64,000 nucleotides of DNA, taken from NCBI RefSeq assembly GCF_014931215.1, contig NZ_CP063089.1, forward strand, positions 248,001 through 312,000. Reading direction: 5' to 3'. Under the pieces are notes generated by a model that was not told the origin of the DNA, made no database searches, and saw only the letters and a program-made list of their open reading frames with translations. Origin of the DNA: Campylobacter sp. 2014D-0216 (GTDB taxonomy: Bacteria > Campylobacterota > Campylobacteria > Campylobacterales > Campylobacteraceae). Of this stretch, positions 1 through 64,000 are shown one piece after another; position 1 is the stretch's first letter; each line of letters opens with the position of its first letter. Made by a program: the position numbers and the translations under genes.

Positions 1-1169
1 CTAATATGCAAGTGTTTAATATAGGCTTAGCACCAACTCCTATGGGATATTTTAGCTTGTTTTTCGATGGGATTTTTGACGCAAATATCATGATAACAGG
101 CTCACATAATCCAAAGGAGTATAATGGGTTTAAAATCACAATCAACAAAGAAAGTTTTTTTGGTGCTGACTTAAAAAAGCTTTCTTTAAAAGTGCAAGAG
201 TATTTAGAACTTGAAATAAATGATGACTTAAGATATGAAAACTATGATATAAAAAGTTTATATATAGATTTTTTAGTGAAGCATTTTTCACATCTTAAGG
301 ATTATAAAGAAAAAATCATCATTGATTGTGCAAATGGGGCTACTGGAGTGATTATAAAACCTTTGGTAGAAAAATTAAACCTTAATGCACAAATTTTATT
401 TGAAAATCCTGATGGAACCTTTCCAAATCATGCACCTGATCCAACAGAGCTTGAAAATTTACATGCATTGCAAGTTGCGTTAAATGAAGATGAAAACGCA
501 AAAATGGGTTTTGCTTTTGATGGAGATGGAGACCGTTTGGTGGTGGCAAGTAAAGACTATGTATTTAAAGGCGATGAGCTTTGTTATTTGTTTGCTAAAA
601 ATATTGAAAATCCTAGAGTTTTAGGCGAGGTAAAATGTTCTAAAAATCTTTTTGATGAGGTGGCAAAATTTGGTTTTATTATGATGGGTAAAACCGGACA
701 TTCGAATATTAAAAAAATGATGAAAGAGCAAAATATCGACATTGCAGCAGAGCTTAGCGGCCATATTTTCTTTAAAGATAGATATTTTGGTTATGATGAT
801 GGAATTTACGCATTTTTAAGAACTTTAGAGCTTTTGGCGAATGATTATGATCTAGAAAAACTCATTAAAAAACTACCAAAACTGTATGCAAGTGAAGAGA
901 TCAAGCTTAAAGTAAGCGAAGAAAACAAATTTCAAATTATAGAAAAATTTAAAGAAAAAGTAAAAGCTAATGCTTTTGAAAATGTGCTTGATTGCAATGA
1001 AATTGATGGAGTTAGAATCACCTTTAAAGAAGGCTGGGCGCTTTTGCGTGCTTCTAATACTAGTCCGTATCTTATCATGCGTGCTGAAGCTACAAGTGTT
1101 GAATTTAAAGACTTTTTAGAAGCAAGAGTAAAAGAACTTTTTGAAACTATCACAAAAGAGCTTGTATAA
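1..1169 (+). CDS. Phosphohexomutase (phosphomannomutase/phosphoglucomutase family), 5' end cut by window edge
   Basis: Interconverts hexose 6-phosphates and 1-phosphates to supply sugar nucleotides for surface glycans; cytosolic. The catalytic phosphoserine loop TGSHNP, the metal-binding loop DGDGDR and the C-terminal phosphate-binding stretch RASNTSPYL are all visible. The family is about 455 residues; only the last 388 are here, so roughly 65-70 N-terminal residues lie left of the window. The ATG at 6 is internal: the frame is open to the edge and homology is already well inside domain 1. C. jejuni has a similar mutase gene (Cj1407c) beside fliL and acpS, which here lie 11 kb away. Mannose versus glucose specificity cannot be read from sequence. 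The 3' end overlaps convergent tilS by 20 bases. Confidence 0.9.
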   Translation, partial: NMQVFNIGLAPTPMGYFSLFFDGIFDANIMITGSHNPKEYNGFKITINKESFFGADLKKLSLKVQEYLELEINDDLRYENYDIKSLYIDFLVKHFSHLKDYKEKIIIDCANGATGVIIKPLVEKLNLNAQILFENPDGTFPNHAPDPTELENLHALQVALNEDENAKMGFAFDGDGDRLVVASKDYVFKGDELCYLFAKNIENPRVLGEVKCSKNLFDEVAKFGFIMMGKTGHSNIKKMMKEQNIDIAAELSGHIFFKDRYFGYDDGIYAFLRTLELLANDYDLEKLIKKLPKLYASEEIKLKVSEENKFQIIEKFKEKVKANAFENVLDCNEIDGVRITFKEGWALLRASNTSPYLIMRAEATSVEFKDFLEARVKELFETITKELV

Positions 1170-2112
1170 GCTCTTTTGTATCAATGTTTTTTGTATATAA
1201 ATATGCTCTTAAGAGTTTAGGAATTTTTGCTTTTCTATAAATTTCTTTCAAGTCTTTTGGTATTTTTTCACAACTTACAAAAGGAAAAATCAAAACTTTT
1301 TCTTGCATATAAACAATGCCTATTTTATGTGAAATTACCCCATCGCCTTTTAATGCTTCTTGCCTTTGTTTGGCACTTAAAAGCACTCCGAGTTTCTTAA
1401 AGCATTTTGCGATTAAGCTTTCATCTTTATGGGTAATGTAGATATTTTTAAATTCGCAAATATTTTCTTCTTTTAAATCTTTTTCAAGGTAGGTAAAACT
1501 TTTTTTAACCCCATTTGGATAAAGCTTTAAAAACTCATTTGCAAAATTTTTGCGTATAAAATTTCTAAAACATCTTTCATCATCATTACTCTCATCATGA
1601 AAATAGCTGATATTATTTTCTTTTAGATAGTTTGAAATTTCTTCTTTTGGGGTTTGAAGCAAGGGTCTTATAATGGTAAAATGTTTTCTTTTTTCAATAT
1701 CTTTAAATCCAAGCAACTCTCTAAGCCCTGCGCCTTTGGAAAATTGCATTAAGAACCATTCTAGTTTATCATTTAAATGGTGAGCTAGTAAAAGATTGTC
1801 ATAGCAATGGCTTTGACAAAGTTCTTCAAAAAACTCATAACGCAAAGCTCTTGCATGTGCTTCGAAATTTTTAGTTATTTTGGGTGCGGTTTTGATATAG
1901 ATTTTTTTATGAAAACGCTTGGCTAGTTCCTTAGCACTTTGCTCTTCTTTGTCACTATTTTTACGAGTTTTATAGTTTATAAAAGCAAGATCAAAATCTA
2001 TGTTTTTTTCTAAAAGCATGAAAAACAAAGCACTAGAATCACTCCCGTGAGAAAATGCTAAAAGATTTTTCCCTTGCTTTAAATGATTTAAGTATTTGTT
2101 ATCAATCATCAA
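1150..2112 (-). CDS. tilS: tRNA(Ile)-lysidine synthase
   Basis: Converts the wobble cytidine of the CAU-anticodon isoleucine tRNA to lysidine using ATP and lysine, switching decoding from AUG to AUA. The N-terminal PP-loop ATPase motif appears as SHGSDSSAL (family SGGxDS) near residue 20, followed by the conserved [14 protein letters not shown] segment. At 320 residues it matches the short epsilonproteobacterial form without the large C-terminal domains of E. coli TilS. Its start overlaps the end of rimO by 11 bases, indicating translational coupling in one operon. Two adjacent ATGs (2112 and 2109) are possible starts. Essential in most bacteria. Confidence 0.9.
1152..1179. terminator. Bidirectional hairpin between mutase and tilS
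   Basis: Perfect 12-base inverted repeat (arms 1152-1163 and 1168-1179, loop GTAT). The arms begin ACAAAAG and end CTTTTGT, so both strands end in a T-rich segment. It contains both convergent stop codons, so one element probably terminates both transcripts. Confidence 0.7.
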
Positions 2113-3418
2113 GCTTTCTTAAGGCTTTTGCAATGAGTTTTTTGTCTAAGCTTTGTGTAATTTCACACTCATAAAGTTCACCCATTTCTAAATCTCCACA
2201 ATCACTTTCATTAATGAGAATTTCTCCATCTATATTTCTATCCCAACGCAAGTCTTTTGCACCGATGAAAAATTCTCCTTCAGAGCTTTGACCTTCACAA
2301 AATGCTAAAGTTTTTTTGCCAACTTGTTGGTTGAAGCTTTTTTCTATGCACTCATCAACGATTTTTTCTATAGTTTTTAACCTTGCATTGATGATTTTAT
2401 TTGGAATTTGCTCCATATCAAAAGCTGCAGTATCTTCTTCTTTAGAATATGCAAAAACACTAATTCTATCAAAACCAAATTCTTTGATAAAGGTGCATAA
2501 TTCTTCAAAGTCCTCATCGCTTTCTCCGGGGTGACCCACGATAAAACCTGTACGCAAAAAAGAATTTGGTGCTTGCATCATTAAATTTAAAAGTTCGATT
2601 AATTTAGCTTTATTGGCTCCACGCTTCATGATTTTAAGCATATTGTCACTAATGTGTTGCAAAGGCATGTCAAAATAATTTACAAAAACTTTTGATTGGA
2701 TGATCTTTTCTATCACTTCTTTGCTAATGCTTGTTGGATATAGGTATAAAATTCTAGCAGATTTTACACCTTGGATATTTTCTACGGCTTCAATGAGTTT
2801 TAAAAGTCCATCTTTTTGACCTTGATCAAACAAATATGAACTTGTATCTTGAGCGATAAAAGAAAAGTCTTTATAGCCTTTTTTAACAAGTTCTTTTACT
2901 TCATTTATAATGCTTTCTAAGCTTCTTGACTTGAGTTTTCCTTTAAAGCTTGGTATAGCACAAAATGAACATTTTTGATTACAGCCTTCAGCTATTTTGA
3001 TAAAGGCGTGATAGTTAGAGCCTGTGATCACGCGATTAGTATTTTTATCTTGTAAGTAAGTAGAATTAGAAAAAAGATTAGTTTTTTTAAGTATCATCTC
3101 ATCAATTTTTTCATAATCTCCCACACCGGTAAAAAGATCAACTTCAGGAAGTTCTTTCATCAATTCTTCGCGGTAGCGTTGCATTAAGCAGCCTGTTACA
3201 ACTAGCAATGAATCTTTTTTTCTTTGCTCGTGTAAGTCTAAAATCGCATTTATACTTTCTTTTTTTGCACTATCGATAAAGCCACAAGTGTTAACAATCA
3301 AAACATCAGCTATACTTGGCTCATCACAAATTTCATAATCACTCAATCTTCCAAGCATGATTTCACTATCAACTAAATTTTTATTACAACCTAAAGACAT
3401 TAAAAAAAGTTTTGGCAT
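2102..3418 (-). CDS. rimO: Ribosomal protein uS12 methylthiotransferase
   Basis: Radical-SAM enzyme that adds a methylthio group to the conserved aspartate of ribosomal protein S12. An N-terminal UPF0004 domain opens with [11 protein letters not shown] and carries its cluster cysteines, the radical-SAM motif CNQKCSFC follows near residue 150, and a TRAM-type domain ends the protein. The open frame extends to an ATG at 3427, but the third codon after it is another ATG at 3418 giving [13 protein letters not shown], which matches the family start. I therefore chose 3418 (438 residues). Overlaps tilS downstream. Confidence 0.92.
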
Positions 3419-3495
3419 ATTTCTCACTTTAAATATTTTATTTTTTTGCTAAAATTATAAGATTAAATTATATCAAAATTAGAAAGAAAATTTTT

Positions 3496-4596
3496 ATGGA
3501 TAATTACGAATACAGCGAACTTTTAAAAAAATTAAAAAACAAAGTTGGAAATATCGCTTCTATTATTAAGCCTGAAGAGATAAAAGCAAGGTTAAAAGAA
3601 ATAGAAAATTTAGAAAATTCCCCTTCTTTTTGGAGTGATGTAAAACAAGCAGGGGTTATAGGTAAAGAAAAAACTAAAATCTCAAATTTATTAAAAAACT
3701 ACGAAAATGCTTTTAATGCTTTAAATGACGCAAGTGAACTTTTTGATCTTGCTAATAGCGAAAATGACTTAGATACCATAGAAGCTTTATTTGAAGATGC
3801 AAACAAGCTAGAAGATCTTATTGTAAATCTTGAAATTTCTATGCTTTTAAGTGGGGAGAATGATGGTAAAAATGCCATAGTTTCCATTCACCCTGGTGCA
3901 GGTGGGACTGAGAGTAATGACTGGGCTAGCATGCTTTATAGAATGTATTTGAGATTTTGCGAAAGAGAAGGGTTTAAAGTAGAAACACTTGACTTTCAAG
4001 AAGGTGAAGAAGCAGGGCTTAAAGATGTAAGTTTTTTGGTAAAAGGCGAAAATGCTTATGGTTATTTAAAAGCTGAAAATGGCATTCATCGTTTGGTAAG
4101 AACTTCTCCTTTTGACAGCGCGGGTCGTCGTCATACGAGTTTTTCTAGCGTGATGGTTTCTCCTGAACTTGATGATGATATAGAAATAGAAATTGAAGAA
4201 AAAGACATAAGGATTGATTATTACCGCGCAAGTGGAGCAGGTGGACAACATGTCAATAAAACCGAATCAGCAGTGCGTATTACTCATATGCCAAGTGGTA
4301 TAGTGGTACAGTGTCAAAATGATAGAAGTCAGCATAAAAACAAAGCAACTGCTTTTAAAATGCTAAAATCGCGTCTTTATGAGCTTGAGTTGATGAAACA
4401 ACAAGATGAAGCTAATTCAAGCGAAAAAAGTGAGATAGGTTGGGGTCATCAAATTCGCTCTTATGTGCTTTTTCCTTATCAGCAGGTTAAAGATACACGT
4501 TCTAATGAAGCGTTTTCACAGGTTGATAATATTTTAGATGGAGATATTAAAAAGATTATAGAAGGTGTTTTGATAGCACAAAAAGCACAAGATTAA
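3496..4596 (+). CDS. prfB: Peptide chain release factor 2
   Basis: Terminates translation at UGA and UAA. The tripeptide anticodon SPF is in [13 protein letters not shown] and the peptidyl-hydrolysis motif GGQ in [15 protein letters not shown]. At 366 residues it is full length. The frame is continuous from the ATG: the autoregulatory frameshift around codon 26 known from E. coli prfB (CUU UGA) is absent, so the protein is made without recoding. The flanking stress-protein gene starts 18 bases after the stop and may be co-transcribed. Confidence 0.95.
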
Positions 4597-4614
4597 AGCG
4601 CAAAAGGAAGCAAT

Positions 4615-5451
4615 ATGCAAAAAATTCTAGTTTGTGTTGATGTTTTAGAGCCTTGTAAAGATATTTTGCATTATGGGGTATATTTAGCTAAAAAGCTAGA
4701 TTTGCCTTTGATGTTCTTATACACCATAGAGCCAAATTTTACTAATGCTGAATTAGCTTGTAGTTTTAGTATAGAAGCAAGTGGATGTGTGATTGAGGAT
4801 TTGGTAGAAGAACAAAGTCAAAAAAATGAGAGTCTTTGCAAAAAAGGGCAAAAAATTCTAGAAGAATTTTGCATTTATGCAAAGGAACAAGGCGTAAAAG
4901 AATGTCTAAGTGTCCAAAAAGATGGAGACTTAGAAGAAGTGTTAAGAGAATACAACGGTCAAATTAGATTGGCAATTGCTGGTTTAAAAGGTGGAGGCAA
5001 GAAAAATAAAATAGGCATTCATACAGAAGAATTAGTAAGAGCATTAAATGTGCCCATTTTGCTTGTAAATTCTGCATTCAAAGAAATCAAAAGCGTGATG
5101 ATGGCTTATGATGGAAGTGTGTTAGCTAAAAAAGCTATAGAACAAGCCATTAAACAACCTATTTTTAAAGAAGCAAAGCGTTATGTGGTAAATGTATCTA
5201 AAGATGAAAAGACTTCTTGTGAGTTGTTAATGCAAGTGAGTCAAATTTTTACCGAGGCAGGCTTGAGTGTGCAAACTCAGCACTTAAATGGTGAAATCGT
5301 GCAAGCCTTATTTGAATTTAATGAACAAAACGATATTGATTTATTGATCATGGGGGCATATTCGCATCATTGGCTTAAGAGTATTTTGTTTGGTAGTTTA
5401 ACTAATGATATTTTAACTCAGGCTAAAAAGCCTTTATTGTTGATTCGCTAG
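4615..5451 (+). CDS. Tandem universal stress protein (UspA family)
   Basis: Cytosolic 278-residue protein with two Usp alpha/beta domains. Domain 1 (about 1-150) opens MQKILVCVDVLEPC. Domain 2 (about 160-278) opens SVMMAYDGSVLAKKA and ends with the nucleotide-binding signature GAYSHHWLKSILFGSLTND. In domain 1 the corresponding glycine-rich loop (GLKGGGKKNK) is degenerate, so probably only the C-terminal domain binds ATP. The ribosome site AAGGAAG lies 6 bases before the ATG. Substrate or regulatory partner unknown. Transcription probably ends at the hairpin at 5469-5488. Confidence 0.85.
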   Translation: MQKILVCVDVLEPCKDILHYGVYLAKKLDLPLMFLYTIEPNFTNAELACSFSIEASGCVIEDLVEEQSQKNESLCKKGQKILEEFCIYAKEQGVKECLSVQKDGDLEEVLREYNGQIRLAIAGLKGGGKKNKIGIHTEELVRALNVPILLVNSAFKEIKSVMMAYDGSVLAKKAIEQAIKQPIFKEAKRYVVNVSKDEKTSCELLMQVSQIFTEAGLSVQTQHLNGEIVQALFEFNEQNDIDLLIMGAYSHHWLKSILFGSLTNDILTQAKKPLLLIR

Positions 5452-5468
5452 CTTTTTGGTTAAGTCAA

Positions 5469-5492
5469 GGTAAGCAAATATGCTTACCTTTT
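5469..5492 (+). terminator. Rho-independent terminator after the stress-protein gene
   Basis: Perfect 8-base stem GGTAAGCA/TGCTTACC (5469-5476 and 5481-5488) with a four-base loop, followed by TTTT. Clear intrinsic terminator for the + strand; the minus-strand side lacks a T run. Confidence 0.85.
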
Positions 5493-6093
5493 ATCGTTTT
5501 AGGGCGAATTTGTTTTTGATTTCTTCATGTCCTAGCATTTTTTGAGTATTGCAGTTTTTATTAATATCGAGTTTTTTAACATCATGATGAAAGTTGGTGC
5601 AATTGTGTAGTAAATATGCTAAAGTTTTGGCATTGTGCACATCCCATTTTGATAAATCTTGATCAAATTGCTTGCAGTTTTCAAACATATGTGCCATAGT
5701 GATGGCATTGTGCACATCCCAATTATCTACCTTATGGTTAAATTTAAGGCAATTACAAAACATATAGTTTGTATCTTTAACATTGGACATATCCCAAGAA
5801 GATAAATCTTGATCAAATGCTTCACAGTCAAAAAACATACCTTCCATATTTTCAACATTGGAAACATTCCAATGGGAAATATCACTATTGAAGCTTTTAC
5901 AACAATAAAACATATACGACATATCTTTGACATTAGACACATCCCAAGTTTCGATACCATTAAAATTGGTTCTAGTAGAATAGTAAAATAAATAAGACAT
6001 ATCTGTAATCAAGCTTACATCGATTTCATTTAAAGCAATAAGCTCTTCTCTTACAAGAGCAACTAATTCACTTTTTGTTTTAGGTGTAAACAT
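5491..6093 (-). CDS. DUF285 (BspA-like) repeat protein
   Basis: 200 residues consisting of a 49-residue N-terminal segment, then five consecutive 25-residue repeats (residues 50-174, bases 5572-5946) of the type WDVSNVKDMSYMFYCCKSFN, then a short basic tail. This is the DUF285 leucine-rich-like repeat first known from mycoplasma and BspA surface proteins. No signal peptide or membrane segment is visible, so unlike many family members it appears cytoplasmic. Each repeat carries one or two cysteines. A good ribosome site (AAAGGAG) precedes the ATG. The role is unknown; protein binding is the usual inference. The 75-base DNA repeat makes copy-number variation possible. Confidence 0.75.
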   Translation of the reverse strand: MFTPKTKSELVALVREELIALNEIDVSLITDMSYLFYYSTRTNFNGIETWDVSNVKDMSYMFYCCKSFNSDISHWNVSNVENMEGMFFDCEAFDQDLSSWDMSNVKDTNYMFCNCLKFNHKVDNWDVHNAITMAHMFENCKQFDQDLSKWDVHNAKTLAYLLHNCTNFHHDVKKLDINKNCNTQKMLGHEEIKNKFALKR

Positions 6094-6221
6094 GTTAGCT
6101 CCTTTAGCTATTTAATTTTCCATACCAATTATAATACTAATTAAATATAAAATTTAAAAAAATAAATATTAAATTAATAAAAAAATATAATATGGAAAAT
6201 TTTGTTACCATATGAAACAAA

Positions 6222-7259
6222 TTAAAAATTAAAAAGCAAAATTAAGCTAATTGTTATAAATATAAGCCATATAAAAAGTAAAAATGCCATTAAAAATGGT
6301 TTAAAACCTGCATTTTTTAAAACATTTTTATGGATATTTACTCCTAAGGCTACCATAGCCATGGAAAGTAAAAGGGTGTCTAAGGTTTGTATGCTTGGCT
6401 TGATATAGTCTAATGCAAAATTAGTGTTGAGTATTTCAAGCGAGCTAATTCCACATGCTACTAAAAACCATAAGGCAAAATAAGGAATATTTGACCTAAT
6501 TGAAATTTTATTGTCATTTTTGCTCAAAAATTTTACAGAAAAAAGAGTTAAAAAAAGTAAAAAAGGCACTAGCATTAAAACACGCATCATTTTTTCTATC
6601 ACTGCGCCATCGCCTGCTTGTATTGCCTCACCTGCTGCAACTGCATGGGCGACTTCATGTAAACTTGCTCCCATAAAATAACCCATTTGTTTTAGACTAA
6701 AAAAATCAAACCAGCCCAAATTCCAAGCCAAAGGGTATAAAAACATTCCTAGTGTTCCAAAAACCACCACAGTACAAATTGCCACACCAACTTTAGCAGA
6801 TCCACCTTTAACTACGCTTTCGCTTGCCATTACAGCTGCTGCTCCGCAAATACTAGATCCACTACTAATGAGTATACTTTCTTTGAGATCAAGTCCGAGT
6901 GATTTTCCTAGAAAAAGTCCTATAAAAAAAGTAGAAAATACTACTAAAAATGCAAGTAAAATACCATTTATTCCAACTATTTCTAGATCATAAAAAGTAA
7001 TTCTAAAACCATAAAGTATGATCCCAAGTCTTAAAATTTCTTTAGTAGCAATTTGAATAACACCTGATTTTTTAAGCAAATTAGCATTTTGATGTGCTAA
7101 GTTGCCTATCAAAGCCCCTAAACATACAGCTATAATCAAAGCTGAAATTCCAAGATTTTTAAAAAAGCTAAGTTCAGAAATAGCATAAGAACAAAAAGCT
7201 AAAGTAAAAAGTAGCAAAAATGCTTCAAATTTTCTATTTTTATATATATTTTTATGCAT
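6222..7259 (-). CDS. UPF0324 family inner-membrane transporter (putative sulfate/sulfonate exporter)
   Basis: Hydrophobic protein of 345 residues with about ten membrane segments, matching the YeiH/UPF0324 family. Diagnostic stretches are SGSSICGAAAVMA and GASLHEVAHAVAAGEAI. Family members have been linked to sulfite or sulfonate export, but the substrate here is unproven. The open frame extends to 7289, but an ATG at 7259 preceded by AAAGGAAACC is the better start. It is transcribed divergently from a LysR regulator, as with C. jejuni Cj0999c/Cj1000, which suggests LysR control. The 128 bases between its stop and the DUF285 gene are very AT-rich and hold nothing recognisable. Confidence 0.8.
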   Translation of the reverse strand: MHKNIYKNRKFEAFLLLFTLAFCSYAISELSFFKNLGISALIIAVCLGALIGNLAHQNANLLKKSGVIQIATKEILRLGIILYGFRITFYDLEIVGINGILLAFLVVFSTFFIGLFLGKSLGLDLKESILISSGSSICGAAAVMASESVVKGGSAKVGVAICTVVVFGTLGMFLYPLAWNLGWFDFFSLKQMGYFMGASLHEVAHAVAAGEAIQAGDGAVIEKMMRVLMLVPFLLFLTLFSVKFLSKNDNKISIRSNIPYFALWFLVACGISSLEILNTNFALDYIKPSIQTLDTLLLSMAMVALGVNIHKNVLKNAGFKPFLMAFLLFIWLIFITISLILLFNF

Positions 7260-7332
7260 TGGTTTCCTTTTTTGTGATCGTTTATGCAATTTTATTGTCT
7301 TTTTAATGATAAGTAAAATTAATTTTATTTGA

Positions 7333-7338
7333 TATAAT
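7333..7338 (+). promoter_or_regulatory. -10 box of the LysR-family gene
   Basis: TATAAT preceded by a T-rich stretch, 31 bases before the LysR ATG: the usual Campylobacter sigma-70 arrangement without a -35. The divergent transporter shares this intergenic region, so a LysR operator would be expected in 7260-7368; I could not fix one. Confidence 0.6.
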
Positions 7339-7368
7339 GATGTAAATAATTTATCAAAAAGAGCGCAA

Positions 7369-8232
7369 ATGACTTTAAAGCAGATAAGGTATTTTCAAGC
7401 CTTGTGTCATAATTTAAATTTAAGATCATGTGCTAAGGAATTAAACATAACTCAATCAGCATTGTCTCTAGCGATTTCAGAACTTGAGAAAAGCTTAAAT
7501 ACCCTTTTGTTTGATAGAAATGCTAAATTTTTTAGTTTAAATGAAAAAGGTAGATTTTTTTTAAAGCAAGTAGAACCTTTGATGTTAGAGTTAGAACGCA
7601 TAGAAAAATCCATGCAAAATGATCAAAGTTATGAGTTAAATTTAAAGGTTAGTCAAAATGTTGGCACGTATTTACTTGGTAGTTTTTTGGACCAAAAAAC
7701 CGAAAATATTAAGCTTATTTTATCTTTAGACAATACCAAAAACATTATCAAAGCGGTTTTAGATAAAGAGGTGGATATAGGTTTGATTGAGGGAATTTGT
7801 AAAGATAAGGATATAAAAAAGATTAAAATTTGTGATGATGAGCTTATTATTGTGAGTAATAAAGATCTAAAAAAAGCTTTTTTCATAGATGAGCTTAGTT
7901 CTTTTAAATGGTTGACACGTGAGCATGGTTCTGGCGCAAAAGAAGTTTTTATGAGTGCTTTGCCAAAAGATGTAAGATTAAATATCGCTTATGAGCTTAA
8001 TTCTACGGCTATGATTAAAGAACTTGTAAAGCATGGCGATTTTTTGGCGGTTTTACCGCAATTTAGTGTCAAAGAGGAACTTGAAAATAAAAAGTTATTT
8101 CAAGTGAGATTAAAAAATTTTAAAATTTCAAGAGAGCTTTGTTTGATTTATCACAAAAGCAAAAAGCCTAATGAAAAATTTAGTAAATTATGTGAGTTTT
8201 TAAAGTTTTGTATCCAAAAAGATCTAGCTTAG
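7369..8232 (+). CDS. LysR-family transcriptional regulator
   Basis: 287 residues. The N-terminal winged helix-turn-helix (residues 1-60) begins [20 protein letters not shown] and contains the recognition segment [19 protein letters not shown] periplasmic-binding-like effector domain spans about 90-285. Divergent from the UPF0324 transporter gene, which is its most likely target by the usual LysR arrangement; C. jejuni has the same pair. Its 3' end overlaps the end of murD on the other strand by 9 bases. Effector unknown; a sulfur compound is a guess from the transporter family. Confidence 0.85.
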
Positions 8233-8240
8233 ATCTTGAA
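8219..8240 (-). terminator. Hairpin at the lysR/murD convergent junction
   Basis: Eight-base perfect stem AAGATCTA/TAGATCTT with a three-base loop, including both stop codons. Read on the minus strand the stem runs into TTTTT, so it should terminate murD; its value for the + strand is weaker. Confidence 0.55.
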
Positions 8241-9423
8241 TGCACTGCTTAAAAACTTCACCTCTTTCTTCATAGGATATAAACTGATCCAAACTTGCAC
8301 AAGCAGGACTGAGTAGGGCTACTTCATCGTGAGCTAGACTCAGGTGGATTTTTTTTACAGCTTGAGCTAAAATCTCACAAGAATGCGCTTTTAGGTTAAC
8401 ATGTTTTGCATAATCAAGTATTTTTTGGGTGCTTTTTCCTATGGCGTAAAGCTCTATATCTAGACTTTTCATAAAAACAAATAAAGCACTTAGATCTACG
8501 CCTTTATCATCTCCACCTAGGATAAGATGAATTTTTTTATCTTTATAGCGTTTTAGGGCAGCCAAGCAAGCATCAAGATTGGTTGCTTTGGTGTCGTTTA
8601 CCCAAAGTCTATTTTTATGATCAAATATCTCTTCAAGCTTATTTTTGTCCATTTTAAAGCTATTTAAAAGCTCATAAGAACAACGGTCTAAAATGATCTT
8701 TTCTATACTTAAGGCTATTAGTGCATCAAGTAAAAATGGTGTTTTAAAATGAATTTTTTCTAAGTCAATTTGCATTTTTTGGGCAAGATCTTGTTCGTTT
8801 TCATAGCTGATGATGTAAGCATGACTTGGGTAGTTTTCGTATTTTTTAGGTAAAATTGCTACATCGTTTTCATTCATTCTATCAAGTACGCTAAGTTTTG
8901 CTTGTTCGTAATCTTTAAAGCTTTTATGCCAAGAAAGATGATCGGGTGTAATAGGTAAAAGCGCATAAATTTCAGGTTTGGCTACCTTGGTATAAAAAAG
9001 CGAAAAAGAAGAACTTTCCAAAATCCATAATTTAGCATTAGTATCCATTTGTGCTAAAGGAGTTCCTATGTTTGCTCCCATTTGTGCATTGATGTGTTTT
9101 AAAAGCTGGTGGGTCATTTGCGTGGTGGTGGTTTTACCATTTGTTCCGCTAATCCATACACTTTTTGGCATAGCATCATAAAAAAAATCATATTCACTGC
9201 TTAAATTTTTTGCTTGCTGTATGAGAGAATGATCATTTGGGAAGCCAGGGCTTGGAATCTCTAAGTCACTTTTAGAGGGGTTGAAGTTGCAAGGTGGTAA
9301 AAGAGTATTGCCAAATTCATCTTTGCTAATACTTGTAAAATGATCATCATAAATATCGCAGTTTCCAAAACGTTGTGCAAAAGTTTTGGTAGTTTTTCCG
9401 TAGCCAAAAAGTGAAATTTTCAT
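8224..9423 (-). CDS. murD: UDP-N-acetylmuramoyl-L-alanine--D-glutamate ligase
   Basis: Cytosolic Mur ligase adding D-glutamate to UDP-MurNAc-L-Ala with ATP. The P-loop [10 protein letters not shown] is near residue 94, the central ligase domain follows with PDHLSWH, and the C-terminal domain has [13 protein letters not shown]. 399 residues, short for MurD (about 440 in E. coli) but normal for Campylobacter, whose N-terminal domain is reduced. The start ATG overlaps the mraY stop by one base, so the two are translationally coupled cell-wall genes. Confidence 0.93.
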
Positions 9424-10481
9424 TATCTTAACTTTATACTAATCAATGCGATGATATTTGCAAGCAAAGCTATCATCCAAAAACGTACGATGATTTTGTT
9501 TTCTACCCAGCCAATTTTTTCAAAGTGATGGTGAATGGGTGCCATTTTAAATACTCTTTTGTTGAAAATTTTAAAACTGCCTACTTGCAAGATGACTGAA
9601 ATGGTTTCTAAAACAAAAACAAAACCTATAAGTAAAAGCAAAATTTCATTTTTGCTTACTATGCCAAGATAACCTATAAAAGCTCCTATGCTTAAGCTTC
9701 CGCTATCTCCCATAAAAACTTGAGCAGGATAGCAGTTATACCATAAAAATCCCATAAGCGCACCTACTAAAGCCGCACTTAGTACCACAAGTTCTCCTAA
9801 ACCTTGAATTTTAGGTAAAAATAAATAAGAACTATAAATAGCATTGCCACATAAGTATAAAAATACACCTAGGGTCAGTAGTGAAAAAATAGAAGGAACC
9901 GTCGCAAGACCATCAAGGCCATCGGTTAAATTTACAGCATTGGAACTTGATACGATAACTAAAACCCATAAAAATACCATAAATATTCCACCATCAAAAA
10001 CAGCATGCTTGTAAAATGGTAGATAAAATTCAGTGTTTATATTGAAAAAATATAATAGCACAATACAAATAAAAGCTGCGCTAAATTGTCCTAAAAGTTT
10101 CATTTTAGGGCTTAATCCTGCATGATTGTCTTTTTTTAAAATCTTACCTAAATCATCTACTAAACCTATGGTGCAAAACAATACCAAACATAACAAACCA
10201 ACAATCACAAAAGCATTGTTTAAATCAGCACTTAAAACACTAGCCACAATGGTTGCAAAAATAAAGACAAGTCCACCCATAGTAGGAGTGTGAGATTTAG
10301 CTTGGTGTGATTGTGGGGCGTATTCGTAAATGGGTTGATTTGCTTTTTTATTTTGTGCCCATTTAATAAATTTTGGCATTAAAAATAAACTTAAAAATAA
10401 TGCAACAAAAAATGCAAATCCAGCACGCACGCTAATATAAGAAAAAAACATATAATTTGTGTATTCTGTAAGATAAAGCAA
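9423..10481 (-). CDS. mraY: Phospho-N-acetylmuramoyl-pentapeptide transferase (TTG start)
   Basis: Integral membrane enzyme that makes lipid I from UDP-MurNAc-pentapeptide and undecaprenyl phosphate. About ten membrane segments and the conserved motifs [17 protein letters not shown] and APIHHHFEK are present. A longer frame opens at 10568, but that would overlap the divergent gpmI start and add 29 unrelated residues. I prefer the TTG at 10479-10481: it has AAGG seven bases upstream and gives [13 protein letters not shown], which parallels the C. jejuni N-terminus as I remember it. The ATG at 10451 is the alternative. About 352 residues, typical of the family. Confidence 0.9.
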
Positions 10482-10559
10482 AATTTTAACCTTATATTTG
10501 TTTTTTAAAAGCATAATTTTAGTAAAATCACATAAATAAATTATAAAAAAGAGTGAAAA

Positions 10560-12038
10560 ATGAGTCAAAAATGCATTTTAATCATCACTGATGGTATGGG
10601 ACATAATACAAATTCCAATTATAATGCTTTTTTTCATGCAAAAAAACCAACTTATGATATGCTTTTTAAAAACACGCCTAATGTTTTGATCCAAACTAGT
10701 GGTTTGGCTGTAGGTTTACCTGAGGGGCAAATGGGTAATAGTGAAGTAGGGCATATGTGTATAGGCAGTGGAAGAATAATTTATCAAAATTTGGTCAAGA
10801 TAAATAAAGCTATAGAAAATGATACATTAAAAGATAACAAAGCTTTAAAAGAATTATTGCAAAAATGCAAAAGAGTGCATATTGTAGGGCTTTATAGCGA
10901 TGGTGGGGTGCATTCTATGCATACGCATTTTAATGCGCTATTAAAAATTTGCAAATCTGCGAGTAAAGATGTTTTTGCACATGCGATTAGCGATGGTAGA
11001 GATTGTCCGCCAAATTCCGCTTTAGAATTGATCAAATCTTTGCAAGAATTTTGCGAAAAAGAAGAAATTCATCTTGCTTCTTTGGCGGGAAGATTTTATG
11101 CTATGGATAGAGATAAGCGTTATGATAGAGTTAAATCTTACTATGATGCTTTATTTGCTAAAGCGCCAAAGTGTGATGATTTTGCACAATTTATACAAAA
11201 AAATTATGATGAAAATATCACAGATGAGTTTTTAACCCCAGTTGTTAGCCAAAACTTTGATGGGATCAAAGCAGAAGATGGGGTGATTTTTATTAATTTT
11301 AGAAACGATAGAATGCGTCAGTTAGTTGCTTCTTTGACCCAAGAAAGTTTTAATGAATTTCCAAAAGAAATGCTTGTGAAAAATGCTATTACCATGAGTT
11401 TATATGATGAGAGTTTTAAACTACCTGTGATGTTTGAAAAAGAAGAATTAAACAATACTTTAGCTTCTGTAATAGCTAATGCAAATTTAAGCCAACTTCA
11501 CACAGCCGAAACGGAAAAATATGCCCATGTGACCTTTTTCTTTAATGGGGGAAAAGAAGAGTTAGAATGTAATGAAACAAGAGTTTTAATCCCAAGTCCT
11601 AAGGTAAAAACATACGATGAAAAACCTCAAATGAGTGCTAAAGAAGTCGCAAATGAGGTGGTTAAGGGTATAGAAAATGGTATAGATTTTATCGTAGTTA
11701 ATTTTGCAAATGGCGATATGGTAGGACACACGGGTGATTTTAATGCAGCTATTAGTGCGGTAGAATGTGTAGATGAATGTTTGGGCGAGGTTGTTGCAAA
11801 AGCAAGAGAGCATGGTTATGCTTTTATCATCACTTCAGATCATGGAAATTGTGAAGCGATGAGAGATGAAAATGAAAATATACTCACTAATCACACCACC
11901 TTTGATGTTTTTGCTTTTGTGGAAGCTAACGGGGTAGAAAAGTTAAAAGAAGGCATGGGGCTTAGTAATATAGCACCAAGTGTGCTTAAAATTTTAAATT
12001 TACCTATCCCAAAAGAAATGGATGAGGCTTTATTTTAA
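10560..12038 (+). CDS. gpmI: 2,3-bisphosphoglycerate-independent phosphoglycerate mutase
   Basis: Manganese-dependent glycolytic/gluconeogenic enzyme interconverting 3- and 2-phosphoglycerate. The metal loop ITDGMGHN at the N-terminus, the catalytic-serine motif GNSEVGH near residue 60, and the C-terminal metal ligands [10 protein letters not shown] and NHTTFDV are visible. 492 residues is slightly shorter than E. coli (514). fabG follows immediately and shares its transcript. Campylobacter uses gluconeogenesis heavily, so the enzyme is expected to be essential. Confidence 0.94.
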
Positions 12039-12053
12039 TTGAAAGGAGAAAAA

Positions 12054-12797
12054 ATGAAATTTAGTGGAAAAAATGTTTTGATAACAGGTGCAAGTAAAGG
12101 CATAGGTGCTGCAATAGCTAAAGAATTAGCAAGTTGTGGTTTGAAAGTTTGGATTAATTATAGAAGCAAACCTGAACTAGCTGATGCATTAAAAGAAGAA
12201 ATAGAAAAAAATGGCGGTAGTGCAGCAGTGATTAAATTTGACGCTAGCGTTGAAGAAGAATTCACAAGTGCCATTGCAACTATCGTAGAAAGTGATGGTG
12301 AGCTTAGTTATTTGGTTAATAATGCAGGTATTACTAATGATAAATTAGCGCTTAGAATGAGCATGGAAGATTTTTCATCAGTGATTAATGCAAATTTAAA
12401 TTCAAGCTTTTTAGGTTGTAGAGAAGCATTAAAAACAATGAGTAAAAAACGTTTTGGTGCGGTTGTAAATATTGCTTCTATAGTAGGAGAAATGGGAAAT
12501 GCTGGCCAAACTAACTATAGTGCTAGTAAAGGTGGTATGATAGCGCTAACTAAATCTTTTGCTAAAGAAGGTGCAGCAAGAAATATAAGATATAACTGCA
12601 TTACCCCAGGTTTCATAAAAAGTGATATGACAGAAGTTCTAAGTGATGAAATCAAACAAAATTATATTAGTAACATTCCTCTAAAGCGTTTTGCTGATGC
12701 AAGTGAAGTTGCACAAGCTGTGGCGTTTTTATTGAGTGATCATTCTTCTTATATCACAGGAGAAATTTTAAAAGTCAATGGTGGACTTTATATGTAA
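12054..12797 (+). CDS. fabG: 3-oxoacyl-[acyl-carrier-protein] reductase
   Basis: NADPH-dependent short-chain dehydrogenase of fatty-acid synthesis. TGASKGIG nucleotide loop, NNAGIT, catalytic serine in NIASIVGEMG, and the YSASKGG Tyr/Lys pair are present; 247 residues, typical. The frame can open at a TTG at 12039, directly after the gpmI stop, but AAGGAG lies just upstream of the ATG at 12054, which gives the standard MKFSGKNVLITG start. acpP, fabF and accA are 16 kb away rather than adjacent. Confidence 0.93.
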   Translation: MKFSGKNVLITGASKGIGAAIAKELASCGLKVWINYRSKPELADALKEEIEKNGGSAAVIKFDASVEEEFTSAIATIVESDGELSYLVNNAGITNDKLALRMSMEDFSSVINANLNSSFLGCREALKTMSKKRFGAVVNIASIVGEMGNAGQTNYSASKGGMIALTKSFAKEGAARNIRYNCITPGFIKSDMTEVLSDEIKQNYISNIPLKRFADASEVAQAVAFLLSDHSSYITGEILKVNGGLYM

Positions 12798-12816
12798 GCA
12801 AGGTTTAACCTTGCTT
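12796..12816. terminator. Hairpin between fabG and acpS
   Basis: Perfect stem AAGCAAGG/CCTTGCTT with loop TTTAA, spanning both convergent stop codons. Neither flank has a strong T run, so it may work as a modest bidirectional terminator. Confidence 0.5.
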
Positions 12817-13161
12817 GGTTTCTATAGCAACTACTGCTATAGCAAAACCACCATCATGTGCTACGCTTACACTAGCTGATTTGATTTTAAATTCTTGCAT
12901 TACTTTTTGAGAAAAGCAAACATGAGGAGCATTTTTATCATCTTTGGAAATGATGATATCAAAAAAAGAACATTCTTTAGAAATCCCAACTCCCAAAGCT
13001 TTAGAAGCAGCTTCTTTGATAGCCCAAAATCCTGCTAGGGTGTTGGTGTTTTTAATATAGCTTTGCTCTTGCTTGGATAAAAATTTATCCAAGAAAAGCG
13101 TTTTATGTCTTTCATAAATTTTTTCTATGCGAGAGCATACGACGATATCACAGCCTATCAT
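12805..13161 (-). CDS. acpS: Holo-[acyl-carrier-protein] synthase
   Basis: Transfers 4'-phosphopantetheine from CoA to the serine of apo-ACP. The N-terminal [15 protein letters not shown] carries the metal-binding aspartate, and [15 protein letters not shown] carries the conserved W-x-x-K-E-A-x-x-K element. 118 residues, normal for the family. Starts one base before the fliL stop, the same fliL-acpS linkage as in C. jejuni, so the two are translationally coupled. Confidence 0.92.
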
Positions 13162-13706
13162 TAAGAAACTACAAAGTCGGTAAAGTAGATATTTTTGATA
13201 AAACCATCGGTTAAAACCTCATTGATTTTGGCGGTTAATTCATCTTTTAATCTTTCTTTGCCTTTGGTTGTGCTTACTTCTTCAAAGGTTTTTGAAGTCA
13301 GCGTTCTAATGATAATATCTCTAATAATAGCAACTTTTTTGTCTAATTCAGGAGTTAGAGTTTCGACATTTTGTTCAAGTTGAATGGTGCATTTTACATA
13401 TCTTGATCCACCATCACTTAATAAATTTAAAGTAAAAGGCGCTAAAGGATACATCACTCCGATGTTAGAATAATCACTCCCTCTTGTTGCTACTGCATTA
13501 GTTTTTTTAGGAGCTTGTGCAACTTGTGCGCTTTCTTCAGCTTGTGGAGCTGGATTTTCTTCTGAACCACCACTAAACATCAAATAAGCAATTGCACCTA
13601 CAATCACAAGTAAAAAGACAAATAAAAATACAACGATAATAATTACTAAGGTATTGCCACCTTTTTTCTTTGATTCGCCTTGTTCATCTATCATATCATC
13701 AGCCAT
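13161..13706 (-). CDS. fliL: Flagellar basal-body-associated protein FliL
   Basis: Single-pass inner-membrane protein associated with the flagellar stator. A short cytoplasmic N-terminus is followed by one membrane helix (about residues 18-42, [20 protein letters not shown]), a low-complexity linker rich in Pro/Ala/Glu/Gln, and the periplasmic FliL domain ([20 protein letters not shown] onward) with the conserved C-terminal FTDFVV. 181 residues. First gene of the fliL-acpS operon, with AAAGGAAAAAT before the ATG. Confidence 0.92.
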
Positions 13707-13774
13707 ATTTTTCCTTTTGTTAGAATTATTAAAGCGTTATTGTATCAAAAATTATTTTTTTTGAAAAATTACCC

Positions 13775-14413
13775 TTACTTGATTTTTTGCAAATGCCTAT
13801 AAACACTAGGTTCTGAAATACTTAAAATATCAGCAACTTTAGGGATAACCCCTTTGACATTAAACACTCCTTTTTCATACAAACTTGCAATGATTTTTTG
13901 CTTTTCTTTGGGTTTTAAGCTTTTATTTTTAAATGTTTCTATGTCTACACCTGAGATATCTTCGATGATTTCTTCCAAGTTAAGCTTGATGTATTCTTTG
14001 TTTTCTTGTTCTGGATTTTCATGAGAGTTGTCGTAGATATTGCCAAGATTTAAAATTTCATCAGAAATTTTTTTAAACGCAGAGGTGTCGTGGTTGATAC
14101 AAAGCAAGCCTTCAAGCTTCTCATCTTTTTTGATAAAAAATGTTGATCCTGACATCACTTGTGAGCTTTTAGCTGAAGTTTTATAGTGTGTGATGTAATC
14201 GCGCTCAAGGTAAATTTTGTTTTTGATCATCTCGATAGCAAAGCCTGTAAGAGGTGAATTTATAGTTCTTTTACTGATGTGATTATTGGCGATTTCTGCT
14301 ATGTTAGTGCCATCTTCACTTACATCGTGTAAGACTATTTCGTAGTTTCTTCCTAAAGCCTCTGCAAGAAATTTCACCAATTTAATATAGTATGTTCTTG
14401 TTTCTTTGTCCAT
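13775..14413 (-). CDS. YheO/HeuR-type PAS and helix-turn-helix regulator, copy 1
   Basis: 212 residues. The N-terminal YheO-like PAS domain (about 8-120) has NYEIVLHDVSEDGTNIAEIANNH, and the C-terminal helix-turn-helix (about 165-212) ends LSISEPSVYRHLQKIK. It is clearly paralogous to the regulator at 19399-20073 (same PAS and HTH signatures). It is divergent from katA across a 240-base region holding an interrupted palindrome at 14614-14636. C. jejuni HeuR (Cj1387c), a PAS regulator of heme uptake, belongs to the same family; by gene order the other copy, not this one, is its positional match. Effector unknown; control of katA is an inference from position. Confidence 0.78.
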   Translation of the reverse strand: MDKETRTYYIKLVKFLAEALGRNYEIVLHDVSEDGTNIAEIANNHISKRTINSPLTGFAIEMIKNKIYLERDYITHYKTSAKSSQVMSGSTFFIKKDEKLEGLLCINHDTSAFKKISDEILNLGNIYDNSHENPEQENKEYIKLNLEEIIEDISGVDIETFKNKSLKPKEKQKIIASLYEKGVFNVKGVIPKVADILSISEPSVYRHLQKIK

Positions 14414-14603
14414 GAGTTCCCCTTTTTTTGTGTCGATTTTGTAGTAAAAATATTAAAATAAGACTACTTTTCTTATTTTTTAACAATTTTAATACAAAAT
14501 AAAAATATTTATGCTTAAAAAAAGATTATTTTTTGAAAAATAATAATTTTACAATCATTTTTTATTTTCTTACGAATTTTATTTTATTTTAATATTTAGA
14601 TAA

Positions 14604-14609
14604 TATAAT
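14604..14609 (+). promoter_or_regulatory. -10 box of katA
   Basis: TATAAT in an AT-rich stretch, 45 bases before the katA ATG. It lies immediately before the palindrome at 14614-14636, so a transcript start would fall within or beside that palindrome. Confidence 0.55.
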
Positions 14610-14613
14610 TTAT

Positions 14614-14636
14614 CAAATAATAAAAATTATTATTTG
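14614..14636. promoter_or_regulatory. Interrupted palindrome upstream of katA, candidate operator
   Basis: Perfect 8-base arms CAAATAAT (14614-14621) and ATTATTTG (14629-14636) around a 7-base spacer, just downstream of the katA -10. Size and composition suit a PerR/Fur-type box or an operator for the divergent PAS regulator. katA is known to be PerR-repressed in C. jejuni; which protein binds here is not determined. Confidence 0.5.
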
Positions 14637-14653
14637 TAAAAAAGGAGAAAAAA

Positions 14654-16078
14654 ATGAGAAAACTAACCAATGATTTTGGAAATATTGTCGCCGATAATCA
14701 AAACTCACTTAGTGCAGGCGCTAAAGGCCCACTTTTAATGCAAGATTATATTTTACTTGAAAAGCTTGCTCATCAAAACAGAGAAAGAATTCCAGAAAGA
14801 ACGGTGCATGCAAAAGGAAGTGGTGCTTATGGAGAGCTTAAAATCACCAAAGACATATCTAAATATACCAAAGCAAAAGTTTTACAACTTGGAGAAACTA
14901 CACCTTTGTTTATAAGATTTTCAACTGTTGCAGGGGAAGCAGGTGCTGCTGATGCAGAAAGAGATGTGAGAGGTTTTGCGATTAAATTTTACACTAAAGA
15001 AGGAAATTGGGATTTGGTAGGTAATAACACTCCAACATTTTTTATAAGAGATGCGTATAAATTTCCTGATTTTATCCATACTCAAAAAAGAGATCCAAGA
15101 AGTCATTTAAGAAGTAATAACGCCGCATGGGATTTTTGGAGTTTGTGTCCTGAAAGCTTACATCAAGTTACTATTTTAATGAGTGATAGGGGAATTCCTG
15201 CAAGTTATCGTCATATGCATGGATTTGGAAGCCATACCTATAGTTTGATTAATGATAAAAATGAAAGATTTTGGGTGAAATTTCATTTTAAAACCAAGCA
15301 AGGTATTAAAAATTTAACCAATGAAGAAGCTGCTAGTTTAATAGCTAATGATAGAGAAAGTCATCAAAGAGATTTATATGAAGCCATAGAAAAAGGAGAT
15401 TTTCCAAAATGGACTTTCCAAATTCAAGTCTTAAAAGAAGATGAAGCAGAAAAATTAGGTTTTAATCCTTTTGATTTAACCAAAGTATGGCCACACAGTA
15501 AGGTTCCTTTGATAGAAGTAGGAGAATTGATTTTAAATAAAAATGTACAAAATTACTTTAATGAAGTAGAACAAGCTGCATTTAGTCCAAGCAATATCGT
15601 TCCTGGTATTGGTTTTAGTCCTGATAAAATGCTACAAGCAAGAATTTTTTCTTACCCTGATGCACATAGATACCGCATAGGGACAAATTATCATTTATTG
15701 CCAGTTAATCGTGCGCAAAGCGAGGTTAATACCTACAACGTAGCAGGTGCTATGAATTTTGATACTTATAAAAATGGTGCAGCTTATTATGAGCCAAATA
15801 GCTATGATGATAGTCCAAAAGAAGATAAAAATTACCTAGAGCCTGATTTGATACTTGAAGGTAATGCTCAAAGATATGCTCCACTTGATGATGATTTTTA
15901 CACTCAACCAAAGGCCTTGTTTGATATAATGAATCAAGATCAAAAAGAGCAACTGTTTAAAAACATCGCAGCATCTATGGCTGGAGTTGATGAAAAAATC
16001 ATACAAAGAGCATTGGGACATTTTGAAAAAATTTCAAGTGAATATGCAAATGGTGTGAAAAAAGCATTAAATATGTAA
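14654..16078 (+). CDS. katA: Catalase
   Basis: Clade-3 type small-subunit heme catalase, 474 residues, disproportionating hydrogen peroxide. Distal histidine in [12 protein letters not shown] (near residue 50), distal asparagine in [12 protein letters not shown], and the proximal heme-tyrosine region [12 protein letters not shown] followed by NYHLLPVN are present. A strong ribosome site (AAAGGAG) precedes the ATG. Followed by a hairpin and then the ankyrin-protein gene, the same katA-ankyrin pairing as Cj1385-Cj1386. It is the main peroxide scavenger in Campylobacter. Confidence 0.96.
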
Positions 16079-16085
16079 TTTTTAC

Positions 16086-16107
16086 TTGCCACTTTTAAAA
16101 GTGGCAA
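16086..16107 (+). other. Intercistronic hairpin between katA and the ankyrin gene
   Basis: Perfect 9-base stem TTGCCACTT/AAGTGGCAA with loop TTAA, starting 8 bases after the katA stop. No T run follows, so it looks more like an RNA-stability or processing element, or a leaky terminator, than a full stop. Confidence 0.5.
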
Positions 16108-16131
16108 ACTAAAGATTATAAAAGGAAAAAT

Positions 16132-16602
16132 ATGTTTAACAATGAAGAAGAAAAAAGAATTCAAGAGCTTTGCACTATGGCTTTTGATTTTGCAAGAAAA
16201 AATGATGTAGAAAATTTAAAGATTATGATAGAAGCAGGTTTGAGTGTCAATTTAAAAAACCACAAAGGTGATAGTCTTTTAATGCTTGCAAGTTACCATA
16301 ATGCTTATGAATGCGCAAAGTTTTTACTAGAAAATGGTGCAAGTGTAGATGAGAAAAATGATAGAGGGCAAACTCCATTAGCAGGGGTGTGTTTTAAAGG
16401 TTATTTGCCTATGTGTAAACTTTTAGTTCAATATGGAGCAAATATAGATGAAAATAATGGTCTTGGTATGACACCTTTTAGTTTTGCATTGATGTTTGGT
16501 CATAGAGATATAGTGGAGTTTTTAACTCAGCAATCACAAAAGAATTTTTTCAAAAAAACAGCCTTGCTTGTATTAAAAATTTTCAAAAGAAAACAAAGTT
16601 AA
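16132..16602 (+). CDS. Ankyrin-repeat protein, partner of catalase (Cj1386-like)
   Basis: 156 residues with at least three ankyrin repeats (about 38-135: NHKGDSLLMLASYHNAYECA, DRGQTPLAGVCFKGYLPMCK, GLGMTPFSFALMFGHRDIVE) and a basic C-terminal tail. No signal peptide, so cytosolic. It sits 54 bases after katA on the same strand. The homologue directly downstream of katA in C. jejuni, Cj1386, is reported to bind heme and to be needed for full heme loading of catalase; the same role is likely here. Strong ribosome site AAAGGAAAAAT. Confidence 0.85.
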   Translation: MFNNEEEKRIQELCTMAFDFARKNDVENLKIMIEAGLSVNLKNHKGDSLLMLASYHNAYECAKFLLENGASVDEKNDRGQTPLAGVCFKGYLPMCKLLVQYGANIDENNGLGMTPFSFALMFGHRDIVEFLTQQSQKNFFKKTALLVLKIFKRKQS

Positions 16603-16630
16603 ACTCTTTGAAAAAATAAAAATTATAAAA

Positions 16631-16660
16631 TTATCCTTTTATTTGCAAATAAAAGGATAA
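16631..16660. promoter_or_regulatory. 30-base perfect palindrome covering the argH ribosome site
   Basis: Arms 16631-16645 and 16646-16660 are exact reverse complements with no spacer (centre TTTGCAAA). The right arm contains AAAAGGAT, the only plausible Shine-Dalgarno for the argH ATG at 16663, so a hairpin in the mRNA would hide it. It could also bind a dimeric repressor or end the upstream transcript. Confidence 0.7.
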
Positions 16661-16662
16661 AC

Positions 16663-18060
16663 ATGTCGCAAAAAGCAGAGAAATTATGGGGTGGACGTTT
16701 TGATTTGCCTACAAATAAATTGGTTGAAGAGTACACCGCGTCATTGCCGGTTGAGCCAAGACTTGCTCCTTTTGATATACAAGGAAGCATAGTTCATTGC
16801 ACTATGCTTGCAAAACAAGGCATTATCAAAGAAGATGAAGCAAAGGCTATCATTAAGGGTTTAGAGCAAGTTAGAGAAGAAATTCAAAATGGTACTTTTG
16901 TGTTTGATATAGCTGATGAGGATATTCATATGGCTGTAGAAAAAAGAATGACACAAATTGTAGGTCCTGTGGGAGGAAAGCTTCATACAGCAAGAAGTAG
17001 AAACGATCAAACCACCCTTGATTCAAAAATGCATATGATGGCAGTTATTAAAGAGATCTTGAGTCAAATCACTACTTTACAAGAAGAGATTATTCATCAA
17101 GCTCAAAAAAATATTAAAGCTATTATGCCAGGTTATACTCATTTGCAAACAGGCCAGCCGATACTTTTTTCACATTGGATTATGGCGTATTTTTGGATGT
17201 TAAGCAGGGATTATTCTCGTTTTGAAGATTTATATAAAAGAATGCAAGAGTGTCCTTTAGGAGCAGCTGCTTTAGGGGGAACTACTTTTAATATTGATAG
17301 GCATTTTTGCGCAAAAGAATTAGGCTTTGCCAAGCCAACTGAAAATAGCATTGATAGTGTTAGCGATAGAGATCATATGGTGGAGTTTACTTCTATTGCA
17401 GCGATGTGTTTTATGCATCTTAGTCGTTTTTGTGAAGAAGTGATTATCTTTTCAAGTCAAGATTTTAAATTTATAGAATTAAGTGATGATTTTTGCACTG
17501 GTTCAAGCATAATGCCTCAAAAGAAAAATCCTGATGTAGCCGAAAAAATGCGTGGTAAAACAGGTAGAATGTATGGGAATGTTATGGCTATGTTGACCAT
17601 CATGAAAGGAATTCCACTTGCTTATAATACTGATATGAGTGAAGATAAGGCGCAAGTTTATGATTCTATGGATACTTTAATGGCAAGTTTGAAAATTTTA
17701 ACTCCTATGATAGAAAAAATGCAAGTAAATGCTGAAAATACAAGAAAAGCTGCAGCAAAAGGCTTTTCAAATGCAACTGATATGGCTGATTATTTAGTAA
17801 GAAAAAACATACCTTTTAGAGAGGCTCATAGCATTGTAGGTTCTGCGGTAAATTACTGTATAAAACATGGGAAAATGCTTGAAGAACTTAGTATGGAAGA
17901 ATTACATCAATTTAGCAAAAGTATTCAAAATGATATCTATGAAGCAATTGCTTTGGAAACTTGCGTAGATGCAAGAGTATCTTATGGTGGAACTGGTACT
18001 AAGGTTGTGTTAGAACAAATTGAACATGCTAAAGCGTTGTTGGTTCAAAACAAGGCATAG
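16663..18060 (+). CDS. argH: Argininosuccinate lyase
   Basis: Cleaves argininosuccinate to arginine and fumarate, the last step of arginine synthesis. 465 residues of the fumarase/aspartase superfamily. N-terminal LWGGRFDLPTNKLVEEYTAS, the active-site stretch HTARSRNDQTTLD, TGQPILFSHW, and the signature loop GSSIMPQKKNPD are visible. Inserted between the katA-ankyrin pair and the HeuR-like gene relative to remembered C. jejuni order, together with the Dcu carrier that starts 5 bases after its stop. Pairing a fumarate-producing enzyme with a C4-dicarboxylate carrier suggests coupling to fumarate handling. Confidence 0.93.
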   Translation: MSQKAEKLWGGRFDLPTNKLVEEYTASLPVEPRLAPFDIQGSIVHCTMLAKQGIIKEDEAKAIIKGLEQVREEIQNGTFVFDIADEDIHMAVEKRMTQIVGPVGGKLHTARSRNDQTTLDSKMHMMAVIKEILSQITTLQEEIIHQAQKNIKAIMPGYTHLQTGQPILFSHWIMAYFWMLSRDYSRFEDLYKRMQECPLGAAALGGTTFNIDRHFCAKELGFAKPTENSIDSVSDRDHMVEFTSIAAMCFMHLSRFCEEVIIFSSQDFKFIELSDDFCTGSSIMPQKKNPDVAEKMRGKTGRMYGNVMAMLTIMKGIPLAYNTDMSEDKAQVYDSMDTLMASLKILTPMIEKMQVNAENTRKAAAKGFSNATDMADYLVRKNIPFREAHSIVGSAVNYCIKHGKMLEELSMEELHQFSKSIQNDIYEAIALETCVDARVSYGGTGTKVVLEQIEHAKALLVQNKA

Positions 18061-18064
18061 TTGA

Positions 18065-19396
18065 ATGGATTTGATTTTTATATTAGAACTTTTTATCATC
18101 TTTTCTATGATAGCCATAGGTGGTAGATATGGTGGTATAGGACTTGGGGTTGCAGGTGGACTAGGCATGTGTATTTTGGTTTTGGTTTTTGGTATGCAAC
18201 CTGCTTCACTTCCTGTGAGTGTTGTGTTTATCATATTAGCTGTGATTACTTGTGTGAGTGTTTTACAGAGTGCAGGTGGACTTGATTTGCTAGTGAAAAT
18301 AGCAGAAAAAATTTTAAAGAAAAAACCTCAAGCTATTGTCTTTATGGGACCTTTGATCAGTTCTACTTTTACGATTTTTTGTGGTACTACTTATGTGGCG
18401 TTTTCTATTTATCCAGTGATTGCTGAAGTAGCTGCTCAGGCTAAAATTCGACCTGAAAGAGCGCTTTCGGTTTCAGTGATTGCAGCGGGTATTGGGGTGA
18501 TAGCTTCTCCTATGAGTGCAGCTACTGCTGCTATGGTAGCCATACTAGCTTTTAGTGGTACAACAATAGTGCAAATTCTAATGATAAGCTTACCCGCTTT
18601 TTTTATAGGTGTATTTTTTGCGTGTTTAAGTGTTTTTAAAAGAGGTAGAGAGCTTGAACAAGATGAGGAATTTTTAAGAAGAATAAAAGCTGGAGAGTAT
18701 CATTTTTTAAATGAAGACTTACAAAACAAAGATAGTGAGCACAATCCTATGGCAAAAAGATCTTTATATGTCTTTGCCTTAGGAATTTTAGCCATTATTT
18801 TTTTTGGTACTTTTACAAATTTGTTGCCTCATTATGAGCTTTCAAATGGCAATATTGAAAGACTCTCTACGCCAAATTTAATTCAAATGATCATGCTAGC
18901 AACAGCATGCTTAATCATGCTTTTTGCTAAAGTACCTGCTAATAAACTTGGTGAAGCTTCGGTGTTTAGATCGGGACTTATAGGGGTTATAGGGGTTTTT
19001 GGTATAGCATGGATGACAGGAACATTTTTTGAAGCCTATAAGCCATTATTTAGTGATTCTTTATCGCATGTTGTAGAGGATTATCCTTATTTGTTTGGGG
19101 TAGCTTTATTTGCTTTTTCTATGGTGATTTTTTCTCCTTCGGCTACTGTGGCTGCGTTAATGCCTTTGGGTGTAAGCTTAGGAATACCTCCTCATATTCT
19201 CATTGTGCTTTATCCTTGTGTATGTGGAGATTTCATAGTGCCAGGAGCTAATCAAATAGCTTGTGTTGCTTTTGATAGAACAGGCACAACAAGAATTGGC
19301 AAATTTGTGATTAATCATTCGTATTTAAGACCAGGGTTTGTTTTAGTTTTTAGTGCAACTATCGCAGGTTATTTTATCTCTAAGCTTGTATTTTAA
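18065..19396 (+). CDS. Anaerobic C4-dicarboxylate transporter, DcuA/DcuB family
   Basis: 443-residue inner-membrane carrier with roughly ten to twelve membrane helices. It shows the Dcu hallmarks GGRYGGIGLGVAGGLG, SAGGLDLLVKIAEKIL, RPERALSVSVIAAGIGVIAS and the C-terminal CVCGDFIVPGANQIAC. The family exchanges fumarate, aspartate and succinate under low oxygen. Downstream of argH with only 4 intervening bases and no clear ribosome site, so translation is probably coupled to argH. C. jejuni has dcuA and dcuB elsewhere; this may be an extra paralogue. Direction and substrate are not decidable from sequence. Confidence 0.85.
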   Translation: MDLIFILELFIIFSMIAIGGRYGGIGLGVAGGLGMCILVLVFGMQPASLPVSVVFIILAVITCVSVLQSAGGLDLLVKIAEKILKKKPQAIVFMGPLISSTFTIFCGTTYVAFSIYPVIAEVAAQAKIRPERALSVSVIAAGIGVIASPMSAATAAMVAILAFSGTTIVQILMISLPAFFIGVFFACLSVFKRGRELEQDEEFLRRIKAGEYHFLNEDLQNKDSEHNPMAKRSLYVFALGILAIIFFGTFTNLLPHYELSNGNIERLSTPNLIQMIMLATACLIMLFAKVPANKLGEASVFRSGLIGVIGVFGIAWMTGTFFEAYKPLFSDSLSHVVEDYPYLFGVALFAFSMVIFSPSATVAALMPLGVSLGIPPHILIVLYPCVCGDFIVPGANQIACVAFDRTGTTRIGKFVINHSYLRPGFVLVFSATIAGYFISKLVF

Positions 19397-19411
19397 GCTT
19401 AGAGATTATTT
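19376..19411. terminator. Terminator between the Dcu carrier and the HeuR-like regulator
   Basis: Perfect 12-base stem (arms 19376-19387 and 19395-19406, ATCTCTAAGCTT and its complement) with a 7-base loop and a following TATTTTT. It overlaps the dcu stop and ends the regulator transcript on the other strand. Confidence 0.8.
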
Positions 19412-20073
19412 TTAAGTTTTTGAAGATACCTATAAACGCTAGGTTCTGATATATTTAGTAGTTTGGCAACTATAGATATACTTCCTTTGATATTGAAAAT
19501 CCCTTTTGAGTGTAGTTTTTTGATGATTTCATCTTTTTGTTCAGTACTTAAGCTATAGCCTGAATTGAGATACTTTAAATCAATGTTTTCTGCTAAAATA
19601 TCTTCTATGGAATGACTAAGTGTTTCTATATTACTCATGTTGTGTAAATTGACATTATTTTGACTATGAATATCTAATAAATCACTAAAATCGTTAATCT
19701 TTTCAAGTTCTATGATTTTACTAATAGCACTTCTAAGTTCTGTTGTGTCGTGATTTATACATAAAATCCCTACGATTTTATTTTGATTTTTGATAAAAAA
19801 AGTTGATCCGGTAACAATTTTGGATTTTCCCACTCTTGCTTTATAATCACAAAGAAAATCTTTGTTTAAATACTCTTTTTCTTGGACTAGTTCGCTTGCA
19901 AAAGAAGTTAAAGGCGAGCTAGTCGTTCTTCCACTAATATGGTTATTTGCAATAGCTGCTATATAAGATCCCTCATCTGAAATCACATGAAAAACGATTT
20001 CATATTGTTTCCCAAGAACTTGCCCTAAAAACTGCGTAAGTTTAATAAATAATTCTTTTTGTTGTTCATCCAT
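19399..20073 (-). CDS. HeuR-like PAS and helix-turn-helix regulator, copy 2
   Basis: 224 residues: a YheO-like PAS domain (about 8-125; KQYEIVFHVISDEGSYIAAIANNH) and a C-terminal helix-turn-helix ending LNISEPSVYRYLQKLKNNL. Position matches C. jejuni Cj1387c (HeuR, heme uptake regulator): downstream of the katA-ankyrin pair and divergent from a RidA gene. Paralogue of the regulator at 13775-14413. It faces the five-gene RidA operon, whose promoter and an inverted repeat at 20142-20161 lie between them, so it may regulate that operon. The related DauR/YheO regulators in other bacteria respond to amino-acid-type ligands; the ligand here is unknown. Confidence 0.82.
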   Translation of the reverse strand: MDEQQKELFIKLTQFLGQVLGKQYEIVFHVISDEGSYIAAIANNHISGRTTSSPLTSFASELVQEKEYLNKDFLCDYKARVGKSKIVTGSTFFIKNQNKIVGILCINHDTTELRSAISKIIELEKINDFSDLLDIHSQNNVNLHNMSNIETLSHSIEDILAENIDLKYLNSGYSLSTEQKDEIIKKLHSKGIFNIKGSISIVAKLLNISEPSVYRYLQKLKNNL

Positions 20074-20141
20074 GATCTAGACCTTTTTGTTGTTTTTTGT
20101 TATTTTACAAAATATTTCATCAAAGTTGTTAATATTTACTT

Positions 20142-20161
20142 ATAATAAAAAAAATTATTAT
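20142..20161. promoter_or_regulatory. Inverted repeat upstream of the RidA operon, candidate operator
   Basis: Arms ATAATAA (20142-20148) and TTATTAT (20155-20161) around a 6-base A spacer, just upstream of the operon -35. Composition resembles the katA-side palindrome (AATAAT/ATTATT), and both face a YheO-type regulator. AT richness makes chance repeats likely, so confidence is limited. Confidence 0.35.
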
Positions 20162-20176
20162 TATAATAAAAAAATA

Positions 20177-20205
20177 TTGACAATTTATTATTATGATGAT
20201 AATAT
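20177..20205 (+). promoter_or_regulatory. Sigma-70 promoter of the RidA operon
   Basis: TTGACA at 20177-20182 and TAATAT at 20200-20205 with a 17-base spacer: an unusually complete -35/-10 promoter for Campylobacter, which mostly lacks -35 boxes. It drives the RidA gene whose ATG is at 20241. Confidence 0.7.
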
Positions 20206-20240
20206 TATATTGTGAATTTATTTAATTACAAGGAGTAAAC

Positions 20241-20603
20241 ATGGCAAATTATCCAAAAGCGATAGGACCATATTCAGCTTATAGAGAAGTTAATGGTTTA
20301 TTATTTATTTCAGGACAACTTCCTATTAACCCAGAAAGTGGAAATATAGAAAGTGAAGATGTAAAAGATCAAACAAGACAATCGTTGTTAAACATTAAGG
20401 CTATTTTAGAGGAAAATAATCTGTATTTTAATAATGTGGTAAAAACCACTTGCTTTTTAGCAAATATTGATGATTTTGTTGCTTTCAATGAAGTGTACTC
20501 TGAATTTTTCGCAGCTCCATATCCTGCAAGAAGTGCTTTTGCGGTAAAAGATCTTCCAAAAGGAGCAAAAGTGGAGATAGAGGTTATCGCTCATAAAGGA
20601 TAA
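20241..20603 (+). CDS. RidA family enamine/imine deaminase
   Basis: 120-residue Rid/YjgF protein. Members hydrolyse reactive 2-aminoacrylate and related enamines released by PLP enzymes. Family features seen: AIGPYSAYREVNGLLFISGQ at the N-terminus, the conserved arginine in YPARSAFAVKDLPKGAKVEIE, and the C-terminal glutamate strand. First gene of a tight operon with a carrier, a MetC-like C-S lyase (a possible source of aminoacrylate), a fumarase-type lyase and an MmgE/PrpD protein. Strong ribosome site AAGGAG. Corresponds in position to C. jejuni Cj1388. Confidence 0.88.
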   Translation: MANYPKAIGPYSAYREVNGLLFISGQLPINPESGNIESEDVKDQTRQSLLNIKAILEENNLYFNNVVKTTCFLANIDDFVAFNEVYSEFFAAPYPARSAFAVKDLPKGAKVEIEVIAHKG

Positions 20604-20606
20604 AGC

Positions 20607-22046
20607 ATGTTAGGTTTATGCTTCGCGTTATGCTCTATAATTTTACTTGTTTTTATGCTTTATAAAAAAGTCAACGCCCATATGGCGTTGCTTTTAAGTG
20701 GTTTATTATTGCTGTCTTTGGCGGGAATTTTTGGACTTTCTCCTATTATTGGTGAAAAACAATCGTTGCATTTAGGTTTTTTTGATATTTTCCAAGTAGT
20801 CAATACTAAAATGTCAAGCACCTTAGCAGGACTTGGACTTACTTTGATGTGTGTGGCAGGTTTTTCAGCTTATATGGATCATGTAGGTGCAAGTTATGCG
20901 TTGTTTAAGGTATTTGAAAAACCTCTCAAAGTAGTAAAATCCCCTTATATTTTACTCTTAGTTTCTTATTTTGTTGTTCAGTTTTTAGTGCTTTTTATAC
21001 CTTCACATGCAGGTTTAGCACTGTTGTTGATGGTCACAATGTATCCAATCTTAGTGCGTACTGGCGTGTCCAAGCTTTCAGCGCTTTCAATTATTGCTAT
21101 TTGTCAATACATCGATCATGGGCCAGGTAGCGGTAATGTGATTTTGGCTGCAAAAACAGCAGAGATTGATCCTGCGGTGTATTTTGTACATTATCAACTT
21201 CCTACAACTTGCCCTATTATTATAGCAGTAGGTATTGCGGTTTATTTTTGTTCAAAATACTTTGATAAAAAAGAAAATTTTGTATTTAATCGTGATGAGG
21301 TTGAAAGAGAATTAGCAGAGCATGATGGTAATAATGAAGAGTTGAAAAAACCACCTAGAATTTATGCAATTTTACCTATTTTACCTTTGGTGTTGATTTT
21401 AGGTTTTAGTAGTGTTGTAGATAGCATTATGATTTTAATGGGAATTACCACCATAGAAGAAGTGACAGCAGCTTCATCTACTGCTATTAAAATGAATGTA
21501 CCAGTTGCGATGATGATCTCAACTTTTATAGCAATTGCATTTGAAATTATTCGTTATAGAAGTTTGGTTGATACTTTAAATTCTATTATGGTATTTTTTA
21601 AAGGTATGGGGCATTTGTTTGTGATTACGGTGTCTTTGATTATATGTGGTCAAGTTTTTGCAAGTGGACTTTTATCGGTTGGTTTTGTAGATACCTTGAT
21701 AGATTTTGCAAAAAATGCAGGTTTTAGTGTGTTTGCTATTATTATAGCAGTATCTATTTTGCTTGCTGTGTGTGCATTTTTAATGGGATCTGGAAATGCA
21801 GCATTTTTTTCTTTTGCTCCACTCATTCCTAATATAGCAAAATCTTTTGGAGTAGATACTATATCCATGATCGCACCTATTCAAATCATGACAGGCTTTG
21901 GTAGATGTATTTCGCCGATTGCACCTGCTATATTAGCTATTTCAGCTATGGCAAAAGTAAATCCACTGCAAGTGGTAAAAAGAACACTTATCCCTATGCT
22001 AGTAGCTGCTATTGTGAATATGATCATGACTTATATTTATTTGTAA
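20607..22046 (+). CDS. DcuC-like C4-dicarboxylate carrier
   Basis: 479 residues, about twelve membrane helices, DcuC/YfcC-type anaerobic carrier rather than the DcuA/B type at 18065. Notable stretches: LLSGLLLLSLAGIFG, a conserved polar segment CQYIDHGPGSGNVILAAKTAEIDP near residue 170 (quoted in part: YIDHGPGSGN), and FMGSGNAAFFSFAPLIPN near the C-terminus. Three bases after RidA with AAGGAT before its ATG. In this operon it most likely imports the substrate or exports fumarate/succinate. In C. jejuni NCTC 11168 I recall the equivalent gene (Cj1389 area) as a pseudogene; here it is intact. Confidence 0.83.
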   Translation: MLGLCFALCSIILLVFMLYKKVNAHMALLLSGLLLLSLAGIFGLSPIIGEKQSLHLGFFDIFQVVNTKMSSTLAGLGLTLMCVAGFSAYMDHVGASYALFKVFEKPLKVVKSPYILLLVSYFVVQFLVLFIPSHAGLALLLMVTMYPILVRTGVSKLSALSIIAICQYIDHGPGSGNVILAAKTAEIDPAVYFVHYQLPTTCPIIIAVGIAVYFCSKYFDKKENFVFNRDEVERELAEHDGNNEELKKPPRIYAILPILPLVLILGFSSVVDSIMILMGITTIEEVTAASSTAIKMNVPVAMMISTFIAIAFEIIRYRSLVDTLNSIMVFFKGMGHLFVITVSLIICGQVFASGLLSVGFVDTLIDFAKNAGFSVFAIIIAVSILLAVCAFLMGSGNAAFFSFAPLIPNIAKSFGVDTISMIAPIQIMTGFGRCISPIAPAILAISAMAKVNPLQVVKRTLIPMLVAAIVNMIMTYIYL

Positions 22047-22059
22047 AAAGGAGTAAAAA

Positions 22060-23229
22060 GTGAACAATAAAACTAAACTTATTCATCTTGGAAGAGGTGA
22101 TCAAAATGTTGAAGCAAGATCGGTTAACCCTACCTTAATGCGTGCTTCTACTATACTTTTTAAAGATCATGCCACATGGCAAAAATACCGAGATTTAAGA
22201 AAAACAGATCGTGTTTTAACGTATGGAGCTAGAGGCACGGCAACGAATTTTGAATTAGAAAAACTAATTTGTGAGCTTGAAGGTGGATATAGAGCACAGC
22301 TTTTTCCAACGGGTCTTGCAGCTTTGGCTATGGTGCTTTTAAATTATGCGAGCAAGGATGCGCATATTTTAATCACTGATGCTATTTATGGCCCTGTTAG
22401 AACGATTTGTGATTTATTTTTGGCAAAAATGGGCGTAGAAATAGATTTTTTAAAAGCAGATGCAAGCGATGTGGTAGAAAAAATTAAGCCAAACACTAAG
22501 CTAATACTTTGCGAAAGTCCAGGTTCTATACTATATGAAATCATTGACTTACCAAAGCTTTGTGAAATCGCGCATAAGTATAACATACCAGTAGCGATTG
22601 ATAATACATATTCAAGTGGATATTTTTTCAATCCTTTAGAGTATGGAGCGGATATTTCAGTGATTGCTGCAACTAAGTATTTAAGTGGGCATTCAGATGT
22701 GACTATGGGTATAGTTATAACCAATGAAAAAGAGTGGCAAAATTTTGACAAATTACCAGAAGCTTTAGGTTTTACCACTAGTCCTGATGATTGTTATTTG
22801 GTGCTTCGTGGTATGAGAACTTTAGATGTTAGAATGAGAGCACATGAAAAAAGCGCAGATGAGGTGGTGGAGTTTTTGCAAAGTAGAAAAGAGGTTAAAA
22901 CGATTTTTTATCCAAAATTAAAAACTCATCCAAATCATGAAGTATTTATGCGCGATCATAAAGGTGCTAATGGTATGGTTACGATTGAATTTGCAGATGA
23001 TATTTCTAAAGAACAAGCTATTTTATTTGTTGATAGCTTAGAATACTTTTCAATTGGAGCAAGCTGGGGTGGATATGAGAGTTTGGCTACGGTTACAACC
23101 CCACCTAGAACTGCAACAGATTGGAGTAAAAGAGGGCCTTTTGTGAGATTTCATATAGGTCTTGAAGATAGCAAGGATTTGATTGCTGATTTAAAACAAG
23201 CATTTGAAAAAATCAATTTAAAAGGATAA
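22060..23229 (+). CDS. MetC-like PLP-dependent C-S lyase (cystathionine beta-lyase family), GTG start
   Basis: 389-residue Cys/Met-metabolism PLP enzyme. YGARGTATNFELEK, the GGYRAQLFPTGLAAL phosphate-binding stretch, the IDNTYSSG aspartate and the PLP lysine in AATKYLSGHSD are present. The C-terminus SWGGYESLATV and FHIGLEDSKDLIADL resemble proteobacterial MetC more than gamma-synthases. Such enzymes release a thiol plus 2-aminoacrylate, which would explain the RidA gene in the operon. GTG start at 22060 with AAGGAG upstream. The C. jejuni NCTC 11168 counterpart is remembered as a broken metC; this copy has no interruption. Confidence 0.85.
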   Translation: MNNKTKLIHLGRGDQNVEARSVNPTLMRASTILFKDHATWQKYRDLRKTDRVLTYGARGTATNFELEKLICELEGGYRAQLFPTGLAALAMVLLNYASKDAHILITDAIYGPVRTICDLFLAKMGVEIDFLKADASDVVEKIKPNTKLILCESPGSILYEIIDLPKLCEIAHKYNIPVAIDNTYSSGYFFNPLEYGADISVIAATKYLSGHSDVTMGIVITNEKEWQNFDKLPEALGFTTSPDDCYLVLRGMRTLDVRMRAHEKSADEVVEFLQSRKEVKTIFYPKLKTHPNHEVFMRDHKGANGMVTIEFADDISKEQAILFVDSLEYFSIGASWGGYESLATVTTPPRTATDWSKRGPFVRFHIGLEDSKDLIADLKQAFEKINLKG

Positions 23230-23232
23230 AAC

Positions 23233-24597
23233 ATGGGTGTAAGTGTATTTGATATGAGACTGCTTCAAGATTCTTGGAGCACTCCTGCAATGAGAGCTAT
23301 TTTCAGTGAAGAAAATAGAATTCAAAAATGGCTTGATGTAGAAGCTGCTTTGGCAAAAGCTCAAGCAAAACTCGGCATTATTCCTAATGAGGCGGCTGTG
23401 GAAATAGCTAAAAAGGCTCATTATCAATTTATGGATATGGATTATATTTTTGCTGAGTTTAAAAAGACCAAACACCCTTTAGTCCCTACTGTGCGTGGTT
23501 TAGAAAAAGCTTGCGAAAATGGTTTAGGTGAGTATGTACATTTTGGTGTAACTACTCAAGATATTATCGATACGGGATTGGTTTTGCAGTTTAAAGAAGC
23601 TATGGCTTTAATCAAACAGGATTTAAAAGAAATAGCAAAAAATTTAGCAAAAATCGCTAAAGAACATAAAAACACTGCAATGATGGGAAGAACTTTAGCT
23701 TTGCAAGCTTTACCTATAACCTTTGGACATAAAGTTGCAATTTGGCTTAGTGAGTTAAATCGCCACTATGAAAGAATTATCGAGCTTGAAAAAAGATTAT
23801 ATGTAGGATTAATCGTAGGTGCAGTAGGAACTAAAGCAAGTTTAAGTGAAAAGGCTAATGAGGTAGAAAAGCTTACTTTGGAGAGTTTAGGTTTAGAAGT
23901 GCCTGATATCTCATGGCAACCAGCAAGAGATCGTTTTGTGGAACTTGGTTATGTTTTAGGCAATATCAATGCAACTTTTAACAAAATCGCACATCAACTT
24001 TTAATCTTAACTCACAATGAAATAGACGAAATTGCTGAACCTTTTGGAAAAGGTCAGGTGGGAAGTTCTACTATGCCTCATAAGAGAAATCCTGCTGTAA
24101 GCGAAAATGCTGTAACAGTAAGTAATGCTTTAAGAGCAAATATTGCAATTATAGGCGATATAGAAAGACATGAGCATGAAAGAGATGGACAAGTTTGGAA
24201 AATGGAGTGGAAACTTTTACCAGAAGCTTTTTTAATGCTTTCTGTGATCTTGGCAAATATGAAATTTGTTTTCGAAGATTTAGAGGTTAAAAAAGACAAA
24301 ATGTTAAAAAATCTTAACACACTTGATGGTTTTGTATTAGCAGAGCGTGTAATGTTTGCTTTGAGTGATCATTATGGTAAGCAACATGCGCATGAAATTG
24401 TATATGAAAATGCCATGAGGGGGATAGAAAACCATAAAACATTCAAAGAAGTCTTGCTTGATGATGAGCGTGTGAGTAAGGTTTTAAGCGAAAAAGATAT
24501 TGATGCTTTGATGGATGCGACAACTTATGTGGGATATGCACCAAAGCTAGTTGATGAATTTTTAGAAAAAATCGCTAATGCTGAAATTTTAAAGTAG
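23233..24597 (+). CDS. Fumarase/aspartase-superfamily lyase, adenylosuccinate-lyase-like
   Basis: 454 residues. Conserved superfamily regions are GEYVHFGVTTQDIIDT (catalytic Thr/Asp region), MMGRTLALQALPITFGHK, and the mobile signature loop GSSTMPHKRNP with its catalytic serine. The fold cleaves N- or S-succinyl compounds to fumarate. Context does not suggest purine synthesis: neighbours are a RidA, a dicarboxylate carrier, a C-S lyase and an MmgE protein. C. jejuni has a separate purB plus a lyase at this position (Cj1394). I infer a non-purine fumarate-releasing lyase; adenylosuccinate lyase remains possible. Starts 3 bases after the preceding stop, with AAGGAT upstream. Confidence 0.8.
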   Translation: MGVSVFDMRLLQDSWSTPAMRAIFSEENRIQKWLDVEAALAKAQAKLGIIPNEAAVEIAKKAHYQFMDMDYIFAEFKKTKHPLVPTVRGLEKACENGLGEYVHFGVTTQDIIDTGLVLQFKEAMALIKQDLKEIAKNLAKIAKEHKNTAMMGRTLALQALPITFGHKVAIWLSELNRHYERIIELEKRLYVGLIVGAVGTKASLSEKANEVEKLTLESLGLEVPDISWQPARDRFVELGYVLGNINATFNKIAHQLLILTHNEIDEIAEPFGKGQVGSSTMPHKRNPAVSENAVTVSNALRANIAIIGDIERHEHERDGQVWKMEWKLLPEAFLMLSVILANMKFVFEDLEVKKDKMLKNLNTLDGFVLAERVMFALSDHYGKQHAHEIVYENAMRGIENHKTFKEVLLDDERVSKVLSEKDIDALMDATTYVGYAPKLVDEFLEKIANAEILK

Positions 24598-24602
24598 TAC
24601 CA

Positions 24603-25943
24603 ATGTATATAAGTGAAAAATTAGCTGATTTTATTGTCAAATTAGACTACGAGATGATCCCTCATGAAGTAAAACAAAGAGCAAAAGAGTTAATGTTAGA
24701 TGCTTTAGGAACGGCTTTAGCAGCTAAAAATGAATCTTGTGTGCTTAATGCAACTAAAGCTTTTGAAAGCTTAAGTTTAAATCCTAGTGAAAAAATTTGG
24801 TGTGAAGATAAAAAACTTGATGTAATCTATGCTGCGATGGTAAATGCTATCGCAGCACATGCTCTTGATTTTGATGATACTCATACTGAGGCTATCTTGC
24901 ATGCAAGTGCGATTTTAGCTCCGCTTTGTTTAACTTATGGATTTAGTGTAAGTAAAGATGGAAAAAAAGTTTTAAAAGCTTTTATTGCAGGCTGGGAGAT
25001 TGCTGCTAGAGTGGGTATAGCAAGCAAAGGAAGTTTTCACAAACGTGGCTTTCATACTACTGCTATAGCAGGAATTTTTGGTAGTGTGGCCGCAAGTTGT
25101 GTTTTGTTGGATTTAAATAAAGAGCAAATTATTAATGCATTAGGTTTAGCAGGAAGTTTTGCAAGTGGAGTGAATGAGTTTTTATCTAATGGTTCTAATT
25201 CTAAAGTATTGCATATTGCCAATGCTTTAAAAAATGGAATTTTGGTGGCAAATTTTGCAAAAGCTAATATGAGTGGTCCTTTGAGTATATTTGAAGGAAG
25301 GGATAATATCTTTAGAGCTTTTGGCTTAGAAGATGAATGCGATAAAAATGAACTTTACAAAGGCTTGAGTGAAATTTGGCAAGTAATGCAAGTTTCGTTA
25401 AAACCTTATCCAAGTTGTCATTTTGCACATGGGCTTATTGATTGTGCGGTGAGTTTAAGAAATGATGGTTTAAAAGCACAAGATATTGTAAGCATACGAT
25501 GTTTTGTAGATGAGGTGCCAATTGCGTTTATATGTGATCCAATCGAAGCAAAATACGCGCCAAAAAGTGCCTATGCAGCCAAATTTTCTATGCCTTTTTT
25601 AATGGCTTTAGCGTTTTTTGATGGTAAAATTACTCTAAAATCTTACGAGGATTTAAACCGAGCGGATTTGATAGAATTTGCTAAAAAAATTAGCTATGAG
25701 AAGAAAAAATCTAGCGGCTTTCCAAAGTATTTTCCAGGACACTTAGAGGCTATTTTAAGTGATGGTAAAATAATAAAAAAAGACATGCCGATTAATAAGG
25801 GTAATTTTGACAATCCTTTGAGTTTTGAAGAACTTAAAAGCAAATTTCTTTCTAATGCTACAGTAAGTCTTTCTTTAACAAAGGCTGAGGAATTAGTCGA
25901 AAAGGTGCAAAATCTAGAAAAACTAGGCGATTTTCATTTTTAG
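24603..25943 (+). CDS. MmgE/PrpD family protein
   Basis: 446 residues. The N-terminal helical domain has MLDALGTALAA and the family hallmark NAIAAHALDFDDTHTEA near residues 81-97; GFHTTAIAGIFGSVAAS and SFASGVNEFLSNGSNSK follow; KPYPSCHFAHGLIDCAVSL begins the second domain. Known members include 2-methylcitrate dehydratase, cis-aconitate decarboxylase and iminodisuccinate epimerase. The last is the interesting precedent, since it works with a fumarase-superfamily lyase on a succinyl-amino acid. Fifth gene of the RidA operon; weak ribosome site, probably coupled to the gene ahead. The C. jejuni NCTC 11168 copy is recalled as a pseudogene. Confidence 0.82.
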   Translation: MYISEKLADFIVKLDYEMIPHEVKQRAKELMLDALGTALAAKNESCVLNATKAFESLSLNPSEKIWCEDKKLDVIYAAMVNAIAAHALDFDDTHTEAILHASAILAPLCLTYGFSVSKDGKKVLKAFIAGWEIAARVGIASKGSFHKRGFHTTAIAGIFGSVAASCVLLDLNKEQIINALGLAGSFASGVNEFLSNGSNSKVLHIANALKNGILVANFAKANMSGPLSIFEGRDNIFRAFGLEDECDKNELYKGLSEIWQVMQVSLKPYPSCHFAHGLIDCAVSLRNDGLKAQDIVSIRCFVDEVPIAFICDPIEAKYAPKSAYAAKFSMPFLMALAFFDGKITLKSYEDLNRADLIEFAKKISYEKKKSSGFPKYFPGHLEAILSDGKIIKKDMPINKGNFDNPLSFEELKSKFLSNATVSLSLTKAEELVEKVQNLEKLGDFHF

Positions 25944-25966
25944 CAATCTCATTTTTTGAGGTTGCT
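25942..25966 (+). terminator. Hairpin after the RidA operon
   Basis: Nine-base stem AGCAATCTC/GAGGTTGCT (one G-T pair) around a 7-base loop, overlapping the last stop codon. No strong T run, so termination may be partial; a new promoter for feoA follows. Confidence 0.45.
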
Positions 25967-26002
25967 CTAAATATTTTAAAAAATAAATAATTTAATTTTT
26001 TA

Positions 26003-26008
26003 TATAAT
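26003..26008 (+). promoter_or_regulatory. -10 box of feoAB
   Basis: TATAAT preceded by a T-rich stretch, 29 bases before the feoA ATG. It overlaps the longer open frame at 26007, which argues against that start. A Fur site is expected nearby but I could not define one. Confidence 0.6.
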
Positions 26009-26036
26009 GCTTTATCTTGGTTTTTGTGAGGAAAAC

Positions 26037-26267
26037 ATGACTTTAGATGCATTAAAAGATAATGAAGAGGCTATTATAGTAGGCTTTAATGCTGATAAAC
26101 AACTACAAGCAAGACTTTTTAGTTTTGGTTTTGCTAAAAATCAAAAAATCAAAAAAATACGATCTTCTATGACAAATTCTACCATTATGATCGAGCTTAA
26201 TACTACTTGTGTGATTTTGCGTTCAAGTGAAGCAAAAATTATAGAAATTACAAAAGAGTTAAAATGA
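26037..26267 (+). CDS. feoA: Ferrous iron transport protein A
   Basis: Small SH3-like cytosolic protein, 76 residues, modulating the FeoB pore. It has the pattern VGFNADKQLQARLFSFGFAKNQKIK, and its end overlaps feoB by 4 bases. The frame could open at an ATG at 26007, but that codon is inside the -10 box; the ATG at 26037 with GAGGAAAAC upstream gives the usual FeoA length. C. jejuni has the same pair at Cj1397-Cj1398, downstream of the equivalent operon. Confidence 0.87.
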   Translation: MTLDALKDNEEAIIVGFNADKQLQARLFSFGFAKNQKIKKIRSSMTNSTIMIELNTTCVILRSSEAKIIEITKELK

Positions 26268-28291
26268 GACAAATTGCCGTTGCTTTAGTAGGTCAACCTA
26301 ATGTGGGTAAGAGTTTATTGATTAATGTGTTATGTAAAGCTAATATGAAAGTAGGTAATTTTAGTGGAGTAACAGTAGAAAAAGCCGAAGCTAGAGTGTT
26401 TTATAAAAACTATGAAATAAGATTGATTGATTTGCCAGGAACTTATGCTTTAGATGGTTATAGTGAAGAGGAAAAAATCACAAAAGAATTTTTGCAAAAA
26501 GGTCAATATGACCTTGTGGTAAATGTGTTAGATTCTACAAATTTAGAACGTAATTTAATACTAAGTGCTTCTTTGTTAGAAGCAAAAGTTAAAATGATCA
26601 TGGCTTTAAATATGCAAGATGAAGCACGTCAAGAAGGTTTTAATATAGATTTTAAAACTCTATCACAGCTTTTAAATACTCCTTGTATTGGTGTGAGTGC
26701 AAGAACAAAAGAAAATTTACATGCACTTTTGGATTTGATCATTACAACACATGAAAGCGCTTTTCAAACAAAAGAGCAAATGTATGGTAATACCATGGAA
26801 GATGAGCTTAAAAAGATCTGCGAATTTTTAGAGGCAAATGAAATCACTTATTTGGACTATTCTACAAAAGATTTAGCGCTTGCTTTACTTAAAAAAGAAG
26901 CTAATATAGTCATTTCACATGCTTTGAGAAAAATACTCGATGAAGCTTTAGAAAAAATTCATACAACATACCAAAGCAATGATATAGAGAGTATTTTAAA
27001 AGAAGAGTTAATTCTTTTTTCAAATAAAATATGTGCAAAAGTTTTAAGTAAAAATACCAAACATCAAAATCATACTAAAAAAATAGATGCTATTTTGATC
27101 AATAAATACCTAGGTGTTCCTATCTTTTTATTTTTAATGTGGACTTTGTTTCAACTAACCTTTACCTTAGGTCAAATTCCAATGGACTATATTGAAAACT
27201 TTTTTGCTTTTTTAGGGGATAAGGTAAAAGATAATATTAGCAATGAATTTATCGCTTCTGCTTTGGCTGATGGAATTTTAAGCGGTGTTGGTGCAGTTGT
27301 AACTTTTTTGCCTAATATCGTGATTTTATTTTTTGGTATAGCTTTGCTTGAAACAACCGGATATATGGCTCGTGTTGCATTTTTACTTGATGGAATTTTA
27401 TATAAATTTGGTTTGCATGGTAAAAGCTTTATTCCTTTAATCACCGGTTTTGGTTGTTCTGTGCCCGCATTTATGGCTACAAGAACTCTGAAAAATAAAA
27501 AAGATCGATTATTAACGCTTTTTATTATTAATTTTATGAGTTGTGGTGCAAGGCTTCCTGTATATGTGCTTTTTATTGGAGTATTTTTTCCAGCTGAAGT
27601 GGCTGGAAATTATCTTTTTGGAATTTATCTTTTGGGTGCTTTTTTGGGTTTGATCGCAGCTAAAATTTTAAGAATGAGTGCTTTTAGAGGGCAAGATGAG
27701 CCTTTTGTTATGGAAATGCCAAAATATAGAATGCCTAATTGGAATTTAGTATGGTTTATGGTGTTTAATAAAGCAAAAATGTATTTAAAAAAAGCGGGCA
27801 CGTTTATTTTGATTGCGTCTTTGCTTGTATGGTTTGCGAGTAATTTTCCTATGCAAGAAGACAAAACTCATAATGCATTAAGTCAAGAACTTCAGATAGA
27901 AAAAAGCTATCTAGGAGAATTTGGCAAAGCAATAGAACCGTTATTTGCGCCACTTGGTTTTGATTGGAGGTTGAGTGTTTCTTTAGTGAGTGGTTTAGCT
28001 GCTAAAGAGGTGATGATTTCTACCATGGGAGTGCTTTATTCTTTAGGAGATGAAATTGATGAGACAAGTTTGGATTTAAAAGAAGCGATCAAAGATAACA
28101 TCCCATTTACCACAGCTATTGCTTATGTTTTATTTGTGATGATTTATAATCCATGTTTTGCAGCTACTATAGTTTTTAGCAAAGAATCAGGAAGTAAAAA
28201 ATACACTTTATATTTATTTTTATTTACTTGTTTGAGTGCGTATTTTATTGCTTTGATAGGAGTGAATATAGCTAAACTAATCATCAACTGA
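26264..28291 (+). CDS. feoB: Ferrous iron transport protein B
   Basis: GTP-dependent inner-membrane Fe(II) transporter, 675 residues. N-terminal G domain: G1 GQPNVGKS, G2 region NFSGVTVEKAEA, G3 DLPGTYAL, G4 as NMQDE (variant of N-x-x-D). The C-terminal half has Gate motifs: ITGFGCSVPAFMATRTL and the second CGARLPVYVLF, about eight membrane helices in all. The start overlaps feoA (ATGA). Main ferrous iron uptake route in Campylobacter. Its stop lies within a hairpin shared with convergent tenA. Confidence 0.94.
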   Translation: MRQIAVALVGQPNVGKSLLINVLCKANMKVGNFSGVTVEKAEARVFYKNYEIRLIDLPGTYALDGYSEEEKITKEFLQKGQYDLVVNVLDSTNLERNLILSASLLEAKVKMIMALNMQDEARQEGFNIDFKTLSQLLNTPCIGVSARTKENLHALLDLIITTHESAFQTKEQMYGNTMEDELKKICEFLEANEITYLDYSTKDLALALLKKEANIVISHALRKILDEALEKIHTTYQSNDIESILKEELILFSNKICAKVLSKNTKHQNHTKKIDAILINKYLGVPIFLFLMWTLFQLTFTLGQIPMDYIENFFAFLGDKVKDNISNEFIASALADGILSGVGAVVTFLPNIVILFFGIALLETTGYMARVAFLLDGILYKFGLHGKSFIPLITGFGCSVPAFMATRTLKNKKDRLLTLFIINFMSCGARLPVYVLFIGVFFPAEVAGNYLFGIYLLGAFLGLIAAKILRMSAFRGQDEPFVMEMPKYRMPNWNLVWFMVFNKAKMYLKKAGTFILIASLLVWFASNFPMQEDKTHNALSQELQIEKSYLGEFGKAIEPLFAPLGFDWRLSVSLVSGLAAKEVMISTMGVLYSLGDEIDETSLDLKEAIKDNIPFTTAIAYVLFVMIYNPCFAATIVFSKESGSKKYTLYLFLFTCLSAYFIALIGVNIAKLIIN

Positions 28292-28298
28292 TGATTAG
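28277..28298. terminator. Hairpin between feoB and tenA
   Basis: Perfect 10-base arms CTAATCATCA and TGATGATTAG separated by two bases, covering both convergent stop codons. The + strand continues into ATTTGCATTTTTT. Likely bidirectional terminator. Confidence 0.6.
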
Positions 28299-28960
28299 AT
28301 TTGCATTTTTTGCTCTAAAGAATGTTGCCAAAAAGCTACTTCAAGTCTTACCGTGGTGTAAAAAATCTCACTTAGTTTTTTAAATTTTTTCTCACTAACG
28401 CTATTGGTATAGGCGTTAAAAAAATCTTTAAAAGATCGAATTTCATCTTGAAATTCTTTACCTGAATAGGTCAAAACCCATTCTCTATAAGGATGGTTTT
28501 TTAATGCTGTTTCGTCTAAGTCATTATAAATAGTCTCTCCAATATAAGCATACCCTATAGCACATGCGCTTAATGCGCACAGCATATCTAAATAATCCCC
28601 GCTTTGTCCTACGCTTAATAAGTATCTTGTATAAGCGATATTAGTCAAACTTTCATCTTTATAGCTTAATGAATCAACATCTACACCAAGTTTTAAAATA
28701 CTCCTATGAAGCTCTAGTTCACCTTCTAGTGTATAATTTTGATTTTTAATGGCAAATTGAATTTCTTTAGCATTGTTTGCATTTAAAGCTAGCAAAGCAT
28801 AACACTTTGCATAATGATTTAAAAAAATATAATCTTGCTTTAGATAAAACAAAAACACTTCTTTTTCTAAGGTCCCATTTTGGAGTTTTTGTACAAATTC
28901 ATGATGAATGTATTTATCCCAAATGGCCTTGTTTTCTTTTATTAGTTTATCTAAAAGCAT
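28295..28960 (-). CDS. tenA: TenA/thiaminase II family protein
   Basis: 221-residue all-helical protein that hydrolyses aminopyrimidines for thiamine salvage, or thiamine itself. The catalytic cysteine lies in LCALSACAIGYAYIGE near residue 134, and the C-terminal conserved glutamate in FYTTVRLEVAFWQHSL. N-terminal FLFYLKQDYIFLNHYAK fits the family. No other thiamine genes in the window. Ribosome site AAAGGAAAAAT. Monocistronic. Confidence 0.85.
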   Translation of the reverse strand: MLLDKLIKENKAIWDKYIHHEFVQKLQNGTLEKEVFLFYLKQDYIFLNHYAKCYALLALNANNAKEIQFAIKNQNYTLEGELELHRSILKLGVDVDSLSYKDESLTNIAYTRYLLSVGQSGDYLDMLCALSACAIGYAYIGETIYNDLDETALKNHPYREWVLTYSGKEFQDEIRSFKDFFNAYTNSVSEKKFKKLSEIFYTTVRLEVAFWQHSLEQKMQI

Positions 28961-29079
28961 ATTTTTCCTTTCTTTAAATTAGACTTAGATTAAAGCTTTT
29001 ATTTAAACATAGATAATTAAATTTTTCGTAATAATTTTTAATTTTTGTTTTTTTAAACAAGAAATTTATTTTTTTATTG

Positions 29080-29085
29080 TAAAAT
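29080..29085 (+). promoter_or_regulatory. Putative -10 of acpP
   Basis: TAAAAT after a long T/A stretch, about 30 bases before the acpP ATG. Spacing is right, but the match is imperfect. The rest of 28961-29116 shows nothing I can name. Confidence 0.4.
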
Positions 29086-29116
29086 GTGGTTTAATTTTTT
29101 AAACTAGGAGATAAAA

Positions 29117-29350
29117 ATGGCAATTTTTGATGATGTTAAAAAAGTAGTTGTAGAGCAACTTAGCGTTGATGAAGATGCAGTAAAAATGGAATCTAAAATC
29201 ATTGAAGATTTAGGTGCTGATTCTTTAGATGTAGTTGAATTAGTTATGGCATTAGAAGAAAAATTTGATGTAGAAATTCCAGATAGCGATGCTGAAAAAC
29301 TTGTAAAAATTGAAGATGTTGTTAACTATATCGAAAATCTTCAAAAATAA
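29117..29350 (+). CDS. acpP: Acyl carrier protein
   Basis: 77-residue acidic ACP; the phosphopantetheine serine is in [16 protein letters not shown] (near residue 38). Strong AGGAG site. Heads the acpP-fabF-accA operon, the same order as in C. jejuni (Cj0441-0443). Substrate of the AcpS encoded at 12805. Confidence 0.97.
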
Positions 29351-29381
29351 TTTTTAATTTTATATAAATAAGGAGTGCGGT

Positions 29382-30596
29382 TTGAAACGCGTTGTAGTAA
29401 CAGGTATAGGAATGATCAATGCCCTTGGCTTAGACAAAGATAGTTCGTTTAAGGCTATTTGTGATGGTAAAAGCGGTGTTGATAAAATCACTCTTTTTGA
29501 TACCACTGATTTTCCAGTGCAAATTGCTGCTGAAGTGAAAAATTTTGATCCTTTGAGTGTGTGTGATGCTAAAGAGGTTAAAAAGATAGACCGTTTTATT
29601 CAACTTGGTATTAAAGCAGCAAGAGAAGCTATGGAAGATGCTAAATTTGATGATACTTTAAATAAAGAAGAATTTGGTGTAGTTTCAGCAGCTGGTATAG
29701 GTGGTTTACCAAACATAGAAAAAAATTCTGTTACTTGTGCTCAGCGTGGACCGCGTAAAATTACTCCATTTTTTATACCTTCTGCTTTAGTAAACATGCT
29801 TGGTGGGATTATTTCGATCGAACATGGTTTACAAGGACCAAATATTTCTTGTGTTACAGCGTGTGCAGCAGGAACTCATGCCATAGGAGAAGCTTATAAA
29901 AGTATAGCTTTGGGCAATGCAGATAAAATGCTTGTAGTAGGTGCTGAAGCAGCTATTTGCGCTGTGGGTATAGGTGGTTTTGCTGCTATGAAAGCACTTT
30001 CTACTAGAAACGATGATCCAGCAACAGCATCAAGACCATTTGACAAAGAAAGAGATGGTTTTGTAATGGGTGAGGGTGCAGGTGCTTTAGTGTTTGAAGA
30101 GTATGAAGCTGCTAAAAAGCGTGGTGCAAAAATTTATGCTGAGTTAGTTGGTTTTGGAGAAAGTGCAGATGCACATCATATCACTTCGCCTACTTTAGAA
30201 GGACCGTTACGTGCTATGAAAAAAGCATTAAAAATGGCGGGAAATCCAAAGGTAGATTATATCAATGCGCATGGAACTTCTACTCCAGTTAATGATAAAA
30301 ACGAAACGGCAGCGATTAAAGAGCTTTTTAAGGATCAAATTCCTTTAGTAAGTTCTACAAAGGGTCAGACAGGACATTGTCTAGGTGCTGCTGGTGCTAT
30401 TGAAGCTGTTATTTCTTTAATGGCGCTTGATCAAGGTGTATTGCCGCCAACGATCAATCAAATTACAGCAGATGAAAATTGTGATCTTGACTATATACCA
30501 AATACCGCAAGAAGAAGCGAAGTCAATGTTGTAATGAGTAATTCTTTTGGTTTTGGTGGAACTAATGGTTGTGTAATTTTCAAAAAAGTAGATTAA
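29382..30596 (+). CDS. fabF: 3-oxoacyl-[acyl-carrier-protein] synthase II (TTG start)
   Basis: Condensing enzyme of fatty-acid elongation, 404 residues. Catalytic cysteine in [12 protein letters not shown], histidines in [11 protein letters not shown] and [13 protein letters not shown], and C-terminal [10 protein letters not shown] are present. Start is a TTG at 29382 with AAGGAG eight bases upstream, giving [16 protein letters not shown]; no ATG or GTG nearby would include this strand. Ends one base before the accA start. Confidence 0.95.
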
Positions 30597-30597
30597 T

Positions 30598-31533
30598 ATG
30601 GCTTCTTATTTAGATTTTGAAAAAAATATTCAGCAAATTGATGAAGATTTAGCAAATGCTAAAATCAAAGGCGATGAGGAAGCGGTAAAAATTCTAGAAA
30701 AAAACCTTGAAAAAGAAACTCAAAAAGTTTATAAAAATTTAAGTGATTATCAACGTTTGCAGCTTGCAAGACATCCTGACCGTCCTTATGCGCTTGATTA
30801 TATTCAAGCTATATTAACTGATGCGTATGAAATCCATGGCGATCGTGCTTTTAGAGATGATCCTGCCATTGTGTGTTATGCAGGTTATATAGGTGGAAAA
30901 AAAATCATCGTTATAGGAGAACAAAAGGGTAGAGGTACCAAAGATAAACTTCATAGAAATTTTGGTATGCCTCATCCTGAAGGTTATAGAAAAGCTCTTA
31001 GAGTAGCAAAAATGGCTGAAAAATTTGACATACCGGTATTGTTTTTGGTGGATACTCCGGGTGCTTATCCAGGTGTAGGTGCTGAAGAGCGTGGTCAAAG
31101 CGAGGCTATAGCTAGAAATTTATATGAGTTGAGCAGTTTAAAAACCATTACCATTGCAGTAGTTATAGGCGAAGGTGGAAGCGGTGGAGCTTTGGCTATA
31201 GGTGTTGCAGATAAATTAGCTATGATGAAAAATTCTGTATTTTCTGTTATTTCTCCAGAGGGGTGTGCGGCTATTTTATGGAATGATCCATCAAAAAGCG
31301 AAGCTGCGACTAAAGCCATGAAAGTAACCGCTGATGATTTAAAAACTCAAGGTCTCATAGATGATGTTATCGAAGAGCCAATAAGCGGAGCACATAGAGA
31401 TAAAGAAAGTGCTATGAAAAATTTAAGTGATTATGTTTTAAATGCTTTAAATGAGTTGGAAAAACATGACAAACGTGAATTAGCTGCATTAAGAATGCAA
31501 AAAATCTTTAAATTCGGAGCTTTTTCTGAATAA
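30598..31533 (+). CDS. accA: Acetyl-CoA carboxylase carboxyltransferase subunit alpha
   Basis: 311 residues. Together with AccD it transfers the carboxyl group from biotin to acetyl-CoA to make malonyl-CoA. N-terminal coiled region ([17 protein letters not shown]), [12 protein letters not shown], the crotonase-like core with [20 protein letters not shown], and [17 protein letters not shown] are present. Last gene of the acpP-fabF-accA operon; a hairpin follows its stop. Confidence 0.95.
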
Positions 31534-31556
31534 TTTGCATTTTTATGCAAATTTCA
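31532..31556 (+). terminator. Hairpin after accA
   Basis: Stem ATTTGCAT/ATGCAAAT (31533-31540 and 31545-31552), extendable by one A-T pair, with a TTTT loop and a short T-rich tail. Probable terminator of the fatty-acid operon. Confidence 0.5.
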
Positions 31557-31578
31557 ACTTATTTTAAAAAAACTCTTG

Positions 31579-31584
31579 TATAAT
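31579..31584 (+). promoter_or_regulatory. -10 box of tRNA-Phe
   Basis: TTG followed by TATAAT, 17 bases before the tRNA 5' end: an extended -10 in the expected place for a tRNA promoter. Confidence 0.65.
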
Positions 31585-31601
31585 TACAACTTCAATTCAG
31601 T

Positions 31602-31677
31602 GGTTGGATAGCTCAGTCGGTAGAGCAGCAGACTGAAAATCTGCGTGTCGGCAGTTCGATTCTGCCTCTAACCACCA
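31602..31677 (+). tRNA. tRNA-Phe (anticodon GAA), CCA encoded
   Basis: 76 bases fold as a cloverleaf. Acceptor GGTTGGA pairs with TCTAACC (one G-T), the anticodon stem GCAGA/TCTGC encloses loop CTGAAAA with GAA, and the T arm is GGCAG-TTCGATT-CTGCC. Discriminator A and genomic CCA follow at 31674-31677. The DUF455 gene on the other strand ends three bases later, so the tRNA fold may also block read-through. Confidence 0.97.
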
Positions 31678-31679
31678 TT

Positions 31680-32477
31680 TTATTTTTTGTTATAAAAACT
31701 TTCTAATTCTTGAAGTTCACTCTCTTTAAATCCGGCTTGAATTCTAGCTTTTTTATTGTAGATTTTTCCTAAAAGATTGAATTCTTTATATTCAGCGCAA
31801 AGATCAAGGTAGTTATCGTGTTCTTTTTTAGCGTAATTCCACCAAAAATCGCCTTTGCTTACGTGTTTTATCTCATCATTTAGTATAATTGTAAAAATTT
31901 CATTAAATAGACTTTTTATAGGATGATTTGCGGTGTTTAATTTTTCCAAAACAAAAGGATTAGCATCAAGCCCTTTTGCTTCAAGCCCTCTGTGAACTAT
32001 GCCCATTCTGTGAGCAAGATTATCTTTGGTTAAAAATAGTGCTTTTTCAAGATTATCGTGCGCATGAAAATCTCCATATTTAAAACCTAATTCATTTAAA
32101 GCATTTTCTAAAAGTAAAAAATGCTTGATTTCCTCATCAGCCACTTCAAGCCAGTCTTGATAAAATTTTAATGGCAAGTTTTTAAATCTATAACTAGCAT
32201 CTAAAGCCAAGTTTATAGCACTATATTCTATATGTGCAACTGAATGTAAGATTTTGGCTAAAGATAGAATGCTATTTGCTTCTTTTGGACGCCTGATTTT
32301 CATAGGATGAAGGATTTTAACTTGTGAATTTTCACAAATGATGGCTTTACGGGTATGGTCAAAATCGCACTTATTTGCTTTAAAGTCATCGTAGAAATTT
32401 TTAAAATCATGGATTTTTTGAAAAATATCTTTTTGATATAAAATTTTTTCCAAATCATTAAAAAAATTTCTCGCCAT
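31680..32477 (-). CDS. DUF455 ferritin-like protein
   Basis: 265 residues. The helical ferritin-like core has paired metal-ligand patterns: SVAHIEYSAINLALDASYRF, VADEEIKHFLLLE and ILNDEIKHVSKGDFWWNY each supply Glu/His residues in E-x-x-H spacing. This matches DUF455, a diiron-like family of unknown reaction found across proteobacteria; some relatives act in tRNA hydroxylation (MiaE-like), which is not established here. Transcribed toward tRNA-Phe and divergently from kpsM. Confidence 0.78.
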   Translation of the reverse strand: MARNFFNDLEKILYQKDIFQKIHDFKNFYDDFKANKCDFDHTRKAIICENSQVKILHPMKIRRPKEANSILSLAKILHSVAHIEYSAINLALDASYRFKNLPLKFYQDWLEVADEEIKHFLLLENALNELGFKYGDFHAHDNLEKALFLTKDNLAHRMGIVHRGLEAKGLDANPFVLEKLNTANHPIKSLFNEIFTIILNDEIKHVSKGDFWWNYAKKEHDNYLDLCAEYKEFNLLGKIYNKKARIQAGFKESELQELESFYNKK

Positions 32478-32495
32478 TTTTCAACCTTTGTTAAA

Positions 32496-32521
32496 TATAA
32501 TATAAGATAAAAAAGTATAAT
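32496..32521 (+). promoter_or_regulatory. Two candidate -10 boxes of the kps operon
   Basis: TATAAT at 32496-32501 and again at 32516-32521, both in AT-rich sequence upstream of kpsM (ATG 32560). Either could start the capsule export operon. A divergent promoter for the DUF455 gene should share this gap. Confidence 0.5.
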
Positions 32522-32559
32522 ATAAAAATTTTGAAAATTTAAAAAGGTTTGCTAAAAAT

Positions 32560-33336
32560 ATGTTAAATGTCATTCATGCTCTTTTTTTTAGAGAGTTAAA
32601 GACAAGATTTGGTATCAATAAATATCTAGGCTATTTTTGGGTGATTGGTGAACCTATGATGGTGGTTTTAGTAATTACTTCTATAGTTGCACTTATTAGA
32701 GAATTTCATCATCAAATCATGCCCGAAGGTGTTTCTATCTTTTTATTTTTAGCAGTAGGTATTATACCTTTTTTTATGTTTAGAAGTATTATTACCCAAC
32801 TTTTAAATGGTATCAGTTCTAACCTGACTTTATTTGCGTATAAACCTGTTCGTCCCATACATGTGTTTGTTGCTAGAACCATGCTTGAGTTTTGTATTTA
32901 TTTTACTATTTTTATTTGTGTAATGTTTTTAGCAGGTTGGTTTTTACATATGCAAGTGATACCTAAGCATTTTTTAGAAGTGTTATTTTCGATTTTTTTA
33001 CTTGTAATGTTTGGTTTTGCCTTAGGGCTTTGTTTTGCTATAGCAGGGCATTTTGCAGAGCCTTTAAAAATGGCATTAAATTATTTAAATATAGTACTAT
33101 ACTGGACAGCCTTGGTGGTATTTCCTATATGGATAGTGCCAAAACCTATTTTGGATATTTTGTATTATAATCCGCTTTTGCATATTATGGAGCTTTTAAA
33201 ATATAATTTTTTTCAAAATTACCCTTTGCTTGATGATTATAACTATTACTATCCTATTGCATGTTTAAGTGTGATTTTATTTTTAGGATTGTTTTTTTAT
33301 TATTTTACTAGAGAAAAGTTGATAGCAGTACGATGA
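32560..33336 (+). CDS. kpsM: Capsule ABC transporter permease
   Basis: 258-residue ABC-2 type membrane permease with six predicted helices; N-terminal FFRELKTRFGINKYLGYFWVIGEP is the family signature. With KpsT it exports lipid-linked capsular polysaccharide across the inner membrane. First gene of kpsM-T-E-D-F, all overlapping or nearly so. Its stop overlaps the kpsT start by 4 bases. Confidence 0.95.
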   Translation: MLNVIHALFFRELKTRFGINKYLGYFWVIGEPMMVVLVITSIVALIREFHHQIMPEGVSIFLFLAVGIIPFFMFRSIITQLLNGISSNLTLFAYKPVRPIHVFVARTMLEFCIYFTIFICVMFLAGWFLHMQVIPKHFLEVLFSIFLLVMFGFALGLCFAIAGHFAEPLKMALNYLNIVLYWTALVVFPIWIVPKPILDILYYNPLLHIMELLKYNFFQNYPLLDDYNYYYPIACLSVILFLGLFFYYFTREKLIAVR

Positions 33337-34007
33337 TAAAATTAGTTAATTTAACCAAATCTTTTCCTTTGCGTAATGGTGAAAGACATTATGTTTTTAG
33401 AAATTTAAATTTTGAATTTCCTGAAAACTGCAGTATAGGTTTGATGGGACGTAATGGTGCTGGAAAATCCACCTTAATGAAGCTTTTAAGTGGTTCATTG
33501 CTTCCTGATAGAGGTAAAATTATAACTAATAAAAAACTTTCTTGGCCTTTAGGCTTAGCAGGAGCTTTTCAGCACAGACTCTCAGCAAGAGACAATGCAC
33601 GTTTTGTTGCAAGAGTGTATGGCTATAAAGGAAAAACTTTAGAAGAAAAGATTAAATTTGTAGAAGATTTTGCTGAGCTTGGTAAATTTTTTGATGAGCC
33701 TATGAATACTTACTCAGCAGGCATGAGCGCTAGGATTTCTTTTGGTTTAAGTATGGCGTTTGATTTTGATTATTATCTAATCGATGAAGCAGGTGCGGTG
33801 GGGGATCCTAAATTTAGAGAAAAAAGCACTAAGATCTATAAAGAAAAACTTAGCCAATCAAAAGTTATTATGGTTTCACATAATGTAGCTGAAATTAAAC
33901 AATGGTGTGATAAAATTATATTCATGCAAGATGGACAAGCTACGATATATGATGATGTAGATGAGGGTATAGCAGTGTATCAAGGAAAAATAAATGCAAA
34001 AAAATGA
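33333..34007 (+). CDS. kpsT: Capsule ABC transporter ATP-binding protein
   Basis: 224 residues. Walker A GRNGAGKST near residue 40, ABC signature region YSAGMSARISFGLSM, and Walker B YYLIDEAGAVGD with the degenerate post-Walker glutamate typical of the KpsT/Wzt group. Powers KpsM. ATGA overlap with kpsM; 14-base overlap with kpsE. Confidence 0.95.
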   Translation: MIKLVNLTKSFPLRNGERHYVFRNLNFEFPENCSIGLMGRNGAGKSTLMKLLSGSLLPDRGKIITNKKLSWPLGLAGAFQHRLSARDNARFVARVYGYKGKTLEEKIKFVEDFAELGKFFDEPMNTYSAGMSARISFGLSMAFDFDYYLIDEAGAVGDPKFREKSTKIYKEKLSQSKVIMVSHNVAEIKQWCDKIIFMQDGQATIYDDVDEGIAVYQGKINAKK

Positions 34008-35112
34008 GTTGTTGAAAAAACTTAAAAATTTAGAAATATTATATTCTTTTAAATTGGTATTAATTTTAACCGCACTAGTGGTATTTTACTATGTCTTTAT
34101 AGCAGCCAATCGCTATGTAAGCGAAAGTGTGTTAAGTGTAAAATCAACCACGGGCGATAGTGGCGCTATCACTGGTATAGCTGCTTTTTTGACTAACAAT
34201 TCTTTTTCAAGTGATGATATTAATTATCTAAAATCTTATATTCATTCTTTAGATATGTTAAATATTTTAGAAGAGAAAATTCAAATTCGTGAACTTTATC
34301 AAAAACAAAAACTTGATTTTTTTTATAGCATTGCACCAAATGCAGACCAAGAAGATTTTTTAGAGTATTATCAAAGCCGTGTTAAAATTATCCAGGATAA
34401 TTCTTTTAATGGAATTTTAAGGGTTGAAGTGGAAGGCTTTGACCCACAAAGTGCTCATTTAATCGCTTCGACGATAGTAAAAGAAAGTGAAAAATTTATT
34501 AATGAAATTTCTCATAAAGCAGCACGAGATCAAATGCAATTTGCTGAAGAAGAGCTTTTGCAGTTTAAAAAAAGATACCAAAAAGCTAAAGATGCACTTT
34601 TAGCCTTTCAAAATAAATATGGAGTATTTGATCCACTCAAACAAGCAGAAGGCACTTTAAAACTCATAGCTGAGCTTGAATCAAGAATAGCCGCAAAAGA
34701 AGCAGAACTTTTGATGATGCAAAGTTATATTAATGATAATGCACCGCAAATTGTGACAATCAAAAGTGAAATAGATGCATTAAAAAAACAACTTCAAAAA
34801 GAAAAATCCAAAGTTTCTTCACCAAAATCTTCTCAAAAGCTTAATGATCTTGCAGCTAAATTTCAAGATCTAACTATAGAAGCAGGTTTTGCAGAGAGCG
34901 CTTACACTGCTGCATTAAAAGCTTATGAGAGTGCTAGGATAGAGGCTTTAAGAAAGATCAAACAAGTTGTGATTGTACAAAGTCCAAGTTTACCACAAAG
35001 TGCAAAATACCCAGAAGCTTTGTATAATATACTTACGGCTTTTATGATTTTGTCTTTGATATTTGGAATTGTAAAATTTGTTAAAATGATTATAGAGGAG
35101 CATAGATACTAA
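33994..35112 (+). CDS. kpsE: Capsule export inner-membrane/periplasmic protein
   Basis: 372 residues of the polysaccharide co-polymerase type: N-terminal membrane helix (about 17-36, FKLVLILTALVVFYYVFIA), a long periplasmic region with coiled coil (about 170-275), and a C-terminal helix (about 345-365) after the conserved proline stretch SPSLPQSAKYPEAL. Couples KpsMT to the outer-membrane channel KpsD. The kpsD ATG starts on its last base. Confidence 0.93.
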   Translation: MQKNELLKKLKNLEILYSFKLVLILTALVVFYYVFIAANRYVSESVLSVKSTTGDSGAITGIAAFLTNNSFSSDDINYLKSYIHSLDMLNILEEKIQIRELYQKQKLDFFYSIAPNADQEDFLEYYQSRVKIIQDNSFNGILRVEVEGFDPQSAHLIASTIVKESEKFINEISHKAARDQMQFAEEELLQFKKRYQKAKDALLAFQNKYGVFDPLKQAEGTLKLIAELESRIAAKEAELLMMQSYINDNAPQIVTIKSEIDALKKQLQKEKSKVSSPKSSQKLNDLAAKFQDLTIEAGFAESAYTAALKAYESARIEALRKIKQVVIVQSPSLPQSAKYPEALYNILTAFMILSLIFGIVKFVKMIIEEHRY

Positions 35113-36755
35113 TGAAAAAGTTATTTTTATTTTTAATTTTACCTTTGTTTTTATTTTCTGCGGTAGATGTTTCTCAAATCGCAAAAATTCAAAGTCAAAA
35201 CCAAAGCATGGAACCACAAATAATAAATTACGACTATAATCAAAGTGATATAAATCAAACTGCAACTAAGGTTTTTGGTGCACATTTATTTAATGGAAAC
35301 TTTACTAAATTTACCCAACACGTTTATAACCCTGATTATAAACTAGCAGTAGGTGATAGGATTAATGTAAAAATTTGGGGTGCGGTAGAGTTTATACAAA
35401 CATTAACGGTAGATTCTCAAGGCAATATCTTTATACCTAAAGTTGGCGCGATTAATCTTTTAGGCGTGAAAAATAGTGCTTTGGTGCAAGTTATCACAAA
35501 AGCGATTAATAAAATTTACAAAAGCAATGTCTATGTATATGCAGATATGGATATTTATCAAAATGTTTCAGTATTTGTCACAGGAAATGTGAATCAACCA
35601 GGACTTTATCAAGGATTGAGTTCAGATTCTATCATACAGTATTTAGATAAAGCACGCGGGATTAATTTGGAATATGGTAGTTTTAGAGATATTCAAATTT
35701 TAAGAGATAATAAAGTCATTAAAAAAGTAGATTTGTATGATTTTTTACTTAAAGGTCAGATGGATTTATTTCCTTTTAGAATGGGAGATGTGATTTTAGT
35801 AGGTAGTGTGCAAAAATATGTATTTGTAGAAGGAGATGTACAAAAGCCTTTTAGATTTGAACTTAGCAATGATATTTTAAATTTAGAAGATATAGCTAGA
35901 GTCGCAGGTGCTAAGCCTATAGTTACCAACGCAGTAGTAAAAAGCTATAGAGAAGATCACAAGCTTCATGTGCAAGCTTATAGTAAAAAGCAGTTTTTAG
36001 GTGTAGGTTTGCATAATGGCGATGAGATAGAATTTAGACCCGATTATACAGCGCAAAACATTAGCATTAGTATAGAAGGTGAGCATAATGGTTTGCATTC
36101 GGTGGTGATAAGAAAAGGCACAACCTTAGCAGAGCTTGCTAAAATGATCGCAGTCAATGAACAATCAAACATTAATGCTTTGCAAGTTTTTAGAAAAAGT
36201 GTGGCAGCCACGCAAAAACAGTTAATAGAAGCTCAACTCAAAGAACTTGAAACACTAGCTTTAACTAGTTCTTCAGTTAATGCTGAACAAGCTAGCATTA
36301 GAGCTACTCAAGCTAAGACTATTTTAGAATTTATTGCACGTGCAAAGCAAGCTCAGCCAAAAGGACAGATCGTTATTGATAATGTTAAAGCGTATAATTC
36401 TATAGTATTAGAAGAAGGTGATGTGGTAAATGTACCTAGTAAAAATAATCTTGTTTTGGTTCAAGGTGAAGTTTCTATACCAGGTGCATTTGTATATATG
36501 GATAAAGAAAAATTAAGATATTATATTAACCTAGCGGGTGGCTTTAGCGATAGAGCTGATATATCAAGAGTTTTGGTGATTAATGCTAATGGTAAAGCAA
36601 CTAAATACAGCGGTAGAAGTTCAGCAGATATCAAAGCAGGAGATTCGATTTTAGTTTTACCGAAAGTAGACAGTCAAAATTTACAAATTTTTAGCATGTT
36701 AACACAAATTTTATATCAAATTGCGATTGCAACTAATGTAGTGTTAAATATATAG
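35112..36755 (+). CDS. kpsD: Capsule export outer-membrane/periplasmic protein
   Basis: 547 residues with a signal peptide (MKKLFLFLILPLFLFSAV). A polysaccharide-export domain follows (LAVGDRINVKIWGAVEFIQT, near residue 75), then SLBB beta-grasp repeats (VFVTGNVNQPGLYQGL, VLVQGEVSIPGAFVY). No lipobox cysteine at the cleavage site, unlike Wza. Forms the outer part of the group-2 capsule export path with KpsE. Confidence 0.92.
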   Translation: MKKLFLFLILPLFLFSAVDVSQIAKIQSQNQSMEPQIINYDYNQSDINQTATKVFGAHLFNGNFTKFTQHVYNPDYKLAVGDRINVKIWGAVEFIQTLTVDSQGNIFIPKVGAINLLGVKNSALVQVITKAINKIYKSNVYVYADMDIYQNVSVFVTGNVNQPGLYQGLSSDSIIQYLDKARGINLEYGSFRDIQILRDNKVIKKVDLYDFLLKGQMDLFPFRMGDVILVGSVQKYVFVEGDVQKPFRFELSNDILNLEDIARVAGAKPIVTNAVVKSYREDHKLHVQAYSKKQFLGVGLHNGDEIEFRPDYTAQNISISIEGEHNGLHSVVIRKGTTLAELAKMIAVNEQSNINALQVFRKSVAATQKQLIEAQLKELETLALTSSSVNAEQASIRATQAKTILEFIARAKQAQPKGQIVIDNVKAYNSIVLEEGDVVNVPSKNNLVLVQGEVSIPGAFVYMDKEKLRYYINLAGGFSDRADISRVLVINANGKATKYSGRSSADIKAGDSILVLPKVDSQNLQIFSMLTQILYQIAIATNVVLNI

Positions 36756-36763
36756 GATTTTCA

Positions 36764-37720
36764 ATGAGCCAAATAGATGCGATTAAAATAGCCAAAGAAG
36801 TTTTTGAAATCGAATCAAAAACGATTTTAGATTTATGCGACACCTTAAATGAGGAATTTAGTAAAGCAGTTGAGTTGATTTTGTCTATTAAAGGCAGGTG
36901 TGTTGTAAGTGGTATGGGTAAGTCAGGTCATGTAGGAGCCAAGATAGCTGCAACTTTAGCTAGTACAGGCACCCCGAGTTTTTTTATGCATCCGGGTGAA
37001 GCATTGCATGGAGATCTTGGAATGATCGCGAGTGAAGACGTGCTTTTGGCTATTTCAAATTCAGGAGAAACCGAAGAGGTTTTAAAGCTCATACCAGTGA
37101 TCAAAAAAAGAAAAATTCCTTTGATTGTCATGGCGGGAGATCAAAACTCTACCTTAGCAAAACAGGCTGATATTTTTATCAATATCGCGGTAAAAAAAGA
37201 AGCATGCCCACTTCAACTTGCTCCAACTTCATCTACCACCGCTACTTTGGCAATGGGCGATGCCATAGCAGTGGCTTTAATGAAAGCAAGGAATTTTAAA
37301 CCCGATGATTTTGCGTTATTTCACCCAGGAGGAAGCTTAGGTAAAAAGCTTTTAACCAAAGTAGGTGATTTGATGGTATCAAGCAACCTGCCTATAGTCA
37401 GCCCTAACAGTGAATTTAACGAATTAGTTGATGTGATGACTAGTGGTAAATTGGGACTTTGTATAGTTGTTGAAAATGAAAAATTAGTTGGGATTATCAC
37501 AGATGGGGACTTAAGAAGAGCATTAAGAGCAAATGATAAGCCAAGATTTGACTTTAAAGCCAAAGAAATCATGAGCGAGAGTCCAAAAACCATAGAAGCA
37601 AGTGCCATGGCAAGCGAAGCAGAAGAGTTGATGCTAAAACATAAGATCAAAGAAATTGTTGTTACACAAAATGAAAAAATAGCAGGTATTATACAACTTT
37701 ATGCGATAGGAAATGTGTGA
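36764..37720 (+). CDS. kpsF: Arabinose-5-phosphate isomerase (capsule copy)
   Basis: Makes D-arabinose 5-phosphate from ribulose 5-phosphate for Kdo, the linker sugar of group-2 capsules. 318 residues: SIS domain (about 30-165; SGMGKSGHVGAKIAATLAST and ISNSGETEE) followed by two CBS domains (about 200-318; SGKLGLCIVVENEKLVGIIT). Closes the export operon; the next gene begins on its stop codon. Confidence 0.94.
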   Translation: MSQIDAIKIAKEVFEIESKTILDLCDTLNEEFSKAVELILSIKGRCVVSGMGKSGHVGAKIAATLASTGTPSFFMHPGEALHGDLGMIASEDVLLAISNSGETEEVLKLIPVIKKRKIPLIVMAGDQNSTLAKQADIFINIAVKKEACPLQLAPTSSTTATLAMGDAIAVALMKARNFKPDDFALFHPGGSLGKKLLTKVGDLMVSSNLPIVSPNSEFNELVDVMTSGKLGLCIVVENEKLVGIITDGDLRRALRANDKPRFDFKAKEIMSESPKTIEASAMASEAEELMLKHKIKEIVVTQNEKIAGIIQLYAIGNV

Positions 37721-38109
37721 TGGTCACGGTTATTACATTTGGAACTTTTGATTTGTTTCACTATGGACATTTAAGAATTTTAGAAAGGGCGAGCGAGTTG
37801 GGCGATAGGCTTGTTGTAGGAGTTTCTTCAGATATGTTAAATTTTGCAAAAAAGGGACGAAAGCCTATTTGTAGCGAATGTGAGAGAATGAAAATTATTT
37901 CAGCATTAAAATGTGTTGATGAGGTTTTTTTAGAGGAGTCTTTAGAGCTTAAAGAAGAATATATTAAAAAATATCAAGCTAATATTTTGGTTATGGGGGA
38001 TGATTGGAAGGGAAAATTTGACTGTTTTGATAAAATATGTGATGTTGTGTATTTAGAAAGAACACCTAGTATTTCTACTACTGAAATTATAGAAATGATT
38101 AAGACATGA
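37720..38109 (+). CDS. Glycerol-phosphate cytidylyltransferase-like protein (TagD family)
   Basis: 129-residue nucleotidyltransferase: GTFDLFHYGHLRILERA carries the HxGH motif and RTPSISTTEIIE the C-terminal signature. The family makes CDP-glycerol from CTP and glycerol phosphate. Next to it are a LicD-like protein and a glycerophosphotransferase, so a teichoic-type, glycerol-phosphate-containing capsule is likely; C. jejuni HS:1 is a known example of such a polymer. A GTG at 37717 is also in frame, but the ATG at 37720 overlapping the kpsF stop (TGATG) is preferred. CDP-ethanolamine synthesis is an alternative. Confidence 0.8.
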   Translation: MVTVITFGTFDLFHYGHLRILERASELGDRLVVGVSSDMLNFAKKGRKPICSECERMKIISALKCVDEVFLEESLELKEEYIKKYQANILVMGDDWKGKFDCFDKICDVVYLERTPSISTTEIIEMIKT

Positions 38110-39302
38110 CCTTTAAGACTAGTTTGCAAAAATCCTTAAGGGATTCTAAAGGACTTTTTTTTACGCAAAAAATTTTAGCATTTTGCATAGTTATGTTATC
38201 GCAAAAAAAAATAAATCACTTGAAATTACTATTTTTTTTAAAAATTTGTATTTTTATACGACAAAAGATAGCGTATTACTATCAAGCTGAGCTTGATTTT
38301 TATCGCTGTGAACATTTTAAAGCTCTTGAACATATTGACTATTTTTTAAAATTTTATCCTAATCATATGGAAGCTAAATATCTTAAGGCTCAAATATTAT
38401 TTTTATGCGATAAAAAGCAAGAAGCATGGGAAATTTTAATTGGTTGTTTAAAACAAACAAAGAGGATAAAGACTTGGTTGTTTTTAAGCAAGATGGTTGT
38501 AAATCAAAACGATGTGAGCAAATTAGAAAATTTATATTTAAAATTTCAACAGAATTATTCTCAAAAAGAGCAAGTGATAATAAATAAGCATTTAATAACC
38601 GCTTTTAAGAAAAACCATGATTATGCTCGAGCTAAAGAGTATTTAAAGAAAAATATAACACACTTTTCTTTGGAGGTTGTGAATAAAAAAAGTAAATTGG
38701 TAAAACAAGATGCAATAAATGCTTTAAGAGATATAAAGAAAATTTTTGATAATTCCAATATTGATTTTTTTTTAGTTAGCGGGACATTTTTAGGCTGCAT
38801 TAGAGAGGGTGGTTTTATAAGTCATGATTATGATATTGATATTGGAATTTGGAGTGAAGATTATAATGATGAAATAAAAAATAAAATTTTAAAATACGGT
38901 GTTTTTGTGCAGTATGATTTGGATTGGATTGGAGGTTTAAAATTAAAGCATATTAATGGTGTAAAAATAGATGTATTTTTACATTTTAAAGAATCTGATA
39001 AGATATACCATCAAGGAGAAGTAGTAAAATGGTGTAACACTACACTCCAGCTGCGAAAATATAACTTTATGGGTGATGAATATTATGGATTTGAAAATTT
39101 TGATAAATATTTAAGTGAAAATTATGGAAATTGGAAAATAAAAAAAGTAGATTTTGATAATATTTTGGATACTCCAAATGCCGTTGTTGTAAACAACAAA
39201 GCATTTATTGTTCATTTATATCAATTATTGATGAGTCAATATGCGAAAAATAATAAAAACAAAATATTATTCTATTTAGAGCGATTTGGTGAAAAAATAT
39301 AG
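38106..39302 (+). CDS. LicD/fukutin-like phosphotransferase with TPR-like N-terminus
   Basis: 398 residues. The N-terminal half is helical and TPR-like (HFKALEHIDYFLKFYPNHME). The C-terminal half shows the LicD/FKTN nucleotidyltransferase-fold signature FLVSGTFLGCIREGGFISHD followed by DYDIDIGIW, with the metal-binding aspartates. Relatives transfer phosphocholine or polyol phosphate from CDP-activated donors to glycans. ATGA overlap with the cytidylyltransferase ahead indicates coupled expression, and the likely donor is the CDP-polyol it makes. Acceptor unknown. Confidence 0.75.
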   Translation: MTFKTSLQKSLRDSKGLFFTQKILAFCIVMLSQKKINHLKLLFFLKICIFIRQKIAYYYQAELDFYRCEHFKALEHIDYFLKFYPNHMEAKYLKAQILFLCDKKQEAWEILIGCLKQTKRIKTWLFLSKMVVNQNDVSKLENLYLKFQQNYSQKEQVIINKHLITAFKKNHDYARAKEYLKKNITHFSLEVVNKKSKLVKQDAINALRDIKKIFDNSNIDFFLVSGTFLGCIREGGFISHDYDIDIGIWSEDYNDEIKNKILKYGVFVQYDLDWIGGLKLKHINGVKIDVFLHFKESDKIYHQGEVVKWCNTTLQLRKYNFMGDEYYGFENFDKYLSENYGNWKIKKVDFDNILDTPNAVVVNNKAFIVHLYQLLMSQYAKNNKNKILFYLERFGEKI

Positions 39303-39316
39303 AAAGGATATATTTG

Positions 39317-42300
39317 ATGTTTTGGATTTATTATTTTTTAGGTATGTGGTATTATCAAAAAAAGAAAGATTATAAAAAAGCTCAAAGCTGTTTTTTAAGA
39401 GCGCTAAAAAGAAGAGAAAAACATGCAAAATGCAACTTTAAACTTGGTATGAGTTATTTTAAGTTAAAACAGTGGAAAGAGGCAAATGAATTCATATCTA
39501 AAGCTTTGATTATAGATCCATCAAAAAAATCTTGGCACACTCAATTGATGCAAACAGAAAATCACCTAAACAGTATGTTTTTTAGACCACAAAAATTGTG
39601 GTGGAAGGAAGTTGAGGATTTGAAAAAGCAAATCCAAGATAAAGAAAAAAATTTTTTTATATGCAGAGACCTTGCAATAGCTCTTGAAAATATGAAAAGA
39701 TATCATGAGGCTGCAAGTTATTATGAGCAAGCTATCAAGCTTAGTGATAAAAAAGAATCAATATTATACTATAAATTAGGTTATTGTTATGAAAGTAAAG
39801 GGCATGATAGTGAGCCAAATATTGAGTTAGCACAAAAATATTACAATAAAGCCATTAAATATGATGAGAATCTAGAGGCAGAAAAATTTGGTGTTGGAAT
39901 TTTTCATGAGAAGCAAGGGCTTTGGAGGGAAGCAAATAAAGCATATCTAAAGCGTTATGAAGAAGCAAAAAAAATGAATAATGATGATTTGTTATATAAA
40001 ATAGCTTTTAGTTTTGAAACATTACATGATTACTGTAACGCTGAATATTATTATAAAAGAACACTAGAGATAAACTATCAAAGACCATACACTCACTATA
40101 GATTAGCCCTTATACTTGAAAAACAAAAAAAACTTGAAGAGGCAGTTGAATTTTATAAAGAAGCTCTTAGAAGAAGTAGTGAACATAAATCTTATTGGTA
40201 TTTTCGCTTATGTAAATGTCTGAATTCTTTAGGCAGATACGAAGAATCTGCAAAATTTTTAAATGAATCTCAAGTTTTTCAAAATAAACCTTATGGTTTA
40301 TCAGAAAGTGTTTTGAAAGATAAAAACTTAAGAAGAAAAATATTCTATACTGAATGTTATGAGAATTTAAAAATCATTGATAATGTGATTTTATATGAAA
40401 GTTTCCATGGAAAATCAATGTCTTGTAATCCTTATGCTATATTTTTACATCTTTTAAAGCAAGATGAATTTAAAGCTTATACTCATGTATGGGTTGTAAA
40501 TAATCTTAACAATGTAAAAGCAAATTTTAAAAAAATGCAGAATATTGTTTTTGTTGTTAGAGGTAGCGATCTTTATTTAAAGTATTTAGCTAGTGCCAAA
40601 TATCTCATCAACAATGTAACCTTTCCTGATTATTTTATTAGAAAAGAAGGACAGAGATATTTAAATACTTGGCATGGTACGCCTATTAAATATTTAGGTA
40701 AAAAAATAAAAACCGGTTTTATGGAGCATGCTAACGTACAACGAAACTTTTTACATGCAACGCATTTAATCCATTCAAATTTATATACAAAAGATATTTT
40801 GGAGAATGATTATGATATTAAAGACTTGTTTTCCGGTGTTTCTATTTTAACAGGATACCCTAGAGTTGATTTATCTTTGTCTAATGATGTTTCTATTAAA
40901 AAAGATTTGGGAGTTAAGGATGATCAAAAGGTATTACTTTATGCGCCAACTTGGAGAGGTGGCTTAAATAAACAGTATTTTGATTTTGAACGTTTAAAGA
41001 ATGATATCTTGGAACTTCAAAAAAGTAATTTTAAAATTTTAGTATCAGTTCATCATGAGATTGAGCATTTGTTTGATAATGAACAATTAAAGGATGTCTT
41101 GCTTCCATCTTATATGGAAATGAATGAGTTGTTGCCCATTGTAGATGTTTTGATTACGGATTACTCTTCTGTAATGTTTGACTTTATGGTTTTAGAGAGA
41201 CCTATTATTTGTTATGTGTATGATTATGAGTATTATAAACAAGAGAGGGGGTTGTATTTTGATGTAGATGAAATAACACGCCATGTTTGTAAAACAATAG
41301 AAGATGTAAAAGAAGTTTTAAATTCCAAAGATTTATTTGTAAAAGATAATTCACATTTGACTAGTTTGAAACATAAATTTTATGATTTAGAAGATGGAAA
41401 ATCTAGTGCGAGAGTAGCTTCAACTTTCTTTGATGATATGGAAAAGAAAGACACGAAAAACTGCAACAATGTTTTATTTTATGTAGGACCATTTATACCA
41501 AATGGCATTATGAGTTCTTTTAAAAATTTAGTACACCATTTACAAAATTTAGATTTTAATATTTTTGTGTCTATTGATCCTGCTTCGATATGTTCTCATG
41601 AGGAAAGATTGGAACAGTTTTATTTGATATCTGAAAAGGTTAAAATTTTACCAAAAGTGGGTTCCTTAAATTTAACTTTAGAAGAATTTTATATAGAAAA
41701 AGAAAGTCTTAACAAAGAAAAGTCTTTGCAAAATTATAAAAGAGAATTTAAAAGATTATATGCAGATGCAAATTTTAAAGCAGTGATTAATTTCGAAGGT
41801 TACAATGTATTTTGGGTAAAATTGTTTTCTAGTGTTGATAATAATATGATTTTTTTACACAATAATATGCAAGGTGAATTTGAAAAAAAATATTCTTACC
41901 TTGAGCAAAATTTTAAATGCTATAAAGACTATAAAAAAATTCTCTCTGTTTCAAAGCAGACAAATGAAGAAAATGAAAAAAATCTAGCTAATGCATATGA
42001 CATTGAAAAAGACAAATTTGATTTTTTAGAAAACACTATTAATTACAATGAAATCATAACAAAATCAAAAGAAAAACTAGATGAGACAACTGAGAATAAA
42101 TATTTTAAAACAGATTATAAAGTGTTTATCAATATAGCTAGGCTTTCAGTTGAAAAAGATCAAGCCAAGCTTATAGAGGCATTTAAAGTTGTAAATGAGA
42201 AGTATCCTAAAACACTTCTTTTGATTTTAGGAGAAGGTCCACTAAAAGAAGATTTGCAAAATTTGATTAAAAAGTTAGATTTAAAAAAGAAAGTTTTTCT

Positions 42301-42625
42301 TCTTGGCAGGATTTCTAATCCTTTTCCATATTTGAAAAAAGCGGATTGTTTCGTAATGAGTTCAAACCATGAGGGGCAACCTATGACTTTGTTAGAGGCA
42401 TTGGTTTTAAATAAAGCTATAGTTGCTACAGATATTCCAGGGAATGTTAGTGTGCTTGAGAATCGTGGTGGTTTGATAGTGGATAATGCTATAAAAGGAT
42501 TGGTGTATGGAATGGAGCGATACTTGTTAAGTAAAATAGAAAGAAAAGATTTTGATTGTGTTGGGTATAATAATGCTATATTGTATAAATTAGATGAAAT
42601 TTTTAAAGGATTAAATAGTGAGTGA
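39317..42625 (+). CDS. TPR - CDP-glycerol glycerophosphotransferase - glycosyltransferase fusion
   Basis: 1102 residues in three parts. Residues 1 to about 330 are tetratricopeptide-type repeats (ALKRREKHAKCNFKLGMSYF, YEQAIKLSDKKE). About 350-705 is a TagB/TagF-like glycerophosphotransferase: NTWHGTPIKYLGKKIK near 452, YAPTWRGGLN near 542, ITDYSSVMFDF near 613. About 716-1102 is a GT4-type glycosyltransferase: INIARLSVEKDQAKLIEAF near 937, LILGEGPLKEDL, SSNHEGQPMTLLEAL near 1014. A single protein could thus add both a glycerol-phosphate and a sugar to the repeat unit. ATG at 39317 chosen over the adjacent TTG at 39314, with AAAGGA upstream. Confidence 0.82.
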   Translation: MFWIYYFLGMWYYQKKKDYKKAQSCFLRALKRREKHAKCNFKLGMSYFKLKQWKEANEFISKALIIDPSKKSWHTQLMQTENHLNSMFFRPQKLWWKEVEDLKKQIQDKEKNFFICRDLAIALENMKRYHEAASYYEQAIKLSDKKESILYYKLGYCYESKGHDSEPNIELAQKYYNKAIKYDENLEAEKFGVGIFHEKQGLWREANKAYLKRYEEAKKMNNDDLLYKIAFSFETLHDYCNAEYYYKRTLEINYQRPYTHYRLALILEKQKKLEEAVEFYKEALRRSSEHKSYWYFRLCKCLNSLGRYEESAKFLNESQVFQNKPYGLSESVLKDKNLRRKIFYTECYENLKIIDNVILYESFHGKSMSCNPYAIFLHLLKQDEFKAYTHVWVVNNLNNVKANFKKMQNIVFVVRGSDLYLKYLASAKYLINNVTFPDYFIRKEGQRYLNTWHGTPIKYLGKKIKTGFMEHANVQRNFLHATHLIHSNLYTKDILENDYDIKDLFSGVSILTGYPRVDLSLSNDVSIKKDLGVKDDQKVLLYAPTWRGGLNKQYFDFERLKNDILELQKSNFKILVSVHHEIEHLFDNEQLKDVLLPSYMEMNELLPIVDVLITDYSSVMFDFMVLERPIICYVYDYEYYKQERGLYFDVDEITRHVCKTIEDVKEVLNSKDLFVKDNSHLTSLKHKFYDLEDGKSSARVASTFFDDMEKKDTKNCNNVLFYVGPFIPNGIMSSFKNLVHHLQNLDFNIFVSIDPASICSHEERLEQFYLISEKVKILPKVGSLNLTLEEFYIEKESLNKEKSLQNYKREFKRLYADANFKAVINFEGYNVFWVKLFSSVDNNMIFLHNNMQGEFEKKYSYLEQNFKCYKDYKKILSVSKQTNEENEKNLANAYDIEKDKFDFLENTINYNEIITKSKEKLDETTENKYFKTDYKVFINIARLSVEKDQAKLIEAFKVVNEKYPKTLLLILGEGPLKEDLQNLIKKLDLKKKVFLLGRISNPFPYLKKADCFVMSSNHEGQPMTLLEALVLNKAIVATDIPGNVSVLENRGGLIVDNAIKGLVYGMERYLLSKIERKDFDCVGYNNAILYKLDEIFKGLNSE

Positions 42626-45600
42626 TATGTTAAATGTAGCTTCAAAAGCTACCATTAGTAGTAGTTCTAATAAAAAACAATCATACGAAGAAGGGATTTT
42701 AACTGAAGTTGAAGAAAATCCTTGGTGTTTGGTTGATTTAGGAAGAAATTTTCCATGTAGTAGCGTAAAAATTTATGATCTCAAAACTATAAATAATCTA
42801 AAGGTTGAAGTTTCTTCTGATCTTAAAGAATGGTGTGAATTGTCTGTTTTTAGTCAGAATGATAGTACATTATACTTGCAAATTTTACCACAAAGTCAAA
42901 CAAGGTATATTAAAGTTAGTGCTATTGGCTGTATGAGCTTAGAATTTTCAAAATTAGAAGCTTATGTGACAGATTTGATTGTTTCTGCTAGAGATGATGC
43001 TTTGGGTTCTAGAATGTATGCTTTAGTAAATGGCATGATTATAGCGAAGAAGATCGGTTTTAATTTCGGTTATGTTTGGAAAGAAATTAACCATGACTTT
43101 CAGCAGGGAGATGATTTGGCTGGTATGAAGTTAGATGGAGAAGATGCCATTTTTTCAAAAAAATTTATAGAGCAGCATTCTTATAATGGTTATTTAAAAA
43201 GCAAAGGAATTTTATTTGGTTTTAAAGATAAAAATATTTTTTCATTAAAAGAGAAACCTTATCATTATCATTGGGGTTATTATGCTCCATTGGGATATGG
43301 TTTTGATGATTATGATGAAAAAAAATATCACAATGATTTTAAATCATGTTTTTTTGATATAAAATTTGCTAAACCGATTGATATGGTATTGCAGTTATCT
43401 AATGATACTTCTAAAAATATAGGTAGTTTTGTTGCTTTGCATTTAAGGGGTGGTGATATTATTCATGGGGAAGCTAGTAAAATTTATCAAAAAGCATGTT
43501 ATTATAAAGTTTTTCCTGTAGAGATTGCTCTTGAGATTATCAAAATAGAATTAAAAAAGAAAATAAATATTGTTTTGTTTGGTGATGATTTGTATCTTCT
43601 TCGTGAGTTGCAAAAATATTCTAAAGAATTGGCAAAAGATTTTGGCGCAGATGTTTATATTGTTGATGATTTGATTGATAGGTCAAAATATTCTATTACT
43701 CAAATGGGATTTTATGAAATGGCATTGATGTCGAAGGCTCAAAAAATATATAGAGCAGGGAGTTCTTTGTTTTCTAGATTTGCACATGCCATAGGAGATG
43801 CGCAGATGATTAATATTTTCACTTATTTTACTTCTAAAGAAAGATATGAGATATTAAAGCGTAATATTGGTATATTAAAATTAAATTCAGAAAGAAGAAA
43901 AAGCTATGCATATTTTAATTTATATTTATTATCTATCGAATTAAAGTTAGATATAGATATATCTAAATATCATCTTATGCAAGCTATAGGGGTTTATAAA
44001 GAAAATAAAGTTTTTTACAATCTTTACTTAGCAAATTGTTACGCAATAGAGTGCAATTGCAGTCAATTAGAAGAGCTTTTAAAAGAAACCATTAGAGAGA
44101 ATGATATAGTTTTTTTTAAAAATTTATTTTTGCTGTATGTTGGACAGACAAATCATAGTGAAATGGAAAATTTTTTAACATTATCTAAAAAGTGCGATTT
44201 ATCAAAATTTCCATTTATTAGTTATGTTGTTTCGAAGATATATTTTCACAGAAAAAATTTCGAACGATCTGATTACTATTGCAATTTTGCTTCTAGTTTA
44301 AATTTTGAATCTTTTCTTCTTTTTAAAAAAGAATTAGTATTCGCTGTTCAAAAAGATATGCAATTAAAGCTAATAGAACAATATAAAGATTCATGGAATT
44401 TTGTGGAAATAGAAAAGATATATTCTATTAGTGCAGGGAAAAATCAGTTTCTAGAGGAATATGTAAGTTATTTAATCTTTACAGGACAATTTAAAAAAGC
44501 TTTGGACGCTTTAAAAAAATACCCAAGTATTGCTCAAATTCTAGACTTGTCAAAAGATGAGATGCTTCAAGATTTAGAAGCAATTTTGCAGGAAAAACTT
44601 GAGGATTTGACGCGAAACAAATATCGCATAAAGGATGACTATATTGCTGCTTATGTGGTTACAGAGTTAGTCGAGCAAAATAAGCATTGTTGTTTAGATT
44701 TGATATTTGTTTTATTGGAAAGAAGTATTTTAAAAAGCAGCAATACTCTTTTGAAAGCCTTTTGCATAAAAAAGGTAATTGATTATTTTTTCCCATACCG
44801 TGCTTTTTTTGAAAATAATAAAATTGTAATTTTAATATTAAATAAAATACACGAGGAATTTTTAACATCTATAGGTGGAAAGATATATTATGATATTTTA
44901 TCTTGTAAAGTTAGCAATGTTAATTTCTCTAATATTCAAGTGCAAACTAGAAAAAGGGTGGCGGTTTGTATTTTCGGTGCGTTAAGGGGAGATTTTGTTG
45001 CTAGTTTAAAAAATATTGAAGAAACGATTGTTAAACCATTAAATGCAGATGTATTTATTTTTTCTTGGAATAGAGCATATATATGGGCTGGACTTGGTGG
45101 AAATGGCAACTGGGTAAAAAGATTTTTTGATGAAAATGTTGTTAAAAAAAGTCCTGTTGAAATTAGAAATAATGCGGGATTGAAAAATATGCTTCCATCG
45201 GTATTTGAGGAGTTATCCAAAGAATATTACAAGGATATTAAAAAAGCTGATTTTAAAGAGATTGCAAATTTAAAAAGAGTATGTCTTGAAAACCCCGATA
45301 ATTTTGAAAAAAAATATACTACAAAGCTAAATAGAAGTAAAATGTGGTATGCTATATATAGAAGTTACCAATTGATGTGCGAGTACGAAAATGAAAAAGG
45401 TTTTAATTATGATTATGTTGTAGCCACTAGACCAGATAGGGATCATGAAGGTTTTTTAAAGTTAGCGCATATTGAAATGTTAAAATCTAATGAAATTTTA
45501 GAATTGCAAGGTCACTTAGGTCCAGCGGGAGAAAAATTCGCCGGTCCGCGAGATTCGATGAAGCGGTGGATGTGTATTTGGGAGTACGCACAATTAAATA

Positions 45601-46211
45601 AAAATATATCATTTTTTAAGGATTTTCCATTTTTGAAAATTTCGCCGCATCAGTTATTACATAATTGGTTGATTGTAAATGGTATTAGGTGTTATCCTTT
45701 GTATGGTAAAGATTTTAAGCTAAAGGACTTTAATCAATCATCTTGCATTAGAGGTTTAAAAATTCCTAATATTAAAGATGTATTGACTCAAGATCTTAAA
45801 AAATTAGAGAATTCTCACCAAAGGATAATACCAGAAATAATTGATTTTTTCGAAGTTTTGCAACAAAGAAATCATACTATGGTTTTAGGCGCGGTGGATG
45901 TAGTAAAAAGTCATTTGTCATATAAATTAGGACAAGAAACAATAAGGTGTAGCAAAGGGTTTGGGTATGTAAAACTTCCATTGGCGTTGTTTTGGGTATA
46001 TATTAAGCATCAGCGCAAAATTACTTCGTTAAAGTTGCATGAGTATCAGGATTACAAAGAATCTCAGAAAATCATGAAATATTTTTCATATCGTTTAGGA
46101 AGTATTATTTTGAATGCTCATAAGAATTGGTATAAAGGAGGGTATATTAGACTTCCTTTTGTGATTGCTAAGTTAAAGCGTGAATTTAAAAAAAATAGGG
46201 ATAAAAAATGA
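42618..46211 (+). CDS. Multidomain capsule transferase (F5/8-like, fucosyltransferase-like, second transferase, SYKLG tail)
   Basis: 1197 residues, function unassigned. Residues 1-115 resemble an F5/8-type-C (discoidin) sugar-binding domain (PWCLVDLGRNFPCSSVKIYD). About 120-400 contains FVALHLRGGDII near 273, like the H-x-R-x-G-D motif of GT11/GT65 fucosyltransferases. About 420-760 is helical, repeat-like. About 777-1060 is a second transferase-like domain (RVAVCIFGALRGDF; VVATRPDRDHEG near 936). The last 100 residues repeat a Campylobacter capsule module, SHLSYKLGQE...GYVKLP and FSYRLGSI...GGYIRLP, that also forms the N-terminus of the genes at 53570, 58142 and 60057. GTG start at 42618 (AAAGGA upstream) overlaps the previous gene; ATG at 42627 is the alternative. 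Confidence 0.7.
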   Translation: MSDMLNVASKATISSSSNKKQSYEEGILTEVEENPWCLVDLGRNFPCSSVKIYDLKTINNLKVEVSSDLKEWCELSVFSQNDSTLYLQILPQSQTRYIKVSAIGCMSLEFSKLEAYVTDLIVSARDDALGSRMYALVNGMIIAKKIGFNFGYVWKEINHDFQQGDDLAGMKLDGEDAIFSKKFIEQHSYNGYLKSKGILFGFKDKNIFSLKEKPYHYHWGYYAPLGYGFDDYDEKKYHNDFKSCFFDIKFAKPIDMVLQLSNDTSKNIGSFVALHLRGGDIIHGEASKIYQKACYYKVFPVEIALEIIKIELKKKINIVLFGDDLYLLRELQKYSKELAKDFGADVYIVDDLIDRSKYSITQMGFYEMALMSKAQKIYRAGSSLFSRFAHAIGDAQMINIFTYFTSKERYEILKRNIGILKLNSERRKSYAYFNLYLLSIELKLDIDISKYHLMQAIGVYKENKVFYNLYLANCYAIECNCSQLEELLKETIRENDIVFFKNLFLLYVGQTNHSEMENFLTLSKKCDLSKFPFISYVVSKIYFHRKNFERSDYYCNFASSLNFESFLLFKKELVFAVQKDMQLKLIEQYKDSWNFVEIEKIYSISAGKNQFLEEYVSYLIFTGQFKKALDALKKYPSIAQILDLSKDEMLQDLEAILQEKLEDLTRNKYRIKDDYIAAYVVTELVEQNKHCCLDLIFVLLERSILKSSNTLLKAFCIKKVIDYFFPYRAFFENNKIVILILNKIHEEFLTSIGGKIYYDILSCKVSNVNFSNIQVQTRKRVAVCIFGALRGDFVASLKNIEETIVKPLNADVFIFSWNRAYIWAGLGGNGNWVKRFFDENVVKKSPVEIRNNAGLKNMLPSVFEELSKEYYKDIKKADFKEIANLKRVCLENPDNFEKKYTTKLNRSKMWYAIYRSYQLMCEYENEKGFNYDYVVATRPDRDHEGFLKLAHIEMLKSNEILELQGHLGPAGEKFAGPRDSMKRWMCIWEYAQLNKNISFFKDFPFLKISPHQLLHNWLIVNGIRCYPLYGKDFKLKDFNQSSCIRGLKIPNIKDVLTQDLKKLENSHQRIIPEIIDFFEVLQQRNHTMVLGAVDVVKSHLSYKLGQETIRCSKGFGYVKLPLALFWVYIKHQRKITSLKLHEYQDYKESQKIMKYFSYRLGSIILNAHKNWYKGGYIRLPFVIAKLKREFKKNRDKK

Positions 46212-47458
46212 AAATAGGTATTATTGGTGCTGGTGTATCTGGTATGTCTGTTGCAAGACTTCTAAAAGATGACTTTGAAGTAGAGGTTTTAGAAAAATCT
46301 AATGTTGTAGGCGGTATCGCTAGAACAAAAGATGTTGATGGTAAGCCATACCATGTAAATGGCGGACATTGTTTTAATTCTAAATTCGATGATGTTTTGG
46401 ATTTTGTGTTTAATACTGTATTAAGTAAAGACAAATGGAATTATTTGCCTAGAAAAGCTGAAATCTTGTTTAAAGAAAATTGGATTACATATCCTATAGA
46501 ATTTTCAATTAAAGAAATAGATAATTTTGATACAAATTTGGCTTTTCAAATAACAAATGAAATGTTTAATGCTTCATATGAAAAAGGAAATAATCTCGAA
46601 GAGTGGTTTATAAATCATTTTGGCCCAACTTTGGCAAAAGAGTATTTTATACCGTATAATACTAAAATTTGGGGCATAGCGCCAAAAAATATGGATAATG
46701 TATGGATAGAAGATGAAAAGCAAATGAAACTTCCTGTTCCAACAAAGGAGAGTTTTTATAAATCATTGGTTGATAAAACAACCGATAAAATGTCTCACGC
46801 TGCTTTTTATTATCCAAAAACAAATAATCAAAATACCTTTATAGAAGCTATAGGAGAAAATGTAAATATTCTCACAAATTATGAAGTAAAAGAGATTAAA
46901 AAAGAAAACAGTCAGTGGGTTATTAATGGTGAAAAAAAATATGATATACTGATAAATACAAGTCCATTAGATCTTGTGCCTAAAATTTTAAAAGATGTTC
47001 CTGCTGAAGCTTTAAGTTGCTTTAAAAAACTTAAATATAATAAAGTTACAAATATTTTTTGGGAAACAGACGGAAGTCTAGATATTACTTGGGGTTATAT
47101 TCCAGATTCAAGTATAGGTTTCCATAGAATTTCTAATACTGGCTCTATAGTGCAACCAAAAGGAAAATTTTGTACAACAGAGGCGATAGGTGAAATTGCT
47201 TATGATAAACTAGTGCGAGAAGGGCAAAAAATACCATTTTTGAAAAATCCACTTGATTATAATGTTACAGAACATGCTTATGTTTTTTTTGATCTAAACT
47301 ATACTCAAGCAAAAACAGGTGCAATTTCATATTTAAATTCACTTGGAATTTTCTCACATGGTAGATTTGGTGAATGGGAGTATTATAATATGGATGTGTG
47401 TATTAAGAGATCTATTGATCTAGCCAAAAGTATAAAAGAAAGATATAAAGGAAGATAA
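46208..47458 (+). CDS. FAD-dependent oxidoreductase, UDP-galactopyranose-mutase/protoporphyrinogen-oxidase-like
   Basis: 416 residues. Dinucleotide-binding motif IGAGVSGMSVARLL at the very N-terminus, followed by the ribose-binding acidic end EVLEKSNVVGGIARTK. PYNTKIWGIAPKNMD is typical of the UDP-galactopyranose-mutase/amine-oxidase-like group, and the C-terminus has the FAD-binding SHGRFGEWEYYNMD. It may make a furanose sugar nucleotide or oxidise a sugar precursor. It is clearly divergent from standard Glf, so the substrate is open. ATGA overlap with the gene ahead and one-base overlap with the epimerase behind. Confidence 0.72.
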   Translation: MKIGIIGAGVSGMSVARLLKDDFEVEVLEKSNVVGGIARTKDVDGKPYHVNGGHCFNSKFDDVLDFVFNTVLSKDKWNYLPRKAEILFKENWITYPIEFSIKEIDNFDTNLAFQITNEMFNASYEKGNNLEEWFINHFGPTLAKEYFIPYNTKIWGIAPKNMDNVWIEDEKQMKLPVPTKESFYKSLVDKTTDKMSHAAFYYPKTNNQNTFIEAIGENVNILTNYEVKEIKKENSQWVINGEKKYDILINTSPLDLVPKILKDVPAEALSCFKKLKYNKVTNIFWETDGSLDITWGYIPDSSIGFHRISNTGSIVQPKGKFCTTEAIGEIAYDKLVREGQKIPFLKNPLDYNVTEHAYVFFDLNYTQAKTGAISYLNSLGIFSHGRFGEWEYYNMDVCIKRSIDLAKSIKERYKGR

Positions 47459-48000
47459 TGGCAATAGAATTTAATATACAAGAATCGAAAATTTTAAAAG
47501 GAGTATATATAATAACTCCCAATAAATTTAGAGATTTACGCGGAGAAATATGGACAGCTTTTACAAGTGAAGCTATAGATAAACTTTTGCCAGATAATCT
47601 TCAATTTATACATGATAAATTTATCCATTCTAGACATAATGTCATAAGAGGTGTACATGGGGATTATAAAACATATAAACTAGCTACTTGTGTTTATGGA
47701 GAAATCCATCAGGTTGTGGTTGATTGTAGGCAAGATTCACCTACTTATTTAAAACATGAAAAATTTATAATAAATCAAGATAACCAAAAAATTATTTTAG
47801 TTCCAGCTGGATTTGGAAATGCACATTATGTAAGTAGTGAAAGTGCAGTGTATTACTACAAATGTGCATATAAAGGAGAATATGTGGATGCGAATGAACA
47901 ATTCACTTATGCTTGGAATGATGAGAGAATAGGGATTGATTGGCCAACAAAATCTCCAATCCTTTCAGAAAGAGATATTTTGGCTGCAAGCAAGGAGTGA
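47458..48000 (+). CDS. RmlC-like sugar-nucleotide 3,5-epimerase (heptose pathway)
   Basis: 180-residue cupin of the dTDP-4-keto-rhamnose 3,5-epimerase family; FIHSRHNVIRGVHGDYKTYK carries the catalytic histidine and HQVVVDCRQDSPTY the second conserved strand. No rmlA, rmlB or rmlD is present. Instead it lies beside GDP-heptose genes, as C. jejuni Cj1430 and the 81-176 enzyme DdahB do, so the substrate is probably a GDP-4-keto-6-deoxy-heptose. Followed 3 bases later by the first reductase. One- versus two-centre epimerisation cannot be told from sequence. Confidence 0.82.
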   Translation: MAIEFNIQESKILKGVYIITPNKFRDLRGEIWTAFTSEAIDKLLPDNLQFIHDKFIHSRHNVIRGVHGDYKTYKLATCVYGEIHQVVVDCRQDSPTYLKHEKFIINQDNQKIILVPAGFGNAHYVSSESAVYYYKCAYKGEYVDANEQFTYAWNDERIGIDWPTKSPILSERDILAASKE

Positions 48001-48003
48001 TTT

Positions 48004-49101
48004 GTGGAAAAAAAATCTAAAATTTATATAGCAGGACACCGAGGCTTAGTTGGATCAGCTATTGTCCAAGAACTACGTTTACAAGGTTATACTAATTTAA
48101 TATTTAAATCTCATGAAGAACTGGACTTGACTAATCAACATGATGTTGATGAGTTTTTTAAAAAAGAAAAACCAGAATATGTTTTTTTAGCTGCAGCAAA
48201 AGCTGGCGGAATTATGGCTAATAATACTTATAGAGCGGATTTTATATATGAGAATTTGCAAATTCAATGCAATGTAATTCATAGCGCATATAAATACAAT
48301 GTTAAAAAATTAGTTTTTATTGCTTCAACTGTGATTTATCCAAAGAATGTTTCATTGCCTACAAATGAAGAACAAATGTTAACAGGAGAATTGGAGTATA
48401 CCAATATGCCTTATTCTATAGCTAAGATCGCAGGTATTAGAATGTGTGAGTCATATAATTTGCAGCATAAAACAAATTTTATTAGTGTTGCGCCAATTAA
48501 CTTATATGGAAGCAATGATAAATTTGATTTAGAAAAATCTCATGTTCTACCTGCACTTGTAAAAAAGATGCATTTGGCTAAATTACTAAGTGAAAACAAA
48601 CATAAAGAATTGCTTGAGGATTTAAATTGTAAAGATATAAATGAAGCTTTCGAATATCTTGATAGATATAACATCAGTGAGCGCAGTGTTGAAATTTGGG
48701 GAAGTGGTTTGCAAACTAGAGAATTTTTACATAGTGATGATTTAGCTCAAGCTTGTGTTTATATAATGAGATGCATTGATTTTGAGGATTTGTATAAAAA
48801 AGGTGATAAAGAAGTTAAAAATACGCATATTAATATTGGTGTAAATAAAAATATATCTATTAAAGAGCTTGCTTATCTTGTAAAAAAAATTGTTGGTTTT
48901 AAAGGAGAGCTCTTTTTTAATACAAGCAAACCAGATGGATTTAAGGAAAAGTTAACAGATTGTTCCAAAATTCATTCTTTGGGTTGGAAACATAAAATAG
49001 AACTTGAAGAAGGTATTAAGATGATGTATGATTGGTATTTAAAAAATATAACGATAGAAAAGAAAAAGAAAATTCACGGGGGGGGTATAACAAAAAAATA
49101 A
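48004..49101 (+). CDS. Fcl-type GDP-4-keto-heptose reductase, paralogue 1 (G8 tract near 3' end, GTG start)
   Basis: 365-residue SDR related to GDP-L-fucose synthase. GHRGLVGSAIVQEL binds NADPH, YSIAK (Tyr137/Lys141) is catalytic, and His180 (KSHVLP) is kept. At position 110, where Fcl has its epimerase cysteine (SSCIYP in E. coli), this protein has valine (STVIYP). That suggests a reductase without epimerase activity, relying on the adjacent RmlC-like enzyme. The family homology ends at MMYDWYL; the last 17 residues include a Gly run encoded by a G8 tract (49078-49085), a likely phase-variable site. GTG start at 48004. Compare C. jejuni Cj1428 and DdahC. Confidence 0.83.
   Translation: MEKKSKIYIAGHRGLVGSAIVQELRLQGYTNLIFKSHEELDLTNQHDVDEFFKKEKPEYVFLAAAKAGGIMANNTYRADFIYENLQIQCNVIHSAYKYNVKKLVFIASTVIYPKNVSLPTNEEQMLTGELEYTNMPYSIAKIAGIRMCESYNLQHKTNFISVAPINLYGSNDKFDLEKSHVLPALVKKMHLAKLLSENKHKELLEDLNCKDINEAFEYLDRYNISERSVEIWGSGLQTREFLHSDDLAQACVYIMRCIDFEDLYKKGDKEVKNTHINIGVNKNISIKELAYLVKKIVGFKGELFFNTSKPDGFKEKLTDCSKIHSLGWKHKIELEEGIKMMYDWYLKNITIEKKKKIHGGGITKK
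49078..49085 (+). repeat. Poly-G tract (G8), candidate phase-variable site
   Basis: Eight consecutive G in the 3' end of the reductase at 48004. As read, the frame ends at 49101. One G fewer stops right after the tract (GTA TAA). One G more keeps reading to a TGA at 49146-49148 that overlaps the ATG of the next gene. Confidence 0.75.
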
Positions 49102-49144
49102 ATTATAATTATCTTCCTTGTGATAGAATGTTCAAGGAGGCTGC

Positions 49145-50206
49145 ATGAAAAATACTTCTAAAATTTATATTGCAGGGCATAATGGTTTAACTGGTTCAGC
49201 TATTTTAAAGAAATTACAAGAAAAAGGTTATGAGAATTTCATATTAAAATCTCATAAAGAATTAGATTTAACAAATCAGCAAGCTGTAGAACTTTTTTTT
49301 AAAAAAGAAAAGCCAGAATATGTATTTTTATGTGCTGCAAAAGTGGGTGGTATATTGGCTAATAACACCTATAGAGCCGATTTTATATATCAAAATTTGC
49401 AAATTCAAAACAATGTTATACATAGTGCATATTTGAATAATGTAAAAAAACTTTTGTTTTTGGGAACAGCATGTATATATCCTAAAAACTGTTCTCAACC
49501 TATGAAAGAAGAAGATCTTTTAACAAGTACTTTAGAATATACAAACGAGCCTTACGCGATAGCTAAAATAGCAGGTCTTAAAATGTGTGAATCTTATAAT
49601 TTGCAATATAATACAAATTTTATTTCTGTTATGCCTTGTTCTTTGTATGGTTTAAATGATAATTTCAATTTAGAAAAATCACATGTGTTACCAGCATTGA
49701 TTAGGAAATTTCATTTAGCAAAATTACTTAGTGAAAAAAGATATGATCTTGTGTTAAAAGATGTACAGATGGATGATATCGATCAAACTAAAGAATATCT
49801 TCAAAAATTTGGCATCACTGAAAATGAGGTTGAAATTTGGGGAAATGGAAATGCGAGAAGAGAATTTTTACACGCTAATGATATGGCAGATGCTTGTATT
49901 TATGTGATGCAAAATGTCAACTTTAATGATTTGTATAACTCTGAATGTGGTGAAATAAGAAATACACACATTAATATAGGTTCTGGTAAAGATATAGCAA
50001 TAAAAGATTTGGTTTCTTTAGTAAATAAGATTATTGGTTTCAAAGGAAGCGTGTTTTATAATAGCACAAAACCTGAAGGTACTTTTCGGAAGCTCGGTAG
50101 TTGTGATAAAATTCATTCGTTGGGTTGGAAACATAAAATAGAACTTGAAGATGGTATTAAAATGATGTATGATTGGTATTTAGAACAAAAATATATAAGA
50201 AGTTAA
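49145..50206 (+). CDS. Fcl-type GDP-4-keto-heptose epimerase/reductase, paralogue 2
   Basis: 353 residues, closely similar along its length to the preceding reductase (same GHNGLTGSAIL, YAIAK at 137-141, His180). Unlike it, this one retains the Fcl cysteine at 110 (TACIYP). It may therefore act as a combined epimerase/reductase or make a different stereoisomer from the same GDP-4-keto sugar. It ends shortly after MMYDWYLEQ, without the extra tail. Ribosome site AAGGAGG 5 bases before the ATG is strong. Expression may be tied to the G8 tract upstream. GDP-L-fucose synthase proper is unlikely because the dehydratase next to it is of heptose type. Confidence 0.82.
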   Translation: MKNTSKIYIAGHNGLTGSAILKKLQEKGYENFILKSHKELDLTNQQAVELFFKKEKPEYVFLCAAKVGGILANNTYRADFIYQNLQIQNNVIHSAYLNNVKKLLFLGTACIYPKNCSQPMKEEDLLTSTLEYTNEPYAIAKIAGLKMCESYNLQYNTNFISVMPCSLYGLNDNFNLEKSHVLPALIRKFHLAKLLSEKRYDLVLKDVQMDDIDQTKEYLQKFGITENEVEIWGNGNARREFLHANDMADACIYVMQNVNFNDLYNSECGEIRNTHINIGSGKDIAIKDLVSLVNKIIGFKGSVFYNSTKPEGTFRKLGSCDKIHSLGWKHKIELEDGIKMMYDWYLEQKYIRS

Positions 50207-50217
50207 GGTAAAATTGC

Positions 50218-50223
50218 TATAAT
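50218..50223 (+). promoter_or_regulatory. Internal -10 box ahead of the heptose dehydratase
   Basis: TTGC followed by TATAAT, 22 bases before the ATG at 50246, in the 39-base gap after the second reductase. Suggests a separate transcript for the dehydratase, kinase, isomerase and guanylyltransferase genes. Confidence 0.5.
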
Positions 50224-50245
50224 AGTTTGTAAAAAAGGTTTTTTT

Positions 50246-51277
50246 ATGAAAAAAACAGCGTTGATTACAGGCTTTACAGGTCAAGTTGGGTCGCAAATGG
50301 CGGACTTTTTACTAGAAAATACTGACCATGATGTTATAGGCATGATGCGTTGGCAAGAACCTATGGATAATATCTATCATCTAAGTGATAGGATCAATAA
50401 AAAAGATAGAATTAGCATTTTTTATGCTGATTTGAATGATTATTCGAGTATTCAAAAACTTTTTGAGAGTAAACGACCGGATGTGATCTTTCACTTGGCT
50501 GCACAGTCTTACCCAAAAACTTCTTTTGATATACCTATAGAAACCTTACAAACTAATATCATAGGCACAGCAAATATTTTAGAAAATATTAGATTATTAA
50601 AAGCCAAAGATGGTTATGATCCTGTAGTGCATGTGTGTTCTTCTAGTGAGGTTTATGGTAGAGCAAAAGTAGGTGTTAAGTTAAACGAAGATACAACCTT
50701 TCATGGCGCAAGTCCTTATAGTATAAGTAAAATCGGTACAGATTATTTGGGAAGATTTTACGGTGAGGCTTATGGCATAAAAACTTATGTCACTAGGATG
50801 GGAACTCATAGTGGTCCAAGACGTTCTGATGTGTTTTTTGAAAGTACAGTTGCAAAGCAAATCGCATTGATTGAAGCGGATTATCAAGAGCCTGTTATCA
50901 AAGTAGGAAATTTATCAAGTGTAAGAACTTTTCAAGATGCCAGAGATGCGATAAGGGCCTATTATTTACTTTCATTAGAAAGTGAAAAAGGAAAAGTTCC
51001 TTGCGGTGAAGCTTTTAATATAGCGGGTGAAGAGGCTTTTAAGCTTCCTGAGGTTATCGATATACTTTTGAGTCTTTCTACAAGAAAAGATATCAAAGTA
51101 GAGCAAGATGAAGAAAGATTGCGTCCTATTGATGCAGACTATCAAATGTTTGATAATACTAAAATCAAAAACTATATCAATTGGAAGCCAGAAATTCCAG
51201 CTAGACAGATGTTTGAAGATTTACTAAATCATTGGAGAAAAGAAATCTCTATGGGTAGAATCCCATTAAATAGGTAA
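50246..51277 (+). CDS. GDP-heptose 4,6-dehydratase (GDP-mannose 4,6-dehydratase family)
   Basis: 343-residue extended SDR. GFTGQVGSQMADFL binds NADP, HLAAQSYPKTSF and VCSSSEVYGRA follow, the catalytic pair is in SPYSISKIGTDYLG, and TRMGTHSGPRRSDVFFES matches the GMD group. Because HddA, GmhA and HddC follow directly, the substrate is most likely GDP-D-glycero-alpha-D-manno-heptose, as for C. jejuni 81-176 DdahA and Yersinia DmhA. The product is the GDP-6-deoxy-4-keto-heptose used by the epimerase and reductases upstream. GDP-mannose is the alternative substrate. Confidence 0.85.
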   Translation: MKKTALITGFTGQVGSQMADFLLENTDHDVIGMMRWQEPMDNIYHLSDRINKKDRISIFYADLNDYSSIQKLFESKRPDVIFHLAAQSYPKTSFDIPIETLQTNIIGTANILENIRLLKAKDGYDPVVHVCSSSEVYGRAKVGVKLNEDTTFHGASPYSISKIGTDYLGRFYGEAYGIKTYVTRMGTHSGPRRSDVFFESTVAKQIALIEADYQEPVIKVGNLSSVRTFQDARDAIRAYYLLSLESEKGKVPCGEAFNIAGEEAFKLPEVIDILLSLSTRKDIKVEQDEERLRPIDADYQMFDNTKIKNYINWKPEIPARQMFEDLLNHWRKEISMGRIPLNR

Positions 51278-51282
51278 CAATC

Positions 51283-52299
51283 GTGATAATTCGTTCTCAA
51301 ACTCCCTTGCGTTTAGGTTTAGCCGGCGGGGGTACTGATATAAATTTATATTGTGATCAATACACAGGTTATGTTTTAAATGCGACTATATCTTTATATG
51401 TGCATTGTACTTTGATAGAAAGAGATGATGGAAAAATCATTTTTGATTCATCGGATATAAATGTAAAAGTAGAGTATAAAAGCAAAGATTTTTTAGAAAA
51501 TGATGGCAAGCTAGATCTTTATAAAGCAATTTATAATCGTTTGGTAAAAGAATATATTAAAAAACCTTTAAGTTTTTCTTTGCATACTTATTCAGATGTA
51601 CCAAGTGGTAGTGGGCTTGGTGGTAGCTCTACTTTGGTGGTGGGTATCATCAAAGCATTTGCAGAATGGCTGAATTTGCCTTTAGGTGAGTATGAGATTG
51701 CACGTTTAGCGTATGAGATTGAACGAGAGGATATGGCCATCGTAGGTGGTGCACAAGATCAATACGCTGCAACTTTTGGTGGGTTTAACTTTATGGAATT
51801 TTATGATCAAAAAAGAGTGATTGTTAATCCTTTACGCATTAAAAATTGGATAGCAAGTGAGCTTGAGGCTAGAGTTTTGCTTTATTTTACAAATATCACT
51901 AGAGAGGCTAAAGATATAGAAGAACATAAAAAAGGAAAACTAGGAGATGAAAACTCTCTTAATGCTATGCATGCGATAAAGCAAGATGCACTAGATATGA
52001 AAGAAGCGTTATTTAGAGCTGATTTTGACAAAATAGCTCAAATTTTAGGCAAGTCATGGCAGTCAAAAAAGATCATTTCTGATATAGTAAGTAATGATGA
52101 ACTTGAAAGAATTTATCATTTAGCCATGGAAAATGGTGCCTATAGTGGCAAAACAAGTGGAGCGGGCGCTGGAGGATTTATGTTTTTTATGGTTGATCCT
52201 GTAAAAAAATATAAACTTAAAAAAATTCTAAACGAACAGCAAGGATATGTACAAGAATTCTACTTCACTAAAGAAGGAGCAAAATCATGGAAAATTTAA
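51283..52299 (+). CDS. hddA: D-glycero-D-manno-heptose 7-phosphate kinase (GHMP family), GTG start
   Basis: 338 residues. N-terminal TPLRLGLAGGGTDINLY, the ATP loop PSGSGLGGSSTLVVG near residue 105, and the C-terminal GAYSGKTSGAGAGGFMFF define the HddA group of GHMP kinases. Phosphorylates heptose 7-phosphate at C1. GTG start at 51283, 5 bases after the dehydratase stop; 13-base overlap with gmhA. The phosphatase GmhB needed next is not recognisable in this window and may be shared with the LOS pathway elsewhere. Confidence 0.9.
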   Translation: MIIRSQTPLRLGLAGGGTDINLYCDQYTGYVLNATISLYVHCTLIERDDGKIIFDSSDINVKVEYKSKDFLENDGKLDLYKAIYNRLVKEYIKKPLSFSLHTYSDVPSGSGLGGSSTLVVGIIKAFAEWLNLPLGEYEIARLAYEIEREDMAIVGGAQDQYAATFGGFNFMEFYDQKRVIVNPLRIKNWIASELEARVLLYFTNITREAKDIEEHKKGKLGDENSLNAMHAIKQDALDMKEALFRADFDKIAQILGKSWQSKKIISDIVSNDELERIYHLAMENGAYSGKTSGAGAGGFMFFMVDPVKKYKLKKILNEQQGYVQEFYFTKEGAKSWKI

Positions 52300-52892
52300 A
52301 TTTATATATAAAATCTCATTTTAGTGATTCAATTGATATTAAAACTAAGATTTTAAATGATAATGATATGATCAGCTTAATTAAAGAGGTATCTCTAAAA
52401 GTGATCAATGCTTATAAAAATGGCAATAAAACTTTACTAGCAGGTAATGGAGGAAGTGCAGCTGATGCACAGCATATAGCTGGGGAGTTTGTGAGTAGAT
52501 TTTACTTTGACAGACCTGGTATTGCAAGCATTGCTTTAAGTACTGATACGAGTATTTTAACGGCTATTGGCAATGACTATGGTTATGAAAATTTATTTGC
52601 AAGACAAGTGCAAGCCCAAGGTGTGAATGGGGATGTATTTATAGGAATTTCTACAAGCGGAAATAGTAAAAATATCTTAAAAGCTTTAGAAATTTGCAAA
52701 GAAAAAGGAATTTTAAGCATAGGTTTAACCGGAGCTAGCGGTGGTGCTATGAATGAACTTTGTGATTATTGTATTAAAGTGCCATCAACTTGTACACCAA
52801 GGATTCAAGAGGCGCATATTTTGATAGGACATATCATCTGTGCTATAGTAGAAGAAGAGCTTTTTGGCAAGGGGTTTGATTGCAAGCTATAG
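52287..52892 (+). CDS. gmhA: Sedoheptulose 7-phosphate isomerase (capsule copy)
   Basis: 201-residue SIS-fold isomerase giving D-glycero-D-manno-heptose 7-phosphate, the first step of GDP-heptose synthesis. AGNGGSAADAQHIAGEF (zinc/substrate region), IGISTSGNSKNILKAL and the C-terminal RIQEAHILIGHIICA are present. Overlaps hddA by 13 bases and hddC by 13. C. jejuni likewise carries a capsule-linked gmhA2 between hddC and hddA homologues. Confidence 0.92.
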   Translation: MENLNLYIKSHFSDSIDIKTKILNDNDMISLIKEVSLKVINAYKNGNKTLLAGNGGSAADAQHIAGEFVSRFYFDRPGIASIALSTDTSILTAIGNDYGYENLFARQVQAQGVNGDVFIGISTSGNSKNILKALEICKEKGILSIGLTGASGGAMNELCDYCIKVPSTCTPRIQEAHILIGHIICAIVEEELFGKGFDCKL

Positions 52893-53554
52893 TTTTAGCA
52901 GGAGGTCTTGGCACGAGGTTAAAAAGCGTAGTGCAAGATCTCCCAAAGCCTATGGCGCCGATTAATGGAAAGCCATTTTTAACCTTTGTTTTAGAGTATT
53001 TAAAAAAACAAGGAATTACTGAAGTTGTTTTAAGTGTTTCGTATAAATATGAACTCATCCAAGAGTACTTTAAAGAAGAATTTGAAGGTATGAGAATACG
53101 CTATAACATTGAAAAAGAGCTTTTAGGTACAGGTGGAGCTATAAAAGATGCCTTGAAGTTAATACAAAATCAAGCTTATGTTTTAAATGGTGACACTATA
53201 TTTGATATTGATCTAAAAAAGCTTGCTTTAAATGGTGGTAAAATTTGTATCGCACTCAAACAAATGCAAAATTTTGACCGATATGGCACTGTGAATGTTG
53301 ATGATCAAGGTATTGTAATATCTTTTGAAGAGAAAGTATTTAAAAAACAAGGTTTAATCAACGGTGGTATATATTTACTGAAAAAAGATATTTTTGATGA
53401 ATTTGATTTGGAAAAAAAATTTTCTTTTGAAGAATTTTTGCAAGAAAATTTTAAATTGCTAAAAATACAAACCCAAATTTTTGATGATTATTTTATTGAT
53501 ATAGGGATACCTGAGGATTATGAAAAATTTTCACGTTCCCAAATCACAAACTAA
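52880..53554 (+). CDS. hddC: D-glycero-alpha-D-manno-heptose 1-phosphate guanylyltransferase, TTG start
   Basis: 224-residue nucleotidyltransferase: AIVLAGGLGTRLKSVVQDLPKP (G-x-G-T-R-x and the PKP lysine) and the LNGDTIFDID metal motif. Makes the GDP-heptose consumed by the 4,6-dehydratase. TTG start at 52880 within the gmhA 3' end. Its last residues, DYEKFSRSQITN, are identical to the end of the unrelated nucleotidyltransferase at 57395 because a duplicated block begins inside this gene at 53516. Confidence 0.88.
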   Translation: MQAIVLAGGLGTRLKSVVQDLPKPMAPINGKPFLTFVLEYLKKQGITEVVLSVSYKYELIQEYFKEEFEGMRIRYNIEKELLGTGGAIKDALKLIQNQAYVLNGDTIFDIDLKKLALNGGKICIALKQMQNFDRYGTVNVDDQGIVISFEEKVFKKQGLINGGIYLLKKDIFDEFDLEKKFSFEEFLQENFKLLKIQTQIFDDYFIDIGIPEDYEKFSRSQITN

Positions 53555-54306
53555 CCCTAAGGAACTCTAATGTTTAACCCAAATAGTGCTATAGATAGGA
53601 TAAAAAATTCACTTTCTTATAAATTAGGTCTTGCTATCATAGAATGTAAAAAACAACATGGGAGAGGGTATATAACCCTACCATATAAATTATATAAGAT
53701 AAAACAACAACATTTTAAAGAACAAAAACTATACAAGCAAACTATTAAAATATTTCCACAACTTGCATATCCTAAAGTAGAATCTTGTAAAGATTATAAT
53801 GAAAGCATAAGATATAAGTATCATCTTTCCTATATGCTAGGAGAAGTTTTGATTTGTGCTCATAAAGCTTGGTATAAAGGAGGATACTTTATGTTACCTT
53901 CTTTGTTAAAAGAAAAATATAAGATATATAAAAACATTCAAGATATTATCAGCATATTGCCTCAAAAATTACACTATCATTTTTACAATTCAACAATAAA
54001 AAATCATAAAATAAATATTCAAGATTTGATTGATGTTTTGAAACAACATAAAGATTATAAACCTATACTAGAAAATATATTTCATAATTTTGATTTTTTT
54101 GTAAAACATTTTGATCTTATTAGAATTTGGCTATCTTCGAAAGATTTTAAAGAAAAATACAAACAAGAAAATCACCCTTATCCTTCTTTGCTTGATCCTA
54201 AAAAACTAAACGATGAAAATGAAAAAATTAACTATAAAAATATTCCTGCTGAGCTTGCATGGGAAATGAATTTGCCTTTACCGGATAATTATAAGTTTGT
54301 GTTTTT
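53516..54306 (+). repeat. Direct repeat R1 (end of hddC plus 5' third of transferase copy 1)
   Basis: About 791 bases matching 58088-58878 with no difference noticed, and from 53535 also matching 60022 onward. Covers the last 13 codons of hddC, the 15-base gap and the first 245 codons of the transferase. Beyond 54306 copy 1 diverges completely from copies 2 and 3. Confidence 0.9.
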
Positions 54307-55417
54307 GGGCATTTTTGGTGCAGGTAGTGATGCAATGGATAAGTTTCTAAGGCATTGTGGTGTTAAAATGAATTTAAGGGTCAATAATAACTATAAAAGA
54401 TATTTGAATGCTTATGAGCATATGCTATGTAACAAAAATAACTATAATGCTATAGTGCTTTCTGGTCATAAGGTCTTGGAGGATTCTACTAAGTTATTTT
54501 TTCTTATTCAAAAAAAAGTTCCATATTTGTGCATAGTTAGAGATCCTATATCTCTTTTAAAACCTTTGGTAAATCATCATCAGGGGGGCAATAAAAGAAT
54601 TATTAGACACATTTCAATGGATTTTGATTATAAAACTTATCTTGAGAATGTTATTTTATATCATAATACGATAAGAAATAATGATGGGTTAAAACATAGC
54701 TTTGATTGTATACCTAGTTTAAACAATATTTATAGATATTTAGATGGAAACATGAATATATTAAATTGGAGAGTTAAGCATTTACAACACTCTATCAATA
54801 AGATATATTATTTTGATATGGATAAAATTCGAAAGGAGCATGCTTTTGAAACATTTTTAGAGTTATCTCAAATTTTTGGATTCAAGAAGCCAACTAATAG
54901 AAATTTTTTTGAAGCAAAGGTATGTAGAAATGACATATTGGTTTTATTGCCTTTGAATTTGGATATAAAATTAGATGCTTATGGAATAAATGCAAACAAA
55001 GACACGTTGGAAATTACAATCTCAACACGACAAATTTCTTTTTTATCTGAACATTATCTTGATATTACTCATTTGCTTATAGGTGATCAATGTTATTTTG
55101 ATAATATAGTTTGTTTTTGTCAAAAGAAAGATTTTATGTTTTTAAAGACAAATCAAAAGCTATTTTTTGATGTCCAGAAATTTATCAAAAATTTATTAAT
55201 AATGATGTCTGAGCAGGAAATAAAGGAACAAAAGAAAATGTTTGACGAGGATGATATTCTAGATTACTTGCGGGCTAATTCTGATGTAAGAAATGCACTT
55301 AGAAATATTTTTAATAGCGATTATAAAGATTTAAAAGAGCTTGAACCAGATATAGTTGCCTCTTGGAAATACTATCAAGAATTTGAAAGAATATGTAAAG
55401 AATTGGATGGTGATTAA
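53570..55417 (+). CDS. Capsule transferase with SYKLG-module N-terminus, copy 1; candidate MeOPN or related transferase
   Basis: 615 residues. Residues 1-245 are identical to the copies at 58142 and 60057 and contain two Campylobacter SYKLG/GYI-LP modules (NSLSYKLGLAII...GRGYITLPYKLYKI and HLSYMLGEVLI...GGYFMLP). The C-terminal part starts with a P-loop-like strand FVFLGIFGAGSDAMDKFL and has IVRDPISLLKPLVNH near residue 322, a sulfotransferase-like R-D-P pattern (DUF2972-type). The C-terminus PDIVASWKYYQEFE is again shared. In C. jejuni the MeOPN transferases Cj1421 and Cj1422 also share an identical N-terminus and precede the MeOPN methyltransferases, so this role is inferred. A G6 run lies at 54583-54588. 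Confidence 0.68.
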   Translation: MFNPNSAIDRIKNSLSYKLGLAIIECKKQHGRGYITLPYKLYKIKQQHFKEQKLYKQTIKIFPQLAYPKVESCKDYNESIRYKYHLSYMLGEVLICAHKAWYKGGYFMLPSLLKEKYKIYKNIQDIISILPQKLHYHFYNSTIKNHKINIQDLIDVLKQHKDYKPILENIFHNFDFFVKHFDLIRIWLSSKDFKEKYKQENHPYPSLLDPKKLNDENEKINYKNIPAELAWEMNLPLPDNYKFVFLGIFGAGSDAMDKFLRHCGVKMNLRVNNNYKRYLNAYEHMLCNKNNYNAIVLSGHKVLEDSTKLFFLIQKKVPYLCIVRDPISLLKPLVNHHQGGNKRIIRHISMDFDYKTYLENVILYHNTIRNNDGLKHSFDCIPSLNNIYRYLDGNMNILNWRVKHLQHSINKIYYFDMDKIRKEHAFETFLELSQIFGFKKPTNRNFFEAKVCRNDILVLLPLNLDIKLDAYGINANKDTLEITISTRQISFLSEHYLDITHLLIGDQCYFDNIVCFCQKKDFMFLKTNQKLFFDVQKFIKNLLIMMSEQEIKEQKKMFDEDDILDYLRANSDVRNALRNIFNSDYKDLKELEPDIVASWKYYQEFERICKELDGD

Positions 55418-55439
55418 TACTAAAGAAAGATAAAAAAAG

Positions 55440-55450
55440 TATAATATAAT
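55440..55450 (+). promoter_or_regulatory. Candidate -10 boxes after transferase copy 1
   Basis: Overlapping TATAAT at 55440-55445 and 55445-55450, after a flank (TAAAGAAAGATAAAAAA) that also follows copy 3. May start the phosphatase/kinase module. Confidence 0.45.
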
Positions 55451-55467
55451 AAAAACAAGGAAAGACT

Positions 55468-55863
55468 ATTAAGAATATTATTATTGATTTAGATGGAACT
55501 TTAACATTAGATACTGATGTTCCTTATAAAGATAAGCCAATAAATACAAATGTTTTAAAGCAACTATGTCATTATAAGGAATTAGGTTTTAAAGTAACTA
55601 TATTTACTAGTAGAAATATGAGAACATATCAGGGTGATATTGAAAAAATTAAGCATAATACATTACCCATAATTGTAGAGTGGCTTGATAAACATAAAGT
55701 TCCTTATGATGATATTGTTATAGGAAAACCATGGTGTGGTTACGATGGTTTTTATGTCGATGATAAAGCTATAAGACCTTCTGAATTCGCAAAATATTCT
55801 TATGAGGAAATTATCGAGATTCTTCAAAAAGAAAATCCGTATAAAGATGGAGGAAATAGATGA
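55468..55863 (+). CDS. Small HAD-family phosphatase with apparent ATT start
   Basis: About 131 residues. The HAD nucleophile motif IIIDLDGTLT lies at the N-terminus, IFTSRNMRTYQG holds the second motif, and GKPWCGYDGFYVDDKA the metal-binding aspartates. No ATG, GTG or TTG in this frame precedes the DLDGT motif after the stop at 55450; the first ATG (55618) would delete the active site. An ATT at 55468, with AAGGAAAG upstream, gives IKNIIIDLDGT, exactly where relatives start with MKNI. Either ATT initiates (known for a few genes such as infC) or the start has been mutated. Overlaps the next gene by 4 bases. Confidence 0.72.
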   Translation: MKNIIIDLDGTLTLDTDVPYKDKPINTNVLKQLCHYKELGFKVTIFTSRNMRTYQGDIEKIKHNTLPIIVEWLDKHKVPYDDIVIGKPWCGYDGFYVDDKAIRPSEFAKYSYEEIIEILQKENPYKDGGNR

Positions 55864-57398
55864 TTTTTATTATGTCATCAGCTTATTGTTCTGATGATTT
55901 TGAACTAGAATTTGGAAAAATTCCACCATCTTTCTTGCCGTTGGGTAACAAGAGATTATATGAATATCAGATCGAACTTTTTTGTAACTTAAACGAGTCG
56001 ATAGTATTAACTCTTCCTCAAAGTTTTCAAATTAGTGAATATGATTTTCTAAAGTTAAAATCACTAGGTGTAAAGATTTTATATATTCCTGAAAGTATGC
56101 AATTAGCAGAAGCTTTGATTTATGCTATTAATATGAATTCTCCAATCAATGAGTCGATTTACATATTACACGGTGATACATATTTTAGTTCTATACAGTC
56201 TTTAAAAAACCATTTGGTGGTTTCAAGGGTAAAAGAGAATTATAAATGGGCGTACTTATTTAAAGAAAAAGTATTGAATTATAGGATAAAAAACAACATT
56301 TCAGAAGACTATGAATTGGTTTTATCTGGTTTTATGAATATTGAATATCCATACTTTTTAGTTAAGTGTCTTTTGGATAATCATTATTCTTTTGTTGATG
56401 GGTTAAGAGAATATTCCAATACTCATGCTTTTAATATAGTTCAAGATGACTCATGGCTGGATTTTGGTTTGATAACAAATTATTTTCATTCTAAAAAAAA
56501 ATTTAGCACACAAAGAGCTTTTAATCATTTATTAATTGATGAAAACTTTGTGATAAAGTCTTCAAATTGGGATAGTAAAATCAGAGCTGAAATCAATTGG
56601 TATAGAAGATTTCCACAAGAATACAACATCTACTTGCCAAGATTTTATTGTGAAAAAGCAGGTTCTTATCGACTGGAGTATTTGTATCACAATACCTTGT
56701 TAGAGTTGTTTGTTTTTGGAAAATTACCACATTATATTTGGCGTAATATTTTTGGGTCTATAAAAGTATTTTTAAACACTATTCATAAATTTAAAAGTGA
56801 TAAAGAGATTGTTTTTGATTATAAAGCTAAAACGTTGAAAAGATTAAAACAAATCAATCATCCGGAAATTAGTTTTTCTAAAAAATATTCTTTTGGTAAT
56901 TATGAAAGTATATCGATATGCGAAATCCTAAATTCATTAGATAAAAATATATCGCAAAAACAAGATATAAGATTAATTCACGGAGATTTTTGTTTTAGTA
57001 ATATTGTGTATGATTTTAGATCAAAGAATATAAAAACGTTTGATCCCAGGGGAATGGATTTTGATGAGAATATAACAGTCTATGGAGATATGTGTTATGA
57101 TTATGCGAAATTAGTGCACTCTGTATTAGGTTTGTATGATTTTATTGTTTCTGGCTTTTCAAGATGTGAAATTCAAAAAGATAAAATATTTTTGTCTATA
57201 GATGTGAGTGATGAAATAGTTAAAATTCAGGAAGAATTTTTTACAATGTTCGAAATTGATAAGCAAATTTGCTCTATTGCTATACATCTATTTGCTTCTA
57301 TGCTTCCTTTGCATGCTGATGATAGTGACAGACAAAAGGCTTTGTTTGCTAATGTTTTTAGATTATATTTTTATTTTAAAGATAAAGGTTTGGTATGA
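55860..57398 (+). CDS. Nucleotidyltransferase-like / aminoglycoside-phosphotransferase-like fusion
   Basis: 512 residues. About 1-230 resembles a sugar-nucleotidyltransferase fold (SFLPLGNKRLYEYQIELF, YILHGDTYFS) but lacks the G-x-G-T-R loop, so it may be inactive or bind only. About 240-512 is a choline-kinase/APH-type domain: LIHGDFCFSNIVYDF near 371 (H-G-D-x-x-x-x-N) and FDPRGMDFDENIT as the metal aspartate region. A kinase for a small alcohol or sugar is expected. Coupled by ATGA overlaps to the HAD gene before it and the nucleotidyltransferase after it, forming a three-gene cassette between transferase copies 1 and 2. Confidence 0.7.
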   Translation: MIFIMSSAYCSDDFELEFGKIPPSFLPLGNKRLYEYQIELFCNLNESIVLTLPQSFQISEYDFLKLKSLGVKILYIPESMQLAEALIYAINMNSPINESIYILHGDTYFSSIQSLKNHLVVSRVKENYKWAYLFKEKVLNYRIKNNISEDYELVLSGFMNIEYPYFLVKCLLDNHYSFVDGLREYSNTHAFNIVQDDSWLDFGLITNYFHSKKKFSTQRAFNHLLIDENFVIKSSNWDSKIRAEINWYRRFPQEYNIYLPRFYCEKAGSYRLEYLYHNTLLELFVFGKLPHYIWRNIFGSIKVFLNTIHKFKSDKEIVFDYKAKTLKRLKQINHPEISFSKKYSFGNYESISICEILNSLDKNISQKQDIRLIHGDFCFSNIVYDFRSKNIKTFDPRGMDFDENITVYGDMCYDYAKLVHSVLGLYDFIVSGFSRCEIQKDKIFLSIDVSDEIVKIQEEFFTMFEIDKQICSIAIHLFASMLPLHADDSDRQKALFANVFRLYFYFKDKGLV

Positions 57399-58126
57399 CT
57401 ATTGTTTTTCCTATGGCTGGGCTTAGTTCGCGATTTTTAAATGCGGGTTATAAAATACCAAAATATATGCTTAAAATACAAAATAAAACTGTATTTTATA
57501 ATGCGGTTTTTGGGTTTAAGCATTATTTCAAAGATTGCAATTTTCTTTTTATTTATAGGGATATATATAATACCGAAAAATTTATTGCAGATGAGTGTGA
57601 AAAACTTAAAATCAAAAATAAAATTCTTGTAAAACTTGATGATGAAACTCAAGGGCAGGCCCATACAGTTATGCTTGGATTGGAAAAAGCTTATATTGAT
57701 GATAATGAAAGTATATTGATTTTTAATATAGATACTTTTAGATATAATTATATTTTACCTGATTTTGACTATGAAAAGTTGGATGGATATTTGGAAGTAT
57801 TTCAGGCCGATGGAGAGCAGTGGTCGTTTGTTTTACCTGGTGATGATAAAAATGTTTTGAAGACAACTGAAAAAGAAAGAATTTCTAATCTTTGTAGTAG
57901 CGGGTTATATTATTTTAAAAAAGGCAAAGACTTTAAAGATTCTTTTAAGTTTTCGTATGAAAACAGGCTGTATGTAAAAAATGAGCTATATATAGCACCC
58001 TTATATAACTATTTGATCAAAAATGATAAACAAATTAAATATCATGAGATAAATTTGAGTGATATAATATTTTGCGGAACACCGCAAGATTATGAAAAAT
58101 TTTCACGTTCCCAAATCACAAACTAA
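57395..58126 (+). CDS. Nucleotidyltransferase (LicC/GlmU-N-like)
   Basis: 243 residues. N-terminal IVFPMAGLSSRFLNAGYKIPKYML resembles the nucleotide loop and PKxxL lysine of the family; FNIDTFRYN occupies the metal-binding position, and QGQAHTVMLGLEKA follows. Probably activates the product of the upstream kinase to an NDP derivative. The final DYEKFSRSQITN is identical to the end of hddC, because duplicated block R2 starts inside this gene at 58088: its own 3' end was apparently replaced by recombination. Confidence 0.75.
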   Translation: MTIVFPMAGLSSRFLNAGYKIPKYMLKIQNKTVFYNAVFGFKHYFKDCNFLFIYRDIYNTEKFIADECEKLKIKNKILVKLDDETQGQAHTVMLGLEKAYIDDNESILIFNIDTFRYNYILPDFDYEKLDGYLEVFQADGEQWSFVLPGDDKNVLKTTEKERISNLCSSGLYYFKKGKDFKDSFKFSYENRLYVKNELYIAPLYNYLIKNDKQIKYHEINLSDIIFCGTPQDYEKFSRSQITN

Positions 58127-59993
58127 CCCTAAGGAACTCTAATGTTTAACCCAAATAGTGCTATAGATAGGATAAAAAATTCACTTTCTTATAAATTAGG
58201 TCTTGCTATCATAGAATGTAAAAAACAACATGGGAGAGGGTATATAACCCTACCATATAAATTATATAAGATAAAACAACAACATTTTAAAGAACAAAAA
58301 CTATACAAGCAAACTATTAAAATATTTCCACAACTTGCATATCCTAAAGTAGAATCTTGTAAAGATTATAATGAAAGCATAAGATATAAGTATCATCTTT
58401 CCTATATGCTAGGAGAAGTTTTGATTTGTGCTCATAAAGCTTGGTATAAAGGAGGATACTTTATGTTACCTTCTTTGTTAAAAGAAAAATATAAGATATA
58501 TAAAAACATTCAAGATATTATCAGCATATTGCCTCAAAAATTACACTATCATTTTTACAATTCAACAATAAAAAATCATAAAATAAATATTCAAGATTTG
58601 ATTGATGTTTTGAAACAACATAAAGATTATAAACCTATACTAGAAAATATATTTCATAATTTTGATTTTTTTGTAAAACATTTTGATCTTATTAGAATTT
58701 GGCTATCTTCGAAAGATTTTAAAGAAAAATACAAACAAGAAAATCACCCTTATCCTTCTTTGCTTGATCCTAAAAAACTAAACGATGAAAATGAAAAAAT
58801 TAACTATAAAAATATTCCTGCTGAGCTTGCATGGGAAATGAATTTGCCTTTACCGGATAATTATAAGTTTGTGTTTTTATCTGGGGGACTTTCTGGGCAT
58901 GCAGCAATGATGTCTTTTTTTGGTGCATGTAATATTGGGTATTTATATCATCATATGAATCCCATGAAAAGTAGGTATATAGAATACTATAGCTTTAATG
59001 AAAATTCGGATAAGTATGCAATTATAACTTATGGACAGTATAGTTTGTCACAGGGGCTAATATCATTCGTAAATACTTAAATTTAGTGAAGATAAACATT
59101 CCAATTGTTTTTTTGGTTAGAGATCCTATATCTAGATTAAAGACGGGTGTGAATCATCCAATTTTAAATCCAAAAAGCGAAAAAGATTTATGCTTAAATA
59201 GTGATTATTATAAGGTTTTTAAGAATAAAATGTATGTTGGTGGTCTTGGAAGAAAATTTTATTATGCAGATAAACCGAATATGGCTTATCTACCTAGATG
59301 GATTAATGATGATACAATATACCAAACATCACTTTGTAGTATGATGCCAAGTGAAAATATCACCTACATTGACATGGAGGAAATTAAACCAGAAAAAGCA
59401 TTTGATACAATGTGTGTTTTGGCAAATAAATTTGGATTTAGCAAGCCTACTGATGAAAGTTTTTTTAAGGGTGTGATGAATGGAGATTTGACAGGTTTTA
59501 TCCCAATTAATTTTTTTGCTAATGAGAAAAATTTAGATTGCAATGATGTTTTTGTTTATAAAAACAACAGTATCCATCTTCAAATAACATCTACAAATTT
59601 AATTGAATTCTATGGGAAATCCAAAGAATATATCAACATTGTAAGTGATTTTTTTGATAAACCTTTAAAATATGACAATTTGGGTATTTTTATAAAACCA
59701 CAAGACTATGAGCGGTTAAAGCAGAGCGGTGAGCTGATGCAAGCCACAAAAAAATATCTGGTAAATTTTATAAAGGCATTGGAAGAAAGAATAGAGATTG
59801 AAAAATCTAAATTATTTAAAGAAGATGATGTGTTAAAATATCTAAAAGAAAACAAAGAGCTAAGGATTAGACTGAAAGAATTACTTGATAAAGAACTTGC
59901 TCACATTAAGCAGTACAGGCCAGATATAGTTGCTTCTTGGAAATACTATCAAGAATTTGAAAAAATGTGTAAAGAATTAGATGGTAATTAATA
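58088..59993 (+). repeat. Direct repeat R2 (tail plus whole transferase copy 2)
   Basis: Matches R1 over 58088-58878 and R3 over 58107-59993. Compared with R3 I see one difference: four G instead of five near 59053. Lengths (1887 versus 1888) agree with a single-base deletion. Confidence 0.9.
58142..59991 (+). pseudogene. Capsule transferase copy 2, frameshifted or phase-off
   Basis: The first 303 or so residues match copy 3 exactly. Then CAG GGG CTA replaces CAG GGG GCT, giving QGLISFVNT and a stop at 59080. The remaining 301 residues are open from 59086 in another frame and match copy 3 to the end. The lesion is one missing G in a short G run (G5 to G4), so the gene is either a recent pseudogene or a switchable off state. 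The truncated product would keep the constant N-terminus but lose the R-D-P motif region. Confidence 0.88.
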
Positions 59994-60021
59994 CTTTAAT
60001 GATAAAATTTAAGGAAAGGTT

Positions 60022-61909
60022 GTTCCCAAATCACAAACTAACCCTAAGGAACTCTAATGTTTAACCCAAATAGTGCTATAGATAGGATAAAAAATTCACT
60101 TTCTTATAAATTAGGTCTTGCTATCATAGAATGTAAAAAACAACATGGGAGAGGGTATATAACCCTACCATATAAATTATATAAGATAAAACAACAACAT
60201 TTTAAAGAACAAAAACTATACAAGCAAACTATTAAAATATTTCCACAACTTGCATATCCTAAAGTAGAATCTTGTAAAGATTATAATGAAAGCATAAGAT
60301 ATAAGTATCATCTTTCCTATATGCTAGGAGAAGTTTTGATTTGTGCTCATAAAGCTTGGTATAAAGGAGGATACTTTATGTTACCTTCTTTGTTAAAAGA
60401 AAAATATAAGATATATAAAAACATTCAAGATATTATCAGCATATTGCCTCAAAAATTACACTATCATTTTTACAATTCAACAATAAAAAATCATAAAATA
60501 AATATTCAAGATTTGATTGATGTTTTGAAACAACATAAAGATTATAAACCTATACTAGAAAATATATTTCATAATTTTGATTTTTTTGTAAAACATTTTG
60601 ATCTTATTAGAATTTGGCTATCTTCGAAAGATTTTAAAGAAAAATACAAACAAGAAAATCACCCTTATCCTTCTTTGCTTGATCCTAAAAAACTAAACGA
60701 TGAAAATGAAAAAATTAACTATAAAAATATTCCTGCTGAGCTTGCATGGGAAATGAATTTGCCTTTACCGGATAATTATAAGTTTGTGTTTTTATCTGGG
60801 GGACTTTCTGGGCATGCAGCAATGATGTCTTTTTTTGGTGCATGTAATATTGGGTATTTATATCATCATATGAATCCCATGAAAAGTAGGTATATAGAAT
60901 ACTATAGCTTTAATGAAAATTCGGATAAGTATGCAATTATAACTTATGGACAGTATAGTTTGTCACAGGGGGCTAATATCATTCGTAAATACTTAAATTT
61001 AGTGAAGATAAACATTCCAATTGTTTTTTTGGTTAGAGATCCTATATCTAGATTAAAGACGGGTGTGAATCATCCAATTTTAAATCCAAAAAGCGAAAAA
61101 GATTTATGCTTAAATAGTGATTATTATAAGGTTTTTAAGAATAAAATGTATGTTGGTGGTCTTGGAAGAAAATTTTATTATGCAGATAAACCGAATATGG
61201 CTTATCTACCTAGATGGATTAATGATGATACAATATACCAAACATCACTTTGTAGTATGATGCCAAGTGAAAATATCACCTACATTGACATGGAGGAAAT
61301 TAAACCAGAAAAAGCATTTGATACAATGTGTGTTTTGGCAAATAAATTTGGATTTAGCAAGCCTACTGATGAAAGTTTTTTTAAGGGTGTGATGAATGGA
61401 GATTTGACAGGTTTTATCCCAATTAATTTTTTTGCTAATGAGAAAAATTTAGATTGCAATGATGTTTTTGTTTATAAAAACAACAGTATCCATCTTCAAA
61501 TAACATCTACAAATTTAATTGAATTCTATGGGAAATCCAAAGAATATATCAACATTGTAAGTGATTTTTTTGATAAACCTTTAAAATATGACAATTTGGG
61601 TATTTTTATAAAACCACAAGACTATGAGCGGTTAAAGCAGAGCGGTGAGCTGATGCAAGCCACAAAAAAATATCTGGTAAATTTTATAAAGGCATTGGAA
61701 GAAAGAATAGAGATTGAAAAATCTAAATTATTTAAAGAAGATGATGTGTTAAAATATCTAAAAGAAAACAAAGAGCTAAGGATTAGACTGAAAGAATTAC
61801 TTGATAAAGAACTTGCTCACATTAAGCAGTACAGGCCAGATATAGTTGCTTCTTGGAAATACTATCAAGAATTTGAAAAAATGTGTAAAGAATTAGATGG
61901 TAATTAATA
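60022..61909 (+). repeat. Direct repeat R3 (hddC-tail remnant plus whole transferase copy 3)
   Basis: Begins with the last few codons of an hddC 3' end (GTTCCCAAATCACAAACTAA) although no hddC precedes it, then the full transferase. The remnant shows the block was copied from the hddC-transferase junction at R1. Ends at 61909, three bases after the shared stop region. Confidence 0.9.
60057..61907 (+). CDS. Capsule transferase with SYKLG-module N-terminus, copy 3 (intact); candidate MeOPN transferase
   Basis: 616 residues, the intact version of copy 2. Constant N-terminus (1-245) as in copy 1; then a different C-terminal domain with P-loop-like FVFLSGGLSGHAAMMSFF, IPIVFLVRDPISRLKTGVNH near 322-340, and the shared tail LFKEDDVLKYLKENKELRIR and PDIVASWKYYQEFE. 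The G-S/G-rich first strand and the R-D-P-x-x-R-L motif resemble PAPS-dependent sulfotransferases (inference). Position just before two MeOPN-type methyltransferases, and length near 615, match C. jejuni Cj1421/Cj1422. DUF2972 is the likely Pfam name. Acceptor sugar unknown. Confidence 0.7.
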   Translation: MFNPNSAIDRIKNSLSYKLGLAIIECKKQHGRGYITLPYKLYKIKQQHFKEQKLYKQTIKIFPQLAYPKVESCKDYNESIRYKYHLSYMLGEVLICAHKAWYKGGYFMLPSLLKEKYKIYKNIQDIISILPQKLHYHFYNSTIKNHKINIQDLIDVLKQHKDYKPILENIFHNFDFFVKHFDLIRIWLSSKDFKEKYKQENHPYPSLLDPKKLNDENEKINYKNIPAELAWEMNLPLPDNYKFVFLSGGLSGHAAMMSFFGACNIGYLYHHMNPMKSRYIEYYSFNENSDKYAIITYGQYSLSQGANIIRKYLNLVKINIPIVFLVRDPISRLKTGVNHPILNPKSEKDLCLNSDYYKVFKNKMYVGGLGRKFYYADKPNMAYLPRWINDDTIYQTSLCSMMPSENITYIDMEEIKPEKAFDTMCVLANKFGFSKPTDESFFKGVMNGDLTGFIPINFFANEKNLDCNDVFVYKNNSIHLQITSTNLIEFYGKSKEYINIVSDFFDKPLKYDNLGIFIKPQDYERLKQSGELMQATKKYLVNFIKALEERIEIEKSKLFKEDDVLKYLKENKELRIRLKELLDKELAHIKQYRPDIVASWKYYQEFEKMCKELDGN

Positions 61910-61929
61910 GTAAAGAAAGATAAAAAAGA

Positions 61930-61935
61930 TATAAT
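61930..61935 (+). promoter_or_regulatory. Candidate -10 ahead of the methyltransferase pair
   Basis: TATAAT 27 bases before the ATG at 61962, after the TAAAGAAAGATAAAAAA flank shared with copy 1. Could start a separate MeOPN transcript. Confidence 0.5.
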
Positions 61936-61961
61936 TATAAAATAATTTTCAAAGGAGTTTC

Positions 61962-62729
61962 ATGAAACAAGGTGATTTTAGCGAAGTTGCAAAACACTAC
62001 CATAACAGACCAGCATATTCAAGCATGCTTATAGAAAAGTTAATCAAATGTGTAAATGAGCAAAATAAGAGCACGTTAAAAGTTGTAGAAGTAGGTGCAG
62101 GTACAGGAAAGCTTACTAAAATGCTTGCTGATGAGTTTGACCTTTATATAGATGCAGTTGAGCCAAATGATAATATGCGTGAAGAGGGTGTTAAATTTAC
62201 TCAAAATTTGCAAAATATTATTTGGCATAAAGGTAGCGGAGAAGAAACTACTATGCCTAGTAACTATGCTGATTGGGTAATCATGGCTAGTTCTTTTCAT
62301 TGGACAGATCCTAAAAAATCTTTACCTGAATTTGCAAGAGTGCTTACAGGGGGGGGGTATTTCACTGCCATATGGAATCCGCGCCATATAGCTAAAGGTT
62401 CTGTGTTTCATGAAATTGAAGAGGAAATTAAACATATTGTACCAGAGCTTACTCGTGTAAGTAGTGGGGTGCAAAATGTTAAAAATTGGGAAGAAATCTT
62501 AGTAAGTACTGGAGATTTCAAGGACTGCTTTTTTATGGAGTGTGATTATAAAGAGTTTTGGAGTAAAGAACGTTACTTAGGAGCTTGGCATTCTGTAAAT
62601 GATATTCAAGCGCAAGCTGGAAAAGCTAGATGGGAAGAAATTTTAAAAATGATAGAAAATAAAATTTCATCCATGGATATGATCGAAATTCCTTATAAAA
62701 TCCGTGCATGGACGGTGCGTAAGGCATAA
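61962..62729 (+). CDS. SAM-dependent methyltransferase with G9 tract (Cj1420-like, MeOPN)
   Basis: 255-residue class-I methyltransferase: VVEVGAGTGKLTKML binds SAM, then VEPNDNMREEG and SSFHWTDPKKSLPEFARVL. A G9 run (62349-62357) encodes Gly130-132; any slip truncates the protein, and as read it is on. C. jejuni Cj1420, phase-variable through a poly-G run and required for the methyl group of O-methyl phosphoramidate, sits in the same order before Cj1419 and Cj1418. Strong ribosome site AAAGGAG. Paralogous to the next gene. Confidence 0.82.
   Translation: MKQGDFSEVAKHYHNRPAYSSMLIEKLIKCVNEQNKSTLKVVEVGAGTGKLTKMLADEFDLYIDAVEPNDNMREEGVKFTQNLQNIIWHKGSGEETTMPSNYADWVIMASSFHWTDPKKSLPEFARVLTGGGYFTAIWNPRHIAKGSVFHEIEEEIKHIVPELTRVSSGVQNVKNWEEILVSTGDFKDCFFMECDYKEFWSKERYLGAWHSVNDIQAQAGKARWEEILKMIENKISSMDMIEIPYKIRAWTVRKA
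62349..62357 (+). repeat. Poly-G tract (G9), phase-variable switch
   Basis: Nine consecutive G within the coding region of the first methyltransferase. Length and position are typical of Campylobacter slipped-strand switches; current length keeps the frame open. Confidence 0.9.
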
Positions 62730-62777
62730 AAAATCCTTTAGCTTTTTTAGCTTTGCTATTAAAGTTAAAGGAAAAAA

Positions 62778-63551
62778 ATGAAAAAAATAGTAGAACAAGT
62801 TTGGGATTATACTAAGCATGCAAAATTTTACTCATATAGACCAAATTATGCGCCACTTAGTATAGATATGTTAGTAGAACTTGCTAAAAGAACTAGTCAA
62901 GATTCAAAGATAAAAGTTGCAGATATTGGAGCGGGTACTGGAAATTTAAGCATTATGCTTTTAGAGAGAGCTTGTAAAGTAGTTGCAGTTGAGCCAAATG
63001 ACGCGATGCGCGAAATTGGTATAGAGAGAACTCAAGGACAAGATATAGAATGGGTAAGAGCTACTGGTGTCGATTCTACTTTAAAAGATGGAGAGTTTGA
63101 CTGGGTAAGTTTTGGTAGTAGTTTTAATGTAATGGATAGATCAATGGCATTAAAAGAAAGTCATAGACTACTTAAAAAAGGGTGTTATTTTACTTGCATG
63201 TGGAATCATAGAGATCTAAATGATCCATATCAAAAAATAGCAGAGGATATTATCGTTGGTTTTGTTCCAAATTATACAAGAGGTACAAGAAGAGAAGATC
63301 AGCGTCCTATTATAGAAGCACATAAAGAGCTTTTTGATAATATTGTTTATTTAGAAGAGGATTTTTATTTTCATCAAAGTGTAGATAATTACATTAATGC
63401 TTGGAAAAGTGTAAAAAATCCTTATTGGGATCTTGAAACAAAAGAAGGTAATGAGTTGTTTGAGAAAATCACTGATAAGTTAAAGCAAGAATTACCAGGT
63501 GAATTTGATATCAAATATACAACGAGAGCTTGGAGCGCAAAAAAAATATAA
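62778..63551 (+). CDS. SAM-dependent methyltransferase (Cj1419-like, MeOPN)
   Basis: 257 residues, class-I fold: [46 protein letters not shown]. Similar to the preceding methyltransferase but without a homopolymer tract. By order and family it corresponds to C. jejuni Cj1419, one of the two methyltransferases implicated in MeOPN synthesis. AAAGGAAAAAA ribosome site. Confidence 0.8.
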
Positions 63552-63564
63552 AAGAGTAGTATTT

Positions 63565-64000
63565 ATGGAAAGATTAGTTTTTCAAACAAAAGCAAGAAAT
63601 TTGCAAAATTTAAAAAATATACTTAAAAATGCAAAAGTTTTAGATGTGGTTGTTACTTCTTTAAAAGAAATCACTCAAGATAAGGAAAATATATTTAAAA
63701 AAATTAGCAATTTAAACGCAAAAAAACTAATCATCCGTAGTTCTTCTAGCAGCGAAGATAGCTTAAAAAGCTCCAACGCTGGAGCCTTTTTAAGTTTAGC
63801 TAATATAGACATTAGCGACAAAAATCAACTTTTTGAGGCTTTGGATAAAGTAGGTCGTTCTATGCCTAGTGAGAATGATGAAATTTTAATCCAACCTATG
63901 CTTTTAGATATTCAAAAATGTGGCGTTGCTTTTAGTGTGGATAAAGATAATTTTGCTCCATATTTTTGCATAGAATATGATGATAATGGATCAAATAGTT
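63565..64000 (+). CDS. PEP-synthase-like kinase, probable L-glutamine kinase of MeOPN synthesis (Cj1418-like), 3' end outside window
   Basis: The first 145 codons of an open frame run off the right edge. The ATP-grasp N-terminal domain of the pyruvate phosphate dikinase/PEP synthase family is visible: [20 protein letters not shown] (family V-R-S-S-x-x-x-E-D-x-x-x-x-S-x-A-G) and CGVAFSVD. The C. jejuni relative Cj1418 phosphorylates the amide of glutamine to start phosphoramidate synthesis and directly follows Cj1419, as here. Kinase, cytidylyltransferase and amidase genes would be expected to the right. The gene starts 13 bases after the methyltransferase stop. Confidence 0.75.

Follow-up and report, generated by a model that had tools for sequence, protein, structure and literature searches.

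A conserved five-gene operon of Campylobacter with a possible role in acetylation-free catabolism of S-(2-succino)cysteine

INTRODUCTION

S-(2-Succino)cysteine (2SC) is cysteine joined to fumarate. Lyases of the aspartase/fumarase superfamily have an active site assembled from three subunits, and the iminodisuccinate lyase and epimerase of Agrobacterium are an established pairing of a lyase with an MmgE-family protein.

2SC forms as the stable product of fumarate and a thiol. It serves as a biomarker for diabetes, obesity, and some types of cancer (PMC9706529). Two bacterial routes of 2SC breakdown were found in the literature, both of them acetylation based. The scm/yxe loci of the first (Enterococcus italicus, Dickeya dadantii; PMC9706529) encode a fumarase-superfamily enzyme, S-(2-succino) lyase (2SL), which makes and breaks S-succino bonds and has a strong preference for N-acetyl-2SC. 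In the second, that of Bacillus subtilis, cleavage by the monooxygenase YxeK is oxygen dependent, and YxeQ belongs to the MmgE/PrpD family (PMC8752978). A related lyase, XcbD of coenzyme M (CoM) synthesis (Nocardioides JS614), is biosynthetic; going by the name of its model, it joins cysteine to a fumarate-like acid, as a cysteine thioether.

Here we describe an operon from Campylobacter sp. 2014D-0216, located in a window of 64,000 nucleotides (the whole stretch of DNA analyzed; contig NZ_CP063089.1, positions 248,001 to 312,000). It resembles the 2SL variant in that a fumarase-superfamily lyase is proposed to free fumarate from an S-succino adduct and, as in many scm/yxe 2SL loci, the lyase gene is accompanied by a gene of the MmgE/PrpD family and by a dedicated importer. 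Where those loci have genes for the YxeL acetyltransferase, an M20 deacetylase, and an ABC importer, however, the operon has a MetC-like pyridoxal phosphate (PLP) lyase, RidA, and DcuC; YxeL, YxeMNO, and YxeP were found neither in the operon nor beside its sister copies elsewhere. The same substrate is proposed as for the YxeK variant, but equivalents of yxeK, yxeL, and yxeP are missing. The operon lyase and MmgE protein form clades separate from their 2SL-variant counterparts. On balance, we lean toward the operon serving the inducible catabolism of 2SC, or of a closely similar thioether of cysteine and a succinyl group, and its gene content suggests that it is probably a third, acetylation-free variant of 2SC breakdown.

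RESULTS

Organization of the operon

The features of the locus, in window coordinates, are as follows.

19399 to 20073, minus strand: divergent transcriptional regulator of the Cj1387c type, YheO-like, PAS_6 plus HTH_22 (Pfam; conserved neighbor)
20177 to 20205, plus strand: sigma70-type promoter, TTGACA-17-TAATAT (sequence; TATTGAC invariant in 26 genomes)
20241 to 20603, plus strand: RidA of the Cj1388 type, 2-aminoacrylate/imine deaminase (TIGR00004 above cut-off; PF01042)
20607 to 22046, plus strand: DcuC-family carboxylate carrier, presumed importer (PF03606 and NF037994 above cut-off)
22060 to 23229, plus strand: MetC-like fold-type-I PLP C-S lyase, GTG start (PF01053; TIGR01324 just above cut-off)
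23233 to 24597, plus strand: aspartase/fumarase-superfamily lyase, proposed 2SC (or mercaptosuccinate) lyase (PF00206 plus PF10397; trees; signature)
24603 to 25943, plus strand: MmgE/PrpD-family protein, proposed succinyl-stereocenter epimerase (PF03972 plus PF19305; nearest solved structure 2hp3)

The open reading frames bear out the tight run of five intact same-strand genes described in a sequence-only reading of this DNA, with gaps of 3, 13, 3, and 5 bases, and the Pfam domains of all five are unambiguous. RidA scored 150.9 bits against TIGR00004 (Rid family hydrolase; cut-off, 106.25). With omega values of 0.02 to 0.10 against the closest species, all five genes are under purifying selection.

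The gene order is kept throughout the genus Campylobacter. The earlier reading had presented this locus as the working version of one carrying several pseudogenes in C. jejuni NCTC 11168; support for a pseudogene there covers Cj1389/dcuC, and the intactness seen here is not special, since most operon-bearing Campylobacter species keep an intact copy. One member of the genus has DcuC, MetC, lyase, and MmgE all broken (G308). Two other species retain RidA-MetC-lyase and have lost DcuC and MmgE, which counts against a 2SC module.

The fumarase-superfamily lyase

The lyase has the class I fold with the signature GS[ST]TMPHKRNP, as in 2SL (here GSSTMPHKRNP). It passes the purB model TIGR00928 (359.5 versus a cut-off of 326.2 bits), which explains its "purB" database labels. 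A separate purB of 442 amino acids is present in the genome (G000:C1:49183-50466); we therefore rejected a purely PurB role, which the earlier reading had tied to the genome lacking another purB.

In a tree built without PurB, the lyases of this and related modules, the scm 2SL clade, and XcbD were grouped at 95/89; PcaB, Tad1, and 3c8t were placed outside (93/90). The nearest functionally understood lyases are 2SL of the scm/yxe loci and XcbD (38.5% identity). With PurB included, the same "C-S lyase" grouping was unsupported (34/7), which argues against a 2SC module, as does Leu155 of the lyase, which aligns with a His of PurB and 2SL. The scm 2SL clade (100/100) excludes the module lyases, and placing the operon lyase within it was rejected (AU test, P = 0.006), so that the enzyme is not a 2SL ortholog. 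A clade of module lyases and XcbD alone was likewise rejected (P = 0.0074).

The MmgE/PrpD protein

The solved structure nearest to the MmgE protein is the iminodisuccinate epimerase 2hp3 (141 bits), whose first catalytic base, His99, is conserved. The operon resembles the Agrobacterium system in its lyase/MmgE pairing, a comparison made through the epimerase. Unlike in 2hp3, however, the second base, Tyr145, is replaced by His in all module MmgE proteins, a change that counts against a 2SC module; the scm-locus MmgE proteins have Tyr at this position. We regard the protein as a putative succinyl-stereocenter epimerase. Five scm loci (L091, L211, L212, L213, and L215) have an MmgE-family gene of their own near 2SL.

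The MetC-like enzyme

The MetC-like protein scored 369.6 bits against TIGR01324 (cut-off, 365.9). It shares with E. coli MetC (1cl1) the fold, the PLP lysine (Lys210), and the core catalytic residues Asp185, Tyr111, Trp340, and Arg372, but differs from it by the pocket substitutions R58A, D116T, Y238E, and Y338A. We take Arg58 and Asp116 to be substrate-pocket residues of E. coli cystathionine beta-lyase. Most module MetCs have Ala at Arg58, Thr, Ser, or Lys at Asp116, Glu at Tyr238, and Ala at Tyr338; these exchanges alter the pocket where the distal end of the thioether would lie. In a tree, the protein falls into a clade of module MetCs (99/96) apart from canonical MetC, with the Roseovarius copy unplaced. 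The genome has no other PF01053 protein of the MetC class (other matches, 35 bits or less), so that the PF01053 search revealed no cystathionine gamma-synthase; a role in methionine synthesis is therefore unlikely.

Recurrence of the module

The trio of MetC, lyase, and MmgE occurs with a carboxylate importer in five lineages, Campylobacter included, in differing layouts. A Pasteurellaceae copy (L209 in genome G516) comprises a regulator, DcuC (68%), MetC (77%), lyase (77%), and MmgE (60%). Among complete E. coli genomes, 36 of 5,426 have the module, with DcuC-MetC divergent from lyase-MmgE and fumC (fumarase) adjoining, which suggests fumarate as a product. Proteus mirabilis has the trio and an importer, and a canonical MetC-type gene in addition to the module MetC. 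The Roseovarius layout is LysR / TctCBA-MetC-lyase-MmgE, a tripartite transporter replacing DcuC; transporters of the DcuC and TctC types point to a di- or tricarboxylate as the imported compound. None of the copies in Pasteurellaceae, Proteus, E. coli, and Roseovarius has RidA beside it, which counts against a 2SC module.

Neither MetC nor MmgE was found as a neighbor of the Burkholderiales lyase relatives of about 52% identity (L228 to L234), so the trio is a trait of the lyase clade at roughly 60% and above. No MetC-class protein matched at an E value below 1e-40 in genome-wide searches of R. nubinhibens and of a Burkholderiaceae MAG (64%).

DISCUSSION

A proposed route of 2SC breakdown

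That the operon serves to take up and cleave an adduct of fumarate and cysteine such as 2SC, the central proposal of the earlier reading, is still the best account of it, although the lyase lies outside the 2SL clade and genes for acetylation and deacetylation are lacking. The reading is strengthened by the independent recurrence of the trio with an importer in five lineages and by the grouping of the lyase with 2SL and XcbD, and it is favored by the frequent pairing of an MmgE-family gene with 2SL in scm loci. Among simple compounds, 2SC is the one with two C-S bonds that suit the lyase and the MetC-type enzyme, the latter with its catalytic core kept and its far-end pocket altered. Since 2SL prefers N-acetyl-2SC, the chemistry must differ from the 2SL route; the characterized 2SL enzymes work poorly with free 2SC, at a Km of about 10 mM and a kcat of about 0.05 per s (PMC9706529), which counts against the proposal.

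From gene content and kinship we infer the substrate, direction, order of steps, and epimerase role as follows. DcuC would import the carboxylated substrate, and the MmgE/PrpD protein would epimerize its succinyl carbon, a step proposed because chemical succination yields both diastereomers. The lyase would then take off fumarate, leaving the thiol, and the MetC-type enzyme would carry out beta-elimination at the cysteine C-S bond to give sulfide and 2-aminoacrylate. RidA fits here because it would hydrolyze the 2-aminoacrylate so released to pyruvate and ammonia. The lyase reaction, thermodynamically unfavorable, would be drawn forward by the irreversible PLP step, which would substitute for the N-acetylation and deacetylation of the known scm/yxe pathways, and the net reaction would be 2SC to fumarate, pyruvate, NH3, and H2S.

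If this is correct, a third 2SC route exists among bacteria of the gut (Campylobacter, Proteus, and some E. coli), and it would mark succinated thiols as nutrients valuable enough to be served by a mobile operon. C. jejuni does not use sulfate (PMC9855970); campylobacters of this kind would gain reduced sulfur along with fumarate and pyruvate.

Alternative readings

The order of steps may be reversed, which we consider unlikely but worth weighing. The MetC-type enzyme would act first, as a cysteine-S-conjugate beta-lyase, converting 2SC to mercaptosuccinate and 2-aminoacrylate, the latter cleared by RidA; MmgE would set the mercaptosuccinate stereocenter, and the lyase would eliminate H2S to give fumarate. 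Cystathionine beta-lyases cut cysteine thioethers, of which 2SC is one, and the pocket that holds the far end of cystathionine is changed by loss of Asp116, Tyr238, and Tyr338. Consistent with this order, 2SL strongly favors an N-acetylated thiol over free cysteine and accepts 2-mercaptoethanol, CoM, and dithiothreitol (DTT) (PMC9706529). Leu155 in place of the PurB/2SL His would suit a leaving group that departs without being protonated. However, we know of no member of the aspartase/fumarase superfamily with mercaptosuccinate lyase activity, releasing sulfide and fumarate, and because both orders give the same products, genomics cannot separate them. It is a tentative suggestion, then, that enteric pathogens have a third 2SC pathway, acetylation free and oxygen independent, in which 2SC is cut by a dedicated beta-lyase, the MetC-type enzyme, and mercaptosuccinate by the fumarase-superfamily lyase.

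Doubtful, in our view, is a split of the operon in which the lyase and MmgE catabolize an N-succinyl (aspartate-derived), iminodisuccinate-like compound while MetC and RidA carry out separate cysteine or cystathionine desulfhydration. The match of MmgE to iminodisuccinate epimerase and the purB-model score of the lyase speak for it, but MetC accompanies the other two in five lineages, the two reduced Campylobacter loci keep MetC and the lyase and lose MmgE, and a dedicated purB is present.

We think it very improbable that the operon runs in the biosynthetic direction, with the lyase adding cysteine to fumarate, the PLP enzyme freeing a thiol such as mercaptosuccinate, and DcuC acting as an exporter. 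The equilibrium of 2SL does strongly favor the adduct (PMC9706529), and in the CoM locus of Nocardioides (L083) a PLP-enzyme gene follows that for the related XcbD; this enzyme, however, is annotated merely as "pyridoxal-phosphate dependent enzyme" and not as MetC-type, an importer with a TctC-type binding protein accompanies the Roseovarius copy, the E. coli module is paired with fumC, and no product is known.

A published in silico proposal assigns an MmgE protein of C. jejuni to propionate catabolism (PMC8752978). Among solved structures, the trans-aconitate decarboxylase Tad1 ranks second as a match to the lyase (291 bits), and cis-aconitate decarboxylase (CAD) matches MmgE at 124 bits, but tricarboxylate or propionate chemistry, with the lyase as a trans-aconitate decarboxylase or MmgE as a CAD or 2-methylcitrate dehydratase, is scarcely credible and was rejected on model scores (PrpD family models, 26 to 38 bits against cut-offs of 458 to 950) and on the tree, where Tad1 and PcaB lie outside, and it leaves MetC and RidA unexplained.

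Promoter and divergent regulator

The complete promoter of the earlier reading was found, with TTGACA at 20177 to 20182, a 17-base spacer, and TAATAT at 20200 to 20205. The 26 Campylobacter intergenic regions in the comparison all share an unchanged TATTGAC, even though the part upstream is hardly alignable, so the match is not due to chance. The PAS_6/HTH_22 regulator gene, missing from that reading, stays beside the operon in Campylobacter and in the Pasteurellaceae copy. Cj1387c is a repressor of cj1388 (PMC4519771), and by analogy we infer that the divergent regulator controls the five-gene operon, probably as its repressor. A 2SC module would supply a metabolic rationale for the regulatory pair of Cj1387c and Cj1388 (RidA), until now examined for flagellar and agglutination effects. 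TTATTATnRTAATAA-like dyads precede and overlap the operon promoter and are possible operators.

Operon organization and conservation in Campylobacter

The five open reading frames described in the sequence-only reading, with their order, common strand, and gaps of 3, 13, 3, and 5 bases, were confirmed by ORF calling, and its proposed promoter, TTGACA-17-TAATAT, was located in the sequence at 20177-20205. The genes are as follows:

19399-20073, minus strand, divergent regulator (PAS_6 + HTH_22)
20241-20603, plus strand, RidA
20607-22046, plus strand, DcuC
22060-23229, plus strand, MetC-like PLP lyase
23233-24597, plus strand, fumarase-superfamily lyase
24603-25943, plus strand, MmgE/PrpD protein

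Intergenic comparison across 26 Campylobacter genomes showed TATTGAC unchanged and the sequence upstream barely alignable; AT-rich dyads of the type TTATTATnRTAATAA lie immediately upstream of the hexamers and between them. All five operon genes gave dN/dS values of 0.02-0.10 in pairwise comparisons with the four closest species compared. The lyase was found in 36 of 49 species-level Campylobacter genomes, and RidA-DcuC-MetC-lyase-MmgE with the divergent regulator is the usual arrangement among the 28 loci examined, a few of which are eroded. Two reduced loci (L071 and L072, in genomes G218 and G227) retain the regulator, RidA, MetC, and the lyase; DcuC and MmgE are absent from the locus, and a search of both genomes found no MmgE elsewhere. 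This marks MetC and the lyase as the core of the module.

Several local variations were seen. Two genomes carry a second RidA copy (65% identity) immediately 3′ of MmgE (L054 11783-12139; L055 11810-12166), and in L067 (G320) the regulator is relocated to the operon 3′ end and RidA is just 62% identical. An argH gene and a DcuA/B-type carrier (window 16663-19396) lie immediately upstream of the regulator here and in the closest relatives, and were not found at that position in other Campylobacter species among the loci examined. In one close relative (G330), many stops disrupt feoB (L052 12024-14030).

The enzyme trio recurs outside Campylobacter

Among the new evidence, the strongest is that the MetC, lyase, and MmgE trio has recurred independently (percentages are identities to the window proteins). 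In Proteus mirabilis, DcuC (54%) and MetC (55%) are divergent from the lyase (60%) and MmgE (41%), a layout also found in 36 of 5,426 complete Escherichia coli genomes when at least 80% of query length had to be covered. E. coli EBJ003 (L175) has a class II fumarase gene (fumC) and a LysR regulator bordering the module. G516, which belongs to the order of Pectobacterium and probably to the Pasteurellaceae, carries regulator-DcuC-MetC-lyase-MmgE at 49, 68, 77, 77, and 60%, and Roseovarius sp. MMSF_3281 carries LysR, TctC-TctB-TctA, MetC (44%), lyase (64%), and MmgE (47%). That the trio is constant, while its spread is patchy and transporters and regulators vary, argues that the three enzymes share one substrate, a carboxylate. 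The module is rare: a comparably close lyase occurs in 1 of 140 genomes from the family of G516 and 1 of 391 from the order of Roseovarius nubinhibens. Neither MetC nor MmgE was found next to the ∼52% lyase relatives in the order of a Burkholderiaceae MAG.

The EBJ003 dcuC-metC/lyase-MmgE module (L175 8196-16843) is chromosomal and sits near iutA in surroundings rich in IS elements, and one copy, on E. coli plasmid CP069439, is split into fragments. In two MAGs labelled Campylobacter (L096 and L100), a 41-42% lyase relative is followed by a DASS-type (Na_sulph_symp) transporter; these sequences represent a further lyase clade linked to a transporter.

The lyase is a relative of S-(2-succino) lyase

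The best solved-structure matches of the lyase were 3c8t and trans-aconitate decarboxylase, and the best curated models were XcbD, the lyase of bacterial coenzyme M synthesis (465 bits, below its cut-off), and the PurB-type TIGR00928 (above cut-off). A 38-row tree was built with PurB left out and with XcbD taken from the Nocardioides JS614 coenzyme M locus. Module lyases and the S-(2-succino) lyases (2SLs) of scm loci, which encode acetylation-based breakdown of S-(2-succino)cysteine (2SC), each received branch supports of 100/100, and together with XcbD they formed one group at 95/89. With PurB and PDB references included, PcaB, Tad1, and 3c8t stood apart from the module, 2SL, and XcbD rows at 93/90; the grouping of those rows was itself unsupported (34/7), which we attribute to the long PurB branch. 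An exclusive clade of module lyases and 2SL was rejected by the AU topology test (p = 0.006), so the lyase is a relative of 2SL and not an ortholog. All module lyases have Leu at position 155, where PurB and 2SL have His, and all have Lys201 and Lys327, at both of which 2SL differs.

The MetC-like and MmgE partners

The catalytic residues of E. coli cystathionine β-lyase are conserved in the MetC-like protein, but the Campylobacter sequence departs from that enzyme at four pocket residues, mostly changed likewise in other module copies. It is the sole MetC-class protein of this genome, and no cystathionine-synthesis partner was found among the genome's PF01053 matches, which makes a transsulfuration role unlikely. 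In the MetC tree it falls outside canonical MetC and joins the module proteins of E. coli, Proteus, and Pasteurellaceae (99/96); the position of the Roseovarius protein was unsettled.

An MmgE/PrpD gene often lies near 2SL in scm loci as well (L091, L211, L212, L213, and L215), and B. subtilis YxeQ belongs to this family (PMC8752978). With a score of 316 bits, the Lysinibacillus scm protein (L091 14284-15579) matches the 445-residue solved structure 7bra, labelled “B. subtilis IRG1.” The 7bra protein is probably YxeQ, from the B. subtilis 2SC operon, and its active-site residues are reported to be completely conserved with iminodisuccinate epimerase (PMC7347537). The naming of 7bra as a cis-aconitate decarboxylase may be wrong. 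Propionate catabolism, proposed for a C. jejuni MmgE protein in an in silico paper, was unsupported by the family scores obtained here. Module MmgE proteins keep His99, have His in place of Tyr145, and cluster separately from those of scm loci, so that the two lyase clades each appear to be paired with their own MmgE group. Two separate pairings would fit a common need to epimerize a succinyl carbon, the epimerase role being putative in both.

A candidate route for 2SC breakdown

2SC is cysteine joined to succinate through sulfur. In the proposed route, 2SC would enter via DcuC or TctCBA, the MetC-like C-S β-lyase would cut its cysteine side and the fumarate-releasing lyase its succinyl side, in either order, and MmgE would deal with the two diastereomers. 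RidA would take care of 2-aminoacrylate and, in E. coli, fumC would handle fumarate. Known 2SL enzymes act on free 2SC with a Km of about 10 mM and a kcat of about 0.05 per s, and on N-acetyl-2SC with a Km of about 1.2-1.4 mM; the authors of that study suggested that acetylation limits the back reaction (PMC9706529). Irreversible destruction of the cysteine half by the PLP enzyme would be an alternative solution to that problem. We found no paper in the openly licensed literature that gives this operon a function or ties it to 2SC; if confirmed, the route would be a third variant of 2SC breakdown. The reduced loci of G218 and G227 would fit use of 2SC formed internally.

The regulator has the same PAS_6 and HTH_22 architecture as C. 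jejuni Cj1387c, loss of which leads to higher Cj1388 (RidA) (PMC4519771). A repressor-controlled, inducible operon would suit catabolism of an occasional substrate. The regulator gene is divergent in the Pasteurellaceae copy too.
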